Below, one piece after another: positions 1-64,000 of a stretch of 64,000 nt of DNA. Below the pieces are notes generated by a model. The model saw only the letters and a program-made list of their open reading frames with translations, made no database searches and was not told where the DNA came from. The DNA comes from a virus. Both the position numbers and the translations under genes were made by a program. Positions within the stretch are counted from its first letter, which is position 1. Each line of letters starts with the position of its first letter. The DNA is taken from the IMG/VR virus record IMGVR_UViG_3300006903_000002, positions 1 to 64,000 of that record, one strand, 5' to 3'.

Positions 1-37
1 GCGCCTCTCAACTATAGTGAAGGAGTAAGAGCGGCAC

Positions 38-59
38 GCACATTGCATATATAATGTGC
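38..59 (+). promoter_or_regulatory. TATA-containing hairpin before first gene
   Basis: Arms GCACATT and AATGTGC pair perfectly (7 bp) around an 8-base loop. TATAAT (50-55) runs from the loop into the 3' arm and could be a -10 box; no convincing -35 box lies before it. AGGAGG follows at 60-65. It resembles the TTGG-n7-TGTGCAT elements found before other small genes, with one base more spacing. It could act as promoter, operator or RNA hairpin. Confidence 0.45.
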
Positions 60-76
60 AGGAGGTTTTTAGGAAA

Positions 77-568
77 ATGGACCGATGGTATATTCGTTGT
101 GCGGACTGTCTCAGCATTGGTAGCATCGACTACCCTTATGACCCGCAATGGTCTTGCGGCATTTGCGGTGGGCATGTCGAATTGATGGGCAAAGTCGTTC
201 GTGACCATCTTGAGCGGGAGGAATCGAAAGCAGCTTGCGATGAGCGATGCACACGGGCACAGGGACCAATTTGTGTGTGCAAATGCCTCTGCGCCAATCA
301 TGGCACAGGCCGTAGGGTAAGTTTCGTGGTGCGCGAGAACATTCCAGTGATTGAGTTTGAGCCGGATGAGAAGGCGCTCGAATTCGCAACTTACTGGAAT
401 CAATCAAAGAGCGGGATGGACACTTACATCCAAACCCTTCCCTACTTCCAGCAATACAAAGCTCGACGCGCTATGAGGAAGGCGATTGACAGCCGCACGC
501 GGAAGGCGCGCATCAAGTATGTCAACCTTGTTTTCGGAAACGACACAAAGGTTGAGGTTGTAAGCTGA
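77..568 (+). CDS. Cysteine-rich zinc-ribbon protein
   Basis: Protein of 163 aa. ATG at 77 is chosen because AGGAGG (60-65) precedes it; an in-frame GTG at 56 overlaps that site. The N-terminus has two CxxC pairs (CADC and CGIC), a likely zinc ribbon. A second cysteine cluster in the middle has spacing C-x8-C-x-C-x-C-x-C-x-NHG, which recurs in small uncharacterised phage and bacterial proteins. It is probably a small metal-binding protein. No enzymatic motif is visible and its function is unknown. It is the first complete gene of the window and is followed by a strong hairpin. Confidence 0.75.
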   Translation: MDRWYIRCADCLSIGSIDYPYDPQWSCGICGGHVELMGKVVRDHLEREESKAACDERCTRAQGPICVCKCLCANHGTGRRVSFVVRENIPVIEFEPDEKALEFATYWNQSKSGMDTYIQTLPYFQQYKARRAMRKAIDSRTRKARIKYVNLVFGNDTKVEVVS

Positions 569-579
569 GCAAGTGCACT

Positions 580-612
580 GTGGATGAGCCGCGAAGTGGA
601 CGGCTCATCCAC
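580..612 (+). terminator. 12-bp hairpin after first gene
   Basis: GTGGATGAGCCG and CGGCTCATCCAC form a perfect 12-bp stem around a 9-base loop, starting 11 bases after the stop codon. AAAAGGGG follows instead of a T-run, so it is not a standard intrinsic terminator. It may protect or process the mRNA end. The rest of 569-703 holds only the regulatory element at 670-692. Confidence 0.45.
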
Positions 613-669
613 AAAAGGGGACAGCATGCAAGGACCTGTGCCAATTCACAATCGTTAAGGGGAATTTGG

Positions 670-692
670 TTGGCATGGGTTGTGCATCCAAT
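670..692 (+). promoter_or_regulatory. TTGG-n7-TGTGCAT element
   Basis: TTGG starts exactly 11 bases before TGTGCAT, followed by CCAAT. The outer TTGG/CCAA and inner ATG/CAT can pair. The same spacing occurs before the genes at 62878 and 63690. An AGGTG ribosome site and GTG start follow within 17 bases. Likely a shared promoter or operator of small early genes. Confidence 0.5.
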
Positions 693-703
693 AGGTGTGT
701 AAA

Positions 704-2122
704 GTGAATGGGAAGTGGACACCAGTTGAGGGACTTGCGCCAGCCAAAGCAAATTATTGTCCTCCATCGTTGGAGGACGATGGGCAGAGATTGTGGGTTA
801 CGAGCGACAAGAATGAGGTTTGTGCAGCGTTGGACCCTTGCCTCCACAACGTCATTCCGGCAGGCACCATTTTTGCAGAGGCACCAGACAAAACACACGC
901 ATGGTGCCAAAGGGCAGCAGAACTAGGCTACAAGAAAAAAGTAGGAGACGTGGAACCTTTTGAGAAATTGAATCGTCAGGAGAAGGTGAGCGCGGTGTCG
1001 AAGCGTTTCAACATCTCACGAGTCGTCATCATGAGCGCGACGAATGAGTCTCTTGAAGAGGTATGGAAGAAGGAGGATTTGAAGCTGCTGAAGGGCAGCG
1101 ACGGGAAAGACCTAATCAGCGGAGGCAAGCCGCAGGAGCAGCAAGAAGATAATAAGGGTGGTTTCAAGAATGGCCTTGCAGATACCCTTGCGGAAGCAGT
1201 CAAGGATAAGGTGTTTGATGAGAAGCGCGTCTACACCATTGCGAATGAGGTAGTGACGAAGCGGACGCCTGCGATTGTTGAATCGACTCTTGTTAAGGTT
1301 GACGCCAAGTTGACTGCATTTGAGACTCGCCTTGAGCAGAAGTTCACAAAAGATGTTGTTGTTGTGTTGCCTGAGACGAAAGAGACGAAGGACATGGGCA
1401 AACAGCACACAGTCTTTCCCGAAGTCCTCAAGCTCGTCAGTCTACGATTGAATGTGTGGATGGCTGGACCTGCGGGGGCAGGCAAAAGCTATTTGGCTGC
1501 GGAGATTGCGCGGGCACTAGACCGGCCATTCTTCCGTATCTCATGTGGTCCGCAGACGGCGGCAAGTCAGATTTTCGGTCACACGACCGCCCACGGAGGG
1601 TATGCACAGGGAATCGCGTATCAAGCGTTGACGAATGAGAAGGGTGCAATCCTTCTCTTCGATGAATTCGACAGACTGAATCCGGCTGTGGGTGTGATGG
1701 TCAACGGCCTGCTGGACGGCGGCGCGGTAACGTTTCCGAACGGTGAGACACTCAAGCAGACAGACAAGACGACCTATTTGGTTGCCGCTAATACCTTCGG
1801 GAAGCCTACCGCAGACTTCGGAACGGCCCTTCGACAAGATACCGCGACGATGAGTAGGTTTGTGAAGGTTTTTGTGCCTGTAGATGAGCAGCTTGAGAAG
1901 GCGGTTTTTGGTGACGGTGAGTGGGTCAAGTTCGTGCAGAAGGTGAGGGGAGTTGTGAAGCGCCTTGGCGTCACTTCTCTCGTCGTCACCCCGAGGGCGA
2001 GTGAATATGGTGTGAGGATGTTGGCGAGTGGCATGAGTCGGAAGACGGTTGAAGAGATGCTTTTGTGGAATGGCACACCCGATGAGGATGTGAAGAAAAT
2101 CAAGGCGAATCTACTCGTCTAA
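704..2122 (+). CDS. MoxR/CobS-like AAA+ ATPase
   Basis: Protein of 472 aa. GTG at 704 is preferred because AGGTG sits 7 bases upstream; an in-frame GTG at 695 overlaps that site. The N-terminal 230 residues are charged and lack a recognised domain. The C-terminal half is an AAA+ module with Walker A GPAGAGKS (255-262) and Walker B ILLFDEF (316-322), followed by sensor and arginine-finger regions. MoxR-type ATPases usually remodel targets together with a VWA-domain partner. A VWA protein is encoded far downstream at 23203-23922, and the next gene is a conserved phage protein often seen beside such ATPases. The ATPase call is firm; the target is unknown. Confidence 0.88.
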   Translation: MNGKWTPVEGLAPAKANYCPPSLEDDGQRLWVTSDKNEVCAALDPCLHNVIPAGTIFAEAPDKTHAWCQRAAELGYKKKVGDVEPFEKLNRQEKVSAVSKRFNISRVVIMSATNESLEEVWKKEDLKLLKGSDGKDLISGGKPQEQQEDNKGGFKNGLADTLAEAVKDKVFDEKRVYTIANEVVTKRTPAIVESTLVKVDAKLTAFETRLEQKFTKDVVVVLPETKETKDMGKQHTVFPEVLKLVSLRLNVWMAGPAGAGKSYLAAEIARALDRPFFRISCGPQTAASQIFGHTTAHGGYAQGIAYQALTNEKGAILLFDEFDRLNPAVGVMVNGLLDGGAVTFPNGETLKQTDKTTYLVAANTFGKPTADFGTALRQDTATMSRFVKVFVPVDEQLEKAVFGDGEWVKFVQKVRGVVKRLGVTSLVVTPRASEYGVRMLASGMSRKTVEEMLLWNGTPDEDVKKIKANLLV

Positions 2123-2136
2123 AGGAAGTTGTGAAA

Positions 2137-3000
2137 ATGGCTGAAGACATCTATCGTCACTTCGACACCCTCTCATCCTTCTACGAAGCGTGCAACAAGG
2201 AGAAGCAAATTAGTCGTTTGCGTTCGTCCTCGGACAAGGAAGATGTTTACAACCGTGGAGAAGGGTGGTTTGGCACTCAAGACTTTCCAGCCGCAATCAA
2301 ACTCGCCACAAACGGGTGGAAAGAGGGGGTGAAGATGGCAGAGCCGCTTGCACGCAAACTGAGTGAGGAGATGATTGAAACCCTCTCACGACCGCAGGTG
2401 CAATATGAGGTTGAGGGAGAGATGTTCGACATGGGGAGGGTCATTCAAGAGGAGCCGGAATGTTGGTTCAAGTGGCATCCCGGACAAATCGACTCATCGA
2501 TGGATGAGAGTAATAAGGGGCCGGTGCGCATCGTCCTAAACAATTCTGTGAGTTGTGGTATCTCAACCGACATCATTAAGATGCGAGGTTGTGCTGTGAT
2601 GGCACTTGCGATGGTGCTCAGTGCAGCCGACAGGCCAATCCAGATTGTGTCCACGACTCCACTGAAGGACGATGACTACTTCAGCAGAGACGCTTCGAAG
2701 CTGATTGAATTCGATGTAGTGTTGAAGGACTACTACGATGACATTCAAATGGATGCAGTTGCCTTCTCTCTCATGCACCCATCTTTCTTTCGACGCTTCG
2801 GCTTTAGGATGATGGAAATCCTCGGAATTCAAAGCAGTGGTTATGGTTATCCGAAGGACTCCATCCACACCCAAAAAGGCGACATCTACCTCGGACAAGC
2901 GATGTGGGGAGACAACAAGTGGAAGAGTATGGAGAGTGCTGAGAAGTGGGTGAGGGAGCAGCTTGTGGCACAGGGCGTGCAATTCATTCAAGGAGCTTGA
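2137..3000 (+). CDS. Conserved phage protein beside AAA+ ATPase
   Basis: Protein of 287 aa. ATG at 2137 has AAAGGAAG 8 bases upstream. The fold is not recognised from motifs. It starts with a segment rich in charged residues (SDKEDVYNRGEGW) and has a middle region of alternating hydrophobic strands and helices (IVLNNSVSCG, AVMALAMVLSAADRP) that could be a VWA-like or Rossmann-like core without a clear MIDAS. Its position directly after the MoxR-like ATPase (14-base gap) suggests the two work together, as in CobS/CobT-type or MoxR/VWA pairs. That is inference; no catalytic residues can be assigned. Confidence 0.7.
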   Translation: MAEDIYRHFDTLSSFYEACNKEKQISRLRSSSDKEDVYNRGEGWFGTQDFPAAIKLATNGWKEGVKMAEPLARKLSEEMIETLSRPQVQYEVEGEMFDMGRVIQEEPECWFKWHPGQIDSSMDESNKGPVRIVLNNSVSCGISTDIIKMRGCAVMALAMVLSAADRPIQIVSTTPLKDDDYFSRDASKLIEFDVVLKDYYDDIQMDAVAFSLMHPSFFRRFGFRMMEILGIQSSGYGYPKDSIHTQKGDIYLGQAMWGDNKWKSMESAEKWVREQLVAQGVQFIQGA

Positions 3001-3002
3001 AA

Positions 3003-3215
3003 ATGGCAGAAGAAAATAACGCATCGTTTCCGTTCTTAGCAATTCTTGGACTTATCTTCATCACACTCAAATTGCTTGGCAAGATTGAGTGGAGTTGGTG
3101 GTGGGTGACACTGCCGTTGTGGGGACCGCCTGTGCTACTTGTAGTGGTCGCATTGGCCGCTCTTGTGGTGGGTGCAGTGGTGTGGGTGATTGTGTGGGCG
3201 TGGGAGAATCGGTAA
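3003..3215 (+). CDS. Small membrane protein, two TM segments
   Basis: Protein of 70 aa starting two bases after the previous stop, with AAGGAGC just upstream. Two hydrophobic stretches (about residues 9-24 and 31-66, the second long enough to span twice) are linked by a tryptophan-rich segment (WSWWWV). The C-terminus is positively charged. It is probably an inner-membrane peptide and could modify the host envelope. No family recognised. Confidence 0.65.
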   Translation: MAEENNASFPFLAILGLIFITLKLLGKIEWSWWWVTLPLWGPPVLLVVVALAALVVGAVVWVIVWAWENR

Positions 3216-3361
3216 TCAAGTGGATTAGTCAACGACTGTGCGTCTTCCACAAAACGGTGGATGCAAAGGAGTTGATGCTTAAGTCGGACGGGAAACAGCG
3301 ACTATATGTCGAGTGCCCCGTCTGCGGATGGGAGTCAGAAGGATGGACCCTGAAACAATAA
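3200..3361 (+). CDS. Small CxxC protein
   Basis: About 53 aa from GTG 3200, overlapping the previous gene by 16 bases; GTG 3194 is an alternative start. The C-terminal CPVCGWES looks like half of a zinc ribbon. The frame is open further upstream but only in the shadow of the membrane gene. Function unknown. Confidence 0.5.
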   Translation: MGESVIKWISQRLCVFHKTVDAKELMLKSDGKQRLYVECPVCGWESEGWTLKQ

Positions 3362-3945
3362 AAAAGCATATTGAAGAGTTGGCAGACGCAATCGACAACT
3401 TTACCCCCGAAAAAGGGAAAGCCTACGATTCGTATACGCAGTTTGATTCGAGCGCGCACCTTGATAAGGTGGAGAGGTTGAAACAAATCGCTACGGATGA
3501 GGGATACACATATACGGAAAATGCCCTTGCGGTTGCGAATGACGTTTTCAAGCTGTCTCCGATTGAGGCTTTCAAATTTATGCTGCGGGTGGAGCATACA
3601 GGCGGCGCGATGTTCAGAACGAAAAGCGGCAACATGAAGATGCTGTGGATTAATAAGGATGTTACAACGGACAGACAGCATGCAATCATCCTTGTCCACG
3701 AACTTGCACACGCGCTTTGCACAACGGACACACTTTTTGGAAACCTCTCTCAAAAGAGTCATGAGGCAATTGCCTATGGGGTGACACACATTTTCGGCAA
3801 AGCGTGGGACTTACCATACTACATGGATTCGTTGTTGTTTGCGCTTTACGTTCAGCGGGTGAAGGGGAAGGACTTGAGAGATGCGTCGGAAACCATCGTC
3901 AACATTAGTGGACGAATCCTCTCCGCACTTGACACCGGAAAGTGA
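3343..3945 (+). CDS. HExxH zinc metallopeptidase-like protein
   Basis: Protein of 200 aa. The motif HELAH at 119-123 is a classic zincin signature, and the later helix has glutamate E140 in SHEAIA as a candidate third ligand. The N-terminus is helical and charged. ATG 3343 has GGGAG upstream. The next gene, overlapping by 65 bases, encodes an XRE-type helix-turn-helix. Peptidase plus XRE regulator recalls ImmA/ImmR pairs, in which the peptidase cleaves the repressor. Here the order is peptidase first, and the link is inference. It could also act on host proteins. Confidence 0.75.
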   Translation: MDPETIKKHIEELADAIDNFTPEKGKAYDSYTQFDSSAHLDKVERLKQIATDEGYTYTENALAVANDVFKLSPIEAFKFMLRVEHTGGAMFRTKSGNMKMLWINKDVTTDRQHAIILVHELAHALCTTDTLFGNLSQKSHEAIAYGVTHIFGKAWDLPYYMDSLLFALYVQRVKGKDLRDASETIVNISGRILSALDTGK

Positions 3946-4156
3946 CTTCATAACACACACTCTACAACAACTAGAGGAGTTGAGGGCGCTCGAAAAGGTG
4001 AGTAGAACAGAGTGGGCGAAACGACTCAAATGGACGGGAACAAGGATTTGGCTTACCTTCAAGGGAGGGGACTTGATGCTCTCAACGGTTGCAAGGATGG
4101 CACACAAACTTGGTAAACGACCACTTATTGTGTTTGTAGATGAGGTGGAGAGATGA
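3881..4156 (+). CDS. XRE-type helix-turn-helix regulator
   Basis: Protein of 91 aa; ATG 3881 has AAGGA 11 bases upstream, and GTG 3908 is a shorter alternative. The segment from SRTEWAKRL to LSTVARMAHKLG has the spacing of a lambda-repressor-like helix-turn-helix, with the conserved small residue in the turn (KWTGTRIW) and the typical ending ALGKRP/LGKRP. It probably binds DNA. The neighbouring HExxH protein is a possible regulator of its stability. The stop overlaps the next ATG. Confidence 0.65.
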   Translation: MRRKPSSTLVDESSPHLTPESDFITHTLQQLEELRALEKVSRTEWAKRLKWTGTRIWLTFKGGDLMLSTVARMAHKLGKRPLIVFVDEVER

Positions 4157-4488
4157 GTCAACAGCAAGAGATTTGGTTGGGGGAAGCACCAGAAGAGGGA
4201 GCAAAGCGAGATGCAATCCATGTGGCGGTAGCGCCTGCAATCGCGGGTGAGACGTTGTGGCCGGGAGACAAAGTGGGATTCAACCACGATAGGACGATGA
4301 CGACAAACACGAAAGTGTTTGTTGGAGTGGTGGACCCATTTAGCAACAAACTACAAAGGGGTGAGAGGTTTTGGCTTATCCTCTTCCCACAAACGGTGCA
4401 AAACCTTCGGCACGAGTGGGACCATCCACAATTCCCGCAAGTCGAGGACAAAGAAGAGGAGTATTATGATGGCTGTTCAGGATGTTGA
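4153..4488 (+). CDS. Conserved hypothetical phage protein
   Basis: Protein of 111 aa. It belongs to a type of small phage protein with a glycine/proline-rich first half (WPGDKVGF, VGVVDPF) and a conserved C-terminal block FWLILFPQTVQNLRHEW. The protein ends in an acidic tail and a CSGC pair. The strand pattern suggests a small beta barrel. Function unknown. ATG overlaps the previous stop. Confidence 0.65.
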   Translation: MSQQQEIWLGEAPEEGAKRDAIHVAVAPAIAGETLWPGDKVGFNHDRTMTTNTKVFVGVVDPFSNKLQRGERFWLILFPQTVQNLRHEWDHPQFPQVEDKEEEYYDGCSGC

Positions 4489-4618
4489 CCTAGTAGAGAG
4501 GCTACGGCTATATGCGGCGGTAAGTCCAATGCCTGCGGCTACGACGATGGAGGAGGCCGCGAAGGAGATTGAAAGGCTTCGAAAACGATTGGAGCAATTG
4601 GAGGAAGACGGTGCCTAA
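4466..4618 (+). CDS. Small coiled-coil protein
   Basis: Protein of 50 aa from ATG 4466 (a second ATG follows at 4469) with AGAGGAG upstream. It overlaps the previous gene by 23 bases. The C-terminal half (EEAAKEIERLRKRLEQLEE) has heptad spacing of leucines and is a short coiled coil, so it probably forms dimers. Function unknown. Confidence 0.6.
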   Translation: MMAVQDVDLVERLRLYAAVSPMPAATTMEEAAKEIERLRKRLEQLEEDGA

Positions 4619-4772
4619 GAAGAGCGTGAAGAAGAAGAAGGCGACAAAAGTCGCATGGTTGACGCTTGCAAAGAGTGGGCGCATTCCGAGTGCGGACGGA
4701 ACGTGGATTGCTGCGGAGAGGGTGAAGGATTCGGTTGCACACGATTTCCAGCATGGGTATCACATCAAATGA
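4611..4772 (+). CDS. Small basic protein
   Basis: Protein of 53 aa from GTG 4611, preceded by GGAGGAAG. The N-terminus is very basic (PKKSVKKKKATK), which suits nucleic-acid binding; the rest is mixed (WLTLAKSGRIPSADGTW). Its first codons overlap the end of the previous gene and its stop overlaps the next ATG, so it is translated as part of a chain. No family recognised. Confidence 0.6.
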   Translation: MPKKSVKKKKATKVAWLTLAKSGRIPSADGTWIAAERVKDSVAHDFQHGYHIK

Positions 4773-4885
4773 TTGAAATTATTCACGCAGCGAACCAACT
4801 GACGTGGCCGGGAGCCATCTTCCTCTCCGTCCTGTGTCTTTGTGTTTTGGGTTACTTCGCCTTATTCATTAGGGGTATCTTTTGA
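4769..4885 (+). CDS. 38-aa single-pass membrane peptide
   Basis: ATG overlaps the previous TGA (ATGA). Residues 14-35 form one hydrophobic segment (GAIFLSVLCLCVLGYFALFI). Likely a membrane peptide; function unknown. Confidence 0.55.
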   Translation: MIEIIHAANQLTWPGAIFLSVLCLCVLGYFALFIRGIF

Positions 4886-5073
4886 CTAGGCCGTTGAACT
4901 GGATACTTGTTGCGAGCGCAATCATAGTTGAGTTGGCAACAGGATTAGCGTATTTGTTGCCTACCATTCCCAATACCTACGGTCCTCATCCCACCTTGGG
5001 CGTTCTTCTCGTGGTGGCAGGACTTGTAGCAATACTTGCGTTGTTAGATGCCTTTTTGGAAGAAACAAAATGA
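4882..5073 (+). CDS. Small membrane protein
   Basis: Protein of 63 aa starting at TTG 4882, which overlaps the previous TGA and has AGGGG upstream. Two hydrophobic segments (about 7-24 and 40-57) separated by a proline-rich loop suggest a hairpin in the membrane. The short acidic C-terminus would be cytoplasmic. Function unknown. Confidence 0.6.
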   Translation: MTRPLNWILVASAIIVELATGLAYLLPTIPNTYGPHPTLGVLLVVAGLVAILALLDAFLEETK

Positions 5074-5267
5074 AGAAGCTATTCGAAATGACGCTTGGGT
5101 GGGAAGTGGATAATATGATGCGCATTCGCTCTACCCTTGACCCGCAAGTCATCCAACACGTTGATGGAAGGCATGTCGCGGAAGCAATTGCGAAGAGTCG
5201 GGGGAGTAGGCAGAAGCGGTTTGTTGAAAGATATTTGCAGGGGTTCAGTGGAAGGGAAGTGCAATGA
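5070..5267 (+). CDS. Small helical protein
   Basis: Protein of 65 aa, ATG overlapping the previous stop. The sequence is amphipathic and basic towards the end (KSRGSRQKRFVERYLQ). No family recognised. It sits in a run of stop-start overlaps, which supports its being real. Confidence 0.55.
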   Translation: MKKLFEMTLGWEVDNMMRIRSTLDPQVIQHVDGRHVAEAIAKSRGSRQKRFVERYLQGFSGREVQ

Positions 5268-5341
5268 CACAAGACATTGTGTTTGCGGGGATTATCGTCG
5301 TCATTTTAATACGTCTAGTGGTAGCTATAGTTGAGTCCTAG
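5264..5341 (+). CDS. 25-aa membrane peptide
   Basis: ATG 5264 overlaps the previous TGA. Almost the whole peptide is one hydrophobic helix (IVFAGIIVVILI, LVVAIV) with a single arginine inside. It is the last gene of this plus-strand run, and its stop overlaps by four bases the end of the convergent gene. Confidence 0.5.
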   Translation: MTQDIVFAGIIVVILIRLVVAIVES

Positions 5342-6198
5342 GACTTGTCCTCCTTCAACCTCCTCAACATAGAACGACAAGCCTCTTTATGCAATCCACA
5401 CTCTTCACTCATAATTTCCGCGAGGGAATTGATAGACTCCTTCGGGTTGTTGATAAGGAGGGTAGTGGCCTTTTGCTTCATCATCAGATTGTCAATCCTC
5501 CACATATAGTGTGGGGTGCGACTAACGTTCAGCTTATGTTCTCCAATGGTACGTCCTTCATACATCATTTGCTTCTTTCCGACGTGCAGAACGGTGTCCA
5601 TTCTCGCGGGCAGGGCATTCGAACCCCTCTGTTCGCTCATCAAGTCGAAGTAGTCAGGGTTTCCCTTTCGGCTATGCGACACAATAACGATGGCACTCGG
5701 CCTACAACCAAGTTCAAGACCTTGCAAAACCTTCTCAATCACAAAGCTTCTATCCTCATCTCCCTCATGCAGTTGGCGAATGGTGTCGATGAACACTGCG
5801 ACGGGATTGATGGGAGGGATGTAGGTGCGAAGATACTGACAACCTGTCGAATGGATGTCGAAGGGAAACGGTGTCATCTCCCTATCCGCGAAGAAGATGT
5901 TGTCAATCTTCCACCCCTCAAGAGCAATTTGCTGATTGCGCTGCTGCCACAACTCCCGTGGGGTGTCGAGTTGCAGATAGCAGACTGGTCCGTGGATGTG
6001 GATTGGGAACCCAAGGAAGTCCTCCCTTGTGGCATCACTTATGCAACTTGCCATTTGGAGGGCAGCAAACGACTTACCGACCTTGGGTTTGCCGAAGATG
6101 TTTAGGAAGCCACTAACGGGGAGCAAGTCCTCCACCACCCACACTTTAGCCGCATGGGGCAATTGTAGGTATTGTGGGCCTGCGGCGAAAGATTGCAT
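5338..6198 (-). CDS. RepA/AAA_25-type ATPase (putative helicase)
   Basis: Protein of 286 aa and the only minus-strand gene in the first 33 kb. Walker A GKPKVGKS lies at about 36-43, Walker B VAVFIDTI near 140, and VSHSRKG follows as a likely sensor, as in RepA/RSF1010-type hexameric helicases and related RecA-fold ATPases. The C-terminus (SLAEIMSEECGLHKEA) looks like a winged-helix end. ATG 6198 is chosen because TGCTACAAT ends only 7 bases upstream, which gives a leaderless mRNA; a longer frame reaches 6333 but would erase that promoter and the divergent gene's ribosome site. A replicative or recombination helicase is the likely role. Confidence 0.8.
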   Translation of the reverse strand: MQSFAAGPQYLQLPHAAKVWVVEDLLPVSGFLNIFGKPKVGKSFAALQMASCISDATREDFLGFPIHIHGPVCYLQLDTPRELWQQRNQQIALEGWKIDNIFFADREMTPFPFDIHSTGCQYLRTYIPPINPVAVFIDTIRQLHEGDEDRSFVIEKVLQGLELGCRPSAIVIVSHSRKGNPDYFDLMSEQRGSNALPARMDTVLHVGKKQMMYEGRTIGEHKLNVSRTPHYMWRIDNLMMKQKATTLLINNPKESINSLAEIMSEECGLHKEACRSMLRRLKEDKS

Positions 6199-6205
6199 TC
6201 TTTTA

Positions 6206-6214
6206 ATTGTAGCA
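6206..6214 (-). promoter_or_regulatory. Extended -10 promoter, leaderless
   Basis: On the minus strand TGC-TACAAT ends 7 bases before ATG 6198, so transcription would begin at or next to the start codon. No clear -35 box is visible, which fits an extended -10 promoter. The gap to the divergent gene is only 30 bases. Confidence 0.55.
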
Positions 6215-6228
6215 CAATGGAGTGATGC

Positions 6229-6522
6229 ATGACCGAAACAGACATCCTCAGCCCGCACGCGCAGAAGAGTGAATGTAAGAGGATTGACGTGGCGAAGGAA
6301 GTGTGCTACATTAAGTTCAATCCTCTCAAGCACTTAGACGGGAAGAAGCTGGATGAGGTAATGGAAGTGAAGAGAGTCATCCTCATTGCAGCGGAAACCG
6401 TCCGTGGGGAGACGCTGGCGCTCGATGTGAATGCGGGAGGGGAGATTGTGGGGATAGAGTTGATTGCGCCCGGAATGAAGCCCTGTCAACCTAGTTGGCA
6501 ACATAATGAAAGGACACATTAA
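6229..6522 (+). CDS. Small DUF2283-like protein
   Basis: Protein of 97 aa. The segment LDVNAGGEIVGIELIAPG matches the pattern of DUF2283-type domains (strand, D-x-x-G-x-I-V-G-I-E, strand), normally 45-70 aa; here there is an N-terminal extension with two cysteines. Function of the family is unknown. GGAG precedes the ATG. It opens a plus-strand run that is divergent from the RepA-like gene. Confidence 0.6.
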   Translation: MTETDILSPHAQKSECKRIDVAKEVCYIKFNPLKHLDGKKLDEVMEVKRVILIAAETVRGETLALDVNAGGEIVGIELIAPGMKPCQPSWQHNERTH

Positions 6523-6731
6523 TGGGATGGAGTTTAGAAGACTTTAGCGAGTTAGGGAAGTTGTTAGACAAGCGTGCAGATGCGATTACGCAAAGGTGGG
6601 GGAACGACCCGCAGGATGTGAAGGTTTTGATTGACTTCATTTCTCGTTTGAGCGATGATGATTTTAGGAGCCTTTGTGACGTGGCAACAATCGGATACGC
6701 ATTGGGCGTAGAGGAAGAAAATGGTTCATAA
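6522..6731 (+). CDS. Small helical hypothetical protein
   Basis: Protein of 69 aa, start overlapping the previous stop by one base. It is all-helical by composition, with an acidic C-terminus (GVEEENGS). No motif recognised. Confidence 0.6.
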   Translation: MGWSLEDFSELGKLLDKRADAITQRWGNDPQDVKVLIDFISRLSDDDFRSLCDVATIGYALGVEEENGS

Positions 6732-6990
6732 ACAGTATGAAGAGATGATTCACAAGATGTCGAAGGAAGTGATTGAGACGCTTCCGAAGGAGCACCGGGC
6801 GTATGCGGCAGGATTGGGCGTTACCGTCAGTGCAGCACTCATTTTGGCGCGGCTAAACGACATGGATGTGCCCGCAACCGTAGACATCGCAATCCTTCGG
6901 TTGATTGCAAACCAACTGGAGATGTTCGAAGAGGAGCTTAGGAAGCAACATGAGACAGTTGTTCGGACAGACAAAGAAATTCAGCATTAG
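6721..6990 (+). CDS. Helical hypothetical protein
   Basis: Protein of 89 aa overlapping its neighbour by 11 bases. The middle (YAAGLGVTVSAALILARL) is alanine-rich and weakly hydrophobic; the C-terminus (ANQLEMFEEELRKQHE) is a probable coiled coil. Function unknown. Confidence 0.6.
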   Translation: MVHKQYEEMIHKMSKEVIETLPKEHRAYAAGLGVTVSAALILARLNDMDVPATVDIAILRLIANQLEMFEEELRKQHETVVRTDKEIQH

Positions 6991-7156
6991 ACAGTCGGAT
7001 GTGGGTGCAATCATTCTCCTCAAAGACCTTGAGGAGAGGAAGATTACACTCGAAGATGTGGGAAGGGTGTATGTGGTGGACGCGAAGGGCGACTATATAG
7101 AGGATGCGCCACAACCACGAGAAGAAGATGATGAGTTTGATGAAGAGGAGTGGTAA
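6950..7156 (+). CDS. Small acidic-tailed protein
   Basis: Protein of 68 aa from ATG 6950 with TTAGGAAG upstream, overlapping the previous gene by 41 bases. The basic N-terminus (RQLFGQTKKFSIRQ) is followed by a strand-rich core and a strongly acidic tail (EEDDEFDEEEW). Function unknown. Confidence 0.6.
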   Translation: MRQLFGQTKKFSIRQSDVGAIILLKDLEERKITLEDVGRVYVVDAKGDYIEDAPQPREEDDEFDEEEW

Positions 7157-7858
7157 GTGAGCGTTCCGAATGGCTTCTATCTTACGCTGAAGCAGCTTGC
7201 AAATCTTTCCAAAGGGGATTGGAAAAGGGTAGACCTATTTCTCGGAGAGCCTTTTGAGGGAGACAAGCGTGTATTCAACGAGAGCACCCCGACTGAAGTT
7301 GTTGATTGGGTTCACTCTAAAATGGAAGATGGTGGGGAGACGTGGTGCAAGGGGCACAGTTGTTGGGAACCAACTCCGCACGCCTGTTACAAACAGTTTA
7401 CTGCCCCCGAATACAATGTTGAATTGCCAAAAAGCAATCCGCAGGTGGAGAGGGCCATTCAGGAATTGATGAGCAGGCAAGGATATGCACAAAGTTCTCC
7501 GGGGATGCAGAGGGCGCTCAAAAACTATAAAGAGAAGGGGGAACTTCCCGCAGGATTCGACTCCGCAAAGGCGCTCGAAGAAGTGCAGAGGATGAAGCGC
7601 ATCAAACACCTCGAAGAATTACAGAAGAGAAACGCTCATTCCGCTGCTCAACGTTCTAAGGGTCTTGAAGAACTTCTTCAAGAGAAAGGGACTTGGCAAT
7701 TGACACACTTGAACCGTTGCCCCGATTGTCAAATCGACACCGTGCGCTACACGCAGGAACCACCCCCGCAACCGAAAGATGTTGCAGACAGGCTCATTTA
7801 TAGTGAGAAGCCGTGTGGTTGCACGAAACTTGCAGAACTACTCGCGTCGGGAGTTTGA
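7157..7858 (+). CDS. Hypothetical protein with C-terminal zinc site
   Basis: Protein of 233 aa from GTG 7157, preceded by GAAGAGGAG and abutting the previous stop. The middle is a charged helical region with heptads (ALEEVQRMKRIKHLEELQKR). The C-terminus has CPDC and, about 33 residues later, CGC, a likely zinc-binding knuckle. No enzyme motif. It is the last coding gene before the first tRNA pair. Confidence 0.65.
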   Translation: MSVPNGFYLTLKQLANLSKGDWKRVDLFLGEPFEGDKRVFNESTPTEVVDWVHSKMEDGGETWCKGHSCWEPTPHACYKQFTAPEYNVELPKSNPQVERAIQELMSRQGYAQSSPGMQRALKNYKEKGELPAGFDSAKALEEVQRMKRIKHLEELQKRNAHSAAQRSKGLEELLQEKGTWQLTHLNRCPDCQIDTVRYTQEPPPQPKDVADRLIYSEKPCGCTKLAELLASGV

Positions 7859-7868
7859 TTATTTTTGT

Positions 7869-7946
7869 CCCACATTAGACCACGTTGGCAGAGTCAACAG
7901 ACTCAAACCCTGTGTAGGACAGGTTCGACACCTGTATGTGGGACCA
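7869..7946 (+). tRNA. tRNA-Leu (CAA), short variable loop
   Basis: Acceptor CCCACAT/ATGTGGG, discriminator A and encoded CCA. Anticodon loop CTCAAAC gives CAA; the anticodon stem has one A-C mismatch next to the loop. T arm ACAGG/CCTGT with loop TTCGACA is canonical. The variable region is only 5 bases, whereas bacterial leucine tRNAs normally have a long variable arm. Either a class I-shaped Leu tRNA or one charged differently. Confidence 0.85.
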
Positions 7947-7957
7947 ACACAAGTTGT

Positions 7958-8048
7958 GGTGACGTAGACCCGTAGAGGGCGGGGGCAGACTGTAAATCTG
8001 TTGGGCCTAAAAACCCCCCGGACGGTGCGACTCCTCCCGGCACCACCA
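7958..8048 (+). tRNA. tRNA-Tyr (GTA), mismatched arms
   Basis: Anticodon arm GCAGA-CTGTAAA-TCTGT, a long variable region as expected for bacterial Tyr, and encoded CCA. The acceptor GGTGACG/CGGCACC has an A-G mismatch and the T stem pairs at only three of five positions around loop TGCGACT. It may be decaying or unusually flexible. Confidence 0.75.
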
Positions 8049-8064
8049 AAAAAGAGGAAAAGTC

Positions 8065-8238
8065 ATGGATGAACAAAAGCGGTCAGAACTTTATACAGCA
8101 AAGTTGGAAGTGAGCCAACCCTTCAAGACCACCAAAATCACGTTGGTTGCAAGTGCGATGACGGGGAAGGTAGAAGATGTTCATGAGGGGATGGAGATAC
8201 TTGTTAAGGCTTTGCGAGAGGTTTTCCCAAAAGTATAA
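8065..8238 (+). CDS. 57-aa hypothetical protein
   Basis: Starts at ATG 8065 with AGAGGAAAAG upstream. Sequence is mixed strand then helix (KVEDVHEGMEILVKALREVF). Lies between two tRNA pairs. Function unknown. Confidence 0.55.
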   Translation: MDEQKRSELYTAKLEVSQPFKTTKITLVASAMTGKVEDVHEGMEILVKALREVFPKV

Positions 8239-8329
8239 TTGCTTCGTCGGGAGGCACGAATTCACACCTGACGTGAATGCAAAATTCGACTATTGCCGAA
8301 GGTGTGGGAAGCGTGTGCGGATAATATGA
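8201..8329 (+). CDS. Small zinc-finger peptide
   Basis: About 42 aa from TTG 8201 (GGAG five bases upstream), overlapping the previous gene by 38 bases. The pattern NCFVGRHEF...YCRRCGKRV has a C-x4-H then C-x2-C spacing of a small zinc finger, a pattern seen in many tiny phage proteins. The start is uncertain. Confidence 0.45.
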   Translation: MLRLCERFSQKYNCFVGRHEFTPDVNAKFDYCRRCGKRVRII

Positions 8330-8332
8330 GTT

Positions 8333-8420
8333 GGTAGGCATTCCGGCTGGATGAGGAACCCGTTTGCTAAACGGGCGCACCTAAGACGTGTTACAGGTTC
8401 GAGTCCTGTGCCTACCGCCA
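8333..8420 (+). tRNA. tRNA-Ser (GCT)
   Basis: Acceptor GGTAGGC/GCCTACC, discriminator G and encoded CCA. Anticodon arm CCCGT-TTGCTAA-ACGGG gives GCT. The long variable arm is the class II shape expected for serine. T loop GTTCGAG region is canonical. Confidence 0.92.
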
Positions 8421-8444
8421 ACACCTCAAGACGGGACCACAAGA

Positions 8445-8597
8445 ATGTTTCTAATTCCACTCAAGTTGAAGTATCTAACGAAGAAATATCCATACAAGGC
8501 AGGACTCTACCGAATGAGGACAGGGAATAGTCATGGACCGACTCCAAAAGTCCCTAAGAACCGTCAGGGGATTGGTCCAAGGCGGAGACACATTTGA
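8445..8597 (+). CDS. Small basic hypothetical protein
   Basis: Protein of 50 aa from ATG 8445. Strongly basic, with a C-terminus rich in Arg/Lys/Pro (PKVPKNRQGIGPRRRH), which suits RNA or DNA binding. The ribosome site is weak. The alternative frame 8533-8628 overlaps it; one or both may be translated. Confidence 0.4.
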   Translation: MFLIPLKLKYLTKKYPYKAGLYRMRTGNSHGPTPKVPKNRQGIGPRRRHI

Positions 8598-8628
8598 CGC
8601 CTACTGGAAGAGTGCGGCCAATTGGTAG
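8533..8628 (+). CDS. 31-aa peptide ending inside tRNA-Ser
   Basis: ATG 8533 follows AGGGAA by seven bases. The peptide (start MDRLQKSL, end WKSAANW) has a stop TAG inside the D arm of the next tRNA, an arrangement repeated at other tRNAs here. Low confidence because it overlaps another small frame. Confidence 0.35.
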   Translation: MDRLQKSLRTVRGLVQGGDTFDAYWKSAANW

Positions 8629-8699
8629 GCTAACTGTCTTGAAAACAGAGCCACCCACGACGAGTGGGTGTGGGGGTTCGAATCCCTCCTCTTCCGCCA
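8606..8699 (+). tRNA. tRNA-Ser (TGA)
   Basis: Acceptor GGAAGAG/CTCTTCC, discriminator G and encoded CCA. Anticodon loop CTTGAAA gives TGA. Long variable arm with a clear stem (CCACCCAC/GTGGGTGTGG). T loop TTCGAAT canonical. Confidence 0.92.
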
Positions 8700-8749
8700 C
8701 ACAATTCGTGATTTGTAATAAGAAGGCATTTTACAGTAATAAGAGGAAG

Positions 8750-9004
8750 GTGAATGCGGTGAATGAGTGGGACCCTCTCCTCACGGACAAAGAGACACGA
8801 GATAGGTTGAAGTCCCTTCTTGACCGCCTCCCCGACTACCTCACCCACCGGGAAGCACTCTTGAAGGCTGTTGAAGACGGGAAGGCAAAGGATGCAGTAG
8901 ACGTGCTCAACGTTTATTTGGATGAGATAACAAGGTGTGGAGGCATTTTAATGGTAATTGCAAGGGGGGAAGATGACACAATCGCAATTGGACACAATTC
9001 TTAA
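8750..9004 (+). CDS. Hypothetical protein
   Basis: Protein of 84 aa from GTG 8750 (AGAGGAAG upstream). The frame is open upstream through tRNA-Ser, but that part is rejected because it is the tRNA. The helical core (LKSLLDRLPDYLTHREALLKAVEDG) ends in DDTIAIGHNS. No family recognised. Confidence 0.6.
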   Translation: MNAVNEWDPLLTDKETRDRLKSLLDRLPDYLTHREALLKAVEDGKAKDAVDVLNVYLDEITRCGGILMVIARGEDDTIAIGHNS

Positions 9005-9368
9005 CAACATCTCACTCCCGACAGGGTGGGACATCGAAGTGCACGACAAGGGGGATGGGTGGTTGGTGCAGATTGTCTTCGACGCAACCGACATCCACAC
9101 AGGACAATACAAAGAGCAGCGTTGTAGGAAGTGGTATGTATCGTCTCACGCAGTCACAAGTGAGGTTGTTAGAACGGTCTACAAAGCAGGACTTGCAGCC
9201 CTTGAACATGAGTTTGATGAGACATTCCGTTACAAGGATGTTGCCATTTACAATCCTCATCTGAACGTGGAGGATTTGGCACAGATTGTGGATGGACCAG
9301 AACGGGATGTGAGGGAGGACAGGCGAGATGGAACAGCCAAAGGAACTCCTCAAACTGAGTCTAAGTAG
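8973..9368 (+). CDS. Hypothetical protein
   Basis: Protein of 131 aa; ATG 8973 has AGGGGGGAAG upstream and overlaps the previous gene by 32 bases. Alternating strands and one helix (WDIEVHDKGDGWLVQIVFDA, VVRTVYKAGLAALEHEF). The C-terminus is hydrophilic. No motif recognised. Confidence 0.6.
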   Translation: MTQSQLDTILNNISLPTGWDIEVHDKGDGWLVQIVFDATDIHTGQYKEQRCRKWYVSSHAVTSEVVRTVYKAGLAALEHEFDETFRYKDVAIYNPHLNVEDLAQIVDGPERDVREDRRDGTAKGTPQTESK

Positions 9369-9573
9369 CGCGAGTGGGATTTTCGACAACCCCCTCTTCA
9401 CTTTCCTGCCGTTGTTTGGGTTTGCAAAGAACATCCCACACGCCCTCAAGCTCATGCGACAGGGAGATGTGAAGGTAAATGGGGAGGTTGTGAACAACTC
9501 TTACATCCTACGTAGTGGAGATTGCATTCAAGTAGGACAAAATGCTATAGTAGTATTAGACTCACCCTTGTAG
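9328..9573 (+). CDS. S4-like RNA-binding protein
   Basis: Protein of 81 aa. The C-terminal half (ALKLMRQGDVKVNGEVV, YILRSGDCIQVG) has the helix-loop-strand pattern of an S4 domain: helix, G-x-V-x-V-N-G, then G-D-x-I-x-V. S4 domains bind structured RNA. The N-terminus (PLFTFLPLFGFAKNI) is hydrophobic. In a phage with this many tRNAs and an RNA ligase, an RNA-related role is plausible. It overlaps the previous gene by 41 bases. Confidence 0.6.
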   Translation: MEQPKELLKLSLSSASGIFDNPLFTFLPLFGFAKNIPHALKLMRQGDVKVNGEVVNNSYILRSGDCIQVGQNAIVVLDSPL

Positions 9574-9619
9574 GAGTGAAAGATGGGACAAACAGTAAAT
9601 GTGTCTTGTAGCCAATAGG

Positions 9620-10111
9620 ATGCCCGCATTGCGCGCTTATGGCAGTGGTAAATGGTTTGCCATAGACGTATTAACTACCCTTAATGGTGAACCATATCAA
9701 GTGCGCGTGAAGGTGTTAAGGTGGTATTTCTACTCTCCATTATTAGGAATAAAAGCTATGAAACATAGTAATGTGACGGAGGAGCGACGACAAGCCCTGA
9801 CCTATCACGTTTCAGAATGGGCCAACGAGAATGACGGCGGCTGGGGAGTTGCGGCACAGTGGACGCCTGAAGGTGGTGGCCGTGCTGGTGGAATCGTCGC
9901 ACGAACGAATACGCGAGAAGAGGCTGAACGATTGTGCGAAGTTCTCAAGGCCGAAGCCGCCCGCGCCCTCGTGCGTGCCCGTCTTTGTAGACGAGCGGCT
10001 GACGGCCCTGCTGGAGAAACTGACGCGCTACGACTTGGTGCAATATGGCGGCTACTACAAAGACCATCGGATAGAACCAAGCGAAGGTGGCGACTATGTG
10101 CGTTTCGATGA
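9620..10111 (+). CDS. Hypothetical protein with G+C-rich second half
   Basis: Up to 163 aa from ATG 9620 (ATG 9599 and 9758 are alternatives). The first part (KWFAIDVLTTLNGEPYQVRV) has the codon style of the neighbours. From about 9780 the DNA becomes much richer in G+C (roughly two thirds in 9841-9900 by hand count), and the protein (GIVARTNTREEAERLCEVLKA) looks like a small phage protein from another source. The C-terminal 45 residues overlap the next gene and may be spurious. No family recognised. Confidence 0.5.
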   Translation: MPALRAYGSGKWFAIDVLTTLNGEPYQVRVKVLRWYFYSPLLGIKAMKHSNVTEERRQALTYHVSEWANENDGGWGVAAQWTPEGGGRAGGIVARTNTREEAERLCEVLKAEAARALVRARLCRRAADGPAGETDALRLGAIWRLLQRPSDRTKRRWRLCAFR

Positions 10112-10184
10112 ACTTGAAGCCGTCCTCGGCCTCCCGCGAGATGGCACAAAAGATGCAATCAAAGTAGATTGTGATGAAAGTTAA
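9975..10184 (+). CDS. Small phage protein, G+C-rich
   Basis: Protein of 69 aa from GTG 9975, overlapping the previous frame. The pattern (LLEKLTRYDLVQYG then YVRFDELEAVLG) is common in tiny phage proteins that end by pairing an R/Y-x-E/D strand with a short helix. The ribosome site is weak. Codon use differs from the neighbours, suggesting recent transfer. Confidence 0.5.
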   Translation: MPVFVDERLTALLEKLTRYDLVQYGGYYKDHRIEPSEGGDYVRFDELEAVLGLPRDGTKDAIKVDCDES

Positions 10185-10392
10185 ACTTGCACAATTGTAT
10201 GAGTCAAAGAGCAATCCCAAACAACCTCCTTATGTGGTTGTGTGGCTAGAGGATGGGAAGCTCATGTGCAATTGCAAAGGATGGACAATCTACAAAAACA
10301 AGCCACGGAGTTGCACCCACTGTGAACAGTTTGCAAAGGAGCACAAGTTGATGTTGTGGGGTGAGGGAGATTATGTGTTTGCAGAGGAGTAA
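10174..10392 (+). CDS. SWIM-like zinc-finger protein
   Basis: Protein of 72 aa. The segment YVVVWLEDGKLMCNCKGW followed by CTHCEQF gives a C-x-C...C-x-H arrangement like the SWIM zinc finger (C-x-C-x(n)-C-x-H), which binds DNA or protein. The size fits a free-standing SWIM-like module. ATG 10174 is chosen over GTG 10171. Confidence 0.6.
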   Translation: MKVKLAQLYESKSNPKQPPYVVVWLEDGKLMCNCKGWTIYKNKPRSCTHCEQFAKEHKLMLWGEGDYVFAEE

Positions 10393-10395
10393 TAT

Positions 10396-10530
10396 GTGTT
10401 TGAATTAGCAACTGTCGTGGGTTTGTTGTGGATGCTCTTTTGTGGTCTTGTTGGCATCGTCTTTGCAGGTGCAGTCTGTGCACGGGTGCTGACGTGGTTA
10501 CTTGAGTGGGTTAAGGGAGGCTTGAAGTGA
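10396..10530 (+). CDS. 44-aa membrane peptide
   Basis: GTG 10396 with GAGGAG upstream; the stop overlaps the next start (GTGA). One long hydrophobic segment (LATVVGLLWMLF through GIVFAGAVCA) and an amphipathic end (LTWLLEWVKGG). Possibly holin-like in form, but no evidence for that role. Confidence 0.5.
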   Translation: MFELATVVGLLWMLFCGLVGIVFAGAVCARVLTWLLEWVKGGLK

Positions 10531-10715
10531 AGATAATTGTGCAATTCAGGGATGGGCGGGAGTCGCAGAAGTTTTCTAACGCGGATGGGGTGCAGGTAGG
10601 CGGTCAGGTCATGATTGTAGGGAATGAATCGAAGGCACCCATCGCCATCATCCCCATCGAGGTAGTGAGGTGTGTCTTGTATCCTGAGAACGACTCTCCG
10701 ATTGTGAGGATTTAA
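10527..10715 (+). CDS. Small beta-rich hypothetical protein
   Basis: Protein of 62 aa from GTG 10527. Strand-rich (KIIVQFRDG, QVMIVGNES, IAIIPIEVVRCVLY), consistent with a small barrel. Stop and next start overlap. Function unknown. Confidence 0.55.
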   Translation: MKIIVQFRDGRESQKFSNADGVQVGGQVMIVGNESKAPIAIIPIEVVRCVLYPENDSPIVRI

Positions 10716-10876
10716 TGGGCGCGCACATTTTTGTGCTGAGTGGGAGACAGTTGAAGGAGTTGGCAGAATTCTTGCGCCCGCAGACTCCCTTCAGCCACCT
10801 CCCCACCTTGAGTGAGTCGATTAAGTTGATTTGTGACGCGGCAAAACATATTAAGAAGGAGGATGAAGATGATTGA
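10715..10876 (+). CDS. 53-aa hypothetical protein
   Basis: ATG overlaps the previous stop by one base. Helical (GRQLKELAEFL, SIKLICDAAKHI) with an acidic end. Function unknown. Confidence 0.5.
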   Translation: MGAHIFVLSGRQLKELAEFLRPQTPFSHLPTLSESIKLICDAAKHIKKEDEDD

Positions 10877-11123
10877 TGAGCTGAAAGAACTACTGCCAGA
10901 TGATATTGGCGTTGTGGAGTATCGAAGCCTTGCGCAGGCCGTCGAGAAGGCATTGGATGAGGACAAGGCTAATGAGGGAATGGACCCGCCTTCCGACGAA
11001 ACATTGTCGATGTGGTTCAATGCATTGTCGTTGAAGGACAGAATCAACGTGCTAGCGGTAGGGTTTGTAAGTGAATTCTATTTCCGTGTGCCAAAGACGG
11101 TTTTCAAACAACAGGAGAAGTAA
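10869..11123 (+). CDS. Tandem paralogue A
   Basis: Protein of 84 aa; ATG 10869 with AGGAGG upstream. Its C-terminal half, PPSDETLSMWFNALSLKDRI...VFKQQEK, aligns with the next gene (PPSDEELAGWFDKLSHEDRM...FYDNQQK). The two are tandem paralogues that have diverged at their N-termini. The shared block, W-F-x-x-L-S-x-x-D-R, is probably a short helical unit. Function unknown. Confidence 0.6.
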   Translation: MIDELKELLPDDIGVVEYRSLAQAVEKALDEDKANEGMDPPSDETLSMWFNALSLKDRINVLAVGFVSEFYFRVPKTVFKQQEK

Positions 11124-11124
11124 G

Positions 11125-11346
11125 ATGGCAGTTTTATATACAAAGCTTGGAAAGCTTACAAGCGCGACCTTAGATAGGGATGAGGAGTTGCATCCCACCC
11201 ATCAGAATCCACCCTCAGATGAGGAGCTTGCAGGGTGGTTTGATAAGTTGAGCCATGAGGATAGGATGATGGCGCTGGGGGTTGCTTTTGTGATAAAGCA
11301 TGAAGGTGCAGTGCCCGACGATTTCTATGATAACCAACAGAAGTAA
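11125..11346 (+). CDS. Tandem paralogue B
   Basis: Protein of 73 aa starting one base after paralogue A, with GGAG just upstream. It shares the PPSDE...WF...LS..DR block with A, then a helix. Likely a local duplication followed by divergence. Function unknown. Confidence 0.6.
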   Translation: MAVLYTKLGKLTSATLDRDEELHPTHQNPPSDEELAGWFDKLSHEDRMMALGVAFVIKHEGAVPDDFYDNQQK

Positions 11347-12436
11347 AGTTGTTTCCTACTTCCAATGCCCACGATACAGATATTTGAAATATCACTACAA
11401 TGGGAATGGAATTAGTAGAACGACTTCTACTGGCGCACAAGACCTAGGCACATCCATCCACAAAGGAGTTGCGCTTCTGCTTGAAGGTAAGATGGGGAAG
11501 GAAGAGGTTGTAAAGTTGTTGTTGGAGGAGTATCGTGCCTCAGTGCCTCCATCCATCCCGCATTACAACATTGTCCTGTGGGAACATCTTACCTTTCTAG
11601 AAGGCATCTTGAGGGTGTTCGCACGATGCAGAATCCCGCAGTTGAATGCTTTGGGCGCAACTCTTGCAGTGGAGCAGGAAAAGACCTTTGCACTCAACAA
11701 TGACATCACTTTTCAATTCCGCGCGGATGCAATCATCCAATGTGAGGATGGAATTGTTGTGGTGGATGTGAAGCCAACCGCCTACGGCGGTTTCCAATTC
11801 GTGAGAGGTTGGGAGAGGAACCATCAAGTCCTGTCGTATGTGAAAGCTGCGGAGACAATATATGACTTAAATGTCTTGGGTGTAAGGATTGAAGGTTATT
11901 TGAAGGGTAAGCGAATGTATGACGCCAAGTTGTTTGGCGGGCAAGTCAAGATACAAAACTCACCCCTATGTTATGTATATGTTAATAATGTTAGTGGACA
12001 GATAGCCCCGGATTATCAGCGGGGTAGTGAGTGGGCAAAGATGCCTCTGTGGGAGACATCTTTGACCCCTAAAGAATACATCGAAGAGTTGTTGACGGTT
12101 GAGCAGTGTGAAAAGTTGTTCCTCGCACCCATTCCGCCAATCGCCCCCAACAGGGAGCGACTAAAAAGATGGGAGCGTCAGACAGTTGCGAATGAGTTGC
12201 GGATTGAGAAGGCAGCGAGGTTGGTTGAGAGAGTGCGCGTTGGTTGTAGTGAGGAGACATTCCTGAGAGTGTTGGATGAGCAGTTCCCTCAGAATCATGA
12301 CTCATGCTACAAATATGGCGAGGACTATCCGTGTGAGATGGACCAAGTTTGTTTCAATGGACAAGTGGAGAGTGACCCTCTTGCGAGCGGGTTGTATGAA
12401 GAAAGAAGGGAACATCATGAAGATGGAGTTGAATGA
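11327..12436 (+). CDS. Cas4/RecB-like PD-(D/E)XK nuclease
   Basis: Protein of 369 aa. The N-terminus (KVVSYFQCPRYRYLKY) is the typical first helix with a cysteine of Cas4/AddB-like nucleases. GTSIHKG carries the conserved His. RADAIIQ...GIVVVDVKPT contains the catalytic D and D-x-K pair, and HQVLSYVKAA the following Q-x3-Y helix. C-terminal cysteines (CYKYGEDYPC, VCF) could complete a Fe-S cluster. Such nucleases resect DNA in recombination or degrade host DNA. ATG 11327 overlaps the previous gene by 20 bases. Confidence 0.82.
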   Translation: MITNRSKVVSYFQCPRYRYLKYHYNGNGISRTTSTGAQDLGTSIHKGVALLLEGKMGKEEVVKLLLEEYRASVPPSIPHYNIVLWEHLTFLEGILRVFARCRIPQLNALGATLAVEQEKTFALNNDITFQFRADAIIQCEDGIVVVDVKPTAYGGFQFVRGWERNHQVLSYVKAAETIYDLNVLGVRIEGYLKGKRMYDAKLFGGQVKIQNSPLCYVYVNNVSGQIAPDYQRGSEWAKMPLWETSLTPKEYIEELLTVEQCEKLFLAPIPPIAPNRERLKRWERQTVANELRIEKAARLVERVRVGCSEETFLRVLDEQFPQNHDSCYKYGEDYPCEMDQVCFNGQVESDPLASGLYEERREHHEDGVE

Positions 12437-12605
12437 GAAAGAGATTGTGGCGGCGAGTAGTTGTTTGGCACTGGTCTTGTATCAAATGTCAATACACCCG
12501 GAGTTGAAATTCAAAGACGAAACCATGTTTACTGATACGGTTGAGTTGTATAAGAAACTGCGCAAGGCGCAAGGAGTAGATTTGTATGAGAGTACAGTTA
12601 ACTGA
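12417..12605 (+). CDS. Small helical protein
   Basis: Protein of 62 aa; ATG 12417 with AGAAGGGAAC upstream, overlapping the nuclease by 20 bases. Helical, mildly hydrophobic (EIVAASSCLALVLYQMSI). Function unknown. Confidence 0.55.
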   Translation: MKMELNEKEIVAASSCLALVLYQMSIHPELKFKDETMFTDTVELYKKLRKAQGVDLYESTVN

Positions 12606-13035
12606 CGGCAGACAGTTTAGAATCAGCTTTAGGCATATCGTTCCTAACAACTTCGTTCCACGGCAGGGAGCTACGGAAGCGCAGTTTGACAGGTATTATG
12701 AGGAGTGTGACAGGCTTGCAGAACGCCTTCGCTTTTATTCCACTACTGTGAGCTTCGACATCTACAGGATTGAGGCACTTTCAGAATGTTTCATTCAGGA
12801 GGTGATTGAGGGAGTGGCCATCACGAGGGATGCAGACCCAATTGGTGCGGCATTCACAAACTACAAAGACCACTTCGACAAGGAGAAGGGCAGGAAGATT
12901 TCGCTCACTCGCGCACTTCAGCATCTTTTCAAGGACCCAACAATCCGTAAGGAGTTTTGGGACGCATACCACAACAGGTTCCCACAACCAATTCCGAAGG
13001 AGGAAGCAGATGTCGTGGGAAGACAAGAGGATTGA
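12586..13035 (+). CDS. Hypothetical protein
   Basis: Protein of 149 aa overlapping neighbours on both sides. Begins as a strand pair (RVQLTDGRQFRISFRHIV) with DGRQF reminiscent of small beta barrels, then helices (FDRYYEECDRLAERLRFY). No catalytic motif. It directly precedes the NAD+ salvage genes and could be part of that transcript. Confidence 0.6.
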   Translation: MRVQLTDGRQFRISFRHIVPNNFVPRQGATEAQFDRYYEECDRLAERLRFYSTTVSFDIYRIEALSECFIQEVIEGVAITRDADPIGAAFTNYKDHFDKEKGRKISLTRALQHLFKDPTIRKEFWDAYHNRFPQPIPKEEADVVGRQED

Positions 13036-13549
13036 AAGTTTGCCGTCTGTTGGGGTGATTGTGGCGAGGTTCCAAGCACCCCAACTTACAAACGGCCATG
13101 AAGACTTCATCACGCACGTCATGAAGCACAATGACTATACAATTGTCTTCCTTGGGACATGCCCGGTTGATGAGAGGAATCCGCTGCCCTTTGCCTTCAG
13201 GAGGGCGAGTGTGGAGTCATTCATGAGAGGACTCATCATCCTGCCCTTTGAAGATATGCCAAACGAAGATGAGAAGTGGACAAGGAAGTTGGAGCAGACA
13301 GTTGGCAACATTTTTCCGTTTGACAAATATAACATAACATTCTACGGGGGAAGAGATTCAACCTTCCTGAAGGCATACAAAGAGTTTGGGAAGTTTAGGC
13401 GGGAAGAAGTTGCGGGAGGTATTGAAGTGAGTGCGACGAAGGTGCGGCAAACGATTTTGAAGGACCCTTCATACACTTTGGAATTTCGCGCAGGCACTAT
13501 CTATGGCGTGAATCTTGCATTAGGAGGAAAAGATGTTAAGTTCAGATAA
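13010..13549 (+). CDS. NMN adenylyltransferase (NadM/NadR-like)
   Basis: Protein of 179 aa. The nucleotidyltransferase fold is shown by VGVIVARFQAPQLTNGHEDFI, where the N-G-H corresponds to the H-x-G-H nucleotide-binding turn of this superfamily, and by the late GGIEVSATKVRQTIL, corresponding to the I-S-x-T-x-x-R signature. It should join nicotinamide mononucleotide and ATP to make NAD+. The next gene makes NMN, so the two form a complete salvage route from nicotinamide, the arrangement known as NARP2 in phages that restore NAD+ after defence systems destroy it. AGGAAG precedes ATG 13010. Confidence 0.85.
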   Translation: MSWEDKRIESLPSVGVIVARFQAPQLTNGHEDFITHVMKHNDYTIVFLGTCPVDERNPLPFAFRRASVESFMRGLIILPFEDMPNEDEKWTRKLEQTVGNIFPFDKYNITFYGGRDSTFLKAYKEFGKFRREEVAGGIEVSATKVRQTILKDPSYTLEFRAGTIYGVNLALGGKDVKFR

Positions 13550-14933
13550 CCCCATCCTCAAAACAGACTCCTACAAAGTTAGCCATTACAAGCAATATCC
13601 GCCCCTCACGACGAATGTTTATAGCTACTTTGAGAGTAGAGGGGGCGACTACAAAGAGACAACCTTCTTTGGCCTCCAATACATCATCAAAAAGCATTTG
13701 CTGACTCCCGTGGATGAAGGCCATGTGCACCAAGCGCAGCAGATTGCGAAGGACCATTTCGGCACGGACTTCGTGAACGTGGATGGATGGACGCGAATCA
13801 TCAAACATCATGAGGGAAGGTTGCCGCTTTTCATTAAGGCAGTGCCAGAGGGATTGAGTGTGCCGACTGGAAATGTGTTGATGACTGTTGAGAACACGGA
13901 TTCGGAATTGCCGTGGCTTACCAACTATGTCGAAACCATTTTGAGTCAGGTGTGGTATCCCACGACAGTCGCCACCCTCAGTCGGGAGGTGAAGAAGGTG
14001 ATTCAACATTATTTGGATTTGACAGGGAATGACCCAAGTGAATTCAAATTGCACGATTTCGGCTACCGTGGGAGCACATCACATGAGAGTGCAGGCATCG
14101 GAGGGGTTGCGCATCTTGTCAACTTCAGGGGCACCGACACACTCTCTTCCATCACCTTCGCGCGGGATTACTACAATTGCAAGATGGGTGGTTTCAGTAT
14201 CCCGGCAGCGGAACATTCTACAATTACATCGTGGGGGAAGAAACATGAGATTGACGCCTTCCGTAATATGCTCGAACAGTATCCGAAGGGTCTTGTGGCG
14301 GTTGTTAGCGACTCCTACAATATCTTCGACGCTGCCGACATTAAGTGGGGAGTCGAATTACATGACAAAGTTATGGAGAGGGATGGATGTGTAGTGATTC
14401 GCCCCGACTCAGGTTATCCGCCCCACGTCACCTTGAAGTTGCTTGAAATCCTTGAGAAGCGTTTTGGAGTAACTTACAACAAAAAGGGTTACAAAGTCCT
14501 TGACCCGCATGTGCGCATTATTCAGGGAGACGGCTGTGACCCACAGATGATTAGAGAGATTCTGAAAGTGATGGCCTTCCATTATTGGAGTGCGGACAAC
14601 ATTGCATTCGGTATGGGGGGCGGGCTACTTCAAAAGGTCAATCGTGACACCTGTAAGTTTGCCTTCAAGTGCTCCTCAGTCATTGTGGACGGGAAAGAGC
14701 GGGATGTGTGGAAGGACCCTATCACAGACCCAAACAAGTGGTCAAAGCGCGGACGACTCGCGCTCATCAACCATGCGCAGCATGGGTATATGACGCTTCC
14801 TGTGATGGAGTTGCATTCTGAGATTGGAGACGCATACGCGGGAATGCAGGATGTGTTGCACCCGGTTTATAAGAATGGACAGTTGTTGATTGATGAGTCA
14901 CTTGATGTCGTTAGACAGAGGGCACGATTATGA
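13533..14933 (+). CDS. nadV: Nicotinamide phosphoribosyltransferase
   Basis: Protein of 466 aa, the usual NAMPT length. Recognised by NPILKTDSYKVSHYKQYP near the N-terminus, FGLQYIIKKHL, KLHDFGYRG (nicotinamide/phosphate site region), GTDT, AAEHSTI with the catalytic histidine, VSDSYNIF, VIRPDSG and GDGCD. It converts nicotinamide and PRPP to NMN in the cytoplasm. It overlaps the adenylyltransferase by 17 bases, so the two are translated together. With the NADAR and SLOG genes elsewhere in the window this suggests active management of NAD+ and ADP-ribose. Confidence 0.95.
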   Translation: MLSSDNPILKTDSYKVSHYKQYPPLTTNVYSYFESRGGDYKETTFFGLQYIIKKHLLTPVDEGHVHQAQQIAKDHFGTDFVNVDGWTRIIKHHEGRLPLFIKAVPEGLSVPTGNVLMTVENTDSELPWLTNYVETILSQVWYPTTVATLSREVKKVIQHYLDLTGNDPSEFKLHDFGYRGSTSHESAGIGGVAHLVNFRGTDTLSSITFARDYYNCKMGGFSIPAAEHSTITSWGKKHEIDAFRNMLEQYPKGLVAVVSDSYNIFDAADIKWGVELHDKVMERDGCVVIRPDSGYPPHVTLKLLEILEKRFGVTYNKKGYKVLDPHVRIIQGDGCDPQMIREILKVMAFHYWSADNIAFGMGGGLLQKVNRDTCKFAFKCSSVIVDGKERDVWKDPITDPNKWSKRGRLALINHAQHGYMTLPVMELHSEIGDAYAGMQDVLHPVYKNGQLLIDESLDVVRQRARL

Positions 14934-15175
14934 GGTTGGATGCAGGAAAGAATGGGGACCCGGTTATTGTTTTGTCGAAGCGCAACCTACAAACCCTTCT
15001 AATGAAGTTGGAGCGTGAGGGTAGTGCGAGGACGATTGCAAAGCAAATCACAACTTCTAGTGGGATGCAATTTGTGTTATATGTGAGTGCGGAACCTGAC
15101 GACGTTCATTATGCGGGACGCCTGCCGGGAGAGATGCATCCAATTGAAGAGGAGAAATTGAATGCAGATAAGTAA
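14930..15175 (+). CDS. Small hypothetical protein
   Basis: Protein of 81 aa; ATG overlaps the NAMPT stop. Contains strand-helix patterns (PVIVLSKRNLQTLLMKLE, MQFVLYVSAEPDD). Function unknown; co-translated with the NAD+ genes. Confidence 0.6.
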   Translation: MRLDAGKNGDPVIVLSKRNLQTLLMKLEREGSARTIAKQITTSSGMQFVLYVSAEPDDVHYAGRLPGEMHPIEEEKLNADK

Positions 15176-15512
15176 TAGGAGTTGGTTGTTTAGAATTGCA
15201 TATTTGTTTAATGACGACTACACTAAAAAGTGTGTCGAACATACAACGTTGTGTGCGTTGTTTTGGAGAACCATCGGAAATATCGTAGCTTGTGCTCTCG
15301 TTGCTACAATAGTGTTCGTGTCGTTGATAACAATTTGGGAACATCTCATGGTGGCTGTTGTGTTATTACTATTTGTAGGTGGTGTGCCTGCCGTTGTTGT
15401 GGGAAGTTTGTGGTTGTTCACACGCATAAGGGGTAGTGGTAGTAGTCCTCTTGTAGAGGCTGCTAGCGGGTTCAAACGCAAGGTGTGCCCAATAATTGAG
15501 GTAAAGGAGTAG
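15162..15512 (+). CDS. Membrane protein, two TM segments
   Basis: Protein of 116 aa. Hydrophobic segments at about 38-58 (IGNIVACALVATIVFVSLI) and 63-86 (LMVAVVLLLFVGGVPAVVV) connected by a short turn. The N-terminal 35 residues are charged with two cysteines, and the C-terminus is basic. Function unknown. Confidence 0.6.
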   Translation: MQISNRSWLFRIAYLFNDDYTKKCVEHTTLCALFWRTIGNIVACALVATIVFVSLITIWEHLMVAVVLLLFVGGVPAVVVGSLWLFTRIRGSGSSPLVEAASGFKRKVCPIIEVKE

Positions 15513-15516
15513 GAAG

Positions 15517-16011
15517 ATGCGACAATTTTTGAAGGTCCTTAGTGGTTCTATTGTCTTTTTGTTCATTGTTACGTTCATTGTTACTGTGGAGCCTGTCCGC
15601 GCGCAAGCAGGCTGTACCATGCGCCACATCACTCTCGGCCCTCCCGACCAAGGACTGATAGTTCAAGCTGTGCCAAGTGGCGTATCGTGGGAAATCTTCT
15701 CTCTCGGAACCCTCTATTATGCCTCTTCAGCAGGCAGTGGGAATAGGACTGTCATCCTACGGGCACGTTTGCCAATAGGAGACGTTTATGCCTTCAGTCC
15801 GAATCCATTGAAACCAAGTCCGGGGACGACTGTAGGATTGTCGTGGTCTGCCGGGATGGGACCGGCTATTGCATCTGACGTAGGTGTGGGCGGTTGGCCC
15901 ATTGGCCTACAATTGAGTGCGGGTCACATTCTTGAGACGGTTGTAGAGAATCGTCATTTTCTTGATTCGTTTGGCACGTCAATTCTTGTGGTGCGGGAGT
16001 GTCCACAATAA
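15517..16011 (+). CDS. Secreted or membrane-anchored protein
   Basis: Protein of 164 aa with a clear signal sequence: basic start, hydrophobic core (VLSGSIVFLFIVTFIVTV) and a likely cleavage after VRAQA near residue 31. The mature part is glycine- and serine-rich and strand-like, with cysteines near both ends (GCTMRH, VRECP) that may form a disulfide. It would act outside the cytoplasmic membrane. No family recognised. Confidence 0.65.
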   Translation: MRQFLKVLSGSIVFLFIVTFIVTVEPVRAQAGCTMRHITLGPPDQGLIVQAVPSGVSWEIFSLGTLYYASSAGSGNRTVILRARLPIGDVYAFSPNPLKPSPGTTVGLSWSAGMGPAIASDVGVGGWPIGLQLSAGHILETVVENRHFLDSFGTSILVVRECPQ

Positions 16012-17042
16012 TGAGCAGTTGGCACACATATCCGACCATCTTCAACCTAGGCCATAGGGCAGTGAAGGACCTTCTCACCGTCCCACATTATATTGAGGAG
16101 AAGATTGACGGCTCGCAATTTTCCTTCGGTGTCTTCGATTCAGGAGACAAACAAGACGGAAAGCCAGTTTATGAGTTGAGGATTAGGTCAAAAGGTTGTG
16201 TCATGAACGTTGACGCACCCGAAAAGATGTTCTCGAAGGCGGCTGAAAGTGTGAAGGAGAGGTTTCATCTTTTGCATCCCGAGTGGACGTATCGGGGTGA
16301 ATATCTTGCTAAACCACATCACAACACACTCGTCTACGACCGCATTCCGAAGGGGCACATCATATTGTTTGATGTGAGCACAAATGAGGAGGAATGGCTG
16401 AGTCCTCAGGACATGGCAGCAGAGGCTATGAGAATTGGACTAGAGTATGTGCCGTGCCTATATATGGGGGGCCGTGCACAACCATTAGTCAATTATGAGA
16501 AGATTAGAGAATTACTGAACACCGTAAGTGTGTTGGGTGGGCAAAAAATAGAAGGTATTGTGGTGAAGCAACTTGGTCCACAATACTTGTATGGCCTCGA
16601 CCACAAGACGCTCATGGGCAAGTTCGTAAGTGAGCAATTCAAAGAGACTCATGCGGGGGTGTGGAAGGAAGCAAATCCAAATAAAAAGGACATCATCGAC
16701 AAATTGATTGAGGGTCTTGCGACTCCTGCAAGGTGGGCAAAGAGCGTGCAGCACCTTCGAGAGGCAGGACGTTTGGAAAATAGCCCGCGTGACATTAGTA
16801 TGTTGATTAAAGAGACTCAAGCTGATATTCTAAAAGAAGAGGAAGAGAATATCAAAGACGCCTTATGGAACTACGCGAAGGGGCATGTCATGCGCGGATG
16901 TGTGAGAGGGTTGCCAGAATATTATAAGGAGCTTTTGTTAAAGGAGCAGTTTAATGACAAAGATGCAACAGAATGTAGTGAAGGGACTGGAAAGAACGAA
17001 GAAGTTGCTCAAGACGAAGGGGTGGACGCAGGGGATATATGA
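16011..17042 (+). CDS. RNA ligase (Rnl2-like)
   Basis: Protein of 343 aa. Nucleotidyltransferase motif I is EEKIDGSQ with the adenylated lysine at residue 31, as near the N-terminus as in T4 Rnl2. Motifs IIIa (WTYRGEYL, IILFDV), IV (EGIVVKQ) and V (LMGKFV) follow in order. It should seal 5'-phosphate to 3'-hydroxyl RNA ends. Phage ligases of this kind repair nicked tRNAs. In this genome it is also a candidate for joining the halves of the permuted tRNA at 22 kb, although that is speculative. ATG overlaps the previous stop. Confidence 0.85.
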   Translation: MSSWHTYPTIFNLGHRAVKDLLTVPHYIEEKIDGSQFSFGVFDSGDKQDGKPVYELRIRSKGCVMNVDAPEKMFSKAAESVKERFHLLHPEWTYRGEYLAKPHHNTLVYDRIPKGHIILFDVSTNEEEWLSPQDMAAEAMRIGLEYVPCLYMGGRAQPLVNYEKIRELLNTVSVLGGQKIEGIVVKQLGPQYLYGLDHKTLMGKFVSEQFKETHAGVWKEANPNKKDIIDKLIEGLATPARWAKSVQHLREAGRLENSPRDISMLIKETQADILKEEEENIKDALWNYAKGHVMRGCVRGLPEYYKELLLKEQFNDKDATECSEGTGKNEEVAQDEGVDAGDI

Positions 17043-17259
17043 GAATCTCGCTGGTGAGCACTGCTTGGTAGGGGCGTTGGAGGAGAGCATTAGGGAAGGG
17101 CGTGTTAGTCATGCCACTTTCGGATGCCTTCAAAAGCTTGTCCCCGAAGGACGTATTATTCACTGGAACGACACAGGTGGTAGGACCAAACGACAGGTAT
17201 TTGCTCTCCTTAATAAGGCAATCAAGTTGGTGAAGAAAGATGCTTCTCTTCTTCGTTAA
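16954..17259 (+). CDS. DUF6197-like hypothetical protein
   Basis: Protein of 101 aa; AAAGGAG precedes ATG 16954, which lies 89 bases inside the ligase gene. The pattern GWTQGIY...GEHCLVGAL matches a small family found in phages and actinobacteria in which G-W-x-Q-G and C-L-x-G-A-L are conserved. Function unknown. Confidence 0.6.
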   Translation: MTKMQQNVVKGLERTKKLLKTKGWTQGIYENLAGEHCLVGALEESIREGRVSHATFGCLQKLVPEGRIIHWNDTGGRTKRQVFALLNKAIKLVKKDASLLR

Positions 17260-17446
17260 GACAATCAATGGGATTGACTACGACATCGTGTGGGACGGGA
17301 CACAGACGCGGAATGGTGGAAGGACGAAGGGAGAGTTGCTTGGGTCCTACGACAGTAGGACGCAGTTTGAGGTTGATGTAAATCGTTTGATGGCATTTAG
17401 AAGGACGTTAATTGAGAGACGTTTGAGGGCAACTTATGACAATTGA
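17240..17446 (+). CDS. Small hypothetical protein
   Basis: Protein of 68 aa overlapping its neighbour by 20 bases. Strand-rich start (LLFFVKTINGIDYDIVW) and basic helical end (LIERRLRATY). Function unknown. Confidence 0.55.
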   Translation: MLLFFVKTINGIDYDIVWDGTQTRNGGRTKGELLGSYDSRTQFEVDVNRLMAFRRTLIERRLRATYDN

Positions 17447-17615
17447 GACGCGAGTCGCGTGGATGATGGTTTGTTACTACTGCCTAGGGGCCATTCTCGT
17501 ATCACTTCCGCTACCGCTTTGGCTTATAAGCGGCATTGGTTTTGTATTGGGGTGGTTCGCGGGTGATTTTGCGAGGTTAGCACTTGGCGAATCGTCTAGA
17601 ACTGACGTATGGTAA
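17436..17615 (+). CDS. 59-aa membrane peptide
   Basis: ATG 17436 inside the end of the previous gene. One to two hydrophobic segments (VCYYCLGAILVSLPLPLWLI, IGFVLGWFAGDF). Overlaps the next gene by 32 bases. Function unknown. Confidence 0.55.
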   Translation: MTIETRVAWMMVCYYCLGAILVSLPLPLWLISGIGFVLGWFAGDFARLALGESSRTDVW

Positions 17616-18519
17616 GAGTCAAGCAGGTAAGACTACTTGGTATTTACAACTAGCTGAACACTTCTACACAACAAGAGGGCTAAGGACTCGCGTCTACTTG
17701 GGAGATGGGGGAGGAGAGACGATTGCGAACAGCGGACTCATTGAAGAGGGGGCGGTTGAAGTGTTTCAATTCAACAACCGTGACAATCCCTTCAGCACCC
17801 TGCAATTGTGTTGTGAAGCATATTGGCCGGAAGACATTAGCAACCCCCAATCCAAGCTCATCCAAACGAAAGACTTATCCCCGTATGGGATGTTTGTGTA
17901 TGAGGGGTTGAGTGTAGGAAGTGATTATATGATGGGCGACAAGCCGGGAGGACTTTCATATCGTGCAGCGAAAGGGGAAAAAATCGGTCAAGATACACCA
18001 TACGTCGTCAGCGAAGAAGGACTCAAATTCGGCGGAAACCCTCCTAGTCACTTTGGATTTGTCCAACGACGAATTGTTGACCTTATTGAGAGGACACGAG
18101 GTCTTCAGGTCCCATTCGTTCAGTGGACGGCGCACGAGCGGAAAGCAGAGGACAGTGAATACCAAAAAGGGGTGTTTGAATTTGGCCCTGACGTTTGTGG
18201 ACAAGCCCTTACGACTAAGATTGGTGCTTATTTTGGCAACACCATCCACTTACATCAGGTGACGACGAAGAAAAAGAAGAAGGATGCCTTCACGCAGAAA
18301 GAGGTAGAGATTTTGGTGGTTGAGAGACGTGCCTACACCCGTAGGCATTGTGACCCGGACGCACAAACCTCAATTAAGTATTACGCCAACAACAGAATGC
18401 CAATGGAGTTTGCTGATGAGATGCCGGAATACATGACTCCACCCAATCCCCTCAAGTTCTACGCTATCCTTGAGAATGCGAAGGGGAAGAAGAGGATGTT
18501 GTTGCAGGGGAGGAAATAG
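17584..18519 (+). CDS. P-loop ATPase (recombinase/repair type)
   Basis: Protein of 311 aa starting at TTG 17584. Walker A GKSQAGKTT sits at about 10-18, followed by a RecA-like strand order; FVQWTAHERKA resembles a Walker B/sensor end. This arrangement (P-loop at the very N-terminus, about 300 aa, next to a single-strand-binding-like gene) is typical of Sak4/AAA_24-type phage recombination ATPases. It lacks the longer N-terminus of true RecA. The function is therefore likely homologous pairing or DNA repair, inferred from fold and neighbours. Confidence 0.7.
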   Translation: MANRLELTYGKSQAGKTTWYLQLAEHFYTTRGLRTRVYLGDGGGETIANSGLIEEGAVEVFQFNNRDNPFSTLQLCCEAYWPEDISNPQSKLIQTKDLSPYGMFVYEGLSVGSDYMMGDKPGGLSYRAAKGEKIGQDTPYVVSEEGLKFGGNPPSHFGFVQRRIVDLIERTRGLQVPFVQWTAHERKAEDSEYQKGVFEFGPDVCGQALTTKIGAYFGNTIHLHQVTTKKKKKDAFTQKEVEILVVERRAYTRRHCDPDAQTSIKYYANNRMPMEFADEMPEYMTPPNPLKFYAILENAKGKKRMLLQGRK

Positions 18520-18707
18520 TGATAGTCGTTTACAAGCAAGTTGGGAGTGGATTTCGGATAGAAAGGTGTGATAAGATTGTTTTAGGAAGTGACATTATCA
18601 CACTGCGGAAGAGAAACGACTTGCGTGCAAATGGATGGGATTCGATTTCGTTGGAGACGAAGGTGTTGGAACAATTTGAAGCAATAGGAGAAAAAGAAAA
18701 TGAGTGA
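18519..18707 (+). CDS. Small hypothetical protein
   Basis: Protein of 62 aa; stop-start overlap with the ATPase. Strand-rich start (MIVVYKQVGSGFRIERC) and an acidic end. It lies between two recombination-type genes and could be a partner. Function unknown. Confidence 0.55.
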   Translation: MIVVYKQVGSGFRIERCDKIVLGSDIITLRKRNDLRANGWDSISLETKVLEQFEAIGEKENE

Positions 18708-19329
18708 TTTGAGCGAACTAGAACTGAATGTAGACATAAATGTGGCGAGTCCAGACGACTACATCGACAACACGGCACCACTCTTACCGATAGGGAGTTA
18801 CACACTGCGGTTGTTGGATTATGCGTTCGAGCCGTCAAAGACAGAAGGGAAGCCTCCTGCGGTGCTTTTGAAGCAAATTGAAGTGGCAGAAGGCCCGCTA
18901 GCGGGTAGGCGCATTTCATTTCAGCGTGTGTATGCCACACCGTTTACCCGCAAGAATGCGACGACTGGACAGGAAGAGAAGGCAAGTGGGTTGGCGGACT
19001 TTATCCGCAGCGTAGATAGGACGTTCCCAACCGACAACATGACCCTCCCAGATGTGAGGAACTTCCTGAACAAGGTTGTTGACGAACGACTAGTGTTCCA
19101 TGCGAAGGCGGACCATGAAGGCTTCGATGCGGACTTCAACAAACACCTTCGTGAACTTGCAGGCATTCCGATGAACGACTATCGTAGTGCGAAGGCGAAG
19201 GAGATTGGGAAGCAAGTCACAATTCGTGGGAAGCAGTTTGAGGGGAAGGGCAGCGTCATCAATCCGCTCAGTGGTAATAAGGTGGAAGCGAGAGTGAAGC
19301 TCACGAACTTCTATCCTAGCAGGGACTAA
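18700..19329 (+). CDS. Putative ssDNA-binding protein
   Basis: Protein of 209 aa. The beta-rich core (GSYTLRLLDYAFEPSKTEGKP, VLLKQIEVAEGPLAGRRISFQ, RVYAT) is the OB-like pattern of phage single-strand-binding or DUF669-type proteins that accompany Sak4/RecT-like recombination genes. The C-terminus returns to strands (KVEARVKLTNFYPSRD). AGGAG precedes the ATG. A terminator follows immediately, so this is the end of a transcript. Confidence 0.6.
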   Translation: MSDLSELELNVDINVASPDDYIDNTAPLLPIGSYTLRLLDYAFEPSKTEGKPPAVLLKQIEVAEGPLAGRRISFQRVYATPFTRKNATTGQEEKASGLADFIRSVDRTFPTDNMTLPDVRNFLNKVVDERLVFHAKADHEGFDADFNKHLRELAGIPMNDYRSAKAKEIGKQVTIRGKQFEGKGSVINPLSGNKVEARVKLTNFYPSRD

Positions 19330-19333
19330 AACG

Positions 19334-19362
19334 GCAGGGGCGACTTGCCCCTGCATTCTTTT
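19334..19362 (+). terminator. Intrinsic terminator
   Basis: GCAGGGGC and GCCCCTGC form an 8-bp G+C-rich stem with a 5-base loop, followed by ATTCTTTT. It closes the recombination gene block. Confidence 0.75.
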
Positions 19363-19373
19363 GGGAGACAATT

Positions 19374-19589
19374 ATGCACGACCTATTCGAATATGGCACG
19401 AATCCGCAAGCTGTTTGCGAAGGAATTGCAAACCTGAAGCGTCCTCCTTTGACTGTGGCAGAAAGATTGCAATACAACATTGAGCAGAGTGAGGCGATGC
19501 TCAACAGTATGAAGCGTGCTCAGGAGATTCTCAAAAAGAATCCTGAGATAGAAGAGTTGTTGAACATTCTACGCAATTCAGGGATTTAA
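19374..19589 (+). CDS. Small helical protein
   Basis: Protein of 71 aa. Mostly helical with a likely coiled coil (ERLQYNIEQSEAMLNSMKRAQEIL). GGGAGA precedes the ATG. Function unknown. Confidence 0.6.
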   Translation: MHDLFEYGTNPQAVCEGIANLKRPPLTVAERLQYNIEQSEAMLNSMKRAQEILKKNPEIEELLNILRNSGI

Positions 19590-19590
19590 T

Positions 19591-19773
19591 ATGAAACATG
19601 CTCTTCCAAAGATTATTTACATCGTTCGTGAATATGACAAAAACGACAAAAATGCTTCATGGCTGCTGGCATCGGACAATATTGACAATGTGGATGATGG
19701 CAGTGTTGTTGGGATATATGGGCTGGATGAGGTTAGAAAAGTCAAGTTAACCCGTGAGCTTGTTGGAGAGTAA
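19591..19773 (+). CDS. Small protein ending inside tRNA-Pro
   Basis: Protein of 60 aa. Strand-helix composition (KIIYIVREYDKNDKN, VVGIYGLDEVRKVKL). Its last codons are the acceptor stem of tRNA-Pro and the stop TAA is tRNA positions 8-10, the same arrangement as at tRNA-Glu and tRNA-Val. Confidence 0.6.
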   Translation: MKHALPKIIYIVREYDKNDKNASWLLASDNIDNVDDGSVVGIYGLDEVRKVKLTRELVGE

Positions 19774-19840
19774 CGGCAGCGGCAAACCACGTTGTTTTGG
19801 AAACAACGAATCGTGGGTTCGAATCCCACCTCTCCAACCA
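19764..19840 (+). tRNA. tRNA-Pro (TGG)
   Basis: Acceptor TGGAGAG/CTCTCCA, discriminator A and encoded CCA. Anticodon arm GTTGT-TTTGGAA-ACAAC gives TGG. T arm GTGGG-TTCGAAT-CCCAC is perfect. Confidence 0.9.
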
Positions 19841-19852
19841 CAAAACAAAAAT

Positions 19853-19999
19853 ATGAATACTCCAATCTTAACTTTAGTGCGTGTGCAGTGTAAGTCTTGT
19901 GGACACAAATATAAGGCTCCGAAGGGCACATATTGGCCTATTGCTTGTTTTAAGTGCGGTGGAGATGCAGCACCAAAGAAATGGTTCAAAGAAAAATGA
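19853..19999 (+). CDS. Zinc-ribbon peptide
   Basis: Protein of 48 aa. VQCKSCGHKY and IACFKCGGD give two CxxC pairs spaced like a rubredoxin-type zinc ribbon, and the end is basic. ATG lies 12 bases after tRNA-Pro. Function unknown. Confidence 0.6.
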   Translation: MNTPILTLVRVQCKSCGHKYKAPKGTYWPIACFKCGGDAAPKKWFKEK

Positions 20000-20628
20000 A
20001 AGTCCTTGCAATTAGCGACCTACACGGCTACCTCCCACAAGTAGAAGAGTGTGACCTACTTCTCATCGCAGGCGACTTGTGCCCCGACCATTGTGGGAGC
20101 GGCTGGCCCGACCCACAGGGGCAAAACGACTGGCTCAACAGGAGATTCAAAACGTGGTGGGAAACAGTTCCCACGAAGCAAATTGTAGCTACTTATGGCA
20201 ATCATGACTTCTGTGGAGAGGAATTCAACAACTCCAACATCATTGTAGACGGCATTGTCGATACTCCTGCTGGCACCGTTTATGCAACTCCTTGGAGCGT
20301 CAAATTCGGCGTATGGGCGTTCATGAAAACAGATGACGAATTGCGGGCCGTTTACGAGAAAATCCCAACGGGCATCGACATCCTTGTCACGCACGGTCCC
20401 CCCTTCGGGCATGGGGACAAGACGCATGATGGAGAGCATGTAGGTAGTAAGTCGTTAATGGACACGATTGTGCGAGTGAGGCCGAAGATTGTGGTTTGTG
20501 GTCACATTCATGAGGCATATGGCAAATACCACTTGGGTGACATCCCCGTCTACAATGTGAGTTGTGTGGATTTGCAATACAAACTGGTGCGGGGAGCAAC
20601 CTTAATCAAGGAGTTGAGTGATGAGTAA
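19996..20628 (+). CDS. Calcineurin-like phosphoesterase
   Basis: Protein of 210 aa with all metallophosphoesterase motifs in order: ISDLHG (6-11), IAGDLC, YGNHDF, LVTHGPPFGHGD and CGHIHEAYG. Two metal ions are bound by these Asp/His/Asn residues. The size fits small cytoplasmic phosphodiesterases that act on nucleotides or nucleic acids. A second enzyme of this superfamily is encoded at 33809-34573. ATG overlaps the previous TGA. Confidence 0.88.
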   Translation: MKVLAISDLHGYLPQVEECDLLLIAGDLCPDHCGSGWPDPQGQNDWLNRRFKTWWETVPTKQIVATYGNHDFCGEEFNNSNIIVDGIVDTPAGTVYATPWSVKFGVWAFMKTDDELRAVYEKIPTGIDILVTHGPPFGHGDKTHDGEHVGSKSLMDTIVRVRPKIVVCGHIHEAYGKYHLGDIPVYNVSCVDLQYKLVRGATLIKELSDE

Positions 20629-21370
20629 GTTACACGAATTATTGGCTGTGGAGGGGAATTTGAAGGGTCAAGCGGAGAAAGTGCGGAATGAGTTGAAAGC
20701 AACCTTTCATGGAAAACGTCACTTGTTTGGCGCGAAGGTGGTCACGTTCCATCCGATTGAGGAAGGTAAGCCAAGTGAGACGGAGGAGCAGCTTGACCTA
20801 AACACCACTGTGCCGCAAGAGTTGAAGTGGATTCGAGGCATCATTGGGAATGCCTTAGACGTGAGTTATCAGGTTGCAGAGGGCAACACGAAGGCAAGGG
20901 CAGATATCACGTTAGAAGATGGAACCACTCTGCTAAGTGGGGTTCCTGCAACCGCTTTGCTTGAGCTTGAAAAGAGGGTGAATGAAATTCATGAGTTGGT
21001 CACATCTATTCCGACTCTTGACCCCGCGAAGGGTTTCAAGCAGGACCCAAACAAGGGAAATGATGTATATGTGGCGCGGGACGACACTCGTCAGAGGACG
21101 AAGAAGATTGTGCGGCCCATCGTGTTGTATCCCGCAACCCCTGAGCATCCTGCACAAACACAATTGGTGAGTGAGGATGTTCCAAGCGGACGCTTGGTGA
21201 CTCAAGAATGGAGCGGGTTGATTCATCCAGTCGCAAAGGCAGACATGCTTGAGCGTGTTGAAGTCCTTCGTCGTGCGGTGAAGAAGGCCCGCGCGAAGGC
21301 AAACGAAACAGAAGTAAAGGATGTGCAAAGGGTGGGTGATGCGCTTCTCACATACGTCTTTGGAAAATAA
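20621..21370 (+). CDS. Conserved phage hypothetical protein
   Basis: Protein of 249 aa. The N-terminus (MSKLHELLAVEGNLKGQAEK, NELKATFHGKRHLF) and the central VPATALLELEKRVNEIHELV are well conserved in a phage family of this length that I recognise but cannot name with certainty. Charged helices alternate with strands; the C-terminus is basic (VKKARAKANETEV). Its frequent presence in large phages suggests a nucleic-acid-related role, but no catalytic residues are evident. It overlaps the phosphoesterase by 8 bases. Confidence 0.65.
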   Translation: MSKLHELLAVEGNLKGQAEKVRNELKATFHGKRHLFGAKVVTFHPIEEGKPSETEEQLDLNTTVPQELKWIRGIIGNALDVSYQVAEGNTKARADITLEDGTTLLSGVPATALLELEKRVNEIHELVTSIPTLDPAKGFKQDPNKGNDVYVARDDTRQRTKKIVRPIVLYPATPEHPAQTQLVSEDVPSGRLVTQEWSGLIHPVAKADMLERVEVLRRAVKKARAKANETEVKDVQRVGDALLTYVFGK

Positions 21371-21569
21371 GGAAGAGTCCTTCAAGTTGGGTGTGCATCT
21401 TGGGCTATTCGGCTTTGCCGTAGCGTGTGGACTCTACAACCTCGGCACATGCCTACATAGCAGGAAAAATGTGAGCGCAGTCATCATCTATGTTGGGTTG
21501 GCTGCCTACGAAGTGTCCCAAATGAACGGTCATTGGAGTGCGATGCGTGATAGACTCATTCAAGGGTGA
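21360..21569 (+). CDS. Small membrane protein
   Basis: About 69 aa from TTG 21360, overlapping the previous stop; the true start is uncertain. Hydrophobic segments at about 15-30 (LFGFAVACGLYNLG) and 41-55 (SAVIIYVGLAAYE). Function unknown. Confidence 0.45.
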   Translation: MENKEESFKLGVHLGLFGFAVACGLYNLGTCLHSRKNVSAVIIYVGLAAYEVSQMNGHWSAMRDRLIQG

Positions 21570-21972
21570 ACATGCGTTCCTCTCCAATTTTTATCCAACT
21601 AAAATTGTTGTTGACGGTATTGTGTATCGTTCTGTTGAACATGCCTATCAAGCTGCTAAAACAACTGACGAGAAGGTTAAAAGGGTCATTCGTGCGAAGC
21701 CTTATGCAAGCGAAGCGAAGAGACTTGGCGATACCGTTCAGAAGCGCGAGGATTGGGACAATATCAAGATTGGAGTGATGAAGGAATTGCTTGATTTGAA
21801 GTTCGCAGAGGGCACAGAGCTTGCAGAGCAACTTCTTTCGACCGGAGATGAGGAACTTGCTGAGGGAAATTGGTGGGGAGACACTTTTTGGGGAGTCTGC
21901 AAAGGGAAGGGTGAAAACCACCTTGGCAAACTTCTAATGGACCGCAGGAAGGTTCTAAAGAGTCGGCAATAG
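21547..21972 (+). CDS. NADAR-domain ADP-ribose-type N-glycosidase
   Basis: Protein of 141 aa from GTG 21547 with GGAG upstream. Matches the NADAR/YbiA fold: FLSNFYP near the N-terminus, then SVEHAYQAAKT and a C-terminal NWWGDTFWGVCKGKGENHLGKLLM. NADAR proteins hydrolyse N-glycosidic bonds of riboflavin intermediates or remove ADP-ribose from guanine in DNA, so phage versions can counter ADP-ribosylating toxins. It fits with the NAD+ salvage pair and SLOG gene here. The antitoxin-like role is inference. Confidence 0.88.
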   Translation: MIDSFKGEHAFLSNFYPTKIVVDGIVYRSVEHAYQAAKTTDEKVKRVIRAKPYASEAKRLGDTVQKREDWDNIKIGVMKELLDLKFAEGTELAEQLLSTGDEELAEGNWWGDTFWGVCKGKGENHLGKLLMDRRKVLKSRQ

Positions 21973-22082
21973 GCTGAGGCTCAGACTCAAGCTCAGACAG
22001 TAGGAGTCGTTACCTGCTGATGAGGCTTAGGTTTTTGCCGAAGGCTTAACACACAAGGGCAGCAAATTTGGGATGATTTTAG

Positions 22083-22124
22083 ATTAAATCGTGCGCGCGG
22101 GTTCAAATCCTGCACCCGGCTCCA
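22083..22124 (+). tRNA. 3' half of permuted tRNA
   Basis: Anticodon-stem remnant TCGT, short variable region, T arm GCGGG-TTCAAAT-CCTGC, acceptor strand ACCCGGC, discriminator T and encoded CCA. No compatible 5' strand GCCGGGT lies upstream; the compatible GCCGAGT lies 108 bases downstream. Confidence 0.75.
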
Positions 22125-22231
22125 CATTCGAGCGTTAGCTGTTGAGACGTTAAACAGCTTGGCGGACGCAGCGGACAGCAATATTCGCTACCCTCCCGGC
22201 TAACAGGTTCTCCGTTAATGAACCTGAGTTT

Positions 22232-22266
22232 GCCGAGTTAGCTCAGTGGTAGAGCAGCGACTTTAA
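22232..22266 (+). tRNA. 5' half of permuted tRNA
   Basis: Acceptor strand GCCGAGT, TA, D arm GCTC-AGTGGTA-GAGC, then GCGACTTTAA entering an anticodon loop. Nothing downstream completes an anticodon stem, T arm or acceptor; the missing parts are in the upstream 3' half. Confidence 0.75.
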
Positions 22267-22315
22267 GTTCAACTCAAAATCATGCTTCGATTTGCTTGGA
22301 AGTTGTGTGGAAACG

Positions 22316-22376
22316 GGGCAATAGGTTGTGAATTTATACTTCACAGAAACGTGGCAAACTCGTCAACCTATTGCCC
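22316..22376 (+). terminator. Long hairpin after permuted tRNA
   Basis: A 13-bp perfect stem (22316-22328 with 22364-22376) followed by TTTA, with an inner 5-bp hairpin GTGAA/TTCAC. It probably ends or protects the permuted tRNA transcript. The next gene starts 9 bases later. Confidence 0.55.
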
Positions 22377-22384
22377 TTTAATAT

Positions 22385-22747
22385 ATGGTTCAAACTCCTA
22401 GGAGAATAATTGTGGGCGTTAGGCGTGTGATTAATGGCACCCCGCAATTCGACAAAGTCTCTTTATGTGAGAGTTGTAGGAACAGTCAGCGACTGAAAGG
22501 CGAGCGTTATGAGCATGACATCGTTCATTGTCACGCACTGGACAAACGCATTACATTTAAGGTGATTGAGTGCGACCGTTACGACGATGCAAATCATCCA
22601 AGTTTGTTTGAGATGAGACTGATTGCGTGGAGGTTTGCGAGCGATTTGAAGGGCAATCCAATCGGTTTCAAAAACCCAAAACAGTTTGCAGATTTGAAAA
22701 GGGCAGGAAAGGTGGAGGAAAAAGAGGGGGATAATGATGATTACTAG
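22385..22747 (+). CDS. Cysteine-containing hypothetical protein
   Basis: Protein of 120 aa. CESC and HCHA with further cysteine ECDRYDD suggest metal binding (C-x2-C...C-x-H). The C-terminus is charged (AGKVEEKEGDNDDY). ATG 22385 lies just after the long hairpin. Function unknown. Confidence 0.6.
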   Translation: MVQTPRRIIVGVRRVINGTPQFDKVSLCESCRNSQRLKGERYEHDIVHCHALDKRITFKVIECDRYDDANHPSLFEMRLIAWRFASDLKGNPIGFKNPKQFADLKRAGKVEEKEGDNDDY

Positions 22748-22934
22748 AACGTTGACGAAGGTTGAAGTGGTTCCATTGTTGAAGTTCCTTGCAGAGGCAG
22801 GGAAAGAGTCAATAGATGATGTTGACAATGTAGGTGAGTTGCAGGCATTCATGAACGCTTGTATAGAAGGGGTAGAGAAATTGAATATTGTGGAAGTGGA
22901 CTTGAATGATGTGCGGAAAGGGATGAAACTGTGA
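22734..22934 (+). CDS. Small helical protein
   Basis: Protein of 66 aa overlapping its neighbour by 14 bases. Helical and acidic (LKFLAEAGKESIDDVDNVGEL). Function unknown. Confidence 0.55.
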   Translation: MMITRTLTKVEVVPLLKFLAEAGKESIDDVDNVGELQAFMNACIEGVEKLNIVEVDLNDVRKGMKL

Positions 22935-23092
22935 GGCAATTCATTTCCCTCATAATCGCAGGAATCCTCTCCATCCTATTGTTTAGTGCGGTTGTAAGTG
23001 GGCAGGAGAAGCAGCAGGAGAGTGTGAAGAGTTGGACGATTGAGCGATGGACTCCAATCGTCGGCACAGAATTACGCGCGTTTTCAGCTTGA
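22931..23092 (+). CDS. Secreted or anchored small protein
   Basis: Protein of 53 aa from GTG 22931 (GTGA overlap). Signal-like N-terminus (RQFISLIIAGILSILLFSAVVSG) followed by a hydrophilic tail (EKQQESVKSW). It would be exported or membrane-anchored. Function unknown. Confidence 0.55.
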   Translation: MRQFISLIIAGILSILLFSAVVSGQEKQQESVKSWTIERWTPIVGTELRAFSA

Positions 23093-23202
23093 AAGGTGTG
23101 TGCGCATATATTGTGACCACGAGGAGTGTCGATGGAGTTTCATCGTCTGTTGCAGTTGTGAGTAAGTCATATTACCCGCTAATGAAAGATGGATGTCAAT
23201 AA
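23089..23202 (+). CDS. 37-aa hypothetical peptide
   Basis: TTG 23089 overlaps the previous TGA. Two strand-like halves (CAYIVTTRS, SSVAVVSKSYYPL) as in small phage beta-hairpin proteins. Its stop abuts the next ATG. Confidence 0.4.
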   Translation: MKGVCAYIVTTRSVDGVSSSVAVVSKSYYPLMKDGCQ

Positions 23203-23922
23203 ATGACCGATATAACATTCTTGTTAGACAGAAGTGGCTCGATGCAATCCGTCAAAAGTGCGACGATTGAGAGTGTGAACAAGTTCATCGAAGACCAACA
23301 GAAGGTGGAGGAGGGAGCGACTTTCCAACTCATTCAATTCGACGACCAATATGAACCGCAGGACGCTACCGATTTGAAGGATGCGAAGTTGTTGGATGGC
23401 ACTTCATATTTGCCGAGGGGGATGACGGCGTATTTGGATGCTCTCGGTAAGACGATTGCAAACGTGAGGCAGCGGCAGGTTGATGCTCCTTCCGACAAGG
23501 TAATCATTGTGGTTATGACTGATGGTCTTGAGAATGCCTCAAAAGAGTTCAAGCGTGCGGACGTGAAGGAGTCAATTGAGAATATGCAGAACCTCTTCCA
23601 ATGGACTTTCATCTTTTTGGGAGCGAACATGGATGCCGTTACGGAGGCAGCGACGATGGGAATTCCAATGACCACATCCATTTCGTATGCGGCCACGGCG
23701 GGAGGGACAGCCTCAGCCACAAGCTCAACATCAAATTTGGTCGCACAGTTACGTTCAACAGGCACGACCGAAGGCTACACGAATGTGATGCGGAATGAGG
23801 CTCTTGGCAAGGAAGCGTGGAGCAATCTTGGGGACAACAATACGTCAACACAAGCCAACGTGCTGACTCCCGAAGAGTTTGCAAAATTGGTGCAAAATAA
23901 TGCTAATTCCGGCAAACCCTAG
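23203..23922 (+). CDS. VWA-domain protein
   Basis: Protein of 239 aa. A complete von Willebrand factor A fold: MIDAS DRSGS at 9-13 after a hydrophobic strand (ITFLLD), a threonine in GMTAYLDALG, and the MTDGLENAS strand supplying the third metal ligand. The C-terminal 80 residues are Ser/Thr/Ala-rich. VWA proteins often partner MoxR ATPases such as the one at 704-2122, here separated by 21 kb. Likely a cytoplasmic metal-dependent protein-binding module; target unknown. Confidence 0.87.
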   Translation: MTDITFLLDRSGSMQSVKSATIESVNKFIEDQQKVEEGATFQLIQFDDQYEPQDATDLKDAKLLDGTSYLPRGMTAYLDALGKTIANVRQRQVDAPSDKVIIVVMTDGLENASKEFKRADVKESIENMQNLFQWTFIFLGANMDAVTEAATMGIPMTTSISYAATAGGTASATSSTSNLVAQLRSTGTTEGYTNVMRNEALGKEAWSNLGDNNTSTQANVLTPEEFAKLVQNNANSGKP

Positions 23923-24244
23923 GCAGTTGGCACAGGACTTGCTTCCTCGCAGTCTATGTAATGTGCAAATGACCGCAGTCATTTCCGACAAACACGGGAT
24001 ATTTTCTTGGGGGTGGAATTCCTCGGGTAATGGCGATGGCCTTCATGCGGAGGCCCATGCTATTAGCCGCGCCAACAGGCGACGGCTGAAGGGGGCGACG
24101 ATTACCATTGCGGGGGTGAGAAAGGGCCGTGGGAAGGTCATTAGCGCCCCCTGCATGGTATGTTTAGCAATCATCTCTGCCTGTGGGATTAAGAGTATTG
24201 AGTTCCACGATAAGGATGGAATGTGGCACAAATTCAGCAGGTAG
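23903..24244 (+). CDS. Cytidine-deaminase-fold protein
   Basis: Protein of 113 aa. HAEAHA (zinc ligand His and catalytic Glu) and APCMVC (two zinc-binding Cys) are the two deaminase motifs at the usual spacing of about 40 residues. The size is close to single-domain cytidine/deoxycytidylate or tRNA-adenosine deaminases. The substrate cannot be told; with so many tRNAs, including a tRNA-Arg with ACG anticodon, tRNA adenosine is one option. It overlaps the VWA gene by 20 bases. Confidence 0.75.
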   Translation, partial: LIPANPRQLAQDLLPRSLCNVQMTAVISDKHGIFSWGWNSSGNGDGLHAEAHAISRANRRRLKGATITIAGVRKGRGKVISAPCMVCLAIISACGIKSIEFHDKDGMWHKFSR

Positions 24245-24274
24245 TTGACAAATACCCTCAAATTGTGTCATAAT
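24245..24274 (+). promoter_or_regulatory. Sigma70-type promoter of tRNA cluster
   Basis: TTGACA (24245-24250), 18-base spacer, CATAAT (24269-24274). Transcription would start near 24281, just before the first tRNA of the dense cluster. Confidence 0.65.
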
Positions 24275-24284
24275 GGATGAACAT

Positions 24285-24359
24285 TCTAGCGGGACGACCA
24301 TTGGTGGCCGTGAGCGGCTGTTAACCGCTATGTTATTGGTTCGATTCCAATCGCTAGAG
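24285..24359 (+). tRNA. tRNA-Asn (GTT)
   Basis: Acceptor TCTAGCG/CGCTAGA and discriminator G; CCA is not encoded. Anticodon arm AGCGG-CTGTTAA-CCGCT gives GTT. T arm ATTGG-TTCGATT-CCAAT perfect. It differs from most tRNAs here in lacking CCA. Confidence 0.88.
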
Positions 24360-24363
24360 CTTC

Positions 24364-24522
24364 GTGCCGGTCCAAAAGTGTAGCAAAATCGTTACTGCGG
24401 CCTAGACGCCCCCGCAAGGTTTGACTCCTGTGGGTCGGCAGAGCCAAAGTTAAGCTACCACCTAGCTGTAGGGTTGATAGGAGCTTCAATGGTAACGAAT
24501 TGAAGCAACATACAGTCGGCAC
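24364..24522 (+). ncRNA. Structured RNA or degenerate tRNA
   Basis: Outer arms GTGCCG (24364-24369) and CGGCAC (24517-24522) pair. Inside are TGCGG/CCGCA, GTAGC/GCTAC, CCTA/TAGG and an 8-bp GCTTCAAT/ATTGAAGC hairpin. The first 78 bases resemble a broken tRNA (TGCCGGT/GTCGGCA, T-like loop TTTGACT) without CCA. It may be a tRNA carrying an insertion, a pseudo-tRNA or a separate small RNA. Confidence 0.45.
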
Positions 24523-24533
24523 AAAAAATTTGT

Positions 24534-24607
24534 CCTCTCGTAGCGAAATGGCATAGCATCGGTCTTAGAAACCGAGTTTCCTAGTTCGAATCTAGGCGAG
24601 AGGACCA
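24534..24607 (+). tRNA. tRNA-Leu (TAG), short variable loop
   Basis: Acceptor CCTCTCG/CGAGAGG, discriminator A and encoded CCA. Anticodon arm TCGGT-CTTAGAA-ACCGA gives TAG. T arm CCTAG-TTCGAAT-CTAGG perfect. Variable region of about 4 bases, unlike normal bacterial Leu tRNAs; the same oddity as the CAA tRNA at 7869. Confidence 0.88.
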
Positions 24608-24616
24608 ACAAAATTT

Positions 24617-24695
24617 GCATCAGTAGCAAAGCTAGGCTAATGCACCTGACTCTTAATCAGGAGATGCACAGGTTCAATTCCTGTCTGATGCACCA
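24617..24695 (+). tRNA. tRNA-Lys (CTT)
   Basis: Acceptor GCATCAG/CTGATGC, discriminator A, encoded CCA. Anticodon arm CCTGA-CTCTTAA-TCAGG gives CTT. T arm ACAGG-TTCAATT-CCTGT. Confidence 0.92.
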
Positions 24696-24696
24696 T

Positions 24697-24761
24697 CGCC
24701 CACAAATCCATGCGAGCGCGGCATGGAGAATACCATCCTCGGTGGCCCGAGGTAGGAGGGC
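24697..24761 (+). ncRNA. Small three-way-junction RNA (putative)
   Basis: Between tRNA-Lys and tRNA-Met, CGCCC and GGGCG can close a 65-base element containing CCATG/CATGG and CCTCGG/CCGAGG hairpins. No T-loop consensus, so it is not a standard tRNA. It could be a decayed tRNA or a small structured RNA processed with the cluster. Confidence 0.4.
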
Positions 24762-24769
24762 GCTTTTAC

Positions 24770-24847
24770 TGCGGGAGAGTGGAACGGAAAACCATTCGAG
24801 CCTCATAAGCTCTGAGATAGTGGGTTCGACTCCCATTCCCGCCACCA
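24770..24847 (+). tRNA. tRNA-Met (CAT), possibly initiator
   Basis: Anticodon arm CGAGC-CTCATAA-GCTCT gives CAT. T arm GTGGG-TTCGACT-CCCAT, discriminator A, encoded CCA. The first acceptor pair is a T1-C72 mismatch (TGCGGGA/TCCCGCC), the hallmark of bacterial initiators, but the three G-C pairs at 29-31/39-41 of initiators are absent. Confidence 0.85.
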
Positions 24848-24871
24848 AACAACCAGAAGGAGTATATAATC

Positions 24872-24940
24872 ATGTTTGATTCAACGGTCGCTATTTTGGA
24901 TTTCTTCACAATCGTTTTATTCATGTTTTTGGGGCAATAG
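24872..24940 (+). CDS. 22-aa membrane peptide ending in tRNA-Glu
   Basis: ATG 24872 follows AGAAGGAG. Hydrophobic throughout (VAILDFFTIVLFMFLG). Its last codons are the tRNA-Glu acceptor strand and the stop TAG is tRNA positions 8-10. Confidence 0.45.
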   Translation: MFDSTVAILDFFTIVLFMFLGQ

Positions 24941-25007
24941 TAGAAGCAGCTAATACATTCGACTCTCAATCGAAAGATTCCGAGTGCGAGTCTCGGTTGC
25001 CCCACCA
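24931..25007 (+). tRNA. tRNA-Glu (CTC)
   Basis: Acceptor GGGGCAA/TTGCCCC, discriminator A, encoded CCA. Anticodon arm TTCGA-CTCTCAA-TCGAA gives CTC. T arm CCGAG-TGCGAGT-CTCGG. Confidence 0.9.
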
Positions 25008-25021
25008 AACGACCACAAGAT

Positions 25022-25378
25022 ATGACAAAAAAGAAGTTGTTCAGTGTCACCCTAAAAGACTGCAAGGTTGAGACATTTACGGTTGGCGGACACGGCGGAA
25101 GTGGGAAGGACACTTCCAACACAGGCGTGCGTATCTCTCATGTGCCGAGCGGCGCAGTAGGCACTGCCTCAGACACACGTTCTCAACTTCATAATAAGCG
25201 TCTTGCATTCCGTAGGATGGGACAAAGTAAGGCGTTTCGTGCGTGGGTTATAGTTGTGGCAGGAGAGTTGCAAACAGGCAAGAGTATCGAACAGCGTGTA
25301 GAGGAAGAGATGCATCCCTCTAAGCTGAAGATTGAGATTAGGAAGGACGATAAATGGATTTGTGCTCCTGTGGACTGA
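25022..25378 (+). CDS. Release-factor-like protein with GGH motif
   Basis: Protein of 118 aa with an RF-1-type catalytic domain: GGHGGSGKDTSNTGVRISH, SGAVG, then the basic R-S-Q-x-x-N-K helix that in release factors contacts the ribosome. The invariant GGQ is replaced by GGH at 22-24. The N-terminal codon-recognition domains are absent, as in ArfB/ICT1-type rescue factors. It may rescue stalled ribosomes, or the changed motif may abolish hydrolysis. It lies among tRNAs, and its last five codons plus stop overlap tRNA-Arg. Confidence 0.78.
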   Translation: MTKKKLFSVTLKDCKVETFTVGGHGGSGKDTSNTGVRISHVPSGAVGTASDTRSQLHNKRLAFRRMGQSKAFRAWVIVVAGELQTGKSIEQRVEEEMHPSKLKIEIRKDDKWICAPVD

Positions 25379-25440
25379 ATAGAACAGGCGCGGGATTCCT
25401 AATCCCGTTTATGCAGGTGCAACTCCTGTCAGGAGTACCA
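25364..25440 (+). tRNA. tRNA-Arg (CCT)
   Basis: Acceptor GCTCCTG/CAGGAGT (G1-T72 wobble), discriminator A, encoded CCA. Anticodon arm CGGGA-TTCCTAA-TCCCG gives CCT. T loop TGCAACT. The D arm is weak. Its first 15 bases also encode the end of the release-factor-like protein. Confidence 0.87.
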
Positions 25441-25462
25441 AACAAACAGTGAAAGGCATTTT

Positions 25463-25675
25463 ATGGGCAATTGGAATATATCAATTGAGGGGATTGGCGC
25501 ACACCACAACAAGGACAATCCGCAGGACGCCAACAGGATGGCTCAGGCATTCGTAGGTGCGCTCAAACGTGCGGGGCACAACGTCACGAAGGCGTCCTTC
25601 ACCTATGGTGCAGTAGAAATACTTCGTGGAGATATTGAGCCGCAGGGTGTTCAAGTCGAGAATGTGCAGGCGTAG
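25463..25675 (+). CDS. Small hypothetical protein ending in tRNA-Val
   Basis: Protein of 70 aa. Starts NWNISIEGIGAHH and continues as helix (RMAQAFVGALKRAGHNV), a pattern seen in small phage proteins. Its stop TAG is positions 8-10 of tRNA-Val. Function unknown. Confidence 0.6.
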   Translation: MGNWNISIEGIGAHHNKDNPQDANRMAQAFVGALKRAGHNVTKASFTYGAVEILRGDIEPQGVQVENVQA

Positions 25676-25739
25676 CAAAATGGTTATGCAGCAGGTCTAC
25701 ACCCTGCTAATGGAAGTTCAATTCTTTCCGCCTGCACCA
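25666..25739 (+). tRNA. tRNA-Val (TAC) with C33
   Basis: Acceptor GCAGGCG/CGCCTGC, discriminator A, encoded CCA. Anticodon arm GCAGG-TCTACAC-CCTGC gives TAC but with C at position 33 where U is nearly universal. T arm GGAAG-TTCAATT-CTTTC. Confidence 0.87.
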
Positions 25740-25841
25740 AAGTGGTATGAAGATAAACTCGCCAAAAAGCAACTGGAAGAGTTTTTGAGTGGTTCTAGAA
25801 GGTTTTGGCTTGAGATTACTTCTATTGAGTTTATGAAATGA
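25710..25841 (+). CDS. Small protein starting inside tRNA-Val
   Basis: Forty-three residues from ATG 25710, which lies inside tRNA-Val; the visible protein-like part (KWYEDKLAKKQLEEFL, FWLEITSIEFM) begins after the tRNA. Either translation starts within the tRNA sequence or an older gene lost its start when the tRNA arrived. Its TGA overlaps the next ATG. Confidence 0.4.
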   Translation: MEVQFFPPAPKWYEDKLAKKQLEEFLSGSRRFWLEITSIEFMK

Positions 25842-26212
25842 AACGTAAATTGTTGAAGGGTAATTCAACAGTAGAATCCTCGACTGATAATCGAGTTGTC
25901 GAAGGTGCGACTCCTTCCCCTTCAACCAAAAAACAATACATTACCATTGAGCGCCCATGTTACTACTGCAATGGAGGTGCAATTAAGCCTTGCTTCTGCA
26001 ATGGCACCCTCAAGTTGCGTCATAAAGAGCAATTACTTTTGTGCCTTGGCGGTCAATATAATGGACAGTATAGGAATGAAACGTTCTTAGTTGACAGAAA
26101 GCAGAAGTATAAGCGATTCAACAACTCCTACAAAGGACGTAGGAAGGGTGATAAGGAGCACTTTAGTAGTATTTGGGTGCATGAAACGCTTTTGAGTGGC
26201 CCTATAGCATAA
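25838..26212 (+). CDS. Zinc-knuckle protein with nested tRNA-Ile
   Basis: Up to 124 aa from ATG 25838 (ATGA overlap). The frame runs straight through tRNA-Ile (25856-25929). After it comes a convincing domain with CYYCNGG and CFCNG (C-x2-C, C-x-C), probably zinc-binding, then a basic region (DRKQKYKRF). The true N-terminus may be a non-standard codon just after the tRNA. The stop is inside tRNA-Gln, 15 bases from its 5' end. Function unknown. Confidence 0.5.
   Translation: MKRKLLKGNSTVESSTDNRVVEGATPSPSTKKQYITIERPCYYCNGGAIKPCFCNGTLKLRHKEQLLLCLGGQYNGQYRNETFLVDRKQKYKRFNNSYKGRRKGDKEHFSSIWVHETLLSGPIA
25856..25929 (+). tRNA. tRNA-Ile (GAT)
   Basis: Acceptor TGAAGGG/CCCTTCA, discriminator A, encoded CCA. 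Anticodon arm CTCGA-CTGATAA-TCGAG gives GAT. D arm ATTC/GAAT; T arm GAAGG-TGCGACT-CCTTC. The whole gene is nested in an open frame. Confidence 0.9.
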
Positions 26213-26275
26213 ATGGCAAGTGCGGGAGGCTCTGACCCTCCGACTGTTGTGGTTCGAATCCATGTAGGGTCGCCA
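26198..26275 (+). tRNA. tRNA-Gln (CTG)
   Basis: Acceptor GGCCCTA/TAGGGTC, discriminator G, encoded CCA. Anticodon arm GGAGG-CTCTGAC-CCTCC gives CTG. T loop TTCGAAT. Confidence 0.9.
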
Positions 26276-26280
26276 ATTTT

Positions 26281-26353
26281 GCCCCGCCCTCTGAATGAGG
26301 CGTTTTCGCTACGACCGAAGATGAGACGGGTTTAATTCCTGTGCGGGGTTCCA
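26281..26353 (+). tRNA. tRNA-Arg (ACG)
   Basis: Acceptor GCCCCGC/GCGGGGT (G1-T72), discriminator T, encoded CCA. Anticodon arm TTTCG-CTACGAC-CGAAG gives ACG, which would need A34-to-inosine editing to read all CGN codons. T arm ACGGG-TTTAATT-CCTGT. D arm weak. Confidence 0.82.
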
Positions 26354-26379
26354 ACAACACTAAAGATTGAGGTAATGAG

Positions 26380-26511
26380 ATGGGATTGAAATTTGCATTA
26401 TACGTAGCAGCAGTCGTGTTATTCGTGTTGGCTGCTGTTCCGACCGGATGGCGTGTGCAATGTCAATGGCTTGCAGCCGCTTGTTTGACGACAGCAATTT
26501 TCCTAGTGTAA
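26380..26511 (+). CDS. 43-aa membrane peptide
   Basis: ATG 26380 with GAGGTAATGAG upstream. Two hydrophobic segments (ALYVAAVVLFVLAAV, WLAAACLTTAIFLV) flank a short loop. Function unknown. Confidence 0.5.
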   Translation: MGLKFALYVAAVVLFVLAAVPTGWRVQCQWLAAACLTTAIFLV

Positions 26512-26512
26512 T

Positions 26513-26707
26513 ATGGTAATTCGTAGGAAGCTTCAGAAGGGAATGCCCATCCCGCAGGAGGGAACCTTCGTAATGGTCCCCCTCAAAAAAGGGATGCAAG
26601 TCTTCGAAGTATTCGGCGTGTTTGAAGTGATGGGCGTGAATGAGAACGAATTGTGGATGGACCTTCTCTACTACGAAAAACATCCTGAGGAGATGACAAA
26701 GCATTAA
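26513..26707 (+). CDS. Small hypothetical protein
   Basis: Protein of 64 aa one base after the previous stop. Strand-rich (GTFVMVPLKKGMQVFEVFGVF) with an acidic helical end. Function unknown. Confidence 0.55.
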   Translation: MVIRRKLQKGMPIPQEGTFVMVPLKKGMQVFEVFGVFEVMGVNENELWMDLLYYEKHPEEMTKH

Positions 26708-26708
26708 G

Positions 26709-26792
26709 ATGTTTGATTGGGGCACAGCTTTTGCCTACATGCTTGGCGCGTTAGTGTTCCTCTTGTGGTTGTATTTGGTTTTGCGCACTTAG
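26709..26792 (+). CDS. 27-aa membrane peptide ending in tRNA-Asp
   Basis: ATG one base after the previous stop. Hydrophobic (AFAYMLGALVFLLWLYLVL). The stop TAG is inside the 5' end of tRNA-Asp. Confidence 0.45.
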   Translation: MFDWGTAFAYMLGALVFLLWLYLVLRT

Positions 26793-26859
26793 AGTGTGAC
26801 GGTTCGCACGCTACCCTGTCACGGTAGTAGAACGAGTTCGACTCTCGTTAGGTGCGCCA
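26785..26859 (+). tRNA. tRNA-Asp (GTC)
   Basis: Acceptor GCACTTA/TAGGTGC, discriminator G, encoded CCA. Anticodon arm CTACC-CTGTCAC-GGTAG gives GTC. T arm ACGAG-TTCGACT-CTCGT. Confidence 0.9.
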
Positions 26860-26889
26860 CACAACAATTTGACGTAGCGTCTAAAGAGT

Positions 26890-26966
26890 TTGGCCGAACG
26901 CAAACCAGTGAGCGCGCGCCCTGTGAAGGCGATGACTAGGGAGTGCAACTCTCCTCGGCCAACCCA
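26890..26966 (+). tRNA. tRNA-His (GTG)
   Basis: Acceptor TTGGCCG/CGGCCAA, discriminator C as expected for His, encoded CCA. Anticodon arm GCGCC-CTGTGAA-GGCGA gives GTG. T loop TGCAACT. The -1 base is T, so G-1 would have to be added after transcription. Confidence 0.88.
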
Positions 26967-26973
26967 ACTAGAT

Positions 26974-27105
26974 ATGACAATGACACCATTATGTAGAAAA
27001 CATCCGAAATACAAAGCCATTAAAAAGCCACAATCTTTGTGTGAGAATTGTTGGTTTGCGTGGATTTGTATTGAGTATTTGAGTGGTCGAAGAACGCTTT
27101 CCTAA
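26974..27105 (+). CDS. Small zinc peptide, paralogue of 32318-32434
   Basis: Protein of 43 aa from ATG 26974. LCRKHPKYKAIKKPQSLCENCWFAW matches the peptide at 32318 (FCKRHPKYRGKLKP, CEDCWWVW): C-x2-H-x(n)-C-x2-C zinc site followed by aromatic residues. Its stop TAA overlaps the first bases of the next tRNA. Confidence 0.55.
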   Translation: MTMTPLCRKHPKYKAIKKPQSLCENCWFAWICIEYLSGRRTLS

Positions 27106-27193
27106 CCCGGTGGGCCAGTGTCCTAAGCCGCCTTATAAGCGGACGCGCCGGATGAGCGCCTAGAGCCTCGGGCAGCACGAGGGGGTTAGACCA
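27102..27193 (+). tRNA. Class-II-shaped tRNA with TAT anticodon
   Basis: Acceptor CTAACCC/GGGTTAG, discriminator A, encoded CCA. Anticodon arm GCCGC-CTTATAA-GCGGA gives TAT (nominally Ile, reading AUA). It has a long variable arm with a GCGC stem, the shape of Leu/Ser/Tyr tRNAs, and a non-standard T loop GGCAGCA between CCTCG and CGAGG. The amino acid identity is uncertain. Confidence 0.72.
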
Positions 27194-27205
27194 CAAACGA
27201 CTAAT

Positions 27206-27281
27206 AGGGCGATGGTGTTTAACAGCAGCATTCTTGTCTCCAAAACTCGCGGTGTAGGTGCAATTCCTACTCGCCCTGCCA
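27206..27281 (+). tRNA. tRNA-Trp (CCA)
   Basis: Acceptor AGGGCGA/TCGCCCT, discriminator G as in Trp, encoded CCA. Anticodon loop CTCCAAA gives CCA; the lower anticodon stem has two mismatches. T arm GTAGG-TGCAATT-CCTAC. Its CCA shares bases 27280-27281 with the next tRNA. Confidence 0.82.
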
Positions 27282-27354
27282 CACAGTAGGAGAAGAGTTC
27301 ATCTAACGGTCTGCAAAACCGTGTATGAGGGTGCAAATCCCTCCTGTGTGTCCA
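27280..27354 (+). tRNA. tRNA-Cys (GCA)
   Basis: Acceptor CACACAG/CTGTGTG, discriminator T as expected for Cys, encoded CCA. Anticodon arm ACGGT-CTGCAAA-ACCGT gives GCA. T arm GAGGG-TGCAAAT-CCCTC. Overlaps tRNA-Trp by two bases. Confidence 0.88.
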
Positions 27355-27379
27355 ATCGTCCAAAAGATTCGGACAAAAT

Positions 27380-27451
27380 CCTGAAGTAGCTGAAATAGAG
27401 TAGCACTCGCCTGAAAAGCGAGGAATGAAGATGCTCGCATCTTCAGGGCCA
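27380..27451 (+). tRNA. tRNA-Phe (GAA), aberrant T arm
   Basis: Acceptor CCTGAAG/CTTCAGG, discriminator G, encoded CCA. Anticodon arm CTCGC-CTGAAAA-GCGAG gives GAA. The T arm is one base short with loop region GCTCGC instead of TTCRANY, and discriminator G is unusual for Phe. It may be poorly functional. Confidence 0.72.
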
Positions 27452-27458
27452 AAAAACA

Positions 27459-27467
27459 TGCTATAAT
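27459..27467 (+). promoter_or_regulatory. Extended -10 promoter, leaderless, for polymerase
   Basis: TG-C-TATAAT (27459-27467) ends 5 bases before the polymerase ATG, so the transcript would start at or next to the initiation codon. No clear -35 box. Confidence 0.6.
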
Positions 27468-27472
27468 TAGGA

Positions 27473-30226
27473 ATGCTCCTCCCACAAACTTGCGTAGGGT
27501 GTCCCCTCTACGACTCCCACAAGAACTTCGTCCCAATGGACGGCAAGATGCTACGAGGGGTGCTCATCGTTGGAGAAGCCCCCGGTGAGTTTGAGGCGAA
27601 GGAAGGGAAGCCTTTCGTAGGTGCGGCAGGCAAACTCCTCGACCACCTCCTGCGACTAGCAGGACTCAATAGAGATGACTTTGCCGTCCACAATGTCATC
27701 TCTTGTAGACCACCTAACAACGAATTGCGGGGCACCCCTTATGAACGTGAGGCCATCGAGCATTGCAGGCCAAATCTGGACGACACTATCAAATCATTAC
27801 GACCCAAGGTTATTATCGCTCTTGGGAACACACCTCTTGAACGACTTACAGGACGTAGCGGGATTACTCGTTTCAGAGGATACCCGCTTCGTGGCCCTTT
27901 TGACACTTGGGTCATACCCACCTTTCACCCATCCTACCTACTCCCAAGACGCGGACAAAAAAGCACCTCCCATCTGACGCCTGCGGTCATAAGAGACTTC
28001 AAATTAGCTCTTGAGATAGCTGAAAGAGGTTATTCAAGGCCAACTCCTATTTATCTTGAGGACCCTCCCGTCTCTCGTGCGGGGGCATTTTATCTTGAGT
28101 GGGTAAATGCTGGTTGCCCACCCCTCTCAATCGACATAGAAACGCCCTATAAACTCACTACGCGGGATGAAGAAGGTCTTGACACTCTCGACACACAGAT
28201 TATTAGGACAGGATATTGCTTCAGACCCAATTATGCAATGAGTATTCCGAATACTCCTGAATATGAATCAGTGCATAAGGCTTTCATAGAGAGGCATAGG
28301 GATACTCCTGATGATAAACCCATTCAAAAGATAGTATGGAACGGCTACCACTTCGACATGCCCACAATTCGTGCGGCTACAAACTGGAAGTTGGGGGGTG
28401 AGTGGATTGATGGGATGTGGGCCTTTCACTACCTCCAACCAGATTTGCCGAGGGGACTAGAAAGCGTAGGTTCTTACTACTTCAACCAACCTCCTTGGAA
28501 ACATTTGTCGAAAGAAAACCCCGCCCTCTACAATTGCATGGATGCGGATGCCGCACTACAAAATTGGATAGGTATAGAGCGTGGGTTGCGGATGAAGGGG
28601 CAGTATGAGGGGTTCTTTGAATACCTAGTTGAGCTTGACCCCATCCTTCAGGAAGCAGGCAACAACGGCATTCACATCGACAGGAGGGCGCGGCGAATTC
28701 TTTACAAGAAGTTGAGGAAGGAAGAGAATCGCTTACTGCGGGAAGTTCAACCACTAATTCCGCAAGAGTTGCGTCCTCTGAAGCACTATAAACGCTATCC
28801 GAAGGTGTGGGACAACAAACGACAAATAATCCCTGTGTTTGTGGAGGGGAGTGAGAAGGTCTGCACGCGCTGTGGCGCATCGGGAGTCACAAAAGGTGGC
28901 CATACGAGTCGGAAGGGCGGGAAGAATGGCATCCCGCTAAATGAGTGTTATAAGGCTGAGATAGTTGTACAAAATGGGAGGGTTTGTGAGTTTGATGTCG
29001 TAATGGACTGGAACCCAAACTCCAGTGACCAACTTATTGCATATTGTAAGCATGTGGGGCATCCCGTTGGGAAGCACCCTAAGACGAAATCTGAGACTGT
29101 AGATGATAATCATTTGGAGGTGTTGATTGAGCAATATGGAGATGAGTTCCCAATTTACAAATTGGTTACAGACATCAGGACAGTTGGGAAGTCACTATCA
29201 ACATATGTTAAAGGTCTACGGCCAGACGAGAGCGGAGTCGTGCGGACCCAATACTCTTATTCTCCTGCCACCGGGAGATTATCTTCAAAAGGTATCCAAA
29301 GAGGGAGTGACAGGGGAGTTAATATACAAAATATTCCGCATCGGGGAGAGCACCCTTACGCTTCAGACATCAGGAGGATGATAATCCCACCCGCAGGCTA
29401 CGTCTTCGTGGAAGCAGACTCATCCGCAATTGAGGCCGTGATGACGGGGCATTTCATGGGAGACGACGAATACATTCGGATGAGTCATGAGGGGATTCAT
29501 GACGCATTTGCACTCAAGTCATTGCATAAAGAGAATACTGCTGCAAATAGGAAAGCCTTTAAGGATGCCTCTAAAGTGAATGGAAGTGATGAGCACATCC
29601 TGCGTGATAGGAAGAAGCGGACGGTCCACGGCGTTAGTTATGGGATGGGTCCGAGACTCATGCATATGCAGTATAGAAAGGCATTTCCATCCGTTAGGGT
29701 TGCGGAGAAAGAGATTGACGCCTTCTATGAGTTTGTGCCAAAATTAAAAGAGTGGCATCACAAGACGAGGGTGCAAGCACATGAGACGACATACTTACAA
29801 TTGCCGTTCGGAGGATACAGGCGATACTTCTACGATGTCTTCTCGTATGTGCGTGACAGGCAGGGAAACGTCATCCTCAAGGAGGATGGTAGTCCGAAGA
29901 TTAAGTTGGGAGAAGATGGGAAAGCGTGCATCGCTATGTTGCCGCAGGGGAGTGCGGCGATGTTCATGAGGATGAATGCGAAGAACATTGCGAATGATAT
30001 TAGGAAGTCGAAGTTTATGTGGATTCTCCCCGGCAACTACTTAGTTCATGACTCTTATTGCTTGTGTGTCCCCGACAATCCAATAGATGTTGAAAATGCC
30101 GCTGATTTGCTTGAGAAGCACCTGACTCGCCCAATTCCCGAGATGGGTGGCCTGCGGGTTGGGTGTGAGATTAAGGTGGGACATAATTGGGAAGAAATGG
30201 AAACAATCAGAGTGGTGAAGGTATGA
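27473..30226 (+). CDS. UDG-DNA polymerase A fusion
   Basis: Protein of 917 aa. Residues 1-190 are a family-4-like uracil-DNA glycosylase: Cys 7, 10, 78 and 98 as Fe-S ligands, GEAPG (34-38), KPFVG (46-50) and HPS (152-154). Then a 3'-5' exonuclease with D221-x-E223, N290/D294 and Y353/D357. Then family A polymerase: motif A D649-S-S-x-x-E, motif B with RKKR and YG (723-724), motif C HDS at 859-861 where most have HDE. A CxxC (464-467) hints at a zinc insertion near 460-500. This replicates the phage genome; the glycosylase part may read or exclude uracil. SPO1-type polymerases also have an N-terminal glycosylase-like domain. Confidence 0.93.
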   Translation: MLLPQTCVGCPLYDSHKNFVPMDGKMLRGVLIVGEAPGEFEAKEGKPFVGAAGKLLDHLLRLAGLNRDDFAVHNVISCRPPNNELRGTPYEREAIEHCRPNLDDTIKSLRPKVIIALGNTPLERLTGRSGITRFRGYPLRGPFDTWVIPTFHPSYLLPRRGQKSTSHLTPAVIRDFKLALEIAERGYSRPTPIYLEDPPVSRAGAFYLEWVNAGCPPLSIDIETPYKLTTRDEEGLDTLDTQIIRTGYCFRPNYAMSIPNTPEYESVHKAFIERHRDTPDDKPIQKIVWNGYHFDMPTIRAATNWKLGGEWIDGMWAFHYLQPDLPRGLESVGSYYFNQPPWKHLSKENPALYNCMDADAALQNWIGIERGLRMKGQYEGFFEYLVELDPILQEAGNNGIHIDRRARRILYKKLRKEENRLLREVQPLIPQELRPLKHYKRYPKVWDNKRQIIPVFVEGSEKVCTRCGASGVTKGGHTSRKGGKNGIPLNECYKAEIVVQNGRVCEFDVVMDWNPNSSDQLIAYCKHVGHPVGKHPKTKSETVDDNHLEVLIEQYGDEFPIYKLVTDIRTVGKSLSTYVKGLRPDESGVVRTQYSYSPATGRLSSKGIQRGSDRGVNIQNIPHRGEHPYASDIRRMIIPPAGYVFVEADSSAIEAVMTGHFMGDDEYIRMSHEGIHDAFALKSLHKENTAANRKAFKDASKVNGSDEHILRDRKKRTVHGVSYGMGPRLMHMQYRKAFPSVRVAEKEIDAFYEFVPKLKEWHHKTRVQAHETTYLQLPFGGYRRYFYDVFSYVRDRQGNVILKEDGSPKIKLGEDGKACIAMLPQGSAAMFMRMNAKNIANDIRKSKFMWILPGNYLVHDSYCLCVPDNPIDVENAADLLEKHLTRPIPEMGGLRVGCEIKVGHNWEEMETIRVVKV

Positions 30227-30477
30227 TATTTCAGGTGCGAAAAATTGATTCATGGCTTCCTTTTATGCGAGGCACAGTAGTATGTAAGATATGTGAGAAA
30301 GAGTGGCATTTCTGCGGCATTTGTTATGAGGAAACTATGGTTAGGTTCGTTGACAATTTTGAGTGGAGACACTACAACGACGAACATTCCCCTAAAGAAG
30401 GACAAATGCAGTGGGAAGTAGAATTTGGAAAAATCACGCCAGAACCATATATAAAAGTCGATTTGAGGAGATATTAA
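30223..30477 (+). CDS. Zinc-ribbon protein
   Basis: Protein of 84 aa; ATG overlaps the polymerase stop. Cysteines VCKICEKEWHFCGICYE give two CxxC pairs only 8 residues apart. Strands follow. Likely a small metal-binding protein; function unknown. Confidence 0.6.
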   Translation: MIFQVRKIDSWLPFMRGTVVCKICEKEWHFCGICYEETMVRFVDNFEWRHYNDEHSPKEGQMQWEVEFGKITPEPYIKVDLRRY

Positions 30478-30711
30478 ATGATTTACCGTTTCACTGCGGA
30501 AGAAGACATTCGTTACAAGATGATGAGTTCATATCCGCCAGAGGGGTTCTTCGTTCCACAGGGAGGCACATTCCTCATTCTAGAGGATGTCATAAAGCAT
30601 CTTCGTGTGAAGAAGGCATCCAATGGGAGGGCTAAGGGCAAATATCACTTAGATGTGGTTGGAGAAGGCATTCCTGCCCACATTAGGAGTCATGCTGAAG
30701 GGAGCATCTAA
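30478..30711 (+). CDS. Small hypothetical protein
   Basis: Protein of 77 aa directly abutting the previous gene. Mixed strands and helices (YRFTAEEDIRYKMM, GGTFLILEDVIKHL), basic in the middle (RVKKASNGRAKGK). Function unknown. Confidence 0.55.
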   Translation: MIYRFTAEEDIRYKMMSSYPPEGFFVPQGGTFLILEDVIKHLRVKKASNGRAKGKYHLDVVGEGIPAHIRSHAEGSI

Positions 30712-31322
30712 TGCGAATAGGCTTCGATGTGGATGGAGTGCTTGCATCTTTCAACGACTCCTTCGTCCCAATGGTCATAAAGGTGACGCAAAGGAATTTG
30801 TTCCCGCCTGAGTGGTGGGATAGGCCGGGACATTATGGGAATTTGTGTAGTCGCCCACCTTGTTGGAACTACCCACAACACTTCGGATACACGAATGAGG
30901 AATGTGAAAGTGTGTGGAATGAAATCGACAAGAGCAATGACTTTTGGAGGCTTCTCAAACCGATTCAACCAAACTTTGACGACACAGTGACACTCTACAA
31001 CTATAGTGAGAATGACATTTACTTCATAACGAACCGTCCGAAGGGAATTGGTGCTAAGTGGCAAACAGAGTATTGGCTACAGTTGCATGGAATTGACTCT
31101 CCAACGGTAATCATTAGTGATAAGAAGGGAATGCTTGCACACGCGCTCAACCTACAACTGTATATAGATGATAAGTGGGAGAATTGCGCAGACGTTGTAG
31201 GACAGTCGCCCACAACGCATACATACTTGTTGGATGCTCCTTACAACCGTCTTGAGTTGCAAGAGATTGGTTTTAAGCGTGTTAAGACGATTGCTGAGAT
31301 GTTCAGTGGGGAGGGACTATGA
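30711..31322 (+). CDS. HAD-type 5'-nucleotidase
   Basis: Protein of 203 aa. HAD motif I GFDVDGVLA (4-12, D6 and D8), motif II FITNRPKG (the T and N strand), and motif III/IV YIDDKWENC (two aspartates). The size and motif order match 5'(3')-deoxyribonucleotidases, which dephosphorylate dNMPs. It sits beside the dATP/dGTP-diphosphohydrolase-like gene, so nucleotide-pool adjustment is likely. Confidence 0.8.
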   Translation: MRIGFDVDGVLASFNDSFVPMVIKVTQRNLFPPEWWDRPGHYGNLCSRPPCWNYPQHFGYTNEECESVWNEIDKSNDFWRLLKPIQPNFDDTVTLYNYSENDIYFITNRPKGIGAKWQTEYWLQLHGIDSPTVIISDKKGMLAHALNLQLYIDDKWENCADVVGQSPTTHTYLLDAPYNRLELQEIGFKRVKTIAEMFSGEGL

Positions 31323-31909
31323 ACTTTATGAAGGTGCTAGAGGGTAGCACAAAATGGTATTGCACGGTTGAGGACTGTAGGGAGTTTGCCGTGAACAATG
31401 TGAGAGGCAACTTGTGTGAGGAACATGCGAGGATGAGTAAGGCGGGGAACATCTTGAAGCACAAGCCGGGGGTGACGGACTACTTCAAACAGCTTGAGAG
31501 GGAGGAGATGGAAAAAAAGAATGCGCCTACTGTACGGACATTCTCTACAGGTGCAACACGAGATGTTGACGACGGCAAATATGATTATGAAGCATTTATA
31601 TCTCCCGCTGTTCTAAAAAGATATGCAGAATTTATGCACTCTAATCGTTACCAAAAAGATGGCACTATTCGTGATGGAGACAATTGGGCCAAGGGAATTC
31701 CCAAATCCGCTTATGCTAAAAGCCTTATACGACATACAATAGAATTTTGGCAGGGAGTTAGAGGAATGGCTTCTACACAATTAGAGATAATTTTATGTGC
31801 AATTATTTTCAATGCTTCTGGCTATTTGTATGAACTACTCCAAGAGCGTGGAGCTGCGGGTAAAAGACCACAAGATTTGTCCAAAACACTCGAAATCGCC
31901 AAGGTATAG
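31319..31909 (+). CDS. dATP/dGTP-diphosphohydrolase-like protein
   Basis: Protein of 196 aa starting in an ATGA overlap. The N-terminus has a zinc finger-like WYCTVEDCREF and LCEEHA. The domain RDVDDGKYDYEAFISPAVLKRYAEFM, then RDGDNWAKGIPKSAYAKSLIRHTIEFW, is the DUF5664-type block of phage dATP/dGTP diphosphohydrolases. Related enzymes edit the purine dNTP pool. The last 30 residues are crossed by the next gene. Confidence 0.7.
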   Translation: MNFMKVLEGSTKWYCTVEDCREFAVNNVRGNLCEEHARMSKAGNILKHKPGVTDYFKQLEREEMEKKNAPTVRTFSTGATRDVDDGKYDYEAFISPAVLKRYAEFMHSNRYQKDGTIRDGDNWAKGIPKSAYAKSLIRHTIEFWQGVRGMASTQLEIILCAIIFNASGYLYELLQERGAAGKRPQDLSKTLEIAKV

Positions 31910-32321
31910 AAACCGCTGTCTAGAATGCGGAAGAGAGAATGCAAAGGCATGGAATGCTTCTCACAGGAAACTTTGTAGGCGGCGTAACCATAAATATCAT
32001 AGAGAAAACGCTGATGAAATAGCGGTCAGAAAAAGAAGTTGGTATTTGAAAACAAGAAGCATTCGTAAGGAAATGACTATACGTAATGGTAGAAAACGCT
32101 GTAGAGAGTCAAATGACAGTAGTGCTCCACGATACGGTAAATGCCCTACATGCTTTAGAAATATGCAGTTAGTTTATGACCATAATCATAAAACTAAACA
32201 ATTTAGAGGCTGGATTTGTTGCAATTGTAATTGTGCATTAGGCCATGCAAAAGATAATCCAGCTACCCTGCGAAGGTTAGCCGAATATCTAGAGTACACT
32301 GCTAAGAGGACTTCACAATGA
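31830..32321 (+). CDS. Endonuclease VII-type HNH nuclease
   Basis: Protein of about 163 aa from ATG 31830 (31797 also possible), overlapping the previous gene by 80 bases. YDHNHKTKQFRGWICCNCNCALGHAKD is the recombination endonuclease VII signature: D-H-D/N-H catalytic turn, R-G-W/L-L-C-x2-C-N zinc pair and G. The long basic N-terminus (RRRNHKYHRENADE) is typical of free-standing homing versions. Likely a mobile homing endonuclease or a resolvase. Confidence 0.82.
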   Translation: MNYSKSVELRVKDHKICPKHSKSPRYRNRCLECGRENAKAWNASHRKLCRRRNHKYHRENADEIAVRKRSWYLKTRSIRKEMTIRNGRKRCRESNDSSAPRYGKCPTCFRNMQLVYDHNHKTKQFRGWICCNCNCALGHAKDNPATLRRLAEYLEYTAKRTSQ

Positions 32322-32434
32322 CTATAAAAGTGTTCTGTAAACGTCATCCTAAGTATAGAGGGAAGTTAAAACCGAGAGTAGCGTGTGAAGATTGTTGGTG
32401 GGTGTGGTTTGCTAAGGTGATATATGCCACATAA
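32318..32434 (+). CDS. Small zinc peptide, paralogue of 26974-27105
   Basis: Protein of 38 aa, ATGA overlap. FCKRHPKYRGKLKP then CEDCWWVWF. It is clearly related to the peptide beside the tRNA cluster. Zinc-binding by pattern; function unknown. Confidence 0.55.
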   Translation: MTIKVFCKRHPKYRGKLKPRVACEDCWWVWFAKVIYAT

Positions 32435-32582
32435 AGACGGCGGGGAACGCTGTTTAGTTGGGCATGTTAGTGAGGATGGCGAGTGGTTGCCTACTTGCAT
32501 AAAATGTACTCAATGCCATGAATGGATTCGTCCTGAAGACATGCAGGATGATTGCCCACACGAGAAGGAGGAGAAGAAATGA
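32424..32582 (+). CDS. Small cysteine/histidine peptide
   Basis: Protein of 52 aa overlapping neighbours at both ends. CIKCTQCHEW and DDCPHE supply several possible metal ligands. Function unknown. Confidence 0.5.
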   Translation: MPHKDGGERCLVGHVSEDGEWLPTCIKCTQCHEWIRPEDMQDDCPHEKEEKK

Positions 32583-32941
32583 CTATTCTTGTGTGTGGAG
32601 ATAGGGAGTGGACAGACGCAGAAAAGATGTGGACACGCTTAAGACAGATTGATGTATCTACTTATGAGGAAGAGATTGTTCTTGTGGAAGGGGATTGTAG
32701 GGGAGCCGATAGGATGGCTGGAAGGATAGGGATAGAGTTAGGAATGAAGGTTGTGCCTGTGCCTGCGGAGTGGGACAAGCACGGCAGGAGTGCAGGACCT
32801 ATTCGCAATAGGAAGATGTTAGACGAATACAAACCACGATTGGTGATTGGTTTCCATAAGAGTTTGTGGACTTCGAAGGGCACTCTTGATTGTATGAGAG
32901 AGGCTGCAAAGAGGGGTATTAAAGTGGAGTTGGTGCAATGA
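32579..32941 (+). CDS. SLOG-domain protein (DUF2493/YspA type)
   Basis: Protein of 120 aa. Opens ILVCGDREWTD, then VLVEGDCRGADRMA and VPVPAEWDKHGRSAGPIRNRKML: the SLOG/DUF2493 pattern, a Rossmann-like fold thought to bind nucleotide-derived ligands such as ADP-ribose. Full length for the family. With NAMPT, NMN adenylyltransferase and NADAR this is the fourth gene that may deal with NAD+ metabolites. Molecular role not established. Confidence 0.82.
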   Translation: MTILVCGDREWTDAEKMWTRLRQIDVSTYEEEIVLVEGDCRGADRMAGRIGIELGMKVVPVPAEWDKHGRSAGPIRNRKMLDEYKPRLVIGFHKSLWTSKGTLDCMREAAKRGIKVELVQ

Positions 32942-33159
32942 AAATGAATGAGGCAATCGAATTACTAGTTCAAGAAGTTGATAGAGCAAAGACAAAGCAT
33001 AAGGGCGACTTTCAAAATCATCGTGAAGCACATTCTGTAATTGAAGAGGAGTATGATGAGTTTTGGGACGAAATAAAGGACGATAGATATGACTATGCAA
33101 AGAATGAGGCTATTCAACTTGGGGCGATGGTTCTACGTTATTTGACTGAATTGCATTAG
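32938..33159 (+). CDS. MazG-like protein
   Basis: Protein of 73 aa, start overlapping the SLOG stop. IEEEYDEFWDEIK followed by YAKNEAIQLGAMVLRYL matches the E-x2-E...E/D helices of all-alpha NTP pyrophosphatases, though the domain is short. It may hydrolyse NTPs or (p)ppGpp. It is the last plus-strand gene and converges on the virion block, overlapping it by 50 bases. Confidence 0.6.
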   Translation: MKMNEAIELLVQEVDRAKTKHKGDFQNHREAHSVIEEEYDEFWDEIKDDRYDYAKNEAIQLGAMVLRYLTELH

Positions 33160-33436
33160 GGCGCTTCTTAGATTTGTGAAGTGGCCCAACTATCCACTCT
33201 TTTTGTATCATCTTCCTCGGCACGAAACAAGTCGTCCTTACATTCCCATCCTCGCACAAATCCATACACAACGACACTCCTACTTCATCACTCAACAACA
33301 GAATGCCTACGCTCGTATAGGTGAGAGGCTTGTGTGAGATGTCTTCAAGAACTTGGTCATGCGCATTTCCATGCGCGTCATCCCATTCGACCGCCACGAT
33401 GACCTTCTTCTTGTTGGGCGGGAATATTCCACTCAT
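33110..33436 (-). CDS. Hypothetical protein
   Basis: Protein of 108 aa, distal end of the leftward virion operon. Strand-rich (KVIVAVEWDD, SVGILLLSDEVGVSLC) with a basic middle. A WYL-like or small regulatory role cannot be shown. It overlaps the convergent MazG-like gene by 50 bases. Confidence 0.6.
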   Translation of the reverse strand: MSGIFPPNKKKVIVAVEWDDAHGNAHDQVLEDISHKPLTYTSVGILLLSDEVGVSLCMDLCEDGNVRTTCFVPRKMIQKEWIVGPLHKSKKRPNAIQSNNVEPSPQVE

Positions 33437-33828
33437 TCCTTTACAACCTCTATAATCTTACTATTCTTCCACGATAGAGAGGATTCGCTAAAAGTTCCCG
33501 TGGCCGGATTATAATCAAATTGAAATTGTCGTGCTGAACTTTTTAGGAATGCCTTAATAGCTTTGTATTCGAAAGGAGTCACCTGAATATCTCCAACAAG
33601 GTTGGGTGGAAAGGCTTCACAGATTTCCTTACCCTTTTGTTCCAAAGGAGTTGGGCCTAGTTTTTGTGATGCCCAAAAGGACTCTGAATTCCGTTGAAGC
33701 TCTCCATAGGTCCTAGGTTGACCATAAACATTCTGTTGTCCCAATTGATTCTGCTGTTGCAGCCCTCCAAGTTGGTTGGTTTGCATACCTAAGAATTGCA
33801 AAATTTCGTTATATTGAGATATGGACAT
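33433..33828 (-). CDS. Gln/Asn-rich hypothetical protein
   Basis: Protein of 131 aa. The N-terminal half is low-complexity (QLGGLQQQNQLGQQNVYGQ), like the neighbouring virion proteins; the C-terminal half is a folded-looking domain (VTPFEYKAIKAFLKS). Possibly a minor virion component. Overlaps both neighbours. Confidence 0.55.
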   Translation of the reverse strand: MSISQYNEILQFLGMQTNQLGGLQQQNQLGQQNVYGQPRTYGELQRNSESFWASQKLGPTPLEQKGKEICEAFPPNLVGDIQVTPFEYKAIKAFLKSSARQFQFDYNPATGTFSESSLSWKNSKIIEVVKE

Positions 33829-34573
33829 CGTGCTTCCCCCTCACGCCACTCAGACGTATGCGTGGACTGCCTAATTTTGTGGGTGCAAACTGTTTCATCT
33901 CCGCGTAGGAGTCTTCGTAGTAGAGGTATGAACCGCAGGACACAAAATGCACTTTACGATTCTCAATCCCCCTCCCGACCCTCTTGAAGGTGGTTTTGAC
34001 CCCCATGACGAGTTGATGATTGTGCCCCCCACAATACACATCACACCCCTCTACAATGTCCTGAAGCTTTATAATGCGTGTGAGGGCACTTGGGAGAGAC
34101 GAACCGCCTGTAGTGTGATGAAAATAGATGTCGTAGTTTTCCCAAAATCCCGCAGATTGTGGGCGACTACCCACTTTAAAATTGACGACGGCGCTCCACT
34201 CACAATAAGGGATGGAGAGGGAGTCGCAGAGGGATTCGGTTGGGGAGTGGCCGGTATGGTCGAGGATACGTTGTTCATGATTTCCATCTATCGCGCCTAT
34301 GATTTGCTTCCTAACGGGATTGAGGAAGTCTTTCAACTCCTTAAACTCCCTCACGTTGAATCCAAAAGGACTATCCTTACTATTGCGGGTTGCCGCTGTG
34401 CCTAGGTCGCCAAGAAGGAATATTCTGCTGTTAGGGTGTTCCAATACCCAATCTACATAGCCTTTCAACTTCTTCAAACCCTTTGGTTTAAAGTGTGGGT
34501 CGCCCCAATGCACATCCCCGATTGGAATGATGTAGGCACAGTCCTGCGGAATGCGAACTTCTAAGCATTTCAT
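33809..34573 (-). CDS. Metallophosphoesterase
   Basis: Protein of 254 aa with calcineurin-type motifs: IGDVHWGD, FLLGDLG, AIDGNHEQR, and GGHNHQL. The residue order fits two-metal phosphoesterases. Being transcribed with virion genes rather than with the early genes distinguishes it from the one at 19996. Substrate unknown. AGGGGAG lies upstream of ATG 34573. Confidence 0.85.
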   Translation of the reverse strand: MKCLEVRIPQDCAYIIPIGDVHWGDPHFKPKGLKKLKGYVDWVLEHPNSRIFLLGDLGTAATRNSKDSPFGFNVREFKELKDFLNPVRKQIIGAIDGNHEQRILDHTGHSPTESLCDSLSIPYCEWSAVVNFKVGSRPQSAGFWENYDIYFHHTTGGSSLPSALTRIIKLQDIVEGCDVYCGGHNHQLVMGVKTTFKRVGRGIENRKVHFVSCGSYLYYEDSYAEMKQFAPTKLGSPRIRLSGVRGKHDVHISI

Positions 34574-34593
34574 ATTGTTTTGCCTCTCCCCTT

Positions 34594-34602
34594 AGTATAG
34601 CA
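34594..34602 (-). promoter_or_regulatory. Extended -10 promoter
   Basis: TGC-TATACT on the minus strand, 20 bases before the phosphoesterase ATG with a normal ribosome site between. The -35 region is weak. Confidence 0.45.
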
Positions 34603-34611
34603 CAAGAGAGG

Positions 34612-35595
34612 CTATTTTATGGTGATTTTCTTGCTCTTTGCGGAAGGTCGTTGATTGCGTTCTGCCAGTAGCTCAGGTATAACGGGTTGGTTCTGTTCGA
34701 GTGCAGATTGTATTGCTATGCGCTCCGCATCTTTTTGTTCAAGATATTTTTGAAACTTCTGTTTGAATTTCTCCCCTTGCGCTCGTGCAAGGAATTCACT
34801 GCTATTTGCGTCGTATCCCCCCGGCAGGTCTTGAGTAAACTGATATAGCTCATCGAAGTTTGGTCGTGCAATGCGGTCGGCAGTGTGTTGCAATTCGTGG
34901 CCTATAGTCGGTATATTCGCCAGTCTTGGATTTAATTGAACGTTAGAGAATTTCGTTGGGAAATCTTGTGACATAGGTTCAGAGGCACCAAACAACATAC
35001 GTCCCAATTGTCGTTGTTGTTCCTCTTCCATAAAATGAGTTGATGTGATATCATTGATATGACCAAAGAGGCGTGGGTATTTTTGTTGCGCGAAGCGCAG
35101 AGCTTCCATAACCATAGGCTTGAGGGGTTGATTCGGGATGCCAGTGGGCGTATTGCGTGAATGCATCATTTGGACCCCCTCATTCTGAAGGCGCTCAATC
35201 AAATCCGCTCCTCTCTGCTTCACCATCTTAATCAGTTCGGGTGGGACGCCTGCGACAGCGCCTAATGGGAGCGCGTGTGCAACAGGGCCAAGCAATTGAC
35301 TCACCAAATCAGCCGGTCCCAATTCGGCGTTCGGGTCGGTCGCACCCCCACTCACAAACGCGCCCACCTTGCCGAGAGGCGTCTCGGAGAAGGCATTCCA
35401 CTTCTCACGCTCCTTATCAGGGGTCATTCGAGTAGCTTGTCGAAGTGCAAGCATTGGGTCTTCCTGCGCATAGGGAGAAACATTGTTGTCGGAAGGGACG
35501 TAGCCCTCTACGAAACTGCTTGCGGGGGTGTTGATGGGGATTGTTTGTCCAGCCAGCGCCCGAGAAAGTGCATCCTTTTTATTGTCCTGTGGCAT
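34612..35595 (-). CDS. Virion protein with HExxH motif
   Basis: Protein of 327 aa from ATG 35595 (TTG 35613 possible). The N-terminus is Ala/Ser/Pro-rich. IGHELQHTADR is an HExxH zinc-protease-like site in the second half, followed by FLARAQGEKFKQKFQ. The position at the distal end of internal virion protein genes suggests an ejected protein or one with peptidase activity on the host wall or membrane. The role is inference. Confidence 0.6.
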   Translation of the reverse strand: MPQDNKKDALSRALAGQTIPINTPASSFVEGYVPSDNNVSPYAQEDPMLALRQATRMTPDKEREKWNAFSETPLGKVGAFVSGGATDPNAELGPADLVSQLLGPVAHALPLGAVAGVPPELIKMVKQRGADLIERLQNEGVQMMHSRNTPTGIPNQPLKPMVMEALRFAQQKYPRLFGHINDITSTHFMEEEQQRQLGRMLFGASEPMSQDFPTKFSNVQLNPRLANIPTIGHELQHTADRIARPNFDELYQFTQDLPGGYDANSSEFLARAQGEKFKQKFQKYLEQKDAERIAIQSALEQNQPVIPELLAERNQRPSAKSKKITIK

Positions 35596-35929
35596 TCCCT
35601 CTAATCTCCACAACCACGTTAGGTGCTTTAATTATCTTTCCATTGGATTGTGTAATCCATGCACTCACTTCATAATGCCCACTTAAAACATCCTTGTAGT
35701 ATGATTTCCACAAAATAGGGGCATTCTCACCATCCAACTGCTTCTCACTCGCATTGTCAATATCCCCTCCAACCATCTTAATCGTCAACAATCTATTGTC
35801 TTTGAGAGGGAATATGCGTACTTGAATGTCGATGTCACTTTTGACGATTGCAACTTGCGGATGCACACTTAGGATAATGGGGTTGGACGCGCTCAAAGCA
35901 GCGACTAAAAAGATTGCTAACAACTTCAT
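35579..35929 (-). CDS. Exported small protein
   Basis: Protein of 116 aa with a signal-like start (KLLAIFLVAALSAS). The mature part is strand-rich (VAIVKSDIDIQVRIF, YEVSAWI), an immunoglobulin-like composition. Possibly exposed on the virion or cell surface. Overlaps the next gene by 17 bases. Confidence 0.55.
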   Translation of the reverse strand: MKLLAIFLVAALSASNPIILSVHPQVAIVKSDIDIQVRIFPLKDNRLLTIKMVGGDIDNASEKQLDGENAPILWKSYYKDVLSGHYEVSAWITQSNGKIIKAPNVVVEIRGNATGQ

Positions 35930-37752
35930 TATTGTATTCCTAACGCTTGAAGCAATGCTTTCTTCTTTGTTTCAGGGTCCTCAATGTTGAGAGTGGCGTT
36001 AAGTGCGCGGCCTGCGCCTGCCAGCGGTCGCCCCATCGTATATAGACTTCCGCCCATGATGCGCTCCCCAAGAGGGGTAGTCAACAACCTCGTCAATCCG
36101 TAAATGCCTGCGGCAAGATATGGACTGTGCGTGGCGTATAGGGCTGCACCTGCGGGAGCGGCTTTCATCAACTGATTGCCGATGGCATTCCTGAAGGGTG
36201 CGGACTGACGATTTGACATGATTTGCGCGGCAATCTCAGGGCTAATTCCAAGTTGTTGCCACTGCTCTGGACTCATATTCGTTGGATTGATACCACGCTG
36301 GAGTCCCACGTCCCCCTGAATCTTCCTATTCAAGTCCGCAAGACCGGGAATTCTATCTTCGAGCGCGCGCTGCGCACCCCGCGCGACTGCCTCAACACCC
36401 CTTGCATTCACGGCAGGCACTTGGCCCGCCTGCTCCGCGCGGAAGGCGCGATTTGCCCTCGTTTGCGTCCCTGTCTTCAAATCGCTTGCTTCTTGGATTG
36501 TGAGAGGGTTCTCAACGACAATTCTTGGTGTCTGCACACCCTGCGTAATGGGGAGTCCATTGTTTCCAACTATGTTAGGGCCAACTTGTTGTTGCACTGT
36601 GCCTGCTGGAGTTACGTTAGAATGTTCTTCAATGAATTGTCGGATGAAGTCTTGGATGGAGCCACTTTCAGCCTGCGGGTGTGGAGCACCTTCTTGTGCT
36701 TCTTGAAGAATCTGTGGGCTACCCTTTCGAGCGATTTCACTCGGCAGGATGCCCCCTTTGCCTTGCGCCTGCGCATCTGCATACATCTTATCGCGTGCTG
36801 AAAGATTCCTATCCGCCACACGCCTCTGGCCGCTGGCAGTGAAGACGGGGAGAGAGCCTCTTCCTCCCTCCAACCCTTGCTGAAGACTCTGTTTGATGTC
36901 TTTCGTCTTAGTTAGGGAGTTGAGTCCTGCGCCTGCACTGTAGATTGCTGCTCCGGGGCGCTTAAACATCTGACCGGCAGTTTGTCCTCCTGCCTCCCAC
37001 AACCCCTGCAAACCGGCCTCCCGCAACATTTCGAGAGGGTCAATCTCTTTCTTGTTAACTGCTTGTTTTGCAATGTCTCCCGTCAATCCTCCTAGGCCCG
37101 CCGCTCCGATAAGCGCGTTGATGGCTGTCCCGATTGGCAATCCGCCCGTGAAGCGGCTCATGAGTGTGCTGCCTGCTATGCCTCCCATTGTAGGCCAATT
37201 CTCGGGGTTCTTTGCAGCACCTACAAGTTGTGAAGCGAATCCTTTTGTATTTTGTGGAAGGTTTTTCACGCTCCCCGCTACGTTAGAGGCTAATTCCTGT
37301 GCGCTCATAGCAGGACCTTCGATGGGTTCGTTGCTTGTTCCCATCTCTGCCGTCTGTGGGCCTAAAATACTATTTACATACTTCATAGTTTCGAGAGGCA
37401 GTCTGCCGCTTTGGACGGCACCTTCTCCCGCATTGTAGGCTGCGAGGGTCTTTCGCATGTCTCCTTTATACAGTCCACGAAGGTATTGGAGGTGCCTCAT
37501 GCCTGCTTCAATGTTCTGCGCCGGGTCGCTTGGGTCAAGGCCATATTGTCTCGCGGTTGCGGGCATCAATTGCATCAAGCCGGTTGCGCCCTTTGGACTC
37601 ACTGCGTCGGGATTTGCATTGCTCTCAAGATGCAACATCTTTAGCGCGATTTGTGGGTCAATGCCGAATTGAATTGCTGCTTCAGACACACTCTTCTTGT
37701 AGTCGGGCACTCCATTGTCGTTTAGAATGATATCTACTTTGCTTTGAGGCAT
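35929..37752 (-). CDS. Internal virion protein with lytic transglycosylase
   Basis: Protein of 607 aa. Residues 20-130 form an SLT domain: catalytic E43 in HLESNAN, GATGLMQLMPATA (56-68) and AYNAGEGAV. The rest is glycine- and alanine-rich with hydrophobic stretches (AGIYGLTRLL), as in ejected core proteins such as T7 gp16. It would enter the cell envelope with the DNA and open peptidoglycan. Stop and next start overlap by one base. Confidence 0.88.
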   Translation of the reverse strand: MPQSKVDIILNDNGVPDYKKSVSEAAIQFGIDPQIALKMLHLESNANPDAVSPKGATGLMQLMPATARQYGLDPSDPAQNIEAGMRHLQYLRGLYKGDMRKTLAAYNAGEGAVQSGRLPLETMKYVNSILGPQTAEMGTSNEPIEGPAMSAQELASNVAGSVKNLPQNTKGFASQLVGAAKNPENWPTMGGIAGSTLMSRFTGGLPIGTAINALIGAAGLGGLTGDIAKQAVNKKEIDPLEMLREAGLQGLWEAGGQTAGQMFKRPGAAIYSAGAGLNSLTKTKDIKQSLQQGLEGGRGSLPVFTASGQRRVADRNLSARDKMYADAQAQGKGGILPSEIARKGSPQILQEAQEGAPHPQAESGSIQDFIRQFIEEHSNVTPAGTVQQQVGPNIVGNNGLPITQGVQTPRIVVENPLTIQEASDLKTGTQTRANRAFRAEQAGQVPAVNARGVEAVARGAQRALEDRIPGLADLNRKIQGDVGLQRGINPTNMSPEQWQQLGISPEIAAQIMSNRQSAPFRNAIGNQLMKAAPAGAALYATHSPYLAAGIYGLTRLLTTPLGERIMGGSLYTMGRPLAGAGRALNATLNIEDPETKKKALLQALGIQ

Positions 37753-37753
37753 C

Positions 37754-38926
37754 TTACGGCTTCCTCTGACCAGTTACCTTATATATGATGTTTGCCCACT
37801 CCTGTGCACACTGCCGCGTCCTATCGTCCATCGTGATGCTACTCATTCCACTCTCATTATGGAAGTACGCACCGTCCCACTCAAACGCATAATGTCCTGC
37901 AAGTCGTCGTGCGAGTTGTGGGTCGTTAGAACGTCTTCCATCCTGCGAATAGGACGCGAAGCCGATTCCCTCATCCATTATGAGTGGCCCCCTCAGCCCG
38001 TAGGAGTTGTAGAGATATGTTGAAGATGCAACCGAGTCGTCCATCATCTTCGGCATATCTCTACGAGGATGAAATAGATTGAATCGACCTTCAGGCAGGA
38101 AACAAGCCTTATCCCCTGTTGCACTGCCTCTCGACCATAGGATGCCGTTTTGTGGGTCAGCAAACTCGCCGGGATTGAAGCCATTCTTGTCCCACTCATT
38201 CCCGCAAGACACAAGCACTACTTTTCCGCGTAGGATTTCGTTTACACGGTTCCATCTTACAATTCTGTCGTTCACGTTTGGAAGGAGTGTTTGACAATCC
38301 GCAAACACCTCCACTTGCGGGATGAAGCCTCTCTCATTTAGGAAGTCCACGAACGGACCCAACTGCGAAAGGTCGTCGTCTTGCGGATGCACCGTCCATT
38401 CGGCCATCAAAAACACTCTCCACACGTTGAAACCGATTTCGAGCGACTCTCTCAATAATGGGGTTAAATCCTCTCCATTGCGGAATCTCTCATACGAACG
38501 CATTTGGTCGGTGCCTACAAGAACAACTTGTCCACTTCCATCATAGAAGTGTCTCCCTTCAATCCTCAACTGTAGTCCGCTGTCGAGTGTGACGATTGTG
38601 AACCGCGCCTGCAAGTCGCTCCACGCAAACGACTCCCACGCATCATGAGGAAGAGATATAACATCGTCTGCTACAGTGCGCAAGTCCATCCGATTTGTTT
38701 GTGAATCACTTCTCCTACAACGATTGCAAAGAAGCTCTCCTTGCGGCATGCGGGATATGAAACGTCTATTCATGGTTTCGAGTGCAACGAACCCATCTCC
38801 GAGTTGCCACACCGTCAACGTCTCCCATGGACCAATAGCATCCCTATTGATGTTCACTACTCCCGCATCATTCCCCCCACCTTCCGCGCAGAGGTATTTA
38901 TTGTTCTGTTTGAGTGCTATCTTCAT
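37754..38926 (-). CDS. Virion-associated glycoside-hydrolase-like protein
   Basis: Protein of 390 aa. Residues 1-95 resemble a beta-trefoil or fascin-like domain (KIALKQNNKYLCAEGGG, FVALETMNRRFISRM) with a CNRCRR pair. From about 115 (QLRIEGRHFYDGSGQVVLVG) it resembles cellulase-type TIM-barrel glycosidases, with NVWRVFLMAEW, SCGNEW (a likely catalytic Glu) and IMDEG. It probably binds and cuts a host surface polysaccharide. Family assignment is by pattern. Confidence 0.7.
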   Translation of the reverse strand: MKIALKQNNKYLCAEGGGNDAGVVNINRDAIGPWETLTVWQLGDGFVALETMNRRFISRMPQGELLCNRCRRSDSQTNRMDLRTVADDVISLPHDAWESFAWSDLQARFTIVTLDSGLQLRIEGRHFYDGSGQVVLVGTDQMRSYERFRNGEDLTPLLRESLEIGFNVWRVFLMAEWTVHPQDDDLSQLGPFVDFLNERGFIPQVEVFADCQTLLPNVNDRIVRWNRVNEILRGKVVLVSCGNEWDKNGFNPGEFADPQNGILWSRGSATGDKACFLPEGRFNLFHPRRDMPKMMDDSVASSTYLYNSYGLRGPLIMDEGIGFASYSQDGRRSNDPQLARRLAGHYAFEWDGAYFHNESGMSSITMDDRTRQCAQEWANIIYKVTGQRKP

Positions 38927-40440
38927 TATTGTGGTTGTTGAAGTTGTTGAGGAAGCACATACGGCTCAACCATTGGTTGTGAAGCCATCTTGATGGCTTC
39001 AGGCAAAATCGTGTCCCGTAGGGTGCGAAGTCTGCTATATGTGTTGAGTGGAGATTGTCCTTGTCCCCAATTTGGCTGATGCTCGTTAAACTTCCCAAGA
39101 AGGTATTGGTAGCCTCGAACCCCCGGCATGATGGCTGCCATTCCCTCAAGGTTGGCGAAAGAGCTTGCTTGTGGGATGACGTGATATGGAGAGCCGAGAG
39201 TTGAATACACCGCACGGTCCTTAACAGCCTTCGCCATGTCCGCCGCTCCCGAATACTTCAACCCTTTCCCCATGATTTGTTGAAGGGTTGAGGGAATTGC
39301 TTCCGGCTTCCCAATCATCGCTTCCTGCTTGTTGTATTCCTGCTCAATGCCCGGATACAATTGCTCCATCGCAATGATGGCCTTATCGTAGCCTGCCTTC
39401 GCAAGGGCACCCTGCTCAGCAGCGCGTTGTTGCATCTGACCGGGAGTCACGCCCCGCGCTTCCATCTGCCCAATTGTGCTTGATTTTGCCTGTTCATATT
39501 TGTCTTGTGGAGCACTGCCGGGTGGCGGCATCACATCACTCGCCTTTACACCCCCGCCAAGCAACTGGCCAATCATGTCAATGGCTGTTGCGCCCCCAAA
39601 ACGTTGCAATACGTTTGGGTCGCTCAAATTACCAGACTGTGCAGGAGTTGGAGATGGGATTTTGTTCATCGACAACGGACTTGCTGCACCTGTTGCTACT
39701 AAATTGAATTGTCCGCTTGGCCCTTTCTTCCACACAGCCGGACCATTTGGGGTTTGATAAGTTGCCCCTTCCTGACGTTGTGCAAGAGGAGGCAAAGGCA
39801 CAGCAGAAGGTGAACCACCCGTAGGCGCTCCTTGTGTGGGTGGTTGTGAGATTTGGCTGAGGAACTTTTGCAGGAATCCCGGCTCACTCAACAGCCTGTT
39901 TCTAATGTTCGCTGTTGTGAGTCCTGCTTGCTCAGTAGCAAGCTTCAATTGACGGTCGGGGTTGATTGGGATGCCTGTTTGCGGATATACTCCTGCCGCC
40001 TGCGCCATCTGCTCCGTCGAAGGCATAGAAAATGGCTTTGTAGCTGCCCCCTCAAGACCTTGCGGAAGCCCTTTTTGTCCTTGCATCTCCGCTATCTTCG
40101 CACGAGGGGTTTGAATGTCGATTGCCTGCGGAGTAGGAATGTTAAGTTGTTTCGCAAGGGCTACTCCCTGTGGGACATTGGCCCAATCAGGGTTCAGCTT
40201 CGTCATCACATCAAATGCCTCTTGAAGCGGCTTCTGCTTCAATTCAGGCATCTCAATTCCCCACTTCTCAGCCGCACGCTTCTCCGCAGAACCACGAAGT
40301 TCTATCTCTTGTTGCAGAAGTGCCATCTCAAGCGCCTGCTTCTGCTTCTCAAGCTGAAACTTCTGCTGCGCCTGCATATTTGGGACAATGCTGCTGAATG
40401 CCTGCCCGAGGCCGACGCCTGCTGCTGGACCAAACGCCAT
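38926..40440 (-). CDS. Internal virion protein (putative)
   Basis: Protein of 504 aa. Starts AFGPAAGVGLGQAFSS, then a long Gln/Glu/Lys helical region (QQKFQLEKQKQALEMALLQQ) and Pro/Gly/Gln-rich linkers. This composition and the position between tail hydrolase and S74 genes fit internal core or ejection proteins. No enzyme motif. Confidence 0.6.
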   Translation of the reverse strand: MAFGPAAGVGLGQAFSSIVPNMQAQQKFQLEKQKQALEMALLQQEIELRGSAEKRAAEKWGIEMPELKQKPLQEAFDVMTKLNPDWANVPQGVALAKQLNIPTPQAIDIQTPRAKIAEMQGQKGLPQGLEGAATKPFSMPSTEQMAQAAGVYPQTGIPINPDRQLKLATEQAGLTTANIRNRLLSEPGFLQKFLSQISQPPTQGAPTGGSPSAVPLPPLAQRQEGATYQTPNGPAVWKKGPSGQFNLVATGAASPLSMNKIPSPTPAQSGNLSDPNVLQRFGGATAIDMIGQLLGGGVKASDVMPPPGSAPQDKYEQAKSSTIGQMEARGVTPGQMQQRAAEQGALAKAGYDKAIIAMEQLYPGIEQEYNKQEAMIGKPEAIPSTLQQIMGKGLKYSGAADMAKAVKDRAVYSTLGSPYHVIPQASSFANLEGMAAIMPGVRGYQYLLGKFNEHQPNWGQGQSPLNTYSRLRTLRDTILPEAIKMASQPMVEPYVLPQQLQQPQ

Positions 40441-41561
40441 TATTCAAGACCTTCCTTCTCAACTGCCAACAGTACTCCCATCACATCAACGAGTGCAAGG
40501 GTCTTCCCATCCCCAACTCCGAAGATACGTTGAAAGTCCTCTGCCATAGGACCAATGTGGCGCACCGAATCACCCTTGTAGTTCCACTCATACAACGGCA
40601 GAGACTTCAACTTCTGTGTCATCGGTTTGAGTGGAGTGATGTTCTCCTTTATCTGTTTGCTGCTTGCCGCCATCGCAATGTATGGTGCGGCTGTTCCAAT
40701 CGCTGCAAGGACTGCTCCCCACTTGCTTCCCGAATTACCTTTCTGACTTTGTTTTAGGGCCATTTGAAGGGCCGCGTTTGCAGTATTCTCATACTGCGCC
40801 CGCCTTTGTTGTGCCGCTGGCATATTACTGCTGTAAAGGTCCTTCATGGCATTCAAGGCATTTGTGCGCTGTTCCTCCGGTTGACCTTCATACAATTTGT
40901 TCATGTCGAATGGTTGTGTCCAAGGGTCAACGTTGATGTTGCGCGCTTGTTGTGTCTTCTGTGCTTCGATGATGGCGTTTGGACTGTAGAATTGATTCGC
41001 AGCCGCTTTGATGCCACTCAAGTCGATGCCTCCTCCTGCTGACGGCCTTCCCATGTAGGGGGCTACTTCTGAAGGGGGAGTGATTTGTCCCATTTCGTTT
41101 GAGTTGCCCGCCACACCATTTGCAAGTGCTCGCGCGAGGGCCATTTTCGCATACGGAATAATGTCGCTGCCGGGAGGGTTGGCGTTCAAAACTGCCTGCG
41201 CACCTTGTTGTGCTAAACCCTCTTGACTTTGTTGATTGCCCGCAACGTTTGCACTCCCCTGAAGCCCCTGTTGATTCTGGAGGAGTTGTGTTTGTCCTTG
41301 GCCTTGAAGGTATTGCCCTAACCCCGTAAGTCCTGCGCCAATGGCATTACCATAAAGCTGTCCCTTTGAGGAATTGCTTAAATCCTGTATCTGTGGGTTG
41401 ATTCCAAGTCCGTAATTGAATGGATTTTGAGTCTCATATGGGGATGGACGAGGAGTCAATTGTCCCAAATCCCTAGAAGAGGCTGCTCCATTCGGGTTAT
41501 AGGGGGACGACATTCGTGGTGCGAATGGATTGTTCTGTGGGTCGAAAGGATTTCCTGCCAT
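40440..41561 (-). CDS. Virion protein with S74 autoprocessing domain
   Basis: Protein of 373 aa. The last 74 residues, starting SSKQIKENI at 300, match the intramolecular chaperone/peptidase S74 domain: serine before K-x2-K-E-N-I, then LPLYEW and a late G-P-M-A-E-D. Such domains trimerise tail spikes and then cut themselves off at the serine. The upstream part is Gln/Asn/Ala-rich and not a typical fibre, which is odd for an S74 carrier. Confidence 0.75.
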   Translation of the reverse strand: MAGNPFDPQNNPFAPRMSSPYNPNGAASSRDLGQLTPRPSPYETQNPFNYGLGINPQIQDLSNSSKGQLYGNAIGAGLTGLGQYLQGQGQTQLLQNQQGLQGSANVAGNQQSQEGLAQQGAQAVLNANPPGSDIIPYAKMALARALANGVAGNSNEMGQITPPSEVAPYMGRPSAGGGIDLSGIKAAANQFYSPNAIIEAQKTQQARNINVDPWTQPFDMNKLYEGQPEEQRTNALNAMKDLYSSNMPAAQQRRAQYENTANAALQMALKQSQKGNSGSKWGAVLAAIGTAAPYIAMAASSKQIKENITPLKPMTQKLKSLPLYEWNYKGDSVRHIGPMAEDFQRIFGVGDGKTLALVDVMGVLLAVEKEGLE

Positions 41562-41562
41562 A

Positions 41563-42849
41563 TTACATTCCTAGCGCGCGGAGTAATGCATTCATTTGTG
41601 TGTTGCTTTGGTTTGCGTTCAAGTTTGCGTAATTGAATCCGAGGTTGTTGAGGAATTGATTCTGATTCTGACCAAGTTGATTGTAGTTGAATCCGAGGTT
41701 GGCGCTCTCAAGTGCACGTTGGAGTGCGAATTGGGTCGCAGCATTTTGTGATTGCACGCCTGCTTGATTCAACCCCTCCTGCGCCATTTCAGTCCCAAAC
41801 CCAGTCCTATACTGTTCTAGCCCGCGCCCCAATTGCCCACTCATCACATTTTCACTCATCCCAAGAGCATTCAAGATATCTTGGTAATTAGTTCTAGCCG
41901 CTGCTACGTCAATGTCTCTATAACCACCCAACAGGTTTTGCTGCGTCTGATTCCCTATGTTCTGAATGTTTGCCATCTCCCCACCGGAACCAAGCATATT
42001 TTGGTTCGCTGCAAGTTGATGAATATTCTGCTGTTGCCCTTTTTGCATCGTAAGAGCTTGGTCATGGAGTTGACCTTGCATCTGTGCGATGACTTCGGGA
42101 CTTAGACTACCGGATTGAAGTGCCTTCTGTAGGGCCGCATTTTGTGTGCCCTCCAACTGTGAGAAGTCCCTCGGCTGGTATCTTGTGAGTGTTCCCGGCT
42201 TATATGTAGCGAAGTCTGTGGTTGGAAGGTTGAAAGGTAATTGCGCGGGTCCATACAAATTAGAATTGAATTGGAATCCACCACCAAATTGTGTTTGTGG
42301 GGCTGAGTCGTTGCCTCCCTGATACCAAAAAGCTGTATTGGGTGAGTCCTCCGCACCGAGGACCTTGAACTTACTTCCATTTAAGCTTAGTTCGTTGTTG
42401 GACGGCGTATTTCCATACATATAACGTCCAACATCATAGCCGCCTGATTTGAGTGCGTCTGCAAGCGGACCAATCCCTTCACTTGCAGGGTGGGTTTGCT
42501 GCCAGTTGCGAATGAATTCCCTTGGGTCGCCCGGAGATGTGTGTTTGATAACATCTCCACTCAAGTCAGCCCCCTCCATTGGAGGTTGATTCAGTTGTCG
42601 CCTAAATGCCGGGTCGAGCGGTGGAAAAGTTGGAGGGGTTGTTTCGGGAGGACGATAACCCCCTCCACCAACATTCCTTACGCCGCCGCCCTCATTTTGT
42701 GGTCCGCCTTGGTTGTCAGGAGGTTGGAAGGGGTCCCCTCCTTGTGGTCCCCCCTCACGTTCCGGGGATGCCGCTCTTGGTGCCCTCACCCTCGGCACAC
42801 CAACATTCTGCTCGTCAGAGGGTTGACCAAATTTATCGAATGCAGCCAT
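41563..42849 (-). CDS. Gln/Asn/Gly-rich virion protein
   Basis: Protein of 428 aa. N-terminal 80 residues are Pro/Gly-rich and disordered-looking. The C-terminal third has repeating units around LGFNYNQLGQNQNQ and NNLGFNYANLN and many heptad-like Gln/Asn stretches, suggesting long helices in a virion core or tail. No catalytic motif. Confidence 0.6.
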   Translation of the reverse strand: MAAFDKFGQPSDEQNVGVPRVRAPRAASPEREGGPQGGDPFQPPDNQGGPQNEGGGVRNVGGGGYRPPETTPPTFPPLDPAFRRQLNQPPMEGADLSGDVIKHTSPGDPREFIRNWQQTHPASEGIGPLADALKSGGYDVGRYMYGNTPSNNELSLNGSKFKVLGAEDSPNTAFWYQGGNDSAPQTQFGGGFQFNSNLYGPAQLPFNLPTTDFATYKPGTLTRYQPRDFSQLEGTQNAALQKALQSGSLSPEVIAQMQGQLHDQALTMQKGQQQNIHQLAANQNMLGSGGEMANIQNIGNQTQQNLLGGYRDIDVAAARTNYQDILNALGMSENVMSGQLGRGLEQYRTGFGTEMAQEGLNQAGVQSQNAATQFALQRALESANLGFNYNQLGQNQNQFLNNLGFNYANLNANQSNTQMNALLRALGM

Positions 42850-43128
42850 TTACGCTCCTGTCGGCAATTTCTCAATTTCTTTCTTAAACAACCGATATGC
42901 AAGCTCAACTGCGAGACGTGCAATACTTTCTGGCACACCCTTCGATACGAGCGCCTGAACTACATATTCTCTCTTCTGACTATTGTCAGTGAATCTTGTA
43001 GCCGCAACTCTTACTAGCGCAAGGGCGGATTGCAATAATTCGTTCGTCAGCCCGCTTTCCTTCGCAGCGTTGAATGCCTGAGACAATAGATTCTTGAAAA
43101 AGTTTCCAATCTTACTGAAAATGCTCAT
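42850..43128 (-). CDS. Small helical protein, holin-like
   Basis: Protein of 92 aa directly downstream of the endolysin gene. Amphipathic helices (SKIGNFFKNLLSQAFNAA, YVVQALVSKGVPESIARLAVELA). The K-R-E-Y-V...G-V pattern is reminiscent of LLH-type phage holins, but a strong TM segment is missing. May be a lysis accessory or structural protein. Confidence 0.45.
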   Translation of the reverse strand: MSIFSKIGNFFKNLLSQAFNAAKESGLTNELLQSALALVRVAATRFTDNSQKREYVVQALVSKGVPESIARLAVELAYRLFKKEIEKLPTGA

Positions 43129-43626
43129 TTAATTTACTCCTAAAAACGAAAAGATACGATTTAACCATCCAACTAAGAACACCAACTGACTCGGGTCCCT
43201 CTTGCAAATGCGTGCACACATGAGAATGCGGCTCTTGACGATAGCTGCATTCAAGGCGACTAGATTAGATGCTTCAACTGCTTGGATTGTTTTCGGGCCA
43301 ATGATGCCATCCGCTTCAATATGAAGGATGTTTTGAAGGTTTTGGATGGCTAGTTGTGGGCCACTCATAACCCCAAAATCAATCATATTAGATTGTAGCA
43401 CGGAATTGGGAAGTTTGTCAAACCCCGGACCCTTCACATAACGTGCCTCATAGATGTCCTGCGCTTCACGAAGGGACAAATTGATGATGTCGTCATCTGT
43501 GACGGGCACATTCCTAAACCACGAAAGGGTGCCCTTTGTGATGCCATACTTTGTAATGCCTCCCTTGTCGGCAGGGTTGTTCACTAACCCACCTTCCCGA
43601 CTAACGATATCGTCTATCTCACTCAT
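43129..43626 (-). CDS. Endolysin, GH108-type
   Basis: Protein of 165 aa from ATG 43626. The N-terminus VSREGGLVNNPADKGGITKYGIT is the GH108 lysozyme signature with catalytic E11. The middle (NMIDFGVMSGPQLAIQNLQ) and C-terminal part (IEADGIIGPKTIQAVE) form a type-3 peptidoglycan-binding repeat. It cuts the host wall at lysis. Its start overlaps the stop of the membrane gene upstream, forming a lysis cassette. Confidence 0.88.
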   Translation of the reverse strand: MSEIDDIVSREGGLVNNPADKGGITKYGITKGTLSWFRNVPVTDDDIINLSLREAQDIYEARYVKGPGFDKLPNSVLQSNMIDFGVMSGPQLAIQNLQNILHIEADGIIGPKTIQAVEASNLVALNAAIVKSRILMCARICKRDPSQLVFLVGWLNRIFSFLGVN

Positions 43627-44030
43627 TATTTTTCCGCAGTTAAATAGTTTGCATAGACGCTTAGGAAGTGACAAACAGCGGCAACAACCGCAGGAGCTTG
43701 GTCGGCAACCAAAAAGGGAATAGGACGTATTACACCATCAGCAAACGACCCACTAAACATTGCCATCAGCGCCCCAATCGCACTCACGGTTAGAAGGAGT
43801 TGTTGAGGAATCAATAGGATTGCTCCTACAATTCGCGGAGCGGCGAGAGCGACGACGGCGAGAAGAGCAGACAGCAGATATAATATGCCTACAACCGGAG
43901 CACTCGACATATGCATTTGCGTCATCGCGTGGATGGCGGTGATGTTGAGAGGGGAATTGGATGAGAGCAGCATTATCCCCCAAACCCAATGTAAAATGAT
44001 TGCATACCAAATCATCCATATACTACGCAT
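43626..44030 (-). CDS. Multi-pass membrane protein (holin candidate)
   Basis: Protein of 134 aa from ATG 44030. Four hydrophobic segments (YAIILHWVWGIMLL, PVVGILYLLSALLAVVAL, ILLIPQQLLLTVSAIGAL, VVAAVCHFLSVYA) with short loops. Directly upstream of the endolysin with overlapping stop and start, so holin or antiholin is likely. Confidence 0.6.
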   Translation of the reverse strand: MRSIWMIWYAIILHWVWGIMLLSSNSPLNITAIHAMTQMHMSSAPVVGILYLLSALLAVVALAAPRIVGAILLIPQQLLLTVSAIGALMAMFSGSFADGVIRPIPFLVADQAPAVVAAVCHFLSVYANYLTAEK

Positions 44031-44238
44031 GACTTCTCCCGTTCGCATCCAACTTATTCTCAATCCTCACAAGGCGGGCAGTTATTTCCTCATGCCTCTC
44101 ATCAAGATGCTTCTCCCTTTCTTCAGTGAGTTTTTCCTGTGCATTGACGCGACCTTCGATACGAACTGCCCACACCACTGCGCCAACAAACGTAACTCCC
44201 AACGTAAGAAGAAATCCCGGCTCTAACATCAATAACAT
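44023..44238 (-). CDS. Membrane-anchored coiled coil (XhlA/spanin-like)
   Basis: Protein of 71 aa. N-terminal TM (LLTLGVTFVGAVVWAV) followed by a charged coiled coil (EKLTEEREKHLDERHEEITARL). This layout is like XhlA-type lysis accessories or i-spanins. It overlaps the putative holin by 8 bases. Confidence 0.6.
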   Translation of the reverse strand: MLLMLEPGFLLTLGVTFVGAVVWAVRIEGRVNAQEKLTEEREKHLDERHEEITARLVRIENKLDANGRSHA

Positions 44239-44253
44239 TCCTCATCATTCATT

Positions 44254-45084
44254 TTAGTATCCTATGTGTTGTACGACGAATTCGGAAGCGGAGAACCTAT
44301 TTGCTGTGCCTGCATTCAAATTGCCCCCTGAATCTTGATATGCGGCCAACTCAAAATAGTCTCCCGGCACGATGTTGAATGCGTCAGAGTAGATTGCATA
44401 GTCCGCGAGGGCGGGGTTTGTCGTAGCGGTAAGCATAGCTTTCAACAAGGCTCCGTTCAAGTAAATGAACAATCCATATTGTGTGCCTGCTCCGCTTGCC
44501 TCAAACCGGGTTTTCCCATGAACGTGATATTGCCCTCCCCCGTCAGGTGGAACTGTTATGCGGGTTGGATTCACAACTGTGTCATGCATGTTGAAGGGGT
44601 CGTAATCTTCAGAGTTAAATGTCAAAAATTGCACTATTGAACCACTTACAATTGCTTGCGCGGCGTTGTTGAAGACGCTGCAAAACGGTTTTATGCCCCA
44701 ATTATTTCTCACAACAGGCAGCGTAATTGTGTCTCGCGGGATAGTCAGCAGCAGGATGCAACTAACACTCGGCACGCTGCACTTGAGAATCACCTCTCCT
44801 GCTTGCCAAGGACGCTTAGTAGTGCTCACATCCTTATATATGATGGGCGCGTAGGAGGGAGTTAGTTTGCTGTAAAAACCAACCACCGCATACTCTATAT
44901 TTTCAGGGTCGCTCGGGCGCAGTTTGGTCGCAATACTCAACTCTTGGTGCGCGACAGATGGAAATGTCACATTCACATATTCATACGCATATGCGGGGGT
45001 GGAGTTTTTATGGTCGGTTTGAAGACGACTTAATCCAGCCGGAATGCCTTCAACTTGCTTGACTTCGCTTTGTGTTAAGGGCAT
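44254..45084 (-). CDS. Tail protein with C1q/TNF-like end
   Basis: Protein of 276 aa. The last 130 residues (NMHDTVVNPTRITVPPDGG, YHVHGKTRFEASGA, YGLFIYLNG, DYFELAAYQDSGG) follow the jelly-roll pattern of C1q-like trimers found at the tips of phage fibres. The N-terminal half is also strand-rich. Probably a receptor-binding or decoration protein. Confidence 0.65.
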   Translation of the reverse strand: MPLTQSEVKQVEGIPAGLSRLQTDHKNSTPAYAYEYVNVTFPSVAHQELSIATKLRPSDPENIEYAVVGFYSKLTPSYAPIIYKDVSTTKRPWQAGEVILKCSVPSVSCILLLTIPRDTITLPVVRNNWGIKPFCSVFNNAAQAIVSGSIVQFLTFNSEDYDPFNMHDTVVNPTRITVPPDGGGQYHVHGKTRFEASGAGTQYGLFIYLNGALLKAMLTATTNPALADYAIYSDAFNIVPGDYFELAAYQDSGGNLNAGTANRFSASEFVVQHIGY

Positions 45085-45085
45085 C

Positions 45086-47236
45086 TTACGACTTGTCCGT
45101 TAACGGCTCCGCACGGAGGGCCATTCTGAATATGGAAATAGGTGAATTAGCTGTACCAACCCGCACGCGCATCAAATATGACCTACCCACTAGGCCGACT
45201 CGAAGGGAAGTTCGAATTGGCTTAAGAGTAGTCGTGTCAATTGAAAACGTTGCTGTCCGTTCCGGGTTTGTTCCAAAGTGAGGATTCAAATTCGTAAACA
45301 TATCAACTGCGGCAGTCTTCCCACTTACTCCACTCGTCTCCAAGAAAAATTGTTCGAACCGTTTCTTCCACATCCCGAGGCCCATTGAACTCCATCCGAA
45401 GTCGAATTCAAAATTCGGGGAAGAAATGTTGTATGTCCAAGTGGAGTCGGGAACGGGATTAAACGCTTCTCCCGCATCCAACGTCAACGTCGTAGCTGTG
45501 TTTGACCCAATCCTCTTCCTTTGCAAATTTTGTCCGTTAGCGTCCCGCACATACACGTATTGTTGTTGAAGTTGGTCGCCTGTGTCGAAAAAACCACCGC
45601 CTATTAGGTCTGTGAGGGTTGTAGAGGTTGCGCTAGTTAGATTCCTATTCCCTAGCGTCCCTCCCGCTGCTCCATCTGTGAACAAATTCTGGTTGATTGG
45701 GAAATCAGGCTTTCCAAGTTGCGTTTCAAGTCTAAAAATCTTCCCAATGTAATCTCCCATATATAATTTTGGTTGTCCAGTTGCGTCAAAAACCCTCTCT
45801 AGGCTTGAAAAATCAAGCATTTGCCAACCATCACTTTCAAATACACCTAAACGGAGGGAATAGGGAAGCAAAATGTTGTTTCTGTTTGTAGCGAGGACAG
45901 GAATGCTCCATAACAAACGTAAACCGACTTCATCTAGGCCAACAACGATTTTATCCAACACATTGAAATTGATGTTGTCTGAACTTACAATGTTTGCGTT
46001 GTTGGGTTGGGCAAGCAGCAGGGGTGAGTTGCCGGGCGAATAAGATGCTGGACCAAAACTTGTCCAAAAGTAGGTCACATCGTTAACGGTGATGATACTC
46101 ATATGCGAGACGCAACCGAATTGATTCGTAATAATGCGCAATTCCCAATTAGGAAAAGTGCCAACCAAGATATAGATGCTGCGATTCTTCAATATGACTA
46201 ACTGCTCGTGGGCACTTTCAATTGCCATAATCCTATCCCCATCATCTTTGCCAACGGGGATTGTGAAGGTTGGGTCAAATGACTCCATACCCTCACTCGT
46301 CGTCTTGCTGAATACGAGAGTTGAATTACTTGCTTGTGGCACTCCAAACAACCTGCCCTGATGGAATGTAATGCGGTCAAGGATAGGAGGAGGATTATTT
46401 TCGGTCGCTGTGGGCGCAAGAATCGTCAGAGCGTTGATTTGTGCATCAGAAATATTCACAACGACAGTTTGATTTGTATTTGAAAAGCCTCCGTCTGCGT
46501 TGACCGCAGGAGTCGTTCCTACCACACAACGAAATATACCTCCACTCAAAGTGCCCTTACGGATGTAGATGCGGATGGTTGTGACTTGCGCGTCTCCGCT
46601 TGCCACGAGAGTGACGTTTATGACGTTTCCTGCCGCCACAATGGTGTTGAGAGGACTCAAACTACTCTCTTGACCCGTCAGGTTGTTGTAGTATGTGACA
46701 CCGAAGTCGTAGGTGCCGTTTGGCGTGCCTCCCCCGCCTAGAGCAACAGCAGGCAGGGCGGGAGCCACAATCCCCATCCCCTGCACCTTCCCATTCCCAC
46801 CAATAATAGTTAGCTTTTTGTTCTCAACTCCGTTCACGATGAACATCAAGGCGTTTGCCTGCACACTGTCGGGATAGACGTTCGTACTGAAGGGGATTGG
46901 GGTGCCGGTGTCGAAGTCTGTGAGAGTTCCGTTTGTGTCGTTCATCTGCTGTAATCTGCCGGTTGCGTTGATGACGAGGTGACGACTACTTCCGGGTCCT
47001 GTTGGACGATAATCCCCTTGCCACGTTATAGCAGTCCCTCCCGTCATCTTTGCGGTATTCATGAGAGTGCATCCGGGGCGTGTGGATGGGACTGCACTGT
47101 TGCTGCCGACATTCAACAATTGACAATTCTTCCCTCGCGGGAAGGCGTTCAATGCCTTCAAGTCGTCAGGGCGTGCATTCGTCGCTACTCCCCCCACCCA
47201 CTCATGAATTTCGTCATACAACAGTTTTCGTGGCAC
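45086..47236 (-). CDS. Tail nozzle-like protein
   Basis: Protein of 716 aa from GTG 47236, a size fitting podovirus tail nozzle/stabilisation proteins (T7 gp12 type). The sequence starts around GGVATNARPDDLKALN and STRPGCTLM, then repeated strands (VYVRDANGQNLQRKRIG, LVILKNRSIYILVG) consistent with a beta-propeller. Its place directly after the adaptor supports the role. Inference from size, order and composition. Confidence 0.65.
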   Translation of the reverse strand: MPRKLLYDEIHEWVGGVATNARPDDLKALNAFPRGKNCQLLNVGSNSAVPSTRPGCTLMNTAKMTGGTAITWQGDYRPTGPGSSRHLVINATGRLQQMNDTNGTLTDFDTGTPIPFSTNVYPDSVQANALMFIVNGVENKKLTIIGGNGKVQGMGIVAPALPAVALGGGGTPNGTYDFGVTYYNNLTGQESSLSPLNTIVAAGNVINVTLVASGDAQVTTIRIYIRKGTLSGGIFRCVVGTTPAVNADGGFSNTNQTVVVNISDAQINALTILAPTATENNPPPILDRITFHQGRLFGVPQASNSTLVFSKTTSEGMESFDPTFTIPVGKDDGDRIMAIESAHEQLVILKNRSIYILVGTFPNWELRIITNQFGCVSHMSIITVNDVTYFWTSFGPASYSPGNSPLLLAQPNNANIVSSDNINFNVLDKIVVGLDEVGLRLLWSIPVLATNRNNILLPYSLRLGVFESDGWQMLDFSSLERVFDATGQPKLYMGDYIGKIFRLETQLGKPDFPINQNLFTDGAAGGTLGNRNLTSATSTTLTDLIGGGFFDTGDQLQQQYVYVRDANGQNLQRKRIGSNTATTLTLDAGEAFNPVPDSTWTYNISSPNFEFDFGWSSMGLGMWKKRFEQFFLETSGVSGKTAAVDMFTNLNPHFGTNPERTATFSIDTTTLKPIRTSLRVGLVGRSYLMRVRVGTANSPISIFRMALRAEPLTDKS

Positions 47237-47248
47237 AATACAATCCTA

Positions 47249-48253
47249 TTAGGTCGTGTAGATGCGTGGAGCGTCTGGTTCCTCACCAAGGTAACGAATG
47301 TATCTCGGTTCGCTTTCTAACGAAGCCATTTCATCATTCCACAACAACATAGATTCTTCCAGCTTTTGTGAATTCATTCTCCAAGTCGCCACGTCATCAG
47401 GGTCGCTGCTTGCGTCGTAGGTGGCAACATCTAAGAGTGTGTCCCACACAAGGATTTGCGTGAATGGAGGAGGGATGTCAGGGATGTCGTCGTCATCCAC
47501 GAGAAAGAATGGTTGGCGATAGAAGCGATATTCTATTGTGTTTACAACGTTAGGAATACTCAATATATATATTTGTGGGAATGTTTTCCCAAGCTCCCCG
47601 GTTGCAACTCCAAATTGTCCCACATCCAACGTCAACAGTGTCCTTGTTTCAGTGACATCTTTCATCGTAAACACTCCCGTCAACGGAGCACTTATTGTAA
47701 CGTGGAGGATTGGGTCGGCGAAGGTTTTTGTACTAACAACATGAGTTGTTCCACTCAAGGTAAGAGTATCATGAGTTAATGATAGTGTGGTTGTATCCTG
47801 CCCAACCACCTTCACAGTTATTCCCGTATCACCCGCATTACTGCTAAATACTACCACCTGTGAGGGGGTTAGGAGTTGGTTTTGAAGAGCGGATTGCCCC
47901 CACAAAGAAAAGCGGGTAGCGTTCCCTGTGTCGGTGTTCCACCTCACGCCACTCGGCCCAAGCATTCTGCCATTCTCCTGAATCATATAAGCTTTGACAG
48001 TTTGATTGAAGAAGTAGAGAGGTTTGTAAAATTCAGAATGGAGGGAATATTGTTGTTGATTCAAAACTGTGTCGAAGGTGAGAGCCTTCGGCCACAGCAT
48101 GAAGTACCAATCATAAGATGTTAGACGTTGGAAGTGTGCACGGTTGATGGCATTTTTGACGAGAGTCAAGGTAGTGGATGAGGTGTTTGTGTCCTCATCC
48201 ATGTAGCGTAGCACCTCGTCTTGGAGGTTTTTGAAGGTGTAGAATTTTGCCAT
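47249..48253 (-). CDS. Adaptor/head-tail connector
   Basis: Protein of 334 aa. The start TFKNLQDEVLRYMDED, then LVKNAINRAHFQRLTSYDWYFM, is typical of podovirus adaptor (gp11-like) proteins: helices that dock on the portal with a beta-barrel insertion in the middle and a C-terminal helix (ESMLLWNDEMASLE). It would join the portal to the nozzle. Confidence 0.75.
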   Translation of the reverse strand: MAKFYTFKNLQDEVLRYMDEDTNTSSTTLTLVKNAINRAHFQRLTSYDWYFMLWPKALTFDTVLNQQQYSLHSEFYKPLYFFNQTVKAYMIQENGRMLGPSGVRWNTDTGNATRFSLWGQSALQNQLLTPSQVVVFSSNAGDTGITVKVVGQDTTTLSLTHDTLTLSGTTHVVSTKTFADPILHVTISAPLTGVFTMKDVTETRTLLTLDVGQFGVATGELGKTFPQIYILSIPNVVNTIEYRFYRQPFFLVDDDDIPDIPPPFTQILVWDTLLDVATYDASSDPDDVATWRMNSQKLEESMLLWNDEMASLESEPRYIRYLGEEPDAPRIYTT

Positions 48254-49131
48254 TATGCAGTCTGCTTAATGATGCCTTCGACGTTGTATGTGACGGTTGT
48301 ATATGTGCCAGCGGCTTGAGTGCGAATCGTAATTGTTGTTGAGGCTTTTGCGCGAATGTGCAATGGGACGCCCATATACGGAACCGCACCATTCGCGTTA
48401 GCAATGCTCGTCGTCGTCACACCACCAGCGACAAGACCGAAGGTCATCGTAAGGACGCGCGCCGTGTTGCCTTCATCGGTGTATGCACATTCAATGTTGA
48501 AGGCGTGGGTCGTTGCTGTCGTGACTAGGACGTTTGCGCTCACTTCGAAGGAGCCATCCGCAGCGGGCACCGTATAGGCAGCGACAGACGCTACTGCTGC
48601 CGTCTGCGCCGTCGCACGGCCCACACGACGAACAGCAGGCGCGACGAAGACAGTCGCGCCATTAAGTCGCGCCTTCAGCGCACCCGAGGCTCCCGTAATC
48701 GCCCCTGTGTCGGAGTCTACCCACCAATCACCGTTGGCGAGAGTGCCGGGAGTCGCCATGTTCGAGCGAACACGAGAATCTAGGCCCGATGTGCCGAAAT
48801 ACATTTCACCGCCAGATTGTCCGGCAATCCAATTAGTTGCTGTTGTGATGTTGTTCACTTCTAGGGATGCTGTATCTGCGGCTCCTGATGAGGCGCGAAG
48901 ATTCCACGCTCCATCGGATGTCGCTTGAAATCGCCCGCGCGAGACGCCGCCACTCGCCATTGTAAGAATGGCGCTATTTACTTGAACATCTCCGTTAAAG
49001 ACACGTAGATATTCCCCACCGTCAGCACCAGTAAGTCCCATGCCAGTGCCGCTAACCTGTATTTTGGCTCCGTTGGGAAGTCTAGAAGGAGAAACTAGTG
49101 TGCTTCTCGCACGTTGAATCCAAGTTACCAT
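48253..49131 (-). CDS. Virion surface or fibre protein
   Basis: Protein of 292 aa. Gly/Thr/Ala-rich strands throughout (NGAKIQVSGTG, MASGGVSRGRFQATSDGAWNL) and a C-terminal jelly-roll-like region (FEVSANVLVTTATTHAFNIE). Composition suits a head or tail fibre. Overlaps the adaptor by one base. Confidence 0.6.
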   Translation of the reverse strand: MVTWIQRARSTLVSPSRLPNGAKIQVSGTGMGLTGADGGEYLRVFNGDVQVNSAILTMASGGVSRGRFQATSDGAWNLRASSGAADTASLEVNNITTATNWIAGQSGGEMYFGTSGLDSRVRSNMATPGTLANGDWWVDSDTGAITGASGALKARLNGATVFVAPAVRRVGRATAQTAAVASVAAYTVPAADGSFEVSANVLVTTATTHAFNIECAYTDEGNTARVLTMTFGLVAGGVTTTSIANANGAVPYMGVPLHIRAKASTTITIRTQAAGTYTTVTYNVEGIIKQTA

Positions 49132-49146
49132 CTAATTACTCCATTT

Positions 49147-49482
49147 TTACGCATAAGTGACGTTAATTGTAGCGTCAGTGGTGATTCGGAATGCCTTGAA
49201 GTTGCGAATGTCATCTTCACTCTCAAGCGTCAAGGTGTCATCCACATTCATTCTATGCCCAACTGTCGTAGATGGCGTTGTGCCATCGAGGGTGAAGCGA
49301 ATTTGGTCCCCTTCCACACTTATGTATGCGAATTTTGCAATCTTTCTAGTCACTTGGTTTCCAGAATTTCCAGTATCGGCTTTGTTGTAGACACTAGAAG
49401 TGAGTGTTTTAACCGCATTCGTGACTGTTAACTGCTCAAATGCGAAGGACCCAATCAATCCATTTAATGCTCTATATGCCAT
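49147..49482 (-). CDS. Small beta-rich virion protein
   Basis: Protein of 111 aa. Strand-rich (TRKIAKFAYISVEGDQIRFTL) with Ser/Thr stretches. Likely a decoration protein. Function unknown. Confidence 0.55.
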   Translation of the reverse strand: MAYRALNGLIGSFAFEQLTVTNAVKTLTSSVYNKADTGNSGNQVTRKIAKFAYISVEGDQIRFTLDGTTPSTTVGHRMNVDDTLTLESEDDIRNFKAFRITTDATINVTYA

Positions 49483-50040
49483 TTACATCCTACTTCTATG
49501 AATTACTTTCGTATTTCCAGTAAATCCTACCTGTTTGATTCCGCTAATAAACGGATAATCATCTCTTGTTGCGTCTATTGTGTTTGCCACTTCCCTCGCA
49601 CGACTCTCCAGCAACCTCTGATTATGCTTGTCTGCTTCCTGTGACAAACGTTCAATTGCTCCGCGAAGGGGGTCGGTGCGTCTAAGGTGTTCAAGAAGTG
49701 CCTCCCCAAGAGGAAAGTATCCCGCGAGGATGCGCCCATCCCTCCCACGACGAATGCAGTGCTCACATCGCACTTCTTTGAAGCGTAATTCGGGAACCTT
49801 TAACGGCAGATTGCATTGTGGGCATGGCATGGTTGTTCCTGCCCTCACCTCACATACAAACCACATTCCATCACGGGCGCGAATCAAACTGTCGTCAAAA
49901 GGGTCAATCCGCAGAGGGGGAAGGCATCCCCTTCCTACTTGTTGTTCAATGTGCCATGCTTCCCGCTTATCACTCCATCTAATGCGTAGATGTGGGAATT
50001 CCCTCTTCAAGCCGTTGACGAACGTTTTTGGTGCTTCCAT
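49483..50040 (-). CDS. Zinc-containing hypothetical protein
   Basis: Protein of 185 aa from ATG 50040. CPQC and CEHC (17-22 residues apart) form a probable zinc ribbon; the C-terminus is a long helical region (LSQEADKHNQRLLESRA). It follows the strong terminator, so it may be read from its own start or by read-through. Possibly a regulator or a structural protein. Confidence 0.6.
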   Translation of the reverse strand: MEAPKTFVNGLKREFPHLRIRWSDKREAWHIEQQVGRGCLPPLRIDPFDDSLIRARDGMWFVCEVRAGTTMPCPQCNLPLKVPELRFKEVRCEHCIRRGRDGRILAGYFPLGEALLEHLRRTDPLRGAIERLSQEADKHNQRLLESRAREVANTIDATRDDYPFISGIKQVGFTGNTKVIHRSRM

Positions 50041-50052
50041 TTTGTTGTGTCT

Positions 50053-50113
50053 AAAAAAGAAAGGGAACTGTACCCACTTTGGGCACGTTCGCACCTAATT
50101 TGGGTAAGTTCCC
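50053..50113 (-). terminator. Strong intrinsic terminator after capsid block
   Basis: On the minus strand GGGAACT and AGTTCCC pair (7 bp), with an inner CCC/GGG extension and a 3' T-rich tail TTTCTTTTTT. It lies between the decoration gene 50126-50728 and the next gene. It should reduce expression of downstream tail genes relative to the capsid. Confidence 0.8.
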
Positions 50114-50125
50114 TATTTGGTTGTT

Positions 50126-50728
50126 TTAGATTCCGAACGCTTCGACCTTAAAGGTGTGTCCAAGCACATCGCTGGCTGCACCTGTTGTTCCGCTTGCTCC
50201 CGTTACCTTCACGGTGACTGCTCCAGATAGGGTTTCTCCCGGTGCGGTCTTTGTCGTAAATGGTAGAAGGGCGGTCCAAATGCATCCATCTCCCAACTGT
50301 GTTGCCGCAGCAGTCCTGTAAATGACTGCCGTCGCCTTCCATGCTGTTGCGTTGTTAGTTACGACTCCTGTCGTTGCCACTGCTGTGGCTCCGAAGAAAA
50401 TCTTCACAGTCTTGTTATTGCCGTTTGCTGCAAAAACTCCACTAGCCTCAACCTTAATGCCCTGCCCGTTCACACCAAGGAAGGCGGCCGGAAGGGAATA
50501 TGTGAAGAGTGTGTCGTCTGTTGTGTCGGCAGCATTTCCAACTCCTGCAATCGAAAACTGACTGTTGAGAGTTGAATTCTGAACCAACTTTGTTGACGCA
50601 GTTCCAACGAGAGTGTTATGCTCAAGCATATTGCTTGTAGCATTCACTCCCACCGAGGCTGCGTTTGCTGTATCTGTAGGAGGAATATTACCCGCAAGGT
50701 TATTCCTCTGCACATCCATTACTGGCAT
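50126..50728 (-). CDS. Head decoration or fibre protein
   Basis: Protein of 200 aa, rich in Ala/Thr/Gly/Asn, all strands in the C-terminal 130 residues (IKVEASGVFAANGNNKTVKI, TAVATTGVV), a pattern of phage head fibres and decoration proteins. It lies just after the capsid gene and before the terminator, so high expression is expected. Confidence 0.6.
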   Translation of the reverse strand: MPVMDVQRNNLAGNIPPTDTANAASVGVNATSNMLEHNTLVGTASTKLVQNSTLNSQFSIAGVGNAADTTDDTLFTYSLPAAFLGVNGQGIKVEASGVFAANGNNKTVKIFFGATAVATTGVVTNNATAWKATAVIYRTAAATQLGDGCIWTALLPFTTKTAPGETLSGAVTVKVTGASGTTGAASDVLGHTFKVEAFGI

Positions 50729-50744
50729 TTTCTATGCTCCTGAA

Positions 50745-51188
50745 TTAGTAGTTTGAAGTTGCGCTCTGAATTCTCTTCAGATTCACCTGAACCACCCCAA
50801 TGTAGGCGGTGACTGTGCCACCCCAAATAGCCGCTAGCCGGTCGCCTGCCGCTATTCTGCGTGTCGCCTGTGTTGCTGTGATTCCACTCGCAAGGGTTTT
50901 GCTAACTGTTGTGTTTGCAGTTGAGTCGAGAGCAAAAGTGCTCGTTAGCACACTTGTTCCGCTAGCAGGCGCTTGTGTGCCAGTGCACTTCTTAATGTCT
51001 AGTGTGCTAGAACCTGCTCCTGCCACCGAATGCACCTCACCAATAGAAACAATTTCGAAGTCTCCATCAGATACGAAAAATGGTCCATTGGACTGTGCCG
51101 CTGCTACCATCACTGCGAAAGTGACATTTTCATTCTCCGTCAGTGTCCCAACTGTCCCGTCAATGCGTCGTTGAAAACGTACTGCCAT
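50745..51188 (-). CDS. Head decoration-like protein
   Basis: Protein of 147 aa next to the capsid gene. Strand pattern with FFVSDGDFEIVSIGEVHSVAG and AAIWGGTVTAYIGVVQVNLK, common to decoration proteins of podoviruses. Probably binds capsid hexamers. Confidence 0.6.
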   Translation of the reverse strand: MAVRFQRRIDGTVGTLTENENVTFAVMVAAAQSNGPFFVSDGDFEIVSIGEVHSVAGAGSSTLDIKKCTGTQAPASGTSVLTSTFALDSTANTTVSKTLASGITATQATRRIAAGDRLAAIWGGTVTAYIGVVQVNLKRIQSATSNY

Positions 51189-51221
51189 TTAATTACCTCA
51201 TTTCACAAGCCACCACAAGAG

Positions 51222-51266
51222 GGCAAGTTATGGCGCTTCGTGAAACGAAAGATGTGGTTACTTGCC
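51222..51266 (-). terminator. Weak hairpin after capsid gene
   Basis: On the minus strand GGCAAGT and ACTTGCC pair (7 bp) around a 31-base loop, followed by CCTCTTGTGG. A weak terminator or processing site that could set the capsid:decoration ratio. Confidence 0.35.
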
Positions 51267-51277
51267 TAACCTATTTA

Positions 51278-52516
51278 TTACTCTGAGATGTCGTCTAGGA
51301 GTCCGTTCGCATTCCTTGCGATTGTTCCAAGATTGCCGTAATGGAACATTGTCGCCTCATATGCGTCGGTGTTTGGCACACGACTCAAAACGGCTCCATC
51401 CTTATCCAACCAATCGAAGTCGCTGGTTCTGAAAATCTTCAGAGTGTCAGGACTCAAGTAGTAGATTCGGTTCTTCTTGCACTGTGGGTCAGGGACGAGT
51501 GGTTTGCCGTTAAAGTCAACCGCACTGAACCCGCCATCCAACTCCATCGTGTTGACGTGACGCTTGTCAGCAATCAAGATACTCACATACTTAGCACGCA
51601 CTCCGTAGCTGCATAGGAGGAACTTGACTCCACTCTCATCATAATCGCTGTTTGTTGCGATTAGGTCGAGAGGCTTCTGCATGTTCTCTAGAGTGAGAGA
51701 CTGGTTTGTGCCTGCTGTCGCACCAGTCACGACTTGACTAATCCAGAATGTCTTAGATGCAACCGGCAACCCTTCAAGACCACCTGCTAGGAGTGGGGGG
51801 TCGCTTGTTGCGACGATTCCAGCGATTCCCATCAATTGCAATCCGGCAGTGCCCGGAACGACGAGAGGGTCGTTGTCGGAAACTGTGATTGACGAACCAA
51901 ATGTAACGTTCTGGCCGACAGGAGATGTTGACGCAGTGCCGGGAGTCACGGTCACGCCCGCTACCCTCACAGTTGTCGTGTTGCCTGCAAGGATGTCAAC
52001 AACCTGTGCACCTGTCTGAAGGTAGTTAAAGTTGTTGCCCCTTGTGTCATCCACGACTCCTGTAGTTGTTGCTGCGACTGCCGCTGCCATTTGCGCGAGA
52101 TAATCGATTCCATCCCCGTGTAGCTGGCGGTTGAAACTACGCTTGAAATCCATTACAAGACCTTGAATTTCCGCGTCGATAGCCTTTACGAAGGCTCCTG
52201 CATTATCACGAGTAGCCGCTACTGTCGGTCCAGTAATCTGAATTCTACCATATTGATAGACGTTCGGAATTACGGCCACATCGTAGCCTTGCTGTCCCGC
52301 AGTAGGCAATGTGCCACCATCAATGCGTCCAGTGCCCGCGCTTGTGTTACGTGAAGTGTGCAATGGGACAGTAAATGTCTTACCACTTACGCTGATTGCA
52401 TTGTCCTCACGGCCAATCCTACTTAGAAGGATTGTGCTGTTGTTAAGCTGCTCTCTAATCGGTCCCAAATACCTTGTCTTCAGGATGTTAGAAGCAGCAC
52501 TCAAATCGAATGCCAT
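51278..52516 (-). CDS. Major capsid protein, HK97-like
   Basis: Protein of 412 aa in the position just after the scaffold gene. N-terminal LKTRYLGPIREQLNN and a basic region, FTVPLHTSRN, then RIQITGPTVAATRDN followed by FVKAIDAEIQGLVMDFKRSFNRQL, the spine-helix pattern of HK97-fold coats; the C-terminal AYEATMFHYGNLG is the P-domain. AGGGAA precedes ATG 52516. High expression is expected. Confidence 0.8.
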   Translation of the reverse strand: MAFDLSAASNILKTRYLGPIREQLNNSTILLSRIGREDNAISVSGKTFTVPLHTSRNTSAGTGRIDGGTLPTAGQQGYDVAVIPNVYQYGRIQITGPTVAATRDNAGAFVKAIDAEIQGLVMDFKRSFNRQLHGDGIDYLAQMAAAVAATTTGVVDDTRGNNFNYLQTGAQVVDILAGNTTTVRVAGVTVTPGTASTSPVGQNVTFGSSITVSDNDPLVVPGTAGLQLMGIAGIVATSDPPLLAGGLEGLPVASKTFWISQVVTGATAGTNQSLTLENMQKPLDLIATNSDYDESGVKFLLCSYGVRAKYVSILIADKRHVNTMELDGGFSAVDFNGKPLVPDPQCKKNRIYYLSPDTLKIFRTSDFDWLDKDGAVLSRVPNTDAYEATMFHYGNLGTIARNANGLLDDISE

Positions 52517-52527
52517 GATTTTATTCC

Positions 52528-53397
52528 CTATTTATTGAGTGCAGTCTGCATCAAATCACTCACAGCCGCTTGGAACAAATCATTGCTTCCAAGCTTGAAT
52601 TTCTTTTCAGGCTGAAGAGTTTGAGGTGCAATGCCACCAGCCTCGATTCCGTTCTTGACCAGTTTTGCCTGCTGCACTGCGTTGTCTTTCTGTTGATTCT
52701 GGAAGCGACTCATTAGACGGTTTGCGCGAGATTCGGCAGCTTCCACGAACAGGCGTTTTGCCTCTTCCAGATTGGCTGGCTGTTTCTGCGAAACATCATT
52801 CCTCAACAGTTGGTCGATGCCATCAATATCCTGAAGAATTGTGTGCTTATCGAGCAATTGTTTGATGGTTGAGTTGATTTCCCCTCCATATTGCGCCGCG
52901 AGAGAACGAATTTCCATCTCCTGTGCCATCGCTTCCATCTGCTCCCTCAAAGCAGCCTGCTGCTGTTGTCCTTGACTCGCCATGAGTTGTTGCAACTGTT
53001 CTGCTGTTGGTGGTTGGCTTGGGTCTACAATTCCTGCTTGTAGATTGCGAAGTGCAGTTACGACTCGTGGGTCACTTAAGAAAGTGCGTACCTGTTCTAA
53101 CTGCTGTTGGTAGGTGGAAATTTCCTGCTCATACCTCTGGCGCTCTTGCGCTAGTTGCATAGTCTTTGCGGTGTAATCCTGCTGGCGACTATAGCCACTT
53201 AGAAGCTCGGGAAGTGGGACCTTGTGGGTTTGTCCATTCACCTTCACTTCATAAAATTGTTCTGCGGACGCAGGAAGTTGCTGGCCCTCATCTTTCTGAA
53301 GAGGCTGTTGACCGCCCGCTGTCTGTTCTAAAAGTGCCGCGCCGGTTGCGTCTACTTGCTCATTAAAGAGCATTACGAAGTCGTTATTGTTGTACAT
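52528..53397 (-). CDS. Capsid scaffold protein
   Basis: Protein of 289 aa from ATG 53397 (AGGA upstream; GTG 53418 possible). Gln/Glu-rich with long coiled coils (QERQRYEQEISTYQQQLEQV) after an SAEQFYEVKVNGQTHKVPLPELLSGY segment typical of phage scaffold proteins. It lies between portal and capsid genes, the usual order, and should guide capsid assembly. Confidence 0.75.
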   Translation of the reverse strand: MYNNNDFVMLFNEQVDATGAALLEQTAGGQQPLQKDEGQQLPASAEQFYEVKVNGQTHKVPLPELLSGYSRQQDYTAKTMQLAQERQRYEQEISTYQQQLEQVRTFLSDPRVVTALRNLQAGIVDPSQPPTAEQLQQLMASQGQQQQAALREQMEAMAQEMEIRSLAAQYGGEINSTIKQLLDKHTILQDIDGIDQLLRNDVSQKQPANLEEAKRLFVEAAESRANRLMSRFQNQQKDNAVQQAKLVKNGIEAGGIAPQTLQPEKKFKLGSNDLFQAAVSDLMQTALNK

Positions 53398-55537
53398 TTT
53401 GTGGTCCTGCTTGGCCACTAGATTGGCCGCTCATCATAGGTGGTTGCGCTTGAGATGGTTGTTGCTGCGGACCTTGTTGTTGAGTCTGTATCATTTGTTG
53501 TTGTTCAACCATTTGTTGTGCGTGTGGTGGTAATGGCAACTGATATTGTTGTGCGGCTTCTGCGGCTGCTGTCGGGTTAAACATATCGAGATGTCCAATA
53601 ATGTGGACGATTAGCGCCGTTTTCTGCTCTTCCGGCCACTGGCGCGACTCTGGTGACTTCAGAAGGTTAGTATGGATTTTGTAGTGGACTGCGTGGTTTT
53701 GGTAGAATTCAGGATTTGGCACCTTCTGGCCGTTTTCGAATTCCACATTCTCTACGTTCGCAAGATTTTCATCAATCTTGCTGTCGTCGATGGCTTCCTC
53801 GGGACCACCTAGTTCCATTAGAGAGAGCGCCTTGCGGCTTGTTTCGGGGTCCTGAATGTTTCCGAGAAGTCCGCTGTCAAACATTTCTTTAATCATTTGC
53901 ATACGGACGGCTTTGTTGTCGGGCAGTGCGTTGCTTCCTTCAATGACTATTTCTGCAAATTCGTCAATCTGGCTGTTTACGAATTCCTGCACGTCTGGGG
54001 CGCTCGCCTTTCCAATGGCCTGAATAATTCTCGGCATCCCATAACCAAGCTTCATCAACCTTCTAATCTTGTAGCACGCCTCTTCGAGGGTGGCGTAGAG
54101 GTTTTGAAGGTCGGGCATGTGAACTAGGTCGGTTGCCTCCTGAAGCAAGTTCGTCTGAAATCCACTTGTGGCTCCTCCCGGCTTACCTTCCGCACTAGGA
54201 AAGATTTGACTTATGTCGTCAAACTCCTGACGAACTAGGTTCATGGATTGCCACAAATCTTGTGCGATTGAAGCGGGTTGAATCACCTGTGGGGGAGGGA
54301 TTCCGGGCGCTGCAATTAACTCAATAATCTCTCCTGCCTCACTATTCCACGCACTCTTAGACATCCTATTTTGCTTCCAAACAATGATTTTAGGATGCAC
54401 GCACATTCTAATGTGCTCCGCAAGTTTTGAACGGCTCAAGTTATACTCGCGTTGGAGCGGGATTAGCTGTTCAACGAGAGTTGTTGACCAAAACTGATTC
54501 GGAGACGGTTGGTCAATGAATTCCACACATGGATATGGGTTTGCAAGGTCATGGAAACCATAGGGCAATTCATCTTGCTCCTTAACGAGTACATCACCAA
54601 CGAGCACCGAATAGCGCCCCTTCATGAATTGTGGGGTAGGTGCCTCAAAGTATTCCGTCACAAGCACTAGATTCTTTCCTGTGATGGAAGAATCCATCTT
54701 CCCCATATTACCCCTGTCGCGCACCTCAACGAGTCCATAACCTCCGAATCCACTCGCGTTCAACGTTGAGATTTGCCTCTCGTAGCGGAACAAGTCGTCT
54801 TGACTTGAATCAGGCGTTATGAACTGTGCATGGTCGGGGTAACGGCCTCGCACCTCTTCAATGGGTCGTAGTTTGACTCTAATCAAGTCTGGTTGCTCTG
54901 CAAGGGAGCCTGCACCCGGAATCCCAACAAGCACCTCATAGGCGCTTCCTACTTCCACCCTCACATCCCCCACCATAGCCTCTTGCACAATGGGTTGTTG
55001 GGTGAGTGGGTCATCTTGCTGCACCCTTCCGAGGATATTTGGGTCCCAATAAAACCACCAAAACCCTTTACATCCTGTTTCCGCGTGCATCAAAGCCTGT
55101 CGCTTTTTCTTCTCAAGCTGCTCTTTGCGCCACAAGTAGTCGAGGGCTTTTTTGCTGGCGCGTGCGTCCATCTTCGACTTCAAATCCATACTTGCAGGAT
55201 ACACTTCAATCTTCGTGCGGTTCTTAGTAAACTTGGCACGACGGGCTTGAATCTTAGGACGAATCCTATTTATCGCTAAGCGGATTCTGTGCGGCGGTGC
55301 AGGAGGCACAGTAAGTTTTTGGTCCCGCACACTCCACTCAACATACTGCTGTCCACGAAGCATACTGTTGTTCACGAACCACTGTTGTTCGTGAGGAAGT
55401 CGGAAGCGGCGATATTTCATCCGCTTATCACGGATGTTAGATATCTTTTGCTGCTCCTCATCTGTGGGTGTATAGACCTGTGTCTCAACTTCCTGAGTCT
55501 GCCCTATACTACTATCCGGTGTGATGGTTGGGTCCAT
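53384..55537 (-). CDS. Portal protein
   Basis: Protein of 717 aa, a size fitting large podovirus portals. N-terminal charged region, then RIRLAINRIRPKIQARRAKF, the typical wing start; CKGFWWFYWDP, ENYPYPCVEF-like (ANPYPCVEFI), then NQFWSTTLVEQLIPLQREYN, the conserved portal helix; C-terminal Gln-rich tail. It forms the dodecameric DNA channel. Overlaps the scaffold start. Confidence 0.82.
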   Translation of the reverse strand: MDPTITPDSSIGQTQEVETQVYTPTDEEQQKISNIRDKRMKYRRFRLPHEQQWFVNNSMLRGQQYVEWSVRDQKLTVPPAPPHRIRLAINRIRPKIQARRAKFTKNRTKIEVYPASMDLKSKMDARASKKALDYLWRKEQLEKKKRQALMHAETGCKGFWWFYWDPNILGRVQQDDPLTQQPIVQEAMVGDVRVEVGSAYEVLVGIPGAGSLAEQPDLIRVKLRPIEEVRGRYPDHAQFITPDSSQDDLFRYERQISTLNASGFGGYGLVEVRDRGNMGKMDSSITGKNLVLVTEYFEAPTPQFMKGRYSVLVGDVLVKEQDELPYGFHDLANPYPCVEFIDQPSPNQFWSTTLVEQLIPLQREYNLSRSKLAEHIRMCVHPKIIVWKQNRMSKSAWNSEAGEIIELIAAPGIPPPQVIQPASIAQDLWQSMNLVRQEFDDISQIFPSAEGKPGGATSGFQTNLLQEATDLVHMPDLQNLYATLEEACYKIRRLMKLGYGMPRIIQAIGKASAPDVQEFVNSQIDEFAEIVIEGSNALPDNKAVRMQMIKEMFDSGLLGNIQDPETSRKALSLMELGGPEEAIDDSKIDENLANVENVEFENGQKVPNPEFYQNHAVHYKIHTNLLKSPESRQWPEEQKTALIVHIIGHLDMFNPTAAAEAAQQYQLPLPPHAQQMVEQQQMIQTQQQGPQQQPSQAQPPMMSGQSSGQAGPQNVQQ

Positions 55538-55538
55538 C

Positions 55539-55916
55539 TTACACCCCTCCCAATGCCCTACTCAATGCTATCTTTTGTGTGCGAGAAGGGTCCACAGGCA
55601 TTCCTGTCGTCATGTTAGGTGCCTGCGAAACAACATTCCCAAAACTTTGTACCGTGGGTGGCATTCCTACCGACATGGGACCCAACGATGGTTGTGGAGG
55701 TTTACCCGGTTCATACATTGGATGATGGGACAATGGCTGAAAAGCATTTCCACCTCCCCCAATAGGTTGTTGCTGTTGAAGTTGGACGGGAGCTTGAGGA
55801 GGAGCTACCTGCGGCGAAGATGCTTGAGGCTTTTCCATAGCTGCCTGCATATTATGCGAGGCATCCAGCATACCGGGGCTACTTAAGAAACTATTATTAC
55901 CGTTCAATGCGCGCAC
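55539..55916 (-). CDS. Pro/Gln-rich small protein
   Basis: Protein of 125 aa, low complexity (QVAPPQAPVQLQQQQP, GPMSVGMPP). It lies directly upstream of the portal gene. Probably flexible; may be a minor head component. Function unknown. Confidence 0.55.
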   Translation of the reverse strand: MRALNGNNSFLSSPGMLDASHNMQAAMEKPQASSPQVAPPQAPVQLQQQQPIGGGGNAFQPLSHHPMYEPGKPPQPSLGPMSVGMPPTVQSFGNVVSQAPNMTTGMPVDPSRTQKIALSRALGGV

Positions 55917-55927
55917 TCTTTATGCCT

Positions 55928-56272
55928 TTACATGATTGGCGTGAAGGGGTCGAATTCTTCAAGCTGTTTATTCGTAATGCCATAACGTTGGGCGGCCTCA
56001 CGAATTTCGTCCTCAGCACGAATCACCCGCGACTCAGGCAATTCGGTAGTTTGGAAGCCCTTCAAAAACGTCTCAATGATGCGACTATTATGCAGCATCA
56101 CATCACTTTGCCCACGAATCGTGTCGCACAACTCACTCACGATGTGGACGACAACTTCTCTATCACGTTGTTTCTCCTCCCGCCACACGCGGATGGGATT
56201 GAACGTAAATAAGAAGTTACGCACAGTGAGTAAGAATTTACGCATCTTGCGTACTAAGTGCTGTGTAGTCAT
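55928..56272 (-). CDS. Helical hypothetical protein
   Basis: Protein of 114 aa from ATG 56272 (TTG 56287 possible). Basic N-terminus (HLVRKMRKFLLTVRNFLF), then long charged helices (EEKQRDREVVVHIVSELC). Function unknown. Confidence 0.55.
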   Translation of the reverse strand: MTTQHLVRKMRKFLLTVRNFLFTFNPIRVWREEKQRDREVVVHIVSELCDTIRGQSDVMLHNSRIIETFLKGFQTTELPESRVIRAEDEIREAAQRYGITNKQLEEFDPFTPIM

Positions 56273-56295
56273 GGGGGAGCATCTCAACTCGCATC

Positions 56296-56589
56296 TTACT
56301 TACTCACATTCGTACCGCTTCCGCCCCGCTTCTCACTTCCCCCACCCTCAAAGATGTTGGTGTAGGAAATGTTTGTGCCGCCCTTCGGGAATTGGCCTCC
56401 CGCCTTTGACGTTGAAGGGTCGCTATTCGACATACTCGGGAAGTCATGCTCACTCACATCCCCTGCATTATCACTGTTCCAATCGAAGGTTGCAGGCGGT
56501 GTTTCTCCTGTCCATAGGTTTCCGGGGTCAGGAGGGTTGAAGTTGCCACTCCCACTCTTCTCTGCACTCTTGCTGTCCCATGCGCTCAT
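56296..56589 (-). CDS. Low-complexity small protein
   Basis: Protein of 97 aa, Ser/Gly/Asn/Asp-rich (SGSGNFNPPDPGNLW, WNSDNAGDVSEHDF). Similar in character to the protein at 57945. Function unknown. Confidence 0.5.
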   Translation of the reverse strand: MSAWDSKSAEKSGSGNFNPPDPGNLWTGETPPATFDWNSDNAGDVSEHDFPSMSNSDPSTSKAGGQFPKGGTNISYTNIFEGGGSEKRGGSGTNVSK

Positions 56590-56771
56590 TAATATACTCC
56601 TTTAACGGCCCTATTTGTGGCCTCTTTCCTACTATCACTAAACTGCCTTCTCATTCTCATGTGACTTGCAAGCTGGCTGCTTGCAGGTTGAGATGCCTTC
56701 GGGTCACTCAACTTGTAGGCAATCTTCCTCTCGTCCGCAGGCAAGTTTCTTTTCGGCTTCTCAAACAACAT
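56589..56771 (-). CDS. Small basic protein
   Basis: Protein of 60 aa with a basic N-terminus (FEKPKRNLPADERKIAYKL) and a basic C-terminus (RMRRQFSDSRKEATNRAVKG). The ending x-A-T-x-R-A-V-x-G is shared with the next gene upstream, so the two are related or share a functional tail. Confidence 0.55.
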   Translation of the reverse strand: MLFEKPKRNLPADERKIAYKLSDPKASQPASSQLASHMRMRRQFSDSRKEATNRAVKGVY

Positions 56772-56995
56772 TATTGCCCTCGCACAGCGCGCGAAGTAGC
56801 CTCTTGACTAATGCTTGGATACTTCGCATGAACTCTCGCACGAATGCGTGCCTGTAACTCAGGACCCGCATTTTGTGCCGCTCTCGCAAGTGCGTTGCGC
56901 GCATGATTTTCGTCGTTAATTGGGTATGACCTGTCTGGACCCGCAAAAGTACTTTGCGGGAGGGCGTTTCTTTGTGCGGTTGTTAACTTGCTCAT
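56771..56995 (-). CDS. Small phage protein (DUF6582-like)
   Basis: Protein of 74 aa. RNALPQSTFAGPDRSYPINDENHARNALAR is a motif block I recognise from small phage proteins of unknown function, often encoded near structural genes. The C-terminal QEATSRAVRG resembles the neighbour's end. Confidence 0.65.
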   Translation of the reverse strand: MSKLTTAQRNALPQSTFAGPDRSYPINDENHARNALARAAQNAGPELQARIRARVHAKYPSISQEATSRAVRGQ

Positions 56996-57035
56996 AACTT
57001 ATGCTTTATACTGTAAAGGAGAAGGACAAAATAAG

Positions 57036-57059
57036 ATGTAACCTTTGAAGTGGTTACAT
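57036..57059 (-). terminator. Terminator after minus-strand tRNAs
   Basis: On the minus strand ATGTAACC and GGTTACAT (8 bp) followed by CTTATTTTG, just 10 bases after tRNA-Ala. The small genes beyond it need read-through or another start; TATAAA occurs upstream of ATG 56995. Confidence 0.65.
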
Positions 57060-57068
57060 TCTTGGAGT

Positions 57069-57142
57069 TGGTGGACCACCCCGGATTCGCACCGGGACAA
57101 CATCCTTGCAGGGGATGTATGCTACTGTTACATCAGTAGCCC
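57069..57142 (-). tRNA. tRNA-Ala (TGC)
   Basis: Acceptor GGGCTAC/GTGGTCC, discriminator A, encoded CCA. Anticodon arm CATCC-CCTGCAA-GGATG gives TGC. T arm CCCGG-TGCGAAT-CCGGG. The G3-T70 wobble in the acceptor matches the alanine identity element. Confidence 0.9.
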
Positions 57143-57164
57143 ACAAAAGAGGATAGACGCGCGC

Positions 57165-57407
57165 TTATGTAGGACGTTCGTCCGGTTCGTTCAATTCGTA
57201 GGTGGCGACGGTCTTGGCGCTCTCGTTCATCACGTAAATGATGCCGTATTCTATGTATGGAAGACCAGCGACGTTGATGGCATTGTAGTGCTCATCATAG
57301 AAGTCCATGCGCTTCCTCATCGTCCGCGAACTCGGTTCTACTATGATGTGCCGCGCCTGAAAAATAGACTCACTGCCGGATGGATGAATAGCACGAATAG
57401 TTAGCAT
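57165..57407 (-). CDS. Small hypothetical protein
   Basis: Protein of 80 aa from ATG 57407 with GAAGGAG upstream. Strand-rich (LTIRAIHPSGSESIFQARHIIVE, YIEYGIIYVMNE). It lies between tRNAs. Function unknown. Confidence 0.6.
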   Translation of the reverse strand: MLTIRAIHPSGSESIFQARHIIVEPSSRTMRKRMDFYDEHYNAINVAGLPYIEYGIIYVMNESAKTVATYELNEPDERPT

Positions 57408-57442
57408 TTTGTCTCCTTCTGAATTGGCCTCTCGGCCTGCTT

Positions 57443-57516
57443 TGGAGCCAACGGGAGGAATCGAACCCCCATCACAGCCGTACAAAGGGTGGATAATTCC
57501 ATTATACTACGCTGGC
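57443..57516 (-). tRNA. tRNA-Thr (TGT)
   Basis: Acceptor GCCAGCG/CGTTGGC, discriminator T, encoded CCA. Anticodon loop TTTGTAC gives TGT; one C-C mismatch in the stem. T arm GGGGG-TTCGATT-CCTCC. Confidence 0.85.
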
Positions 57517-57519
57517 GAT

Positions 57520-57594
57520 TGGAGCGGAGCGTGGGAACTGCCCCCACAACTATTGGTTGGAAGCCAATGATGTTTCTAACTACACCAGCCCCGC
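57520..57594 (-). tRNA. tRNA-Gly (TCC), non-standard T loop
   Basis: Acceptor GCGGGGC/GCTCCGC, discriminator T as usual for Gly, encoded CCA. Anticodon arm ATTGG-CTTCCAA-CCAAT gives TCC. T loop GGCAGTT replaces TTCRANY within a perfect GTGGG/CCCAC stem, the same GGCAG start as in the tRNA at 27102. It lies one base from the next gene. Confidence 0.87.
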
Positions 57595-57595
57595 A

Positions 57596-57940
57596 TCAAG
57601 TTCCCAACGAACTTGCCTTAACTTCCTTGCACGCTGCGTCCGTCACAACTGGCGGGCCATACAGTCCCGTGATGGATTCAGCCGCCTCATCACTCAACTT
57701 GCTAACGAACACTCTAAAACCATCAATCGTGACAAGCACCTCACCGCTCAATGCATTAGCCGTTTCCGTAAACGCCTTGTGCACATTCTCTTCCGCCTTC
57801 ACGCTCACGTCGTCTGCAAGAGCTATCTTGAGGGTTGCGGGGTGCTTATCCGCTGTGCAGGCGCGATACTCATGGTCTTTAGCAAAAGCTGTGCCACACA
57901 AAAGCAGCAGGAGGGGGAGGATGAAGAGAACTTTGCGCAT
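57596..57940 (-). CDS. Exported protein
   Basis: Protein of 114 aa from ATG 57940 with a signal peptide (basic start, VLFILPLLLLLCGTAFA) and a likely cleavage at residue 20. The mature part is strand-rich with Cys at CTAD and CKEV. Acts outside the cytoplasm. Function unknown. Confidence 0.6.
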   Translation of the reverse strand: MRKVLFILPLLLLLCGTAFAKDHEYRACTADKHPATLKIALADDVSVKAEENVHKAFTETANALSGEVLVTIDGFRVFVSKLSDEAAESITGLYGPPVVTDAACKEVKASSLGT

Positions 57941-57944
57941 TTTG

Positions 57945-58223
57945 TTATTTCCTGTCTTTTGAGCGTGAAGGCCACGCGGGACCATCGGAAGTGGATTGAC
58001 CGCTACTTGGAAGCGAGCCGTTGGACAAGCCGCCTGCATCAAAGGACTTAGAGTCCCACCCGCTTGCGTTAGAGGGTGGTTTTGCACCCCCCTCATTTTC
58101 CCAAGAAAACTCCGCATCCTTATCATCCCCCACACCCATCACTCCGCAGGCGCGGTCACGAAATTGAGAAGGAGTCCACTCTTTTGACGAATAGGTTGAG
58201 TCTTTAGTATAGTTGTCAGCCAT
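57945..58223 (-). CDS. Low-complexity small protein, leaderless
   Basis: Protein of 92 aa, Ser/Gly/Asp-rich (ENEGGAKPPSNASGWDS). The start is fixed by a strong promoter whose -10 box ends 6 bases before the ATG. First gene of the transcript that leads into the virion genes from here. Function unknown. Confidence 0.6.
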   Translation of the reverse strand: MADNYTKDSTYSSKEWTPSQFRDRACGVMGVGDDKDAEFSWENEGGAKPPSNASGWDSKSFDAGGLSNGSLPSSGQSTSDGPAWPSRSKDRK

Positions 58224-58229
58224 GTTACA

Positions 58230-58258
58230 AGTATAACACCTTTCTAGGGTTGTGTCAA
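58230..58258 (-). promoter_or_regulatory. Sigma70-type promoter, leaderless
   Basis: Minus strand TTGACA (58253-58258), 17-base spacer, TATACT (58230-58235). Six bases then separate the -10 box from ATG 58223, so the mRNA would start at the initiation codon. Confidence 0.8.
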
Positions 58259-58262
58259 ATAA

Positions 58263-58427
58263 TTACTTTTTGCCGCTAACCGCCCGCTTAAGTGCTTCCT
58301 TATGAACATGATACGGCAAATTCTTCTGCCCCTTCGACTCACTGTCCCACTTACTCACTTCACTCGCACTCACGGGGCTGTTCGGGGAATGAAACAATCC
58401 TTGCTGTGCTTGACTTAAATATGGCAT
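58263..58427 (-). CDS. Small phage protein
   Basis: Protein of 54 aa, start three bases after the terminase stop. PYLSQAQQGLFHSP, then VSKWDSESKGQKNLPYHVHKEAL, is like small conserved phage proteins with an L-S-x-x-Q start and basic helical end. Function unknown. Confidence 0.55.
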   Translation of the reverse strand: MPYLSQAQQGLFHSPNSPVSASEVSKWDSESKGQKNLPYHVHKEALKRAVSGKK

Positions 58428-58430
58428 TTT

Positions 58431-60059
58431 CTAATCCCAATCTTTGTAAACATTCTGTATCCTCTTCCCCTCAATCTGTTTCAAAATCTTCTGATGGACA
58501 GTTTCTTCACGAATAGGCTCATCTTGCGGTTTGGGCGTCAACCACAAGCACTTGTTTGCACACAACGCCGTGACGGTCGCAAGGTCGTCATACTGTCCGT
58601 TTGGGGCACTAATCTGCACCACCCCACCACTCGTCAATTTCTTCTCAAGCTGCCTCAATTCCTTCAACAATTCGCTATTGTCAAGAAGCTTTATGCGTCT
58701 CTGATTCAATAACTGTTGCAACGACCCATATATCATAGCCTTATTACTTGCCTTAAAAGGGACTCCCTCTATAATGAATCCAAGGCGTAATGCAAGTTGT
58801 TGTAACGATTCTAAATGATATTGGTCACTATAAATAGTTACTATTTGATATGCGGAAAGAAGTGGAGCAATGTCCTTCAATACAGCGTCCGGGTTAAGTG
58901 GTCCTCTTGTATCTGCCTTATATCGTCTCACAACGTCTTGGATGACAAATCCATCTTCGTCTAAATGGAAGATGGAGAACGCGAAGGCGTCATGGCGGAA
59001 CGCGGGGTCAATTGCAGCCACGTAAGTGAACAACTGTGGCTGCGGTTCACGCTCAAACACCCCAATCATCGTAGCCTCTCGCAACAAACTGCTGGAAAGG
59101 AAGCCGCTGATTGAGTCTTGGAAGATGGCAAGACATTCGCGCTCAAACGCTTTCGGGTCACGGTCGCGCTCCTCCTCAAGGGACCCACGAGACACAAACG
59201 GATTCTGCATACTAGCCGTGGGGCTATGAATGATTACCATATTTCTAAACTGCCTTTTGAGGTACTGTGGGGCATTCACACCCTCAGTGCCCGCCTCATA
59301 ATTCGTGAACAGCAACCCTTGTTTGTTGTAGGGGCTGCTGATGCCGACAATCAATCTATTTGGGAATTGAAGTTGTCCGGGTCGCACTCCACGGTAGATT
59401 TCATAGTCGGGGTTCGCGCTATCAGACTCCTGATACCATACACCCACCTCGTCCAACACAGCAACCGGATTGGCGAATCCGCGTGACGCCTTCAACGTGC
59501 AGGGGATGCACTTTATGATTAGATTGTTTTTGAGTCGAATCTCATCACGAATTGGAGGGCCATCAAGCAATTCCCTACCGGCAGGACTCCCCTCAATCGT
59601 AGCGAAAATGAAGTGCAAACTCATTGCGGCATTGCGTAGGTCCTGTGCGATTTGGAAGCAATATGCCTTCTGGCCGCGAGTGATATACTGCTCGTGCCCA
59701 CCGAAACACGCCTCATACGCAACAATCGTGGACGCAAACCTGTCTGTCTTTCCGCCGCGTCGTCCTACAATCATCCAAGCTTCGTTATATTTCTTCGGCA
59801 CATAACCCCTTGGCATGTCCACTTTCGTGCAATACCCAAGGTCGTCATATTGCGCGTTCCCCTGCTGCGCACTCCACACACTCAATTCCTCACCTGACTC
59901 AATCGGCAGGCCATACAAGGTCTTCAACGCGACCTTTTGAGGGAGCGACAAACCATCTAAGTAGTTCTGTGCCTCTGTCCCATCCCACCTATCTCGCAGC
60001 AGGCGACGGTCCTTAATGGCAATTGAGAAGGGAATTCTTAAATCCACAACAAACACCAT
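58431..60059 (-). CDS. Terminase large subunit
   Basis: Protein of 542 aa. ATPase Walker A GRRGGKT at 99-105 (Q/R-rich form usual in terminases), Walker B VAVLDE at 199-204. RNase-H-like nuclease with D351 in AIDPAF, YSDQYH and the late QYDDLA aspartates. It cuts and packages DNA through the portal. The nearby small helix-turn-helix gene is the expected small subunit. Confidence 0.93.
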   Translation of the reverse strand: MVFVVDLRIPFSIAIKDRRLLRDRWDGTEAQNYLDGLSLPQKVALKTLYGLPIESGEELSVWSAQQGNAQYDDLGYCTKVDMPRGYVPKKYNEAWMIVGRRGGKTDRFASTIVAYEACFGGHEQYITRGQKAYCFQIAQDLRNAAMSLHFIFATIEGSPAGRELLDGPPIRDEIRLKNNLIIKCIPCTLKASRGFANPVAVLDEVGVWYQESDSANPDYEIYRGVRPGQLQFPNRLIVGISSPYNKQGLLFTNYEAGTEGVNAPQYLKRQFRNMVIIHSPTASMQNPFVSRGSLEEERDRDPKAFERECLAIFQDSISGFLSSSLLREATMIGVFEREPQPQLFTYVAAIDPAFRHDAFAFSIFHLDEDGFVIQDVVRRYKADTRGPLNPDAVLKDIAPLLSAYQIVTIYSDQYHLESLQQLALRLGFIIEGVPFKASNKAMIYGSLQQLLNQRRIKLLDNSELLKELRQLEKKLTSGGVVQISAPNGQYDDLATVTALCANKCLWLTPKPQDEPIREETVHQKILKQIEGKRIQNVYKDWD

Positions 60060-60211
60060 TCACAATGGTCACATCCACAGTCTTCGGGATGCATGAAAGG
60101 TCGCCACTTGTTCCAGCACAATTGGCACACCTTCAGAACTTCCCTATTTGCCGACAGGACGGCTGGATGAATGCCTTTACGTCGTCCGCAGTCACTACAC
60201 GCCAAACCCAT
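60038..60211 (-). CDS. Zinc-finger peptide before terminase
   Basis: Protein of 57 aa. CSDCGRRKG, CQLCWNKW, and CGCDHCEWC provide three cysteine pairs, probably two zinc sites. It overlaps the terminase start by 22 bases. May bind DNA during packaging; inference only. Confidence 0.6.
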   Translation of the reverse strand: MGLACSDCGRRKGIHPAVLSANREVLKVCQLCWNKWRPFMHPEDCGCDHCEWCLLWI

Positions 60212-60222
60212 AACCACTTTCG

Positions 60223-60426
60223 TTAGGTGTTTCCAGTCTTTCCGCTTGCGACAGCGGCTTGAATGTTCGTTCGGGCGCGGTTAATTGCTTCCTGCTCACT
60301 ATCTGCGACTCCGCTCGCAACGTTTTTGTCGTTGGGGAAGGATGCTTCAAACTTCCCATCCTCACGCTTATGCACTCGCATAAACGACCCAATCGTTCCA
60401 TCAAGCTCATTCGAACTCCTATTCAT
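60223..60426 (-). CDS. Small DUF2188-like protein
   Basis: Protein of 67 aa. RVHKREDGKFEASFPN followed by DSEQEAINRARTNIQ matches the small phage/bacterial pattern of a beta-hairpin followed by a helix with A-x-x-x-A spacing. Function unknown. Confidence 0.55.
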   Translation of the reverse strand: MNRSSNELDGTIGSFMRVHKREDGKFEASFPNDKNVASGVADSEQEAINRARTNIQAAVASGKTGNT

Positions 60427-60934
60427 CTTTCACCTCTTTCACTTCTGCATCCAATGAATTCTCTCTACGAATTTGGTCAAGGATACTCCCGCTCGTGCGG
60501 TGCTCAACAACTGATTTACCGCCGCTAACGAGCACTTGCATCCCTTGCAAAACATCCTTTGCAGCCTTGTAATTGCCTGCGTCTAATTCCGCATTCAACA
60601 CCCCTAGAGCCTTTGCGAGCATCTTGTCCGCAACCATCTCTCTCGCCAATTGAGTCAAATCATCCGCCCGAGCCTCCTGAAGGCGTTTTGCGAGGGTCGC
60701 CTTACTCATGTTGAACTCCTTCGCCAGTTGCTCTTGAGACACATTCGTAGCGATGCGTTTTGCGAGGATGAGACTCGACTGCATCCGCTTATCTTCTGTG
60801 ATGCGAACCGGGTGTCCACGGTAGGCTTTCCGTTTGTTGTATTTTGTGCTGTCTCCCCCCTCATCGTTTTCGACAGCAAGATTGTTAGGATTAGACGCAA
60901 TGTCTGGTACTAAGGGGAATTCAGGTGTGCTCAT
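60419..60934 (-). CDS. Terminase small subunit (putative)
   Basis: Protein of 171 aa. NVSQEQLAKEFNMSKATLAKRLQEAR is a clear helix-turn-helix, followed by long helices (VADKMLAKALGVLNAELDAGN, AKDVLQGMQVLV), as in DNA-recognition small terminases. First gene of the leftward operon, from a leaderless promoter. It should recognise the packaging site. Confidence 0.75.
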   Translation of the reverse strand: MSTPEFPLVPDIASNPNNLAVENDEGGDSTKYNKRKAYRGHPVRITEDKRMQSSLILAKRIATNVSQEQLAKEFNMSKATLAKRLQEARADDLTQLAREMVADKMLAKALGVLNAELDAGNYKAAKDVLQGMQVLVSGGKSVVEHRTSGSILDQIRRENSLDAEVKEVKDE

Positions 60935-60940
60935 TCACTA

Positions 60941-60970
60941 ATGATAACACTTCACTACAAGCTGTGTCAA
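60941..60970 (-). promoter_or_regulatory. Late promoter, leaderless
   Basis: Minus strand TTGACA (60965-60970), 18-base spacer, TATCAT (60941-60946), then six bases to ATG 60934. The same -10/ATG spacing as at 58223. It drives the packaging and virion genes. Confidence 0.75.
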
Positions 60971-61025
60971 TAGCCAAACACTTAGACGCACTTAACTGAA
61001 ACCACTTACGGGCCTTCGTCGTTAG

Positions 61026-61149
61026 TTGGTCAACCCGTATACTATTATAGGGTAATGACCAAGGGCGTGACCAAAAAATTAACTTGTTGAATCTAAAGCA
61101 CTTAACACACTTGTGAGTTGGTTGGTCACGATATTTGGGTGTTGACCAA
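61026..61149. repeat. Five TTGGTCA/TGACCAA repeats
   Basis: Direct and inverted heptamers at 61026 (TTGGTCA), 61056 (TGACCAA), 61068 (TGACCAA), 61122 (TTGGTCA) and 61143 (TGACCAA), a pattern of iterons or operator sites. Two inverted pairs frame TATACTATTATAG and CGATATTTG. Additional CACTTA words lie at about 60978-61010 and 61099. A candidate origin or repressor array. Confidence 0.6.
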
Positions 61150-61156
61150 CACACAA

Positions 61157-61312
61157 CCACATCAAATTGTTAAGGAATTTGCACTCAAATTTGTTAGGAA
61201 ATTCGTAGCGGGTGGCTGTAAGTGACAATTTGTACAAAAATAGTACAATTGTTATTCAAATTAGTCACTAATTGTGCCTGCAAATAAAAATTAATAAAAT
61301 TTTGTATGTTGG
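61157..61312. other. AT-rich segment beside repeats
   Basis: No gene. About two thirds or more A+T with runs such as AAAAATTAATAAAATTTT and the palindrome TTGTAC-n7-GTACAA. A possible DNA-unwinding element next to the heptamer repeats. Confidence 0.5.
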
Positions 61313-61729
61313 TTAGCTGATGCCCCCGCCCCGGGGTAGGGGGTCAAGGGTTGGCAACCAATGGATGAGCTAAATGGTCGAGCTTTGTGGTCGAGATAGA
61401 AGCTCTTCAATTGATTTTGACATGTCAAAGCCCACGGCAGAGGTTGTAGCTCGACTATAAGTCTTGAATTGTCAAAGATTTACGGCTGACGTACGACGGC
61501 AGGCCATACCGGATGAGCTTATCCGCAGACTTGAGTCTCCCCCGCTCACATTCCGCAACCAATACACACCCTGTAGTGAAACAAGACACACGCACAGATG
61601 AGATAGTGAAGGACATTACCTATGGAATGTACTTTGCGGGAAAAACGCCCGAAGACCTTGGAGTTTGATTGGTAAGGTGTTTTGACAGTGCGGCAAGAGC
61701 TTTGCAAGCAAAGAAGTGAACTGTTTTTG
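61313..61729. other. Non-coding region
   Basis: No convincing gene in either direction. Contains CCGCCCCGGGG, a TTGACATGTCAA palindrome near 61420, and TTGACA near 61682 without a good -10. Frames on the minus strand lack ribosome sites and protein-like composition. Confidence 0.5.
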
Positions 61730-61746
61730 GTAAGCAAATTGCTTAC
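61730..61746. promoter_or_regulatory. 17-bp palindrome before early gene
   Basis: GTAAGCAA-A-TTGCTTAC, followed by ATAACACAAACGGAGGC and ATG 61771. The TTACAT at its right side could be a -10 box, so the palindrome would overlap a promoter and act as operator. Confidence 0.5.
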
Positions 61747-61770
61747 ATAACACAAACGGAGGCGTGCAGC

Positions 61771-62133
61771 ATGAAAACCTACACAATCGTGCGAAATGGC
61801 ACAATCCACAAGCCGCAAGCAAGCAATGGGCACTATTGCGGTTTTGAGGCAACCTCAGACTATCCATACCGTGTTACGTTGACGGTCGAGGGTAGTTTGC
61901 AACCGCCCGACTATTTCATCCTAGCGAATGAGGAAATGGATGAGGTAGTGCAAAAGACGTTCGAACACGCTCCGGCAACCTCATGCGAGCACATGGCTGA
62001 CATGATGACAGACGCGATGTGCGCGCACATGCAGACCACGTATCCACAGTGGACAGTAACGTCCTGCAAGGCCGAATTGACAGGCACAAATGGCCTTGCA
62101 CTCTTGTCTTGTCAATGGGATTTGACGAATTAG
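61771..62133 (+). CDS. Hypothetical early protein
   Basis: Protein of 120 aa, first of the right-end early genes, with GGAGG upstream. Alternating strands (TYTIVRNGTI, RVTLTVEGSL) and helices rich in Met/Cys/His (SCEHMADMMTDAMCAHM). No family recognised. Confidence 0.6.
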   Translation: MKTYTIVRNGTIHKPQASNGHYCGFEATSDYPYRVTLTVEGSLQPPDYFILANEEMDEVVQKTFEHAPATSCEHMADMMTDAMCAHMQTTYPQWTVTSCKAELTGTNGLALLSCQWDLTN

Positions 62134-62191
62134 TCGCTTGCACAAATGGCAGGACAATTGCTATGGTCCTGCCATTGATGGAGGTTACTAA
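62131..62191 (+). promoter_or_regulatory. Hairpin cassette 1
   Basis: Starts with the stop codon in TAGTCGCTTGCACA, then an 8-bp stem GGCAGGAC/GTCCTGCC with loop containing TTGCTATG, then GATGGAGGTTACTA before the next ATG. TTGCAC could be a -35 box and TGCTATGGT an extended -10 (18-base spacer). Confidence 0.65.
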
Positions 62192-62359
62192 ATGAAGCAA
62201 TCGAATGAGAAGACACGGGAAATTCTGCGCAAGGCACTCAAACACACGATGCGCGTGCAGTGGGCAATCGACAGTCCACTAGTCGCGGCCGCGTCAGCGG
62301 AATACGTTGAGGCACTCAACGATGAGCTTGACAAGCTCAACGGCAAAATCAAGTCTTAG
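62192..62359 (+). CDS. Small helical early protein
   Basis: Protein of 55 aa between hairpin cassettes. Helical (NEKTREILRKALKHTMRVQ, YVEALNDELDKLNG). The start MKQ is shared with the next gene. Function unknown. Confidence 0.6.
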   Translation: MKQSNEKTREILRKALKHTMRVQWAIDSPLVAAASAEYVEALNDELDKLNGKIKS

Positions 62360-62417
62360 TCGCTTGCACACGAGGCACAAGGCGTGCTATGCTTTGTGCC
62401 TCGATTGGAGGTTACTA
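62357..62417 (+). promoter_or_regulatory. Hairpin cassette 2
   Basis: TAGTCGCTTGCACA, 10-bp stem CGAGGCACAA/TTGTGCCTCG, loop containing GTGCTATG, then TTGGAGGTTACTA before ATG. Same layout as cassette 1 but with a different, still perfectly paired, stem. Confidence 0.65.
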
Positions 62418-62543
62418 ATGAAACAGAACAGTCGGCGAGACTTGGAGGCACACAAAACGCGACGGATGCGCGCGAGACGGCGATACCTGCGAGAGATGGC
62501 GCGCATCGTAGCGCAATTGACGAAAGAGAGGACACAACAGTGA
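62418..62543 (+). CDS. 41-aa very basic peptide
   Basis: Arg-rich (RRDLEAHKTRRMRARRRYL), suited to nucleic-acid binding. GTGA overlap with the next gene. Function unknown. Confidence 0.5.
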   Translation: MKQNSRRDLEAHKTRRMRARRRYLREMARIVAQLTKERTQQ

Positions 62544-62833
62544 CCTATCGCATCTACACACAGCGATTCGACAACCTTGCAGAGCTTACAAGCAAGTTTT
62601 TCGACGGCTTTACGCTCATCAACACACAAGGTTACTGGATGGGACAAGCGGAAGACTCAACAATCATCGAGATAGTCGGCGATGATTCTGTAGCTGAGTT
62701 TTCGGACCCCATCTTACCGCGCATTGACGCTCTTGCAGAGCTTATCCGCGTCACAAATAGGCAACAGAGTGTCCTCATTACGACTGAGGCATCGACTGTG
62801 CGGTATCATTCGGCAGACAAACAAGCCGCATAA
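62540..62833 (+). CDS. Hypothetical early protein
   Basis: Protein of 97 aa from GTG 62540. Contains FDNLAELTSKFFDGFTLINTQGYW and STIIEIVGDD, a strand-helix pattern seen in small proteins of many actinophages and others. Function unknown. Confidence 0.6.
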   Translation: MTYRIYTQRFDNLAELTSKFFDGFTLINTQGYWMGQAEDSTIIEIVGDDSVAEFSDPILPRIDALAELIRVTNRQQSVLITTEASTVRYHSADKQAA

Positions 62834-62835
62834 CT

Positions 62836-62860
62836 TTGGTATATAATGTGCATAACCAAT
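62836..62860 (+). promoter_or_regulatory. TTGG-n7-TGTGCAT element with TATAAT
   Basis: TTGG (62836) and TGTGCAT (62847) at 11-base offset, then CCAAT. TATAAT (62842-62847) is a good -10 box. Outer TTGG/CCAA can pair. Upstream of the gene at 62878. Confidence 0.55.
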
Positions 62861-62877
62861 GAACGGAGGCACAAACG

Positions 62878-63075
62878 ATGAGTGAACGTCAACGGTGGAG
62901 TAGGGCGGTCAAGGCATTCCATAAGGGACTGACCGAACCGACAAACAAGCGACACGGGAAAAACCTCATCCATCTTTTCCTGCTCAGCTTGATTGTTGTT
63001 CAGCTTATCCTTACGGGAGGTTCGATGGATGCATGGTTGTTTGTGCTCGTTGGCGTGAATGAAGTAAGGGCGTAA
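62878..63075 (+). CDS. Small membrane protein
   Basis: Protein of 65 aa. Basic N-terminus (RQRWSRAVKAFHKGL), then hydrophobic LIHLFLLSLIVVQLIL and a second segment WLFVLVGV. GGAGG precedes the ATG. Function unknown. Confidence 0.6.
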   Translation: MSERQRWSRAVKAFHKGLTEPTNKRHGKNLIHLFLLSLIVVQLILTGGSMDAWLFVLVGVNEVRA

Positions 63076-63136
63076 GCCGCTTGCACAAAACGCACAATTC
63101 GTATGTGATTGTGCGTTTGATGGAGGTTACTTTACA
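63076..63136 (+). promoter_or_regulatory. Hairpin cassette 3
   Basis: After the stop TAA: CGCTTGCACA, 11-bp stem AAACGCACAAT/ATTGTGCGTTT with a 9-base loop containing GTATG, then GATGGAGGTTACTTT before ATG. Third copy of the same layout with an unrelated stem sequence. Confidence 0.65.
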
Positions 63137-63406
63137 ATGTCTGACGACAATAAGGCGTTTGACGCGGAACTACTCGCGTGGTTGGGCGAGAATGAGACAG
63201 ACCCACGGCACGACGAGGTAGAGCTTTCAGCACATCCATTCGTCGTAGTGTCAAGGCCGTTTTCAGACCTACATGTTCATGAGGCACACCGTTTTGCTAA
63301 CGCTGCAAACGCCTATGCGTTCCGCGAGCGCGCGCACGGTGTGCTGTGGTTCGAGACTCCGTTGAAGGCGTTCATCTTGGACGATGGGCAGGACTGGAAA
63401 GTATGA
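63137..63406 (+). CDS. Hypothetical early protein
   Basis: Protein of 89 aa, acidic N-terminus, then strand/helix (HPFVVVSRPFSDLHVHEAHRFANAANAYAFRE) resembling small SPOR-like or beta-alpha phage proteins. Function unknown. Confidence 0.6.
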   Translation: MSDDNKAFDAELLAWLGENETDPRHDEVELSAHPFVVVSRPFSDLHVHEAHRFANAANAYAFRERAHGVLWFETPLKAFILDDGQDWKV

Positions 63407-63654
63407 CACACAAACAACTTCGACGGCAATTGCTCAGCTTGATGCGCGCGTCCGGGCGGGATTGGACTGGATTTGCGCGCATACTTGAGACGATGGGCGA
63501 CATTGCAGAACATTCGCAGGATAAGCTCATCAGACGGGCGGCGAGCGGAATCCAAAGGACGCTAACGGGCGTCGAAGAGGGAGGACAATTCATAGCAGTC
63601 GATTTTCACGACAAACGCACAGCACGACAATTGGACGCTGCATATCTGAAGTGA
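63403..63654 (+). CDS. Hypothetical early protein
   Basis: Protein of 83 aa, ATGA overlap. Basic and helical (KQLRRQLLSLMRASGRDWTGF, KLIRRAASGIQRTL). Possible nucleic-acid binding. Function unknown. Confidence 0.6.
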   Translation: MTHKQLRRQLLSLMRASGRDWTGFARILETMGDIAEHSQDKLIRRAASGIQRTLTGVEEGGQFIAVDFHDKRTARQLDAAYLK

Positions 63655-63659
63655 TTCGG

Positions 63660-63677
63660 TTGGCATAAGATGTGCAT
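63660..63677 (+). promoter_or_regulatory. TTGG-n7-TGTGCAT element
   Basis: TTGG (63660) and TGTGCAT (63671) at the same 11-base offset as the copies at 670 and 62836; CATAAGAT lies between. GGGAGG and a GTG follow; that frame encodes only nine residues. Confidence 0.5.
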
Positions 63678-63751
63678 TAGGGAGGCAATGTGAACATCTA
63701 CGGAATCATACAAGCATAGTTTGTAGGATAGCAGTAGAGGGAGGTAGCGTT

Positions 63752-63826
63752 ATGGAGATTCTTCAGGATGTTGCGTGGGGCAGTCGTTACATTATCGTTG
63801 ACGGCAAGCGGGTTTACGTTCGATAG
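63752..63826 (+). CDS. 24-aa peptide
   Basis: ATG 63752 has GAGGGAGG upstream. The peptide (MEILQDVAWGS, YIIVDGKRVYVR) has a strand-turn-strand pattern typical of tiny phage proteins. Function unknown. Confidence 0.4.
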   Translation: MEILQDVAWGSRYIIVDGKRVYVR

Positions 63827-63908
63827 CGTCCGCGATACACGCCCTGCGGGAGTGGGGTTTGCTTGAGCGTTAGGCGACCGTAAGGAAGCCTGTAAAAACA
63901 GCCGCAGA

Positions 63909-63943
63909 CGGGAGGACTGCGGGATACAAGTTAAGTCCTCCCG
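63909..63943 (+). terminator. Hairpin before last gene
   Basis: CGGGAGGACT and AGTCCTCCCG pair over 10 bp with a 15-base loop; GGGGAGG and the ATG of the last gene follow. No T-run, so it is more likely an mRNA element than a terminator. Confidence 0.45.
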
Positions 63944-63958
63944 CAGGGGAGGTTGTTT

Positions 63959-64000
63959 ATGACTCGTAAAGACTACGTGAGGATTGCGCAGGCACTAAAG
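63959..64000 (+). CDS. Partial small phage protein (cut by window end)
   Basis: ATG 63959 with GGGGAGG upstream; the first 14 residues (MTRKDYVRIAQALK) match the N-terminus of a small protein very common in phages. It continues beyond the window. Confidence 0.6.
   Translation, partial: MTRKDYVRIAQALK

Follow-up and report, generated by a model that had tools for sequence, protein, structure and literature searches.

A probable YrlA-like RNA with circularly permuted tRNA topology in a phage genome, and putative relatives in phage tRNA arrays

Introduction

Why does a phage genome carry the 3′ half of a tRNA upstream of a 5′ half, and is such a locus a tRNA gene at all? The question is raised by one short region of the window, by which we mean the whole stretch of 64,000 nt of viral DNA that was analysed. 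Circularly permuted tRNA genes are known in red and green algae and a few archaea (Soma 2014, cited in PMC10085705), and in the open-licence papers that we searched none was reported from a phage. A sequence-only reading of the locus had proposed a permuted tRNA gene whose maturation route may be new. YrlA, the class of bacterial Y RNAs that mimics tRNA, has its arms in this order too and is not spliced; besides bacteria, it has reportedly been found in phages.

Results

All window features with coordinates in the RNA lie on the + strand. The 3′ half (22083–22124), with a T arm and CCA, lies upstream of the 5′ half (22232–22260), which has a canonical D arm, and every element that the sequence-only reading had placed in this swapped order was found at the coordinates given there. 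The 3′ half includes its side of the anticodon stem with an extension (TTAAA TCGT, 22084–22092, TCGT at 22089–22092), which pairs with 22257–22266 around a bulged C22261. It continues with variable GCGC (22093–22096), a T arm of canonical stem and loop (GCGGG TTCAAAT CCTGC, 22097–22113), where the Rfam tmRNA model matches with 12.6 and 7.4 bits, and the 3′ acceptor strand with discriminator and encoded CCA (22114–22124; ACCCGGC at 22114–22120, T CCA at 22121–22124). The 5′ half reads GCCGAGT-TA-GCTCAGTGGTAGAGC-A-GCGA. It comprises the 5′ acceptor strand (GCCGAGT, 22232–22238), a canonical D arm with the invariant residues (GCTC AGTGGTA GAGC, 22241–22255), A at 22256 and GCGA at 22257–22260, the last running on into the 5′ side of the extended anticodon stem (GCGA C TTTAA, 22257–22266; paired with 22084–22092). 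As had been claimed, the acceptor strands match at 6 of 7 positions, with A5 and C68 mismatched. The anticodon stem has 4 bp followed by the bulged C, and a second A-C mismatch is found at 31:39.

In the window, 18 ordinary tRNAs were called by ARAGORN and 14 by Rfam, none at the permuted locus. Neither program called a tRNA from either half, in agreement with the claim that both halves are without a usable partner on the normal side; a 'Trp' tRNA that ARAGORN built from the 3′ half and upstream sequence when introns were allowed was poor and was rejected as spurious. When the halves were joined artificially, ARAGORN accepted the product as a tRNA. The anticodon depends on the splice site, as foreseen: according to the junction, loops for Asn, Lys, Ile, Leu and ochre are all possible and none is fixed. 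The circularly permuted tRNA topology in the window is confirmed as real and non-random.

Beyond the anticodon stem and its TTTAA/TTAAA extension, the outer flanks are complementary in nested order, through AAAATCAT (22276–22283) with ATGATTTT (22073–22080), ATTTGCT (22290–22296) with AGCAAAT (22061–22067), and, in the outer helix, TTGTGTG (22303–22309) with CACACAA (22050–22056), which starts 10 nt upstream of CAGCAA, as is most usual in relatives. The duplex energy of these flanks was matched by 0.04% of dinucleotide shuffles (p 4e-4), which bears out the nested pairing described earlier; for 40-nt flanks it was matched in 16/1000 shuffles. Because 3.7% of same-geometry segment pairs in the window genome reached the same energy, flank pairing is not decisive alone. 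Taken by itself it is suggestive, and the whole arrangement of halves and flanks is strong evidence. Folding of 21973–22400 gave extensive structure. On one point the sequence-only reading is corrected: the halves are separated by 107 nt (22125–22231), with hairpins of their own by folding (GCTGTT/AACAGC, CAGGTTC/GAACCTG and GTTAGC/GCTAAC). Downstream, folding gave a long hairpin, GGGCAATAGGTTG ... CAACCTATTGCCC then TTTAATAT (22316–22377), which is probably the transcript end, the terminator-like T run being weak.

Other phages were scanned for an orphan 3′ half followed by an orphan 5′ half, with acceptor pairing of at least 6/7 and anticodon-stem pairing of at least 4/5. Over the first 1.5 Mb of loci only the window matched. 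With tRNA-rich phage loci among them, 2.58 Mb gave 11 such pairs against 0.31 expected by chance, and 9 with 7/7 acceptors against 0.03 expected; a few of the weaker pairs may be chance. Scans of ~5 Mb gave more than 30 RNAs of permuted topology in other phages, including Enterococcus, Vibrio and Synechococcus isolates, and further cases came both from already-positive phages and from others. Judged from these sequences, permuted tRNA-like RNAs are a recurrent, unannotated putative class in unrelated phages. Searches through NADAR neighbours, DUF7873, DNA polymerase and terminase gave no close relatives of the window phage. The window DNA matched INPHARED only in D arms; when four permuted loci were run against it by distant BLAST, ordinary tRNAs in the neighbourhood were the most that came up. 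Two other approaches were set aside: a specific acceptor pattern yielded only a tandem Thr array, and R1, a covariance model of rotated ordinary tRNAs, responded mainly to tandem tRNA pairs and cannot bridge the 107-nt insert of the window. Among the phages surveyed, one (G005; L173, L311, L480) has a Ro60/TROVE gene besides ~25 tRNAs, and its permuted tRNA-like RNAs number at least two, ~20 kb apart, and another locus (L183) holds a group I intron and a ROOL RNA (1871–2055 and 3148–3722) inside one phage tRNA array.

BLAST with one relative, L215, matched Enterococcus phages H1, EF1, VRE9_1 and VRE9_3, Vibrio phages 6E35.1a, D482 and F86, and Synechococcus phage BUCT-ZZ01. At these loci the annotation shows a gap or a spurious ORF, and most of them sit within tRNA arrays; in the Enterococcus phages (L471, L474, L475, L476) the RNA is unannotated between tRNA genes, and VRE9_1 and VRE9_3 carry spurious antisense ORFs over it. 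Ten homologues, from Enterococcus, Vibrio and Synechococcus phages and two IMG/VR contigs, were aligned. All of them have CAGCAA, their T loops are almost invariant, and outer stem and acceptor hairpin are retained despite differing sequence (GCTGAG/TTCAGT in L215, GCAGAG/TTCTGT in L220). The anticodon-loop region of EF1 is 2 nt longer than that of H1, and the D arm is degenerate in a Vibrio homologue.

An outer helix followed by CAGCAA is common to most permuted relatives. Alignment of flanks gives the shared architecture (T)AAGAC-NNN, 0–3 nt, CAGCAA, AT-rich linker, T arm, acceptor hairpin, D arm, short linker, NNNGTCTT. The helix starts 9–12 nt before CAGCAA in 31/31 curated cases, exactly 10 in 20 of them, a table that is descriptive since the helix was part of the selection; across these cases the inner helix pairs vary (C-G, A-T, T-A, G-C) and pairing is kept. 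A less biased test used the 131 listed AGAC..CAGCAA..T-arm matches, most of them from the GTDB scan: at least 25 have a partner helix scoring at least 18 downstream, against 2 with swapped partners. In the window, CAGCAA stands in the upstream flank at 22060–22065, and the same 6-mer at the same helix distance is found in ~30 other permuted phage RNAs. It lies at the modal distance from CACACAA, but it is preceded by GGG and reads GGGCAGCAA, without the ACAGCAA form. As it can also pair with 22290–22296, its equivalence to the motif of the relatives is uncertain. From its sequence, the window RNA is likely, if unproven, to belong to the CAGCAA group. Compared with most relatives it has an acceptor-end insert, the encoded CCA and a longer flank stem; the gap between acceptor strands is 0–12 nt in almost all pairs of the 2.58-Mb scan and mostly 2–18 nt in the relatives, so that the 107 nt of the window are exceptional.

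The motif and the topology also occur apart. In Clostridia MAG contigs (L357, L375, L394, L397, L420, L469) and Brachyspira MAGs (L360, L409), the outer helix and CAGCAA surround a T-arm hairpin but no D arm, often followed by a second unit, AAGGTGC..CAGCAA..GCACCTT, just upstream of a Shine-Dalgarno sequence and a small ORF; these loci look like a wider unannotated RNA family. Conversely, permuted tRNA-like RNAs without CAGCAA were seen at L082, L331 (G007), L239, L202 and L263. L082a and a second RNA ~270 nt downstream have TTACATGCTTAT and AGTTTCGC in common, and L239 and L202 both have GGCATRAAAYTGA..ATTAAACG after the 5′ half. The four records of these CAGCAA-less RNAs are without an RNA ligase match.

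The window phage encodes an ATP-dependent RNA ligase of the Rnl type (15999–17042, + strand; PF09414 8e-12, phrog_548 RNA ligase 4e-26). Among non-fragment records, a PF09414/PF09511 RNA ligase was found in 8/8 with the ACAGCAA and T-arm signature against 6/30 others, the window phage (G000) with its ligase being counted among the 30 because GGGCAGCAA is not matched by this pattern. The hand-computed hypergeometric p is ~6e-5, for phages that are phylogenetically non-independent and with one match (G002) below the family cut-off. The reversed pattern gave zero matches. RtcB was absent from all 40 records and the tRNA splicing endonuclease (PF01974) from 13, including the window phage; the sequence-only reading had remarked that bacteria lack this enzyme. 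At the window locus there is no bulge-helix-bulge motif with symmetric 3-nt bulges. Rfam group I and II models had no match in 21700–22700 at E up to 10; a standard model could miss a permuted core, and inspection by eye for group I cores, R/S elements and hammerheads found none, so the view that no group I core is present stands.

The window phage also carries an NAD salvage cluster (12806–14933 and 21538–21972) of NAMPT, a probable NMNAT with no Pfam hit and a NADAR protein. Such genes are seen in phages that counter NAD-depleting defences. About 0.9 kb downstream of the RNA lies a vWA-domain protein (phrog_7371, 23203–23922). Ro60 has a vWA domain too; as a candidate Ro60 this protein was rejected, with no recognisable similarity. 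Ro60/TROVE (PF05731) is absent from the window phage and present in only three of the 40 records (G005, G016, G027); it is absent from 7/8 ACAGCAA records, G016 being the exception.

The Rfam model of YrlA (RF02553) aligns to several permuted relatives at 23–35 bits, in several over its full length. None reaches the gathering cut-off of 69 bits (best 35.1), and the window record has no match at E 1e-3. Its matches fall on permuted loci found independently (G008:41629, 44335; G005:41947, 43524; G025:111456; G030:203548, 204110; G002:3943). Since below-cut-off matches also occur in 7/14 control genomes, weight is given to the position at these loci and to full-length alignment, not to score.

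Discussion

We consider that 22050–22309 probably encodes a structured non-coding RNA with a circularly permuted tRNA-like core and a YrlA-like build, part of a wider unannotated set in phage tRNA arrays. YrlA has a reported tRNA-like domain (Chen et al. 2014, cited in PMC7790460), and both it and the window RNA run from outer stem through T arm, acceptor-like hairpin and D arm back to outer stem, with a stem of the transcript ends in place of the anticodon end and no splicing needed. By inspection, the window flanks have a YrlA-like geometry: a 4-bp anticodon-like stem, a 4-nt variable loop, and internal loops of 3 nt then 5 nt on the 5′ side. Given this arm order, the alignments of relatives and the flank geometry, a YrlA-like tRNA mimic is in our view the most likely identity of the window RNA, outside formal Y RNA membership: RF02553 has no match in the window record, the acceptor-like stem, closed by a short loop in YrlA, here bears the 107-nt insert, and a Ro60 gene is lacking. 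The encoded CCA and the stem sequences also differ from YrlA. The permuted relatives differ from YrlA in having CAGCAA and often an anticodon hairpin.

In such an RNA, the complementary 5′ and 3′ flanks of the transcript would pair and extend the anticodon stem outward, and the T arm, acceptor stem and D arm would hang on this flank stem. The intervening segment may close the acceptor end, giving an RNA that looks tRNA-like to tRNA-binding enzymes and is not a decoding tRNA. Its likely role would be that of a decoy or adaptor for tRNA-handling enzymes in infection, for example by occupying host anticodon nucleases or by presenting a tRNA-like RNA to the phage RNA ligase and repair machinery, with the outer stem and internal loops as a possible protein-binding handle. 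Across the ten homologues, outer stem and CAGCAA are retained and it is the anticodon loop and D arm that vary, as one would sooner expect of a finished tRNA mimic than of a pre-tRNA; the pattern is the opposite of that expected for an intron-bearing decoding tRNA. Recurrence well beyond the chance expectation, the signature of outer helix and CAGCAA, and the ordinary tRNAs that most of these phages have for the same anticodons also speak for this reading. Several points tell against the mimic. Several of the 31 relatives have perfect CUNNNAA anticodon hairpins, more than a non-decoding mimic seems to need, and the 107-nt insert and encoded CCA of the window suit tRNA end-processing. Moreover, the window lacks the ACAGCAA form, its CAGCAA can take part in a helix, and the searches brought up no close homologue of it.

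The main rival, a genuine circularly permuted pre-tRNA, is possible and clearly the less probable reading of the locus. On this view the paired flanks form an intron surrounding the anticodon stem. An as yet unnamed nuclease, or the RNA itself, would do the cutting and the phage RNA ligase the sealing; RNase P and 3′ processing would then break the circle within the intervening segment, releasing a decoding tRNA. The window offers halves with an encoded CCA and joinable anticodon loops. Perfect flank anticodon hairpins are found in relatives, for Tyr GTA (L323), Asn GTT (L258) and Thr (L363, L373, L413), each of which would complete a tRNA if joined at 26/27, 28/29 or 29/30, and, likewise completing the tRNA, for Phe and Leu in L408 and L343. 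These hairpins and the co-occurrence of the ACAGCAA and T-arm signature with RNA ligase keep splicing alive as a minority possibility. The ligase link fits a mimic too: RNA repair is carried by the phages that face tRNA-cutting defences (reviewed in PMC7824862), and according to a suggestion by Hughes et al. (PMC7790460) the tRNA-like domain of YrlA may inhibit an anticodon nuclease. Against splicing, it would throw away CAGCAA and the outer stem, yet these are among the best-conserved parts; anticodon-loop length differs between close Enterococcus phages, and in 4/10 examined RNAs no U33 loop was possible at any junction tried. Acceptor loops of 2–4 nt give RNase P and the 3′ cleavage step little space, the window has its two A-C mismatches (5:68, 31:39), isotypes would be redundant with the ordinary tRNAs that these phages mostly have for the same anticodons, and neither splicing endonuclease nor RtcB was found.

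The permuted tRNA genes of algae and archaea share with the window locus the 3′ half before the 5′ half, the matching acceptor strands and the complementary outer flanks. They are unlike it in that the window has no bulge-helix-bulge, no EndA-type enzyme and a mature tRNA that is only putative, and unlike the relatives in that these have variable break points and, in several, no possible canonical anticodon loop. A new maturation route, as first proposed, is neither shown nor needed, given that unspliced YrlA has the same arm order. We think it rather unlikely that phages of many lineages carry true circularly permuted tRNA genes sharing a small intron (outer helix and CAGCAA) whose removal is completed by a phage RNA ligase; bacterial tRNAs would then have a splicing route that needs neither EndA nor group I/II ribozymes.

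It is improbable that the locus is a relic, in which a pair of tRNA genes, or a tandem duplicate, was stripped of its outer halves and left a functionless 3′ half before a 5′ half. The two A-C mismatches would suit decay and a tandem duplicate would account for the matching acceptors; flank pairing, the extensive folding and the recurrence of the same architecture and shared motif in unrelated phages argue against it. Least probable by far is that the locus is a tmRNA or a group I/II intron in permuted form. In its favour, the known two-piece tmRNA genes likewise set an acceptor domain from two permuted pieces on a long helix, the tmRNA model aligns to the window T arm and the flanks total ~228 nt. 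Against it, the 12.6 bits of the tmRNA model stand below a cut-off of 47, the D arm is canonical, the alanine identity pair G3-U70 is missing (acceptor GCCGAGT/ACCCGGC), no tag frame convinces, and group I/II intron models had no match at E up to 10.

Permuted RNAs of this kind escape current tRNA finders and lie in unannotated stretches of phage tRNA arrays or beneath spurious ORF calls. Cultivated members (Enterococcus H1, EF1, VRE9_1 and VRE9_3, Vibrio 6E35.1a and F86, Synechococcus BUCT-ZZ01) make both the mimic and the splicing readings testable. If the RNAs are spliced permuted tRNAs, they would represent an undescribed tRNA splicing route in bacteria and phages. If they are tRNA mimics, the idea of a tRNA-mimicking Y RNA would extend to phages that encode no Ro60, and would point to a role in host-phage conflict over tRNA cleavage and repair, in which the co-occurrence with RNA ligase would make testable sense.
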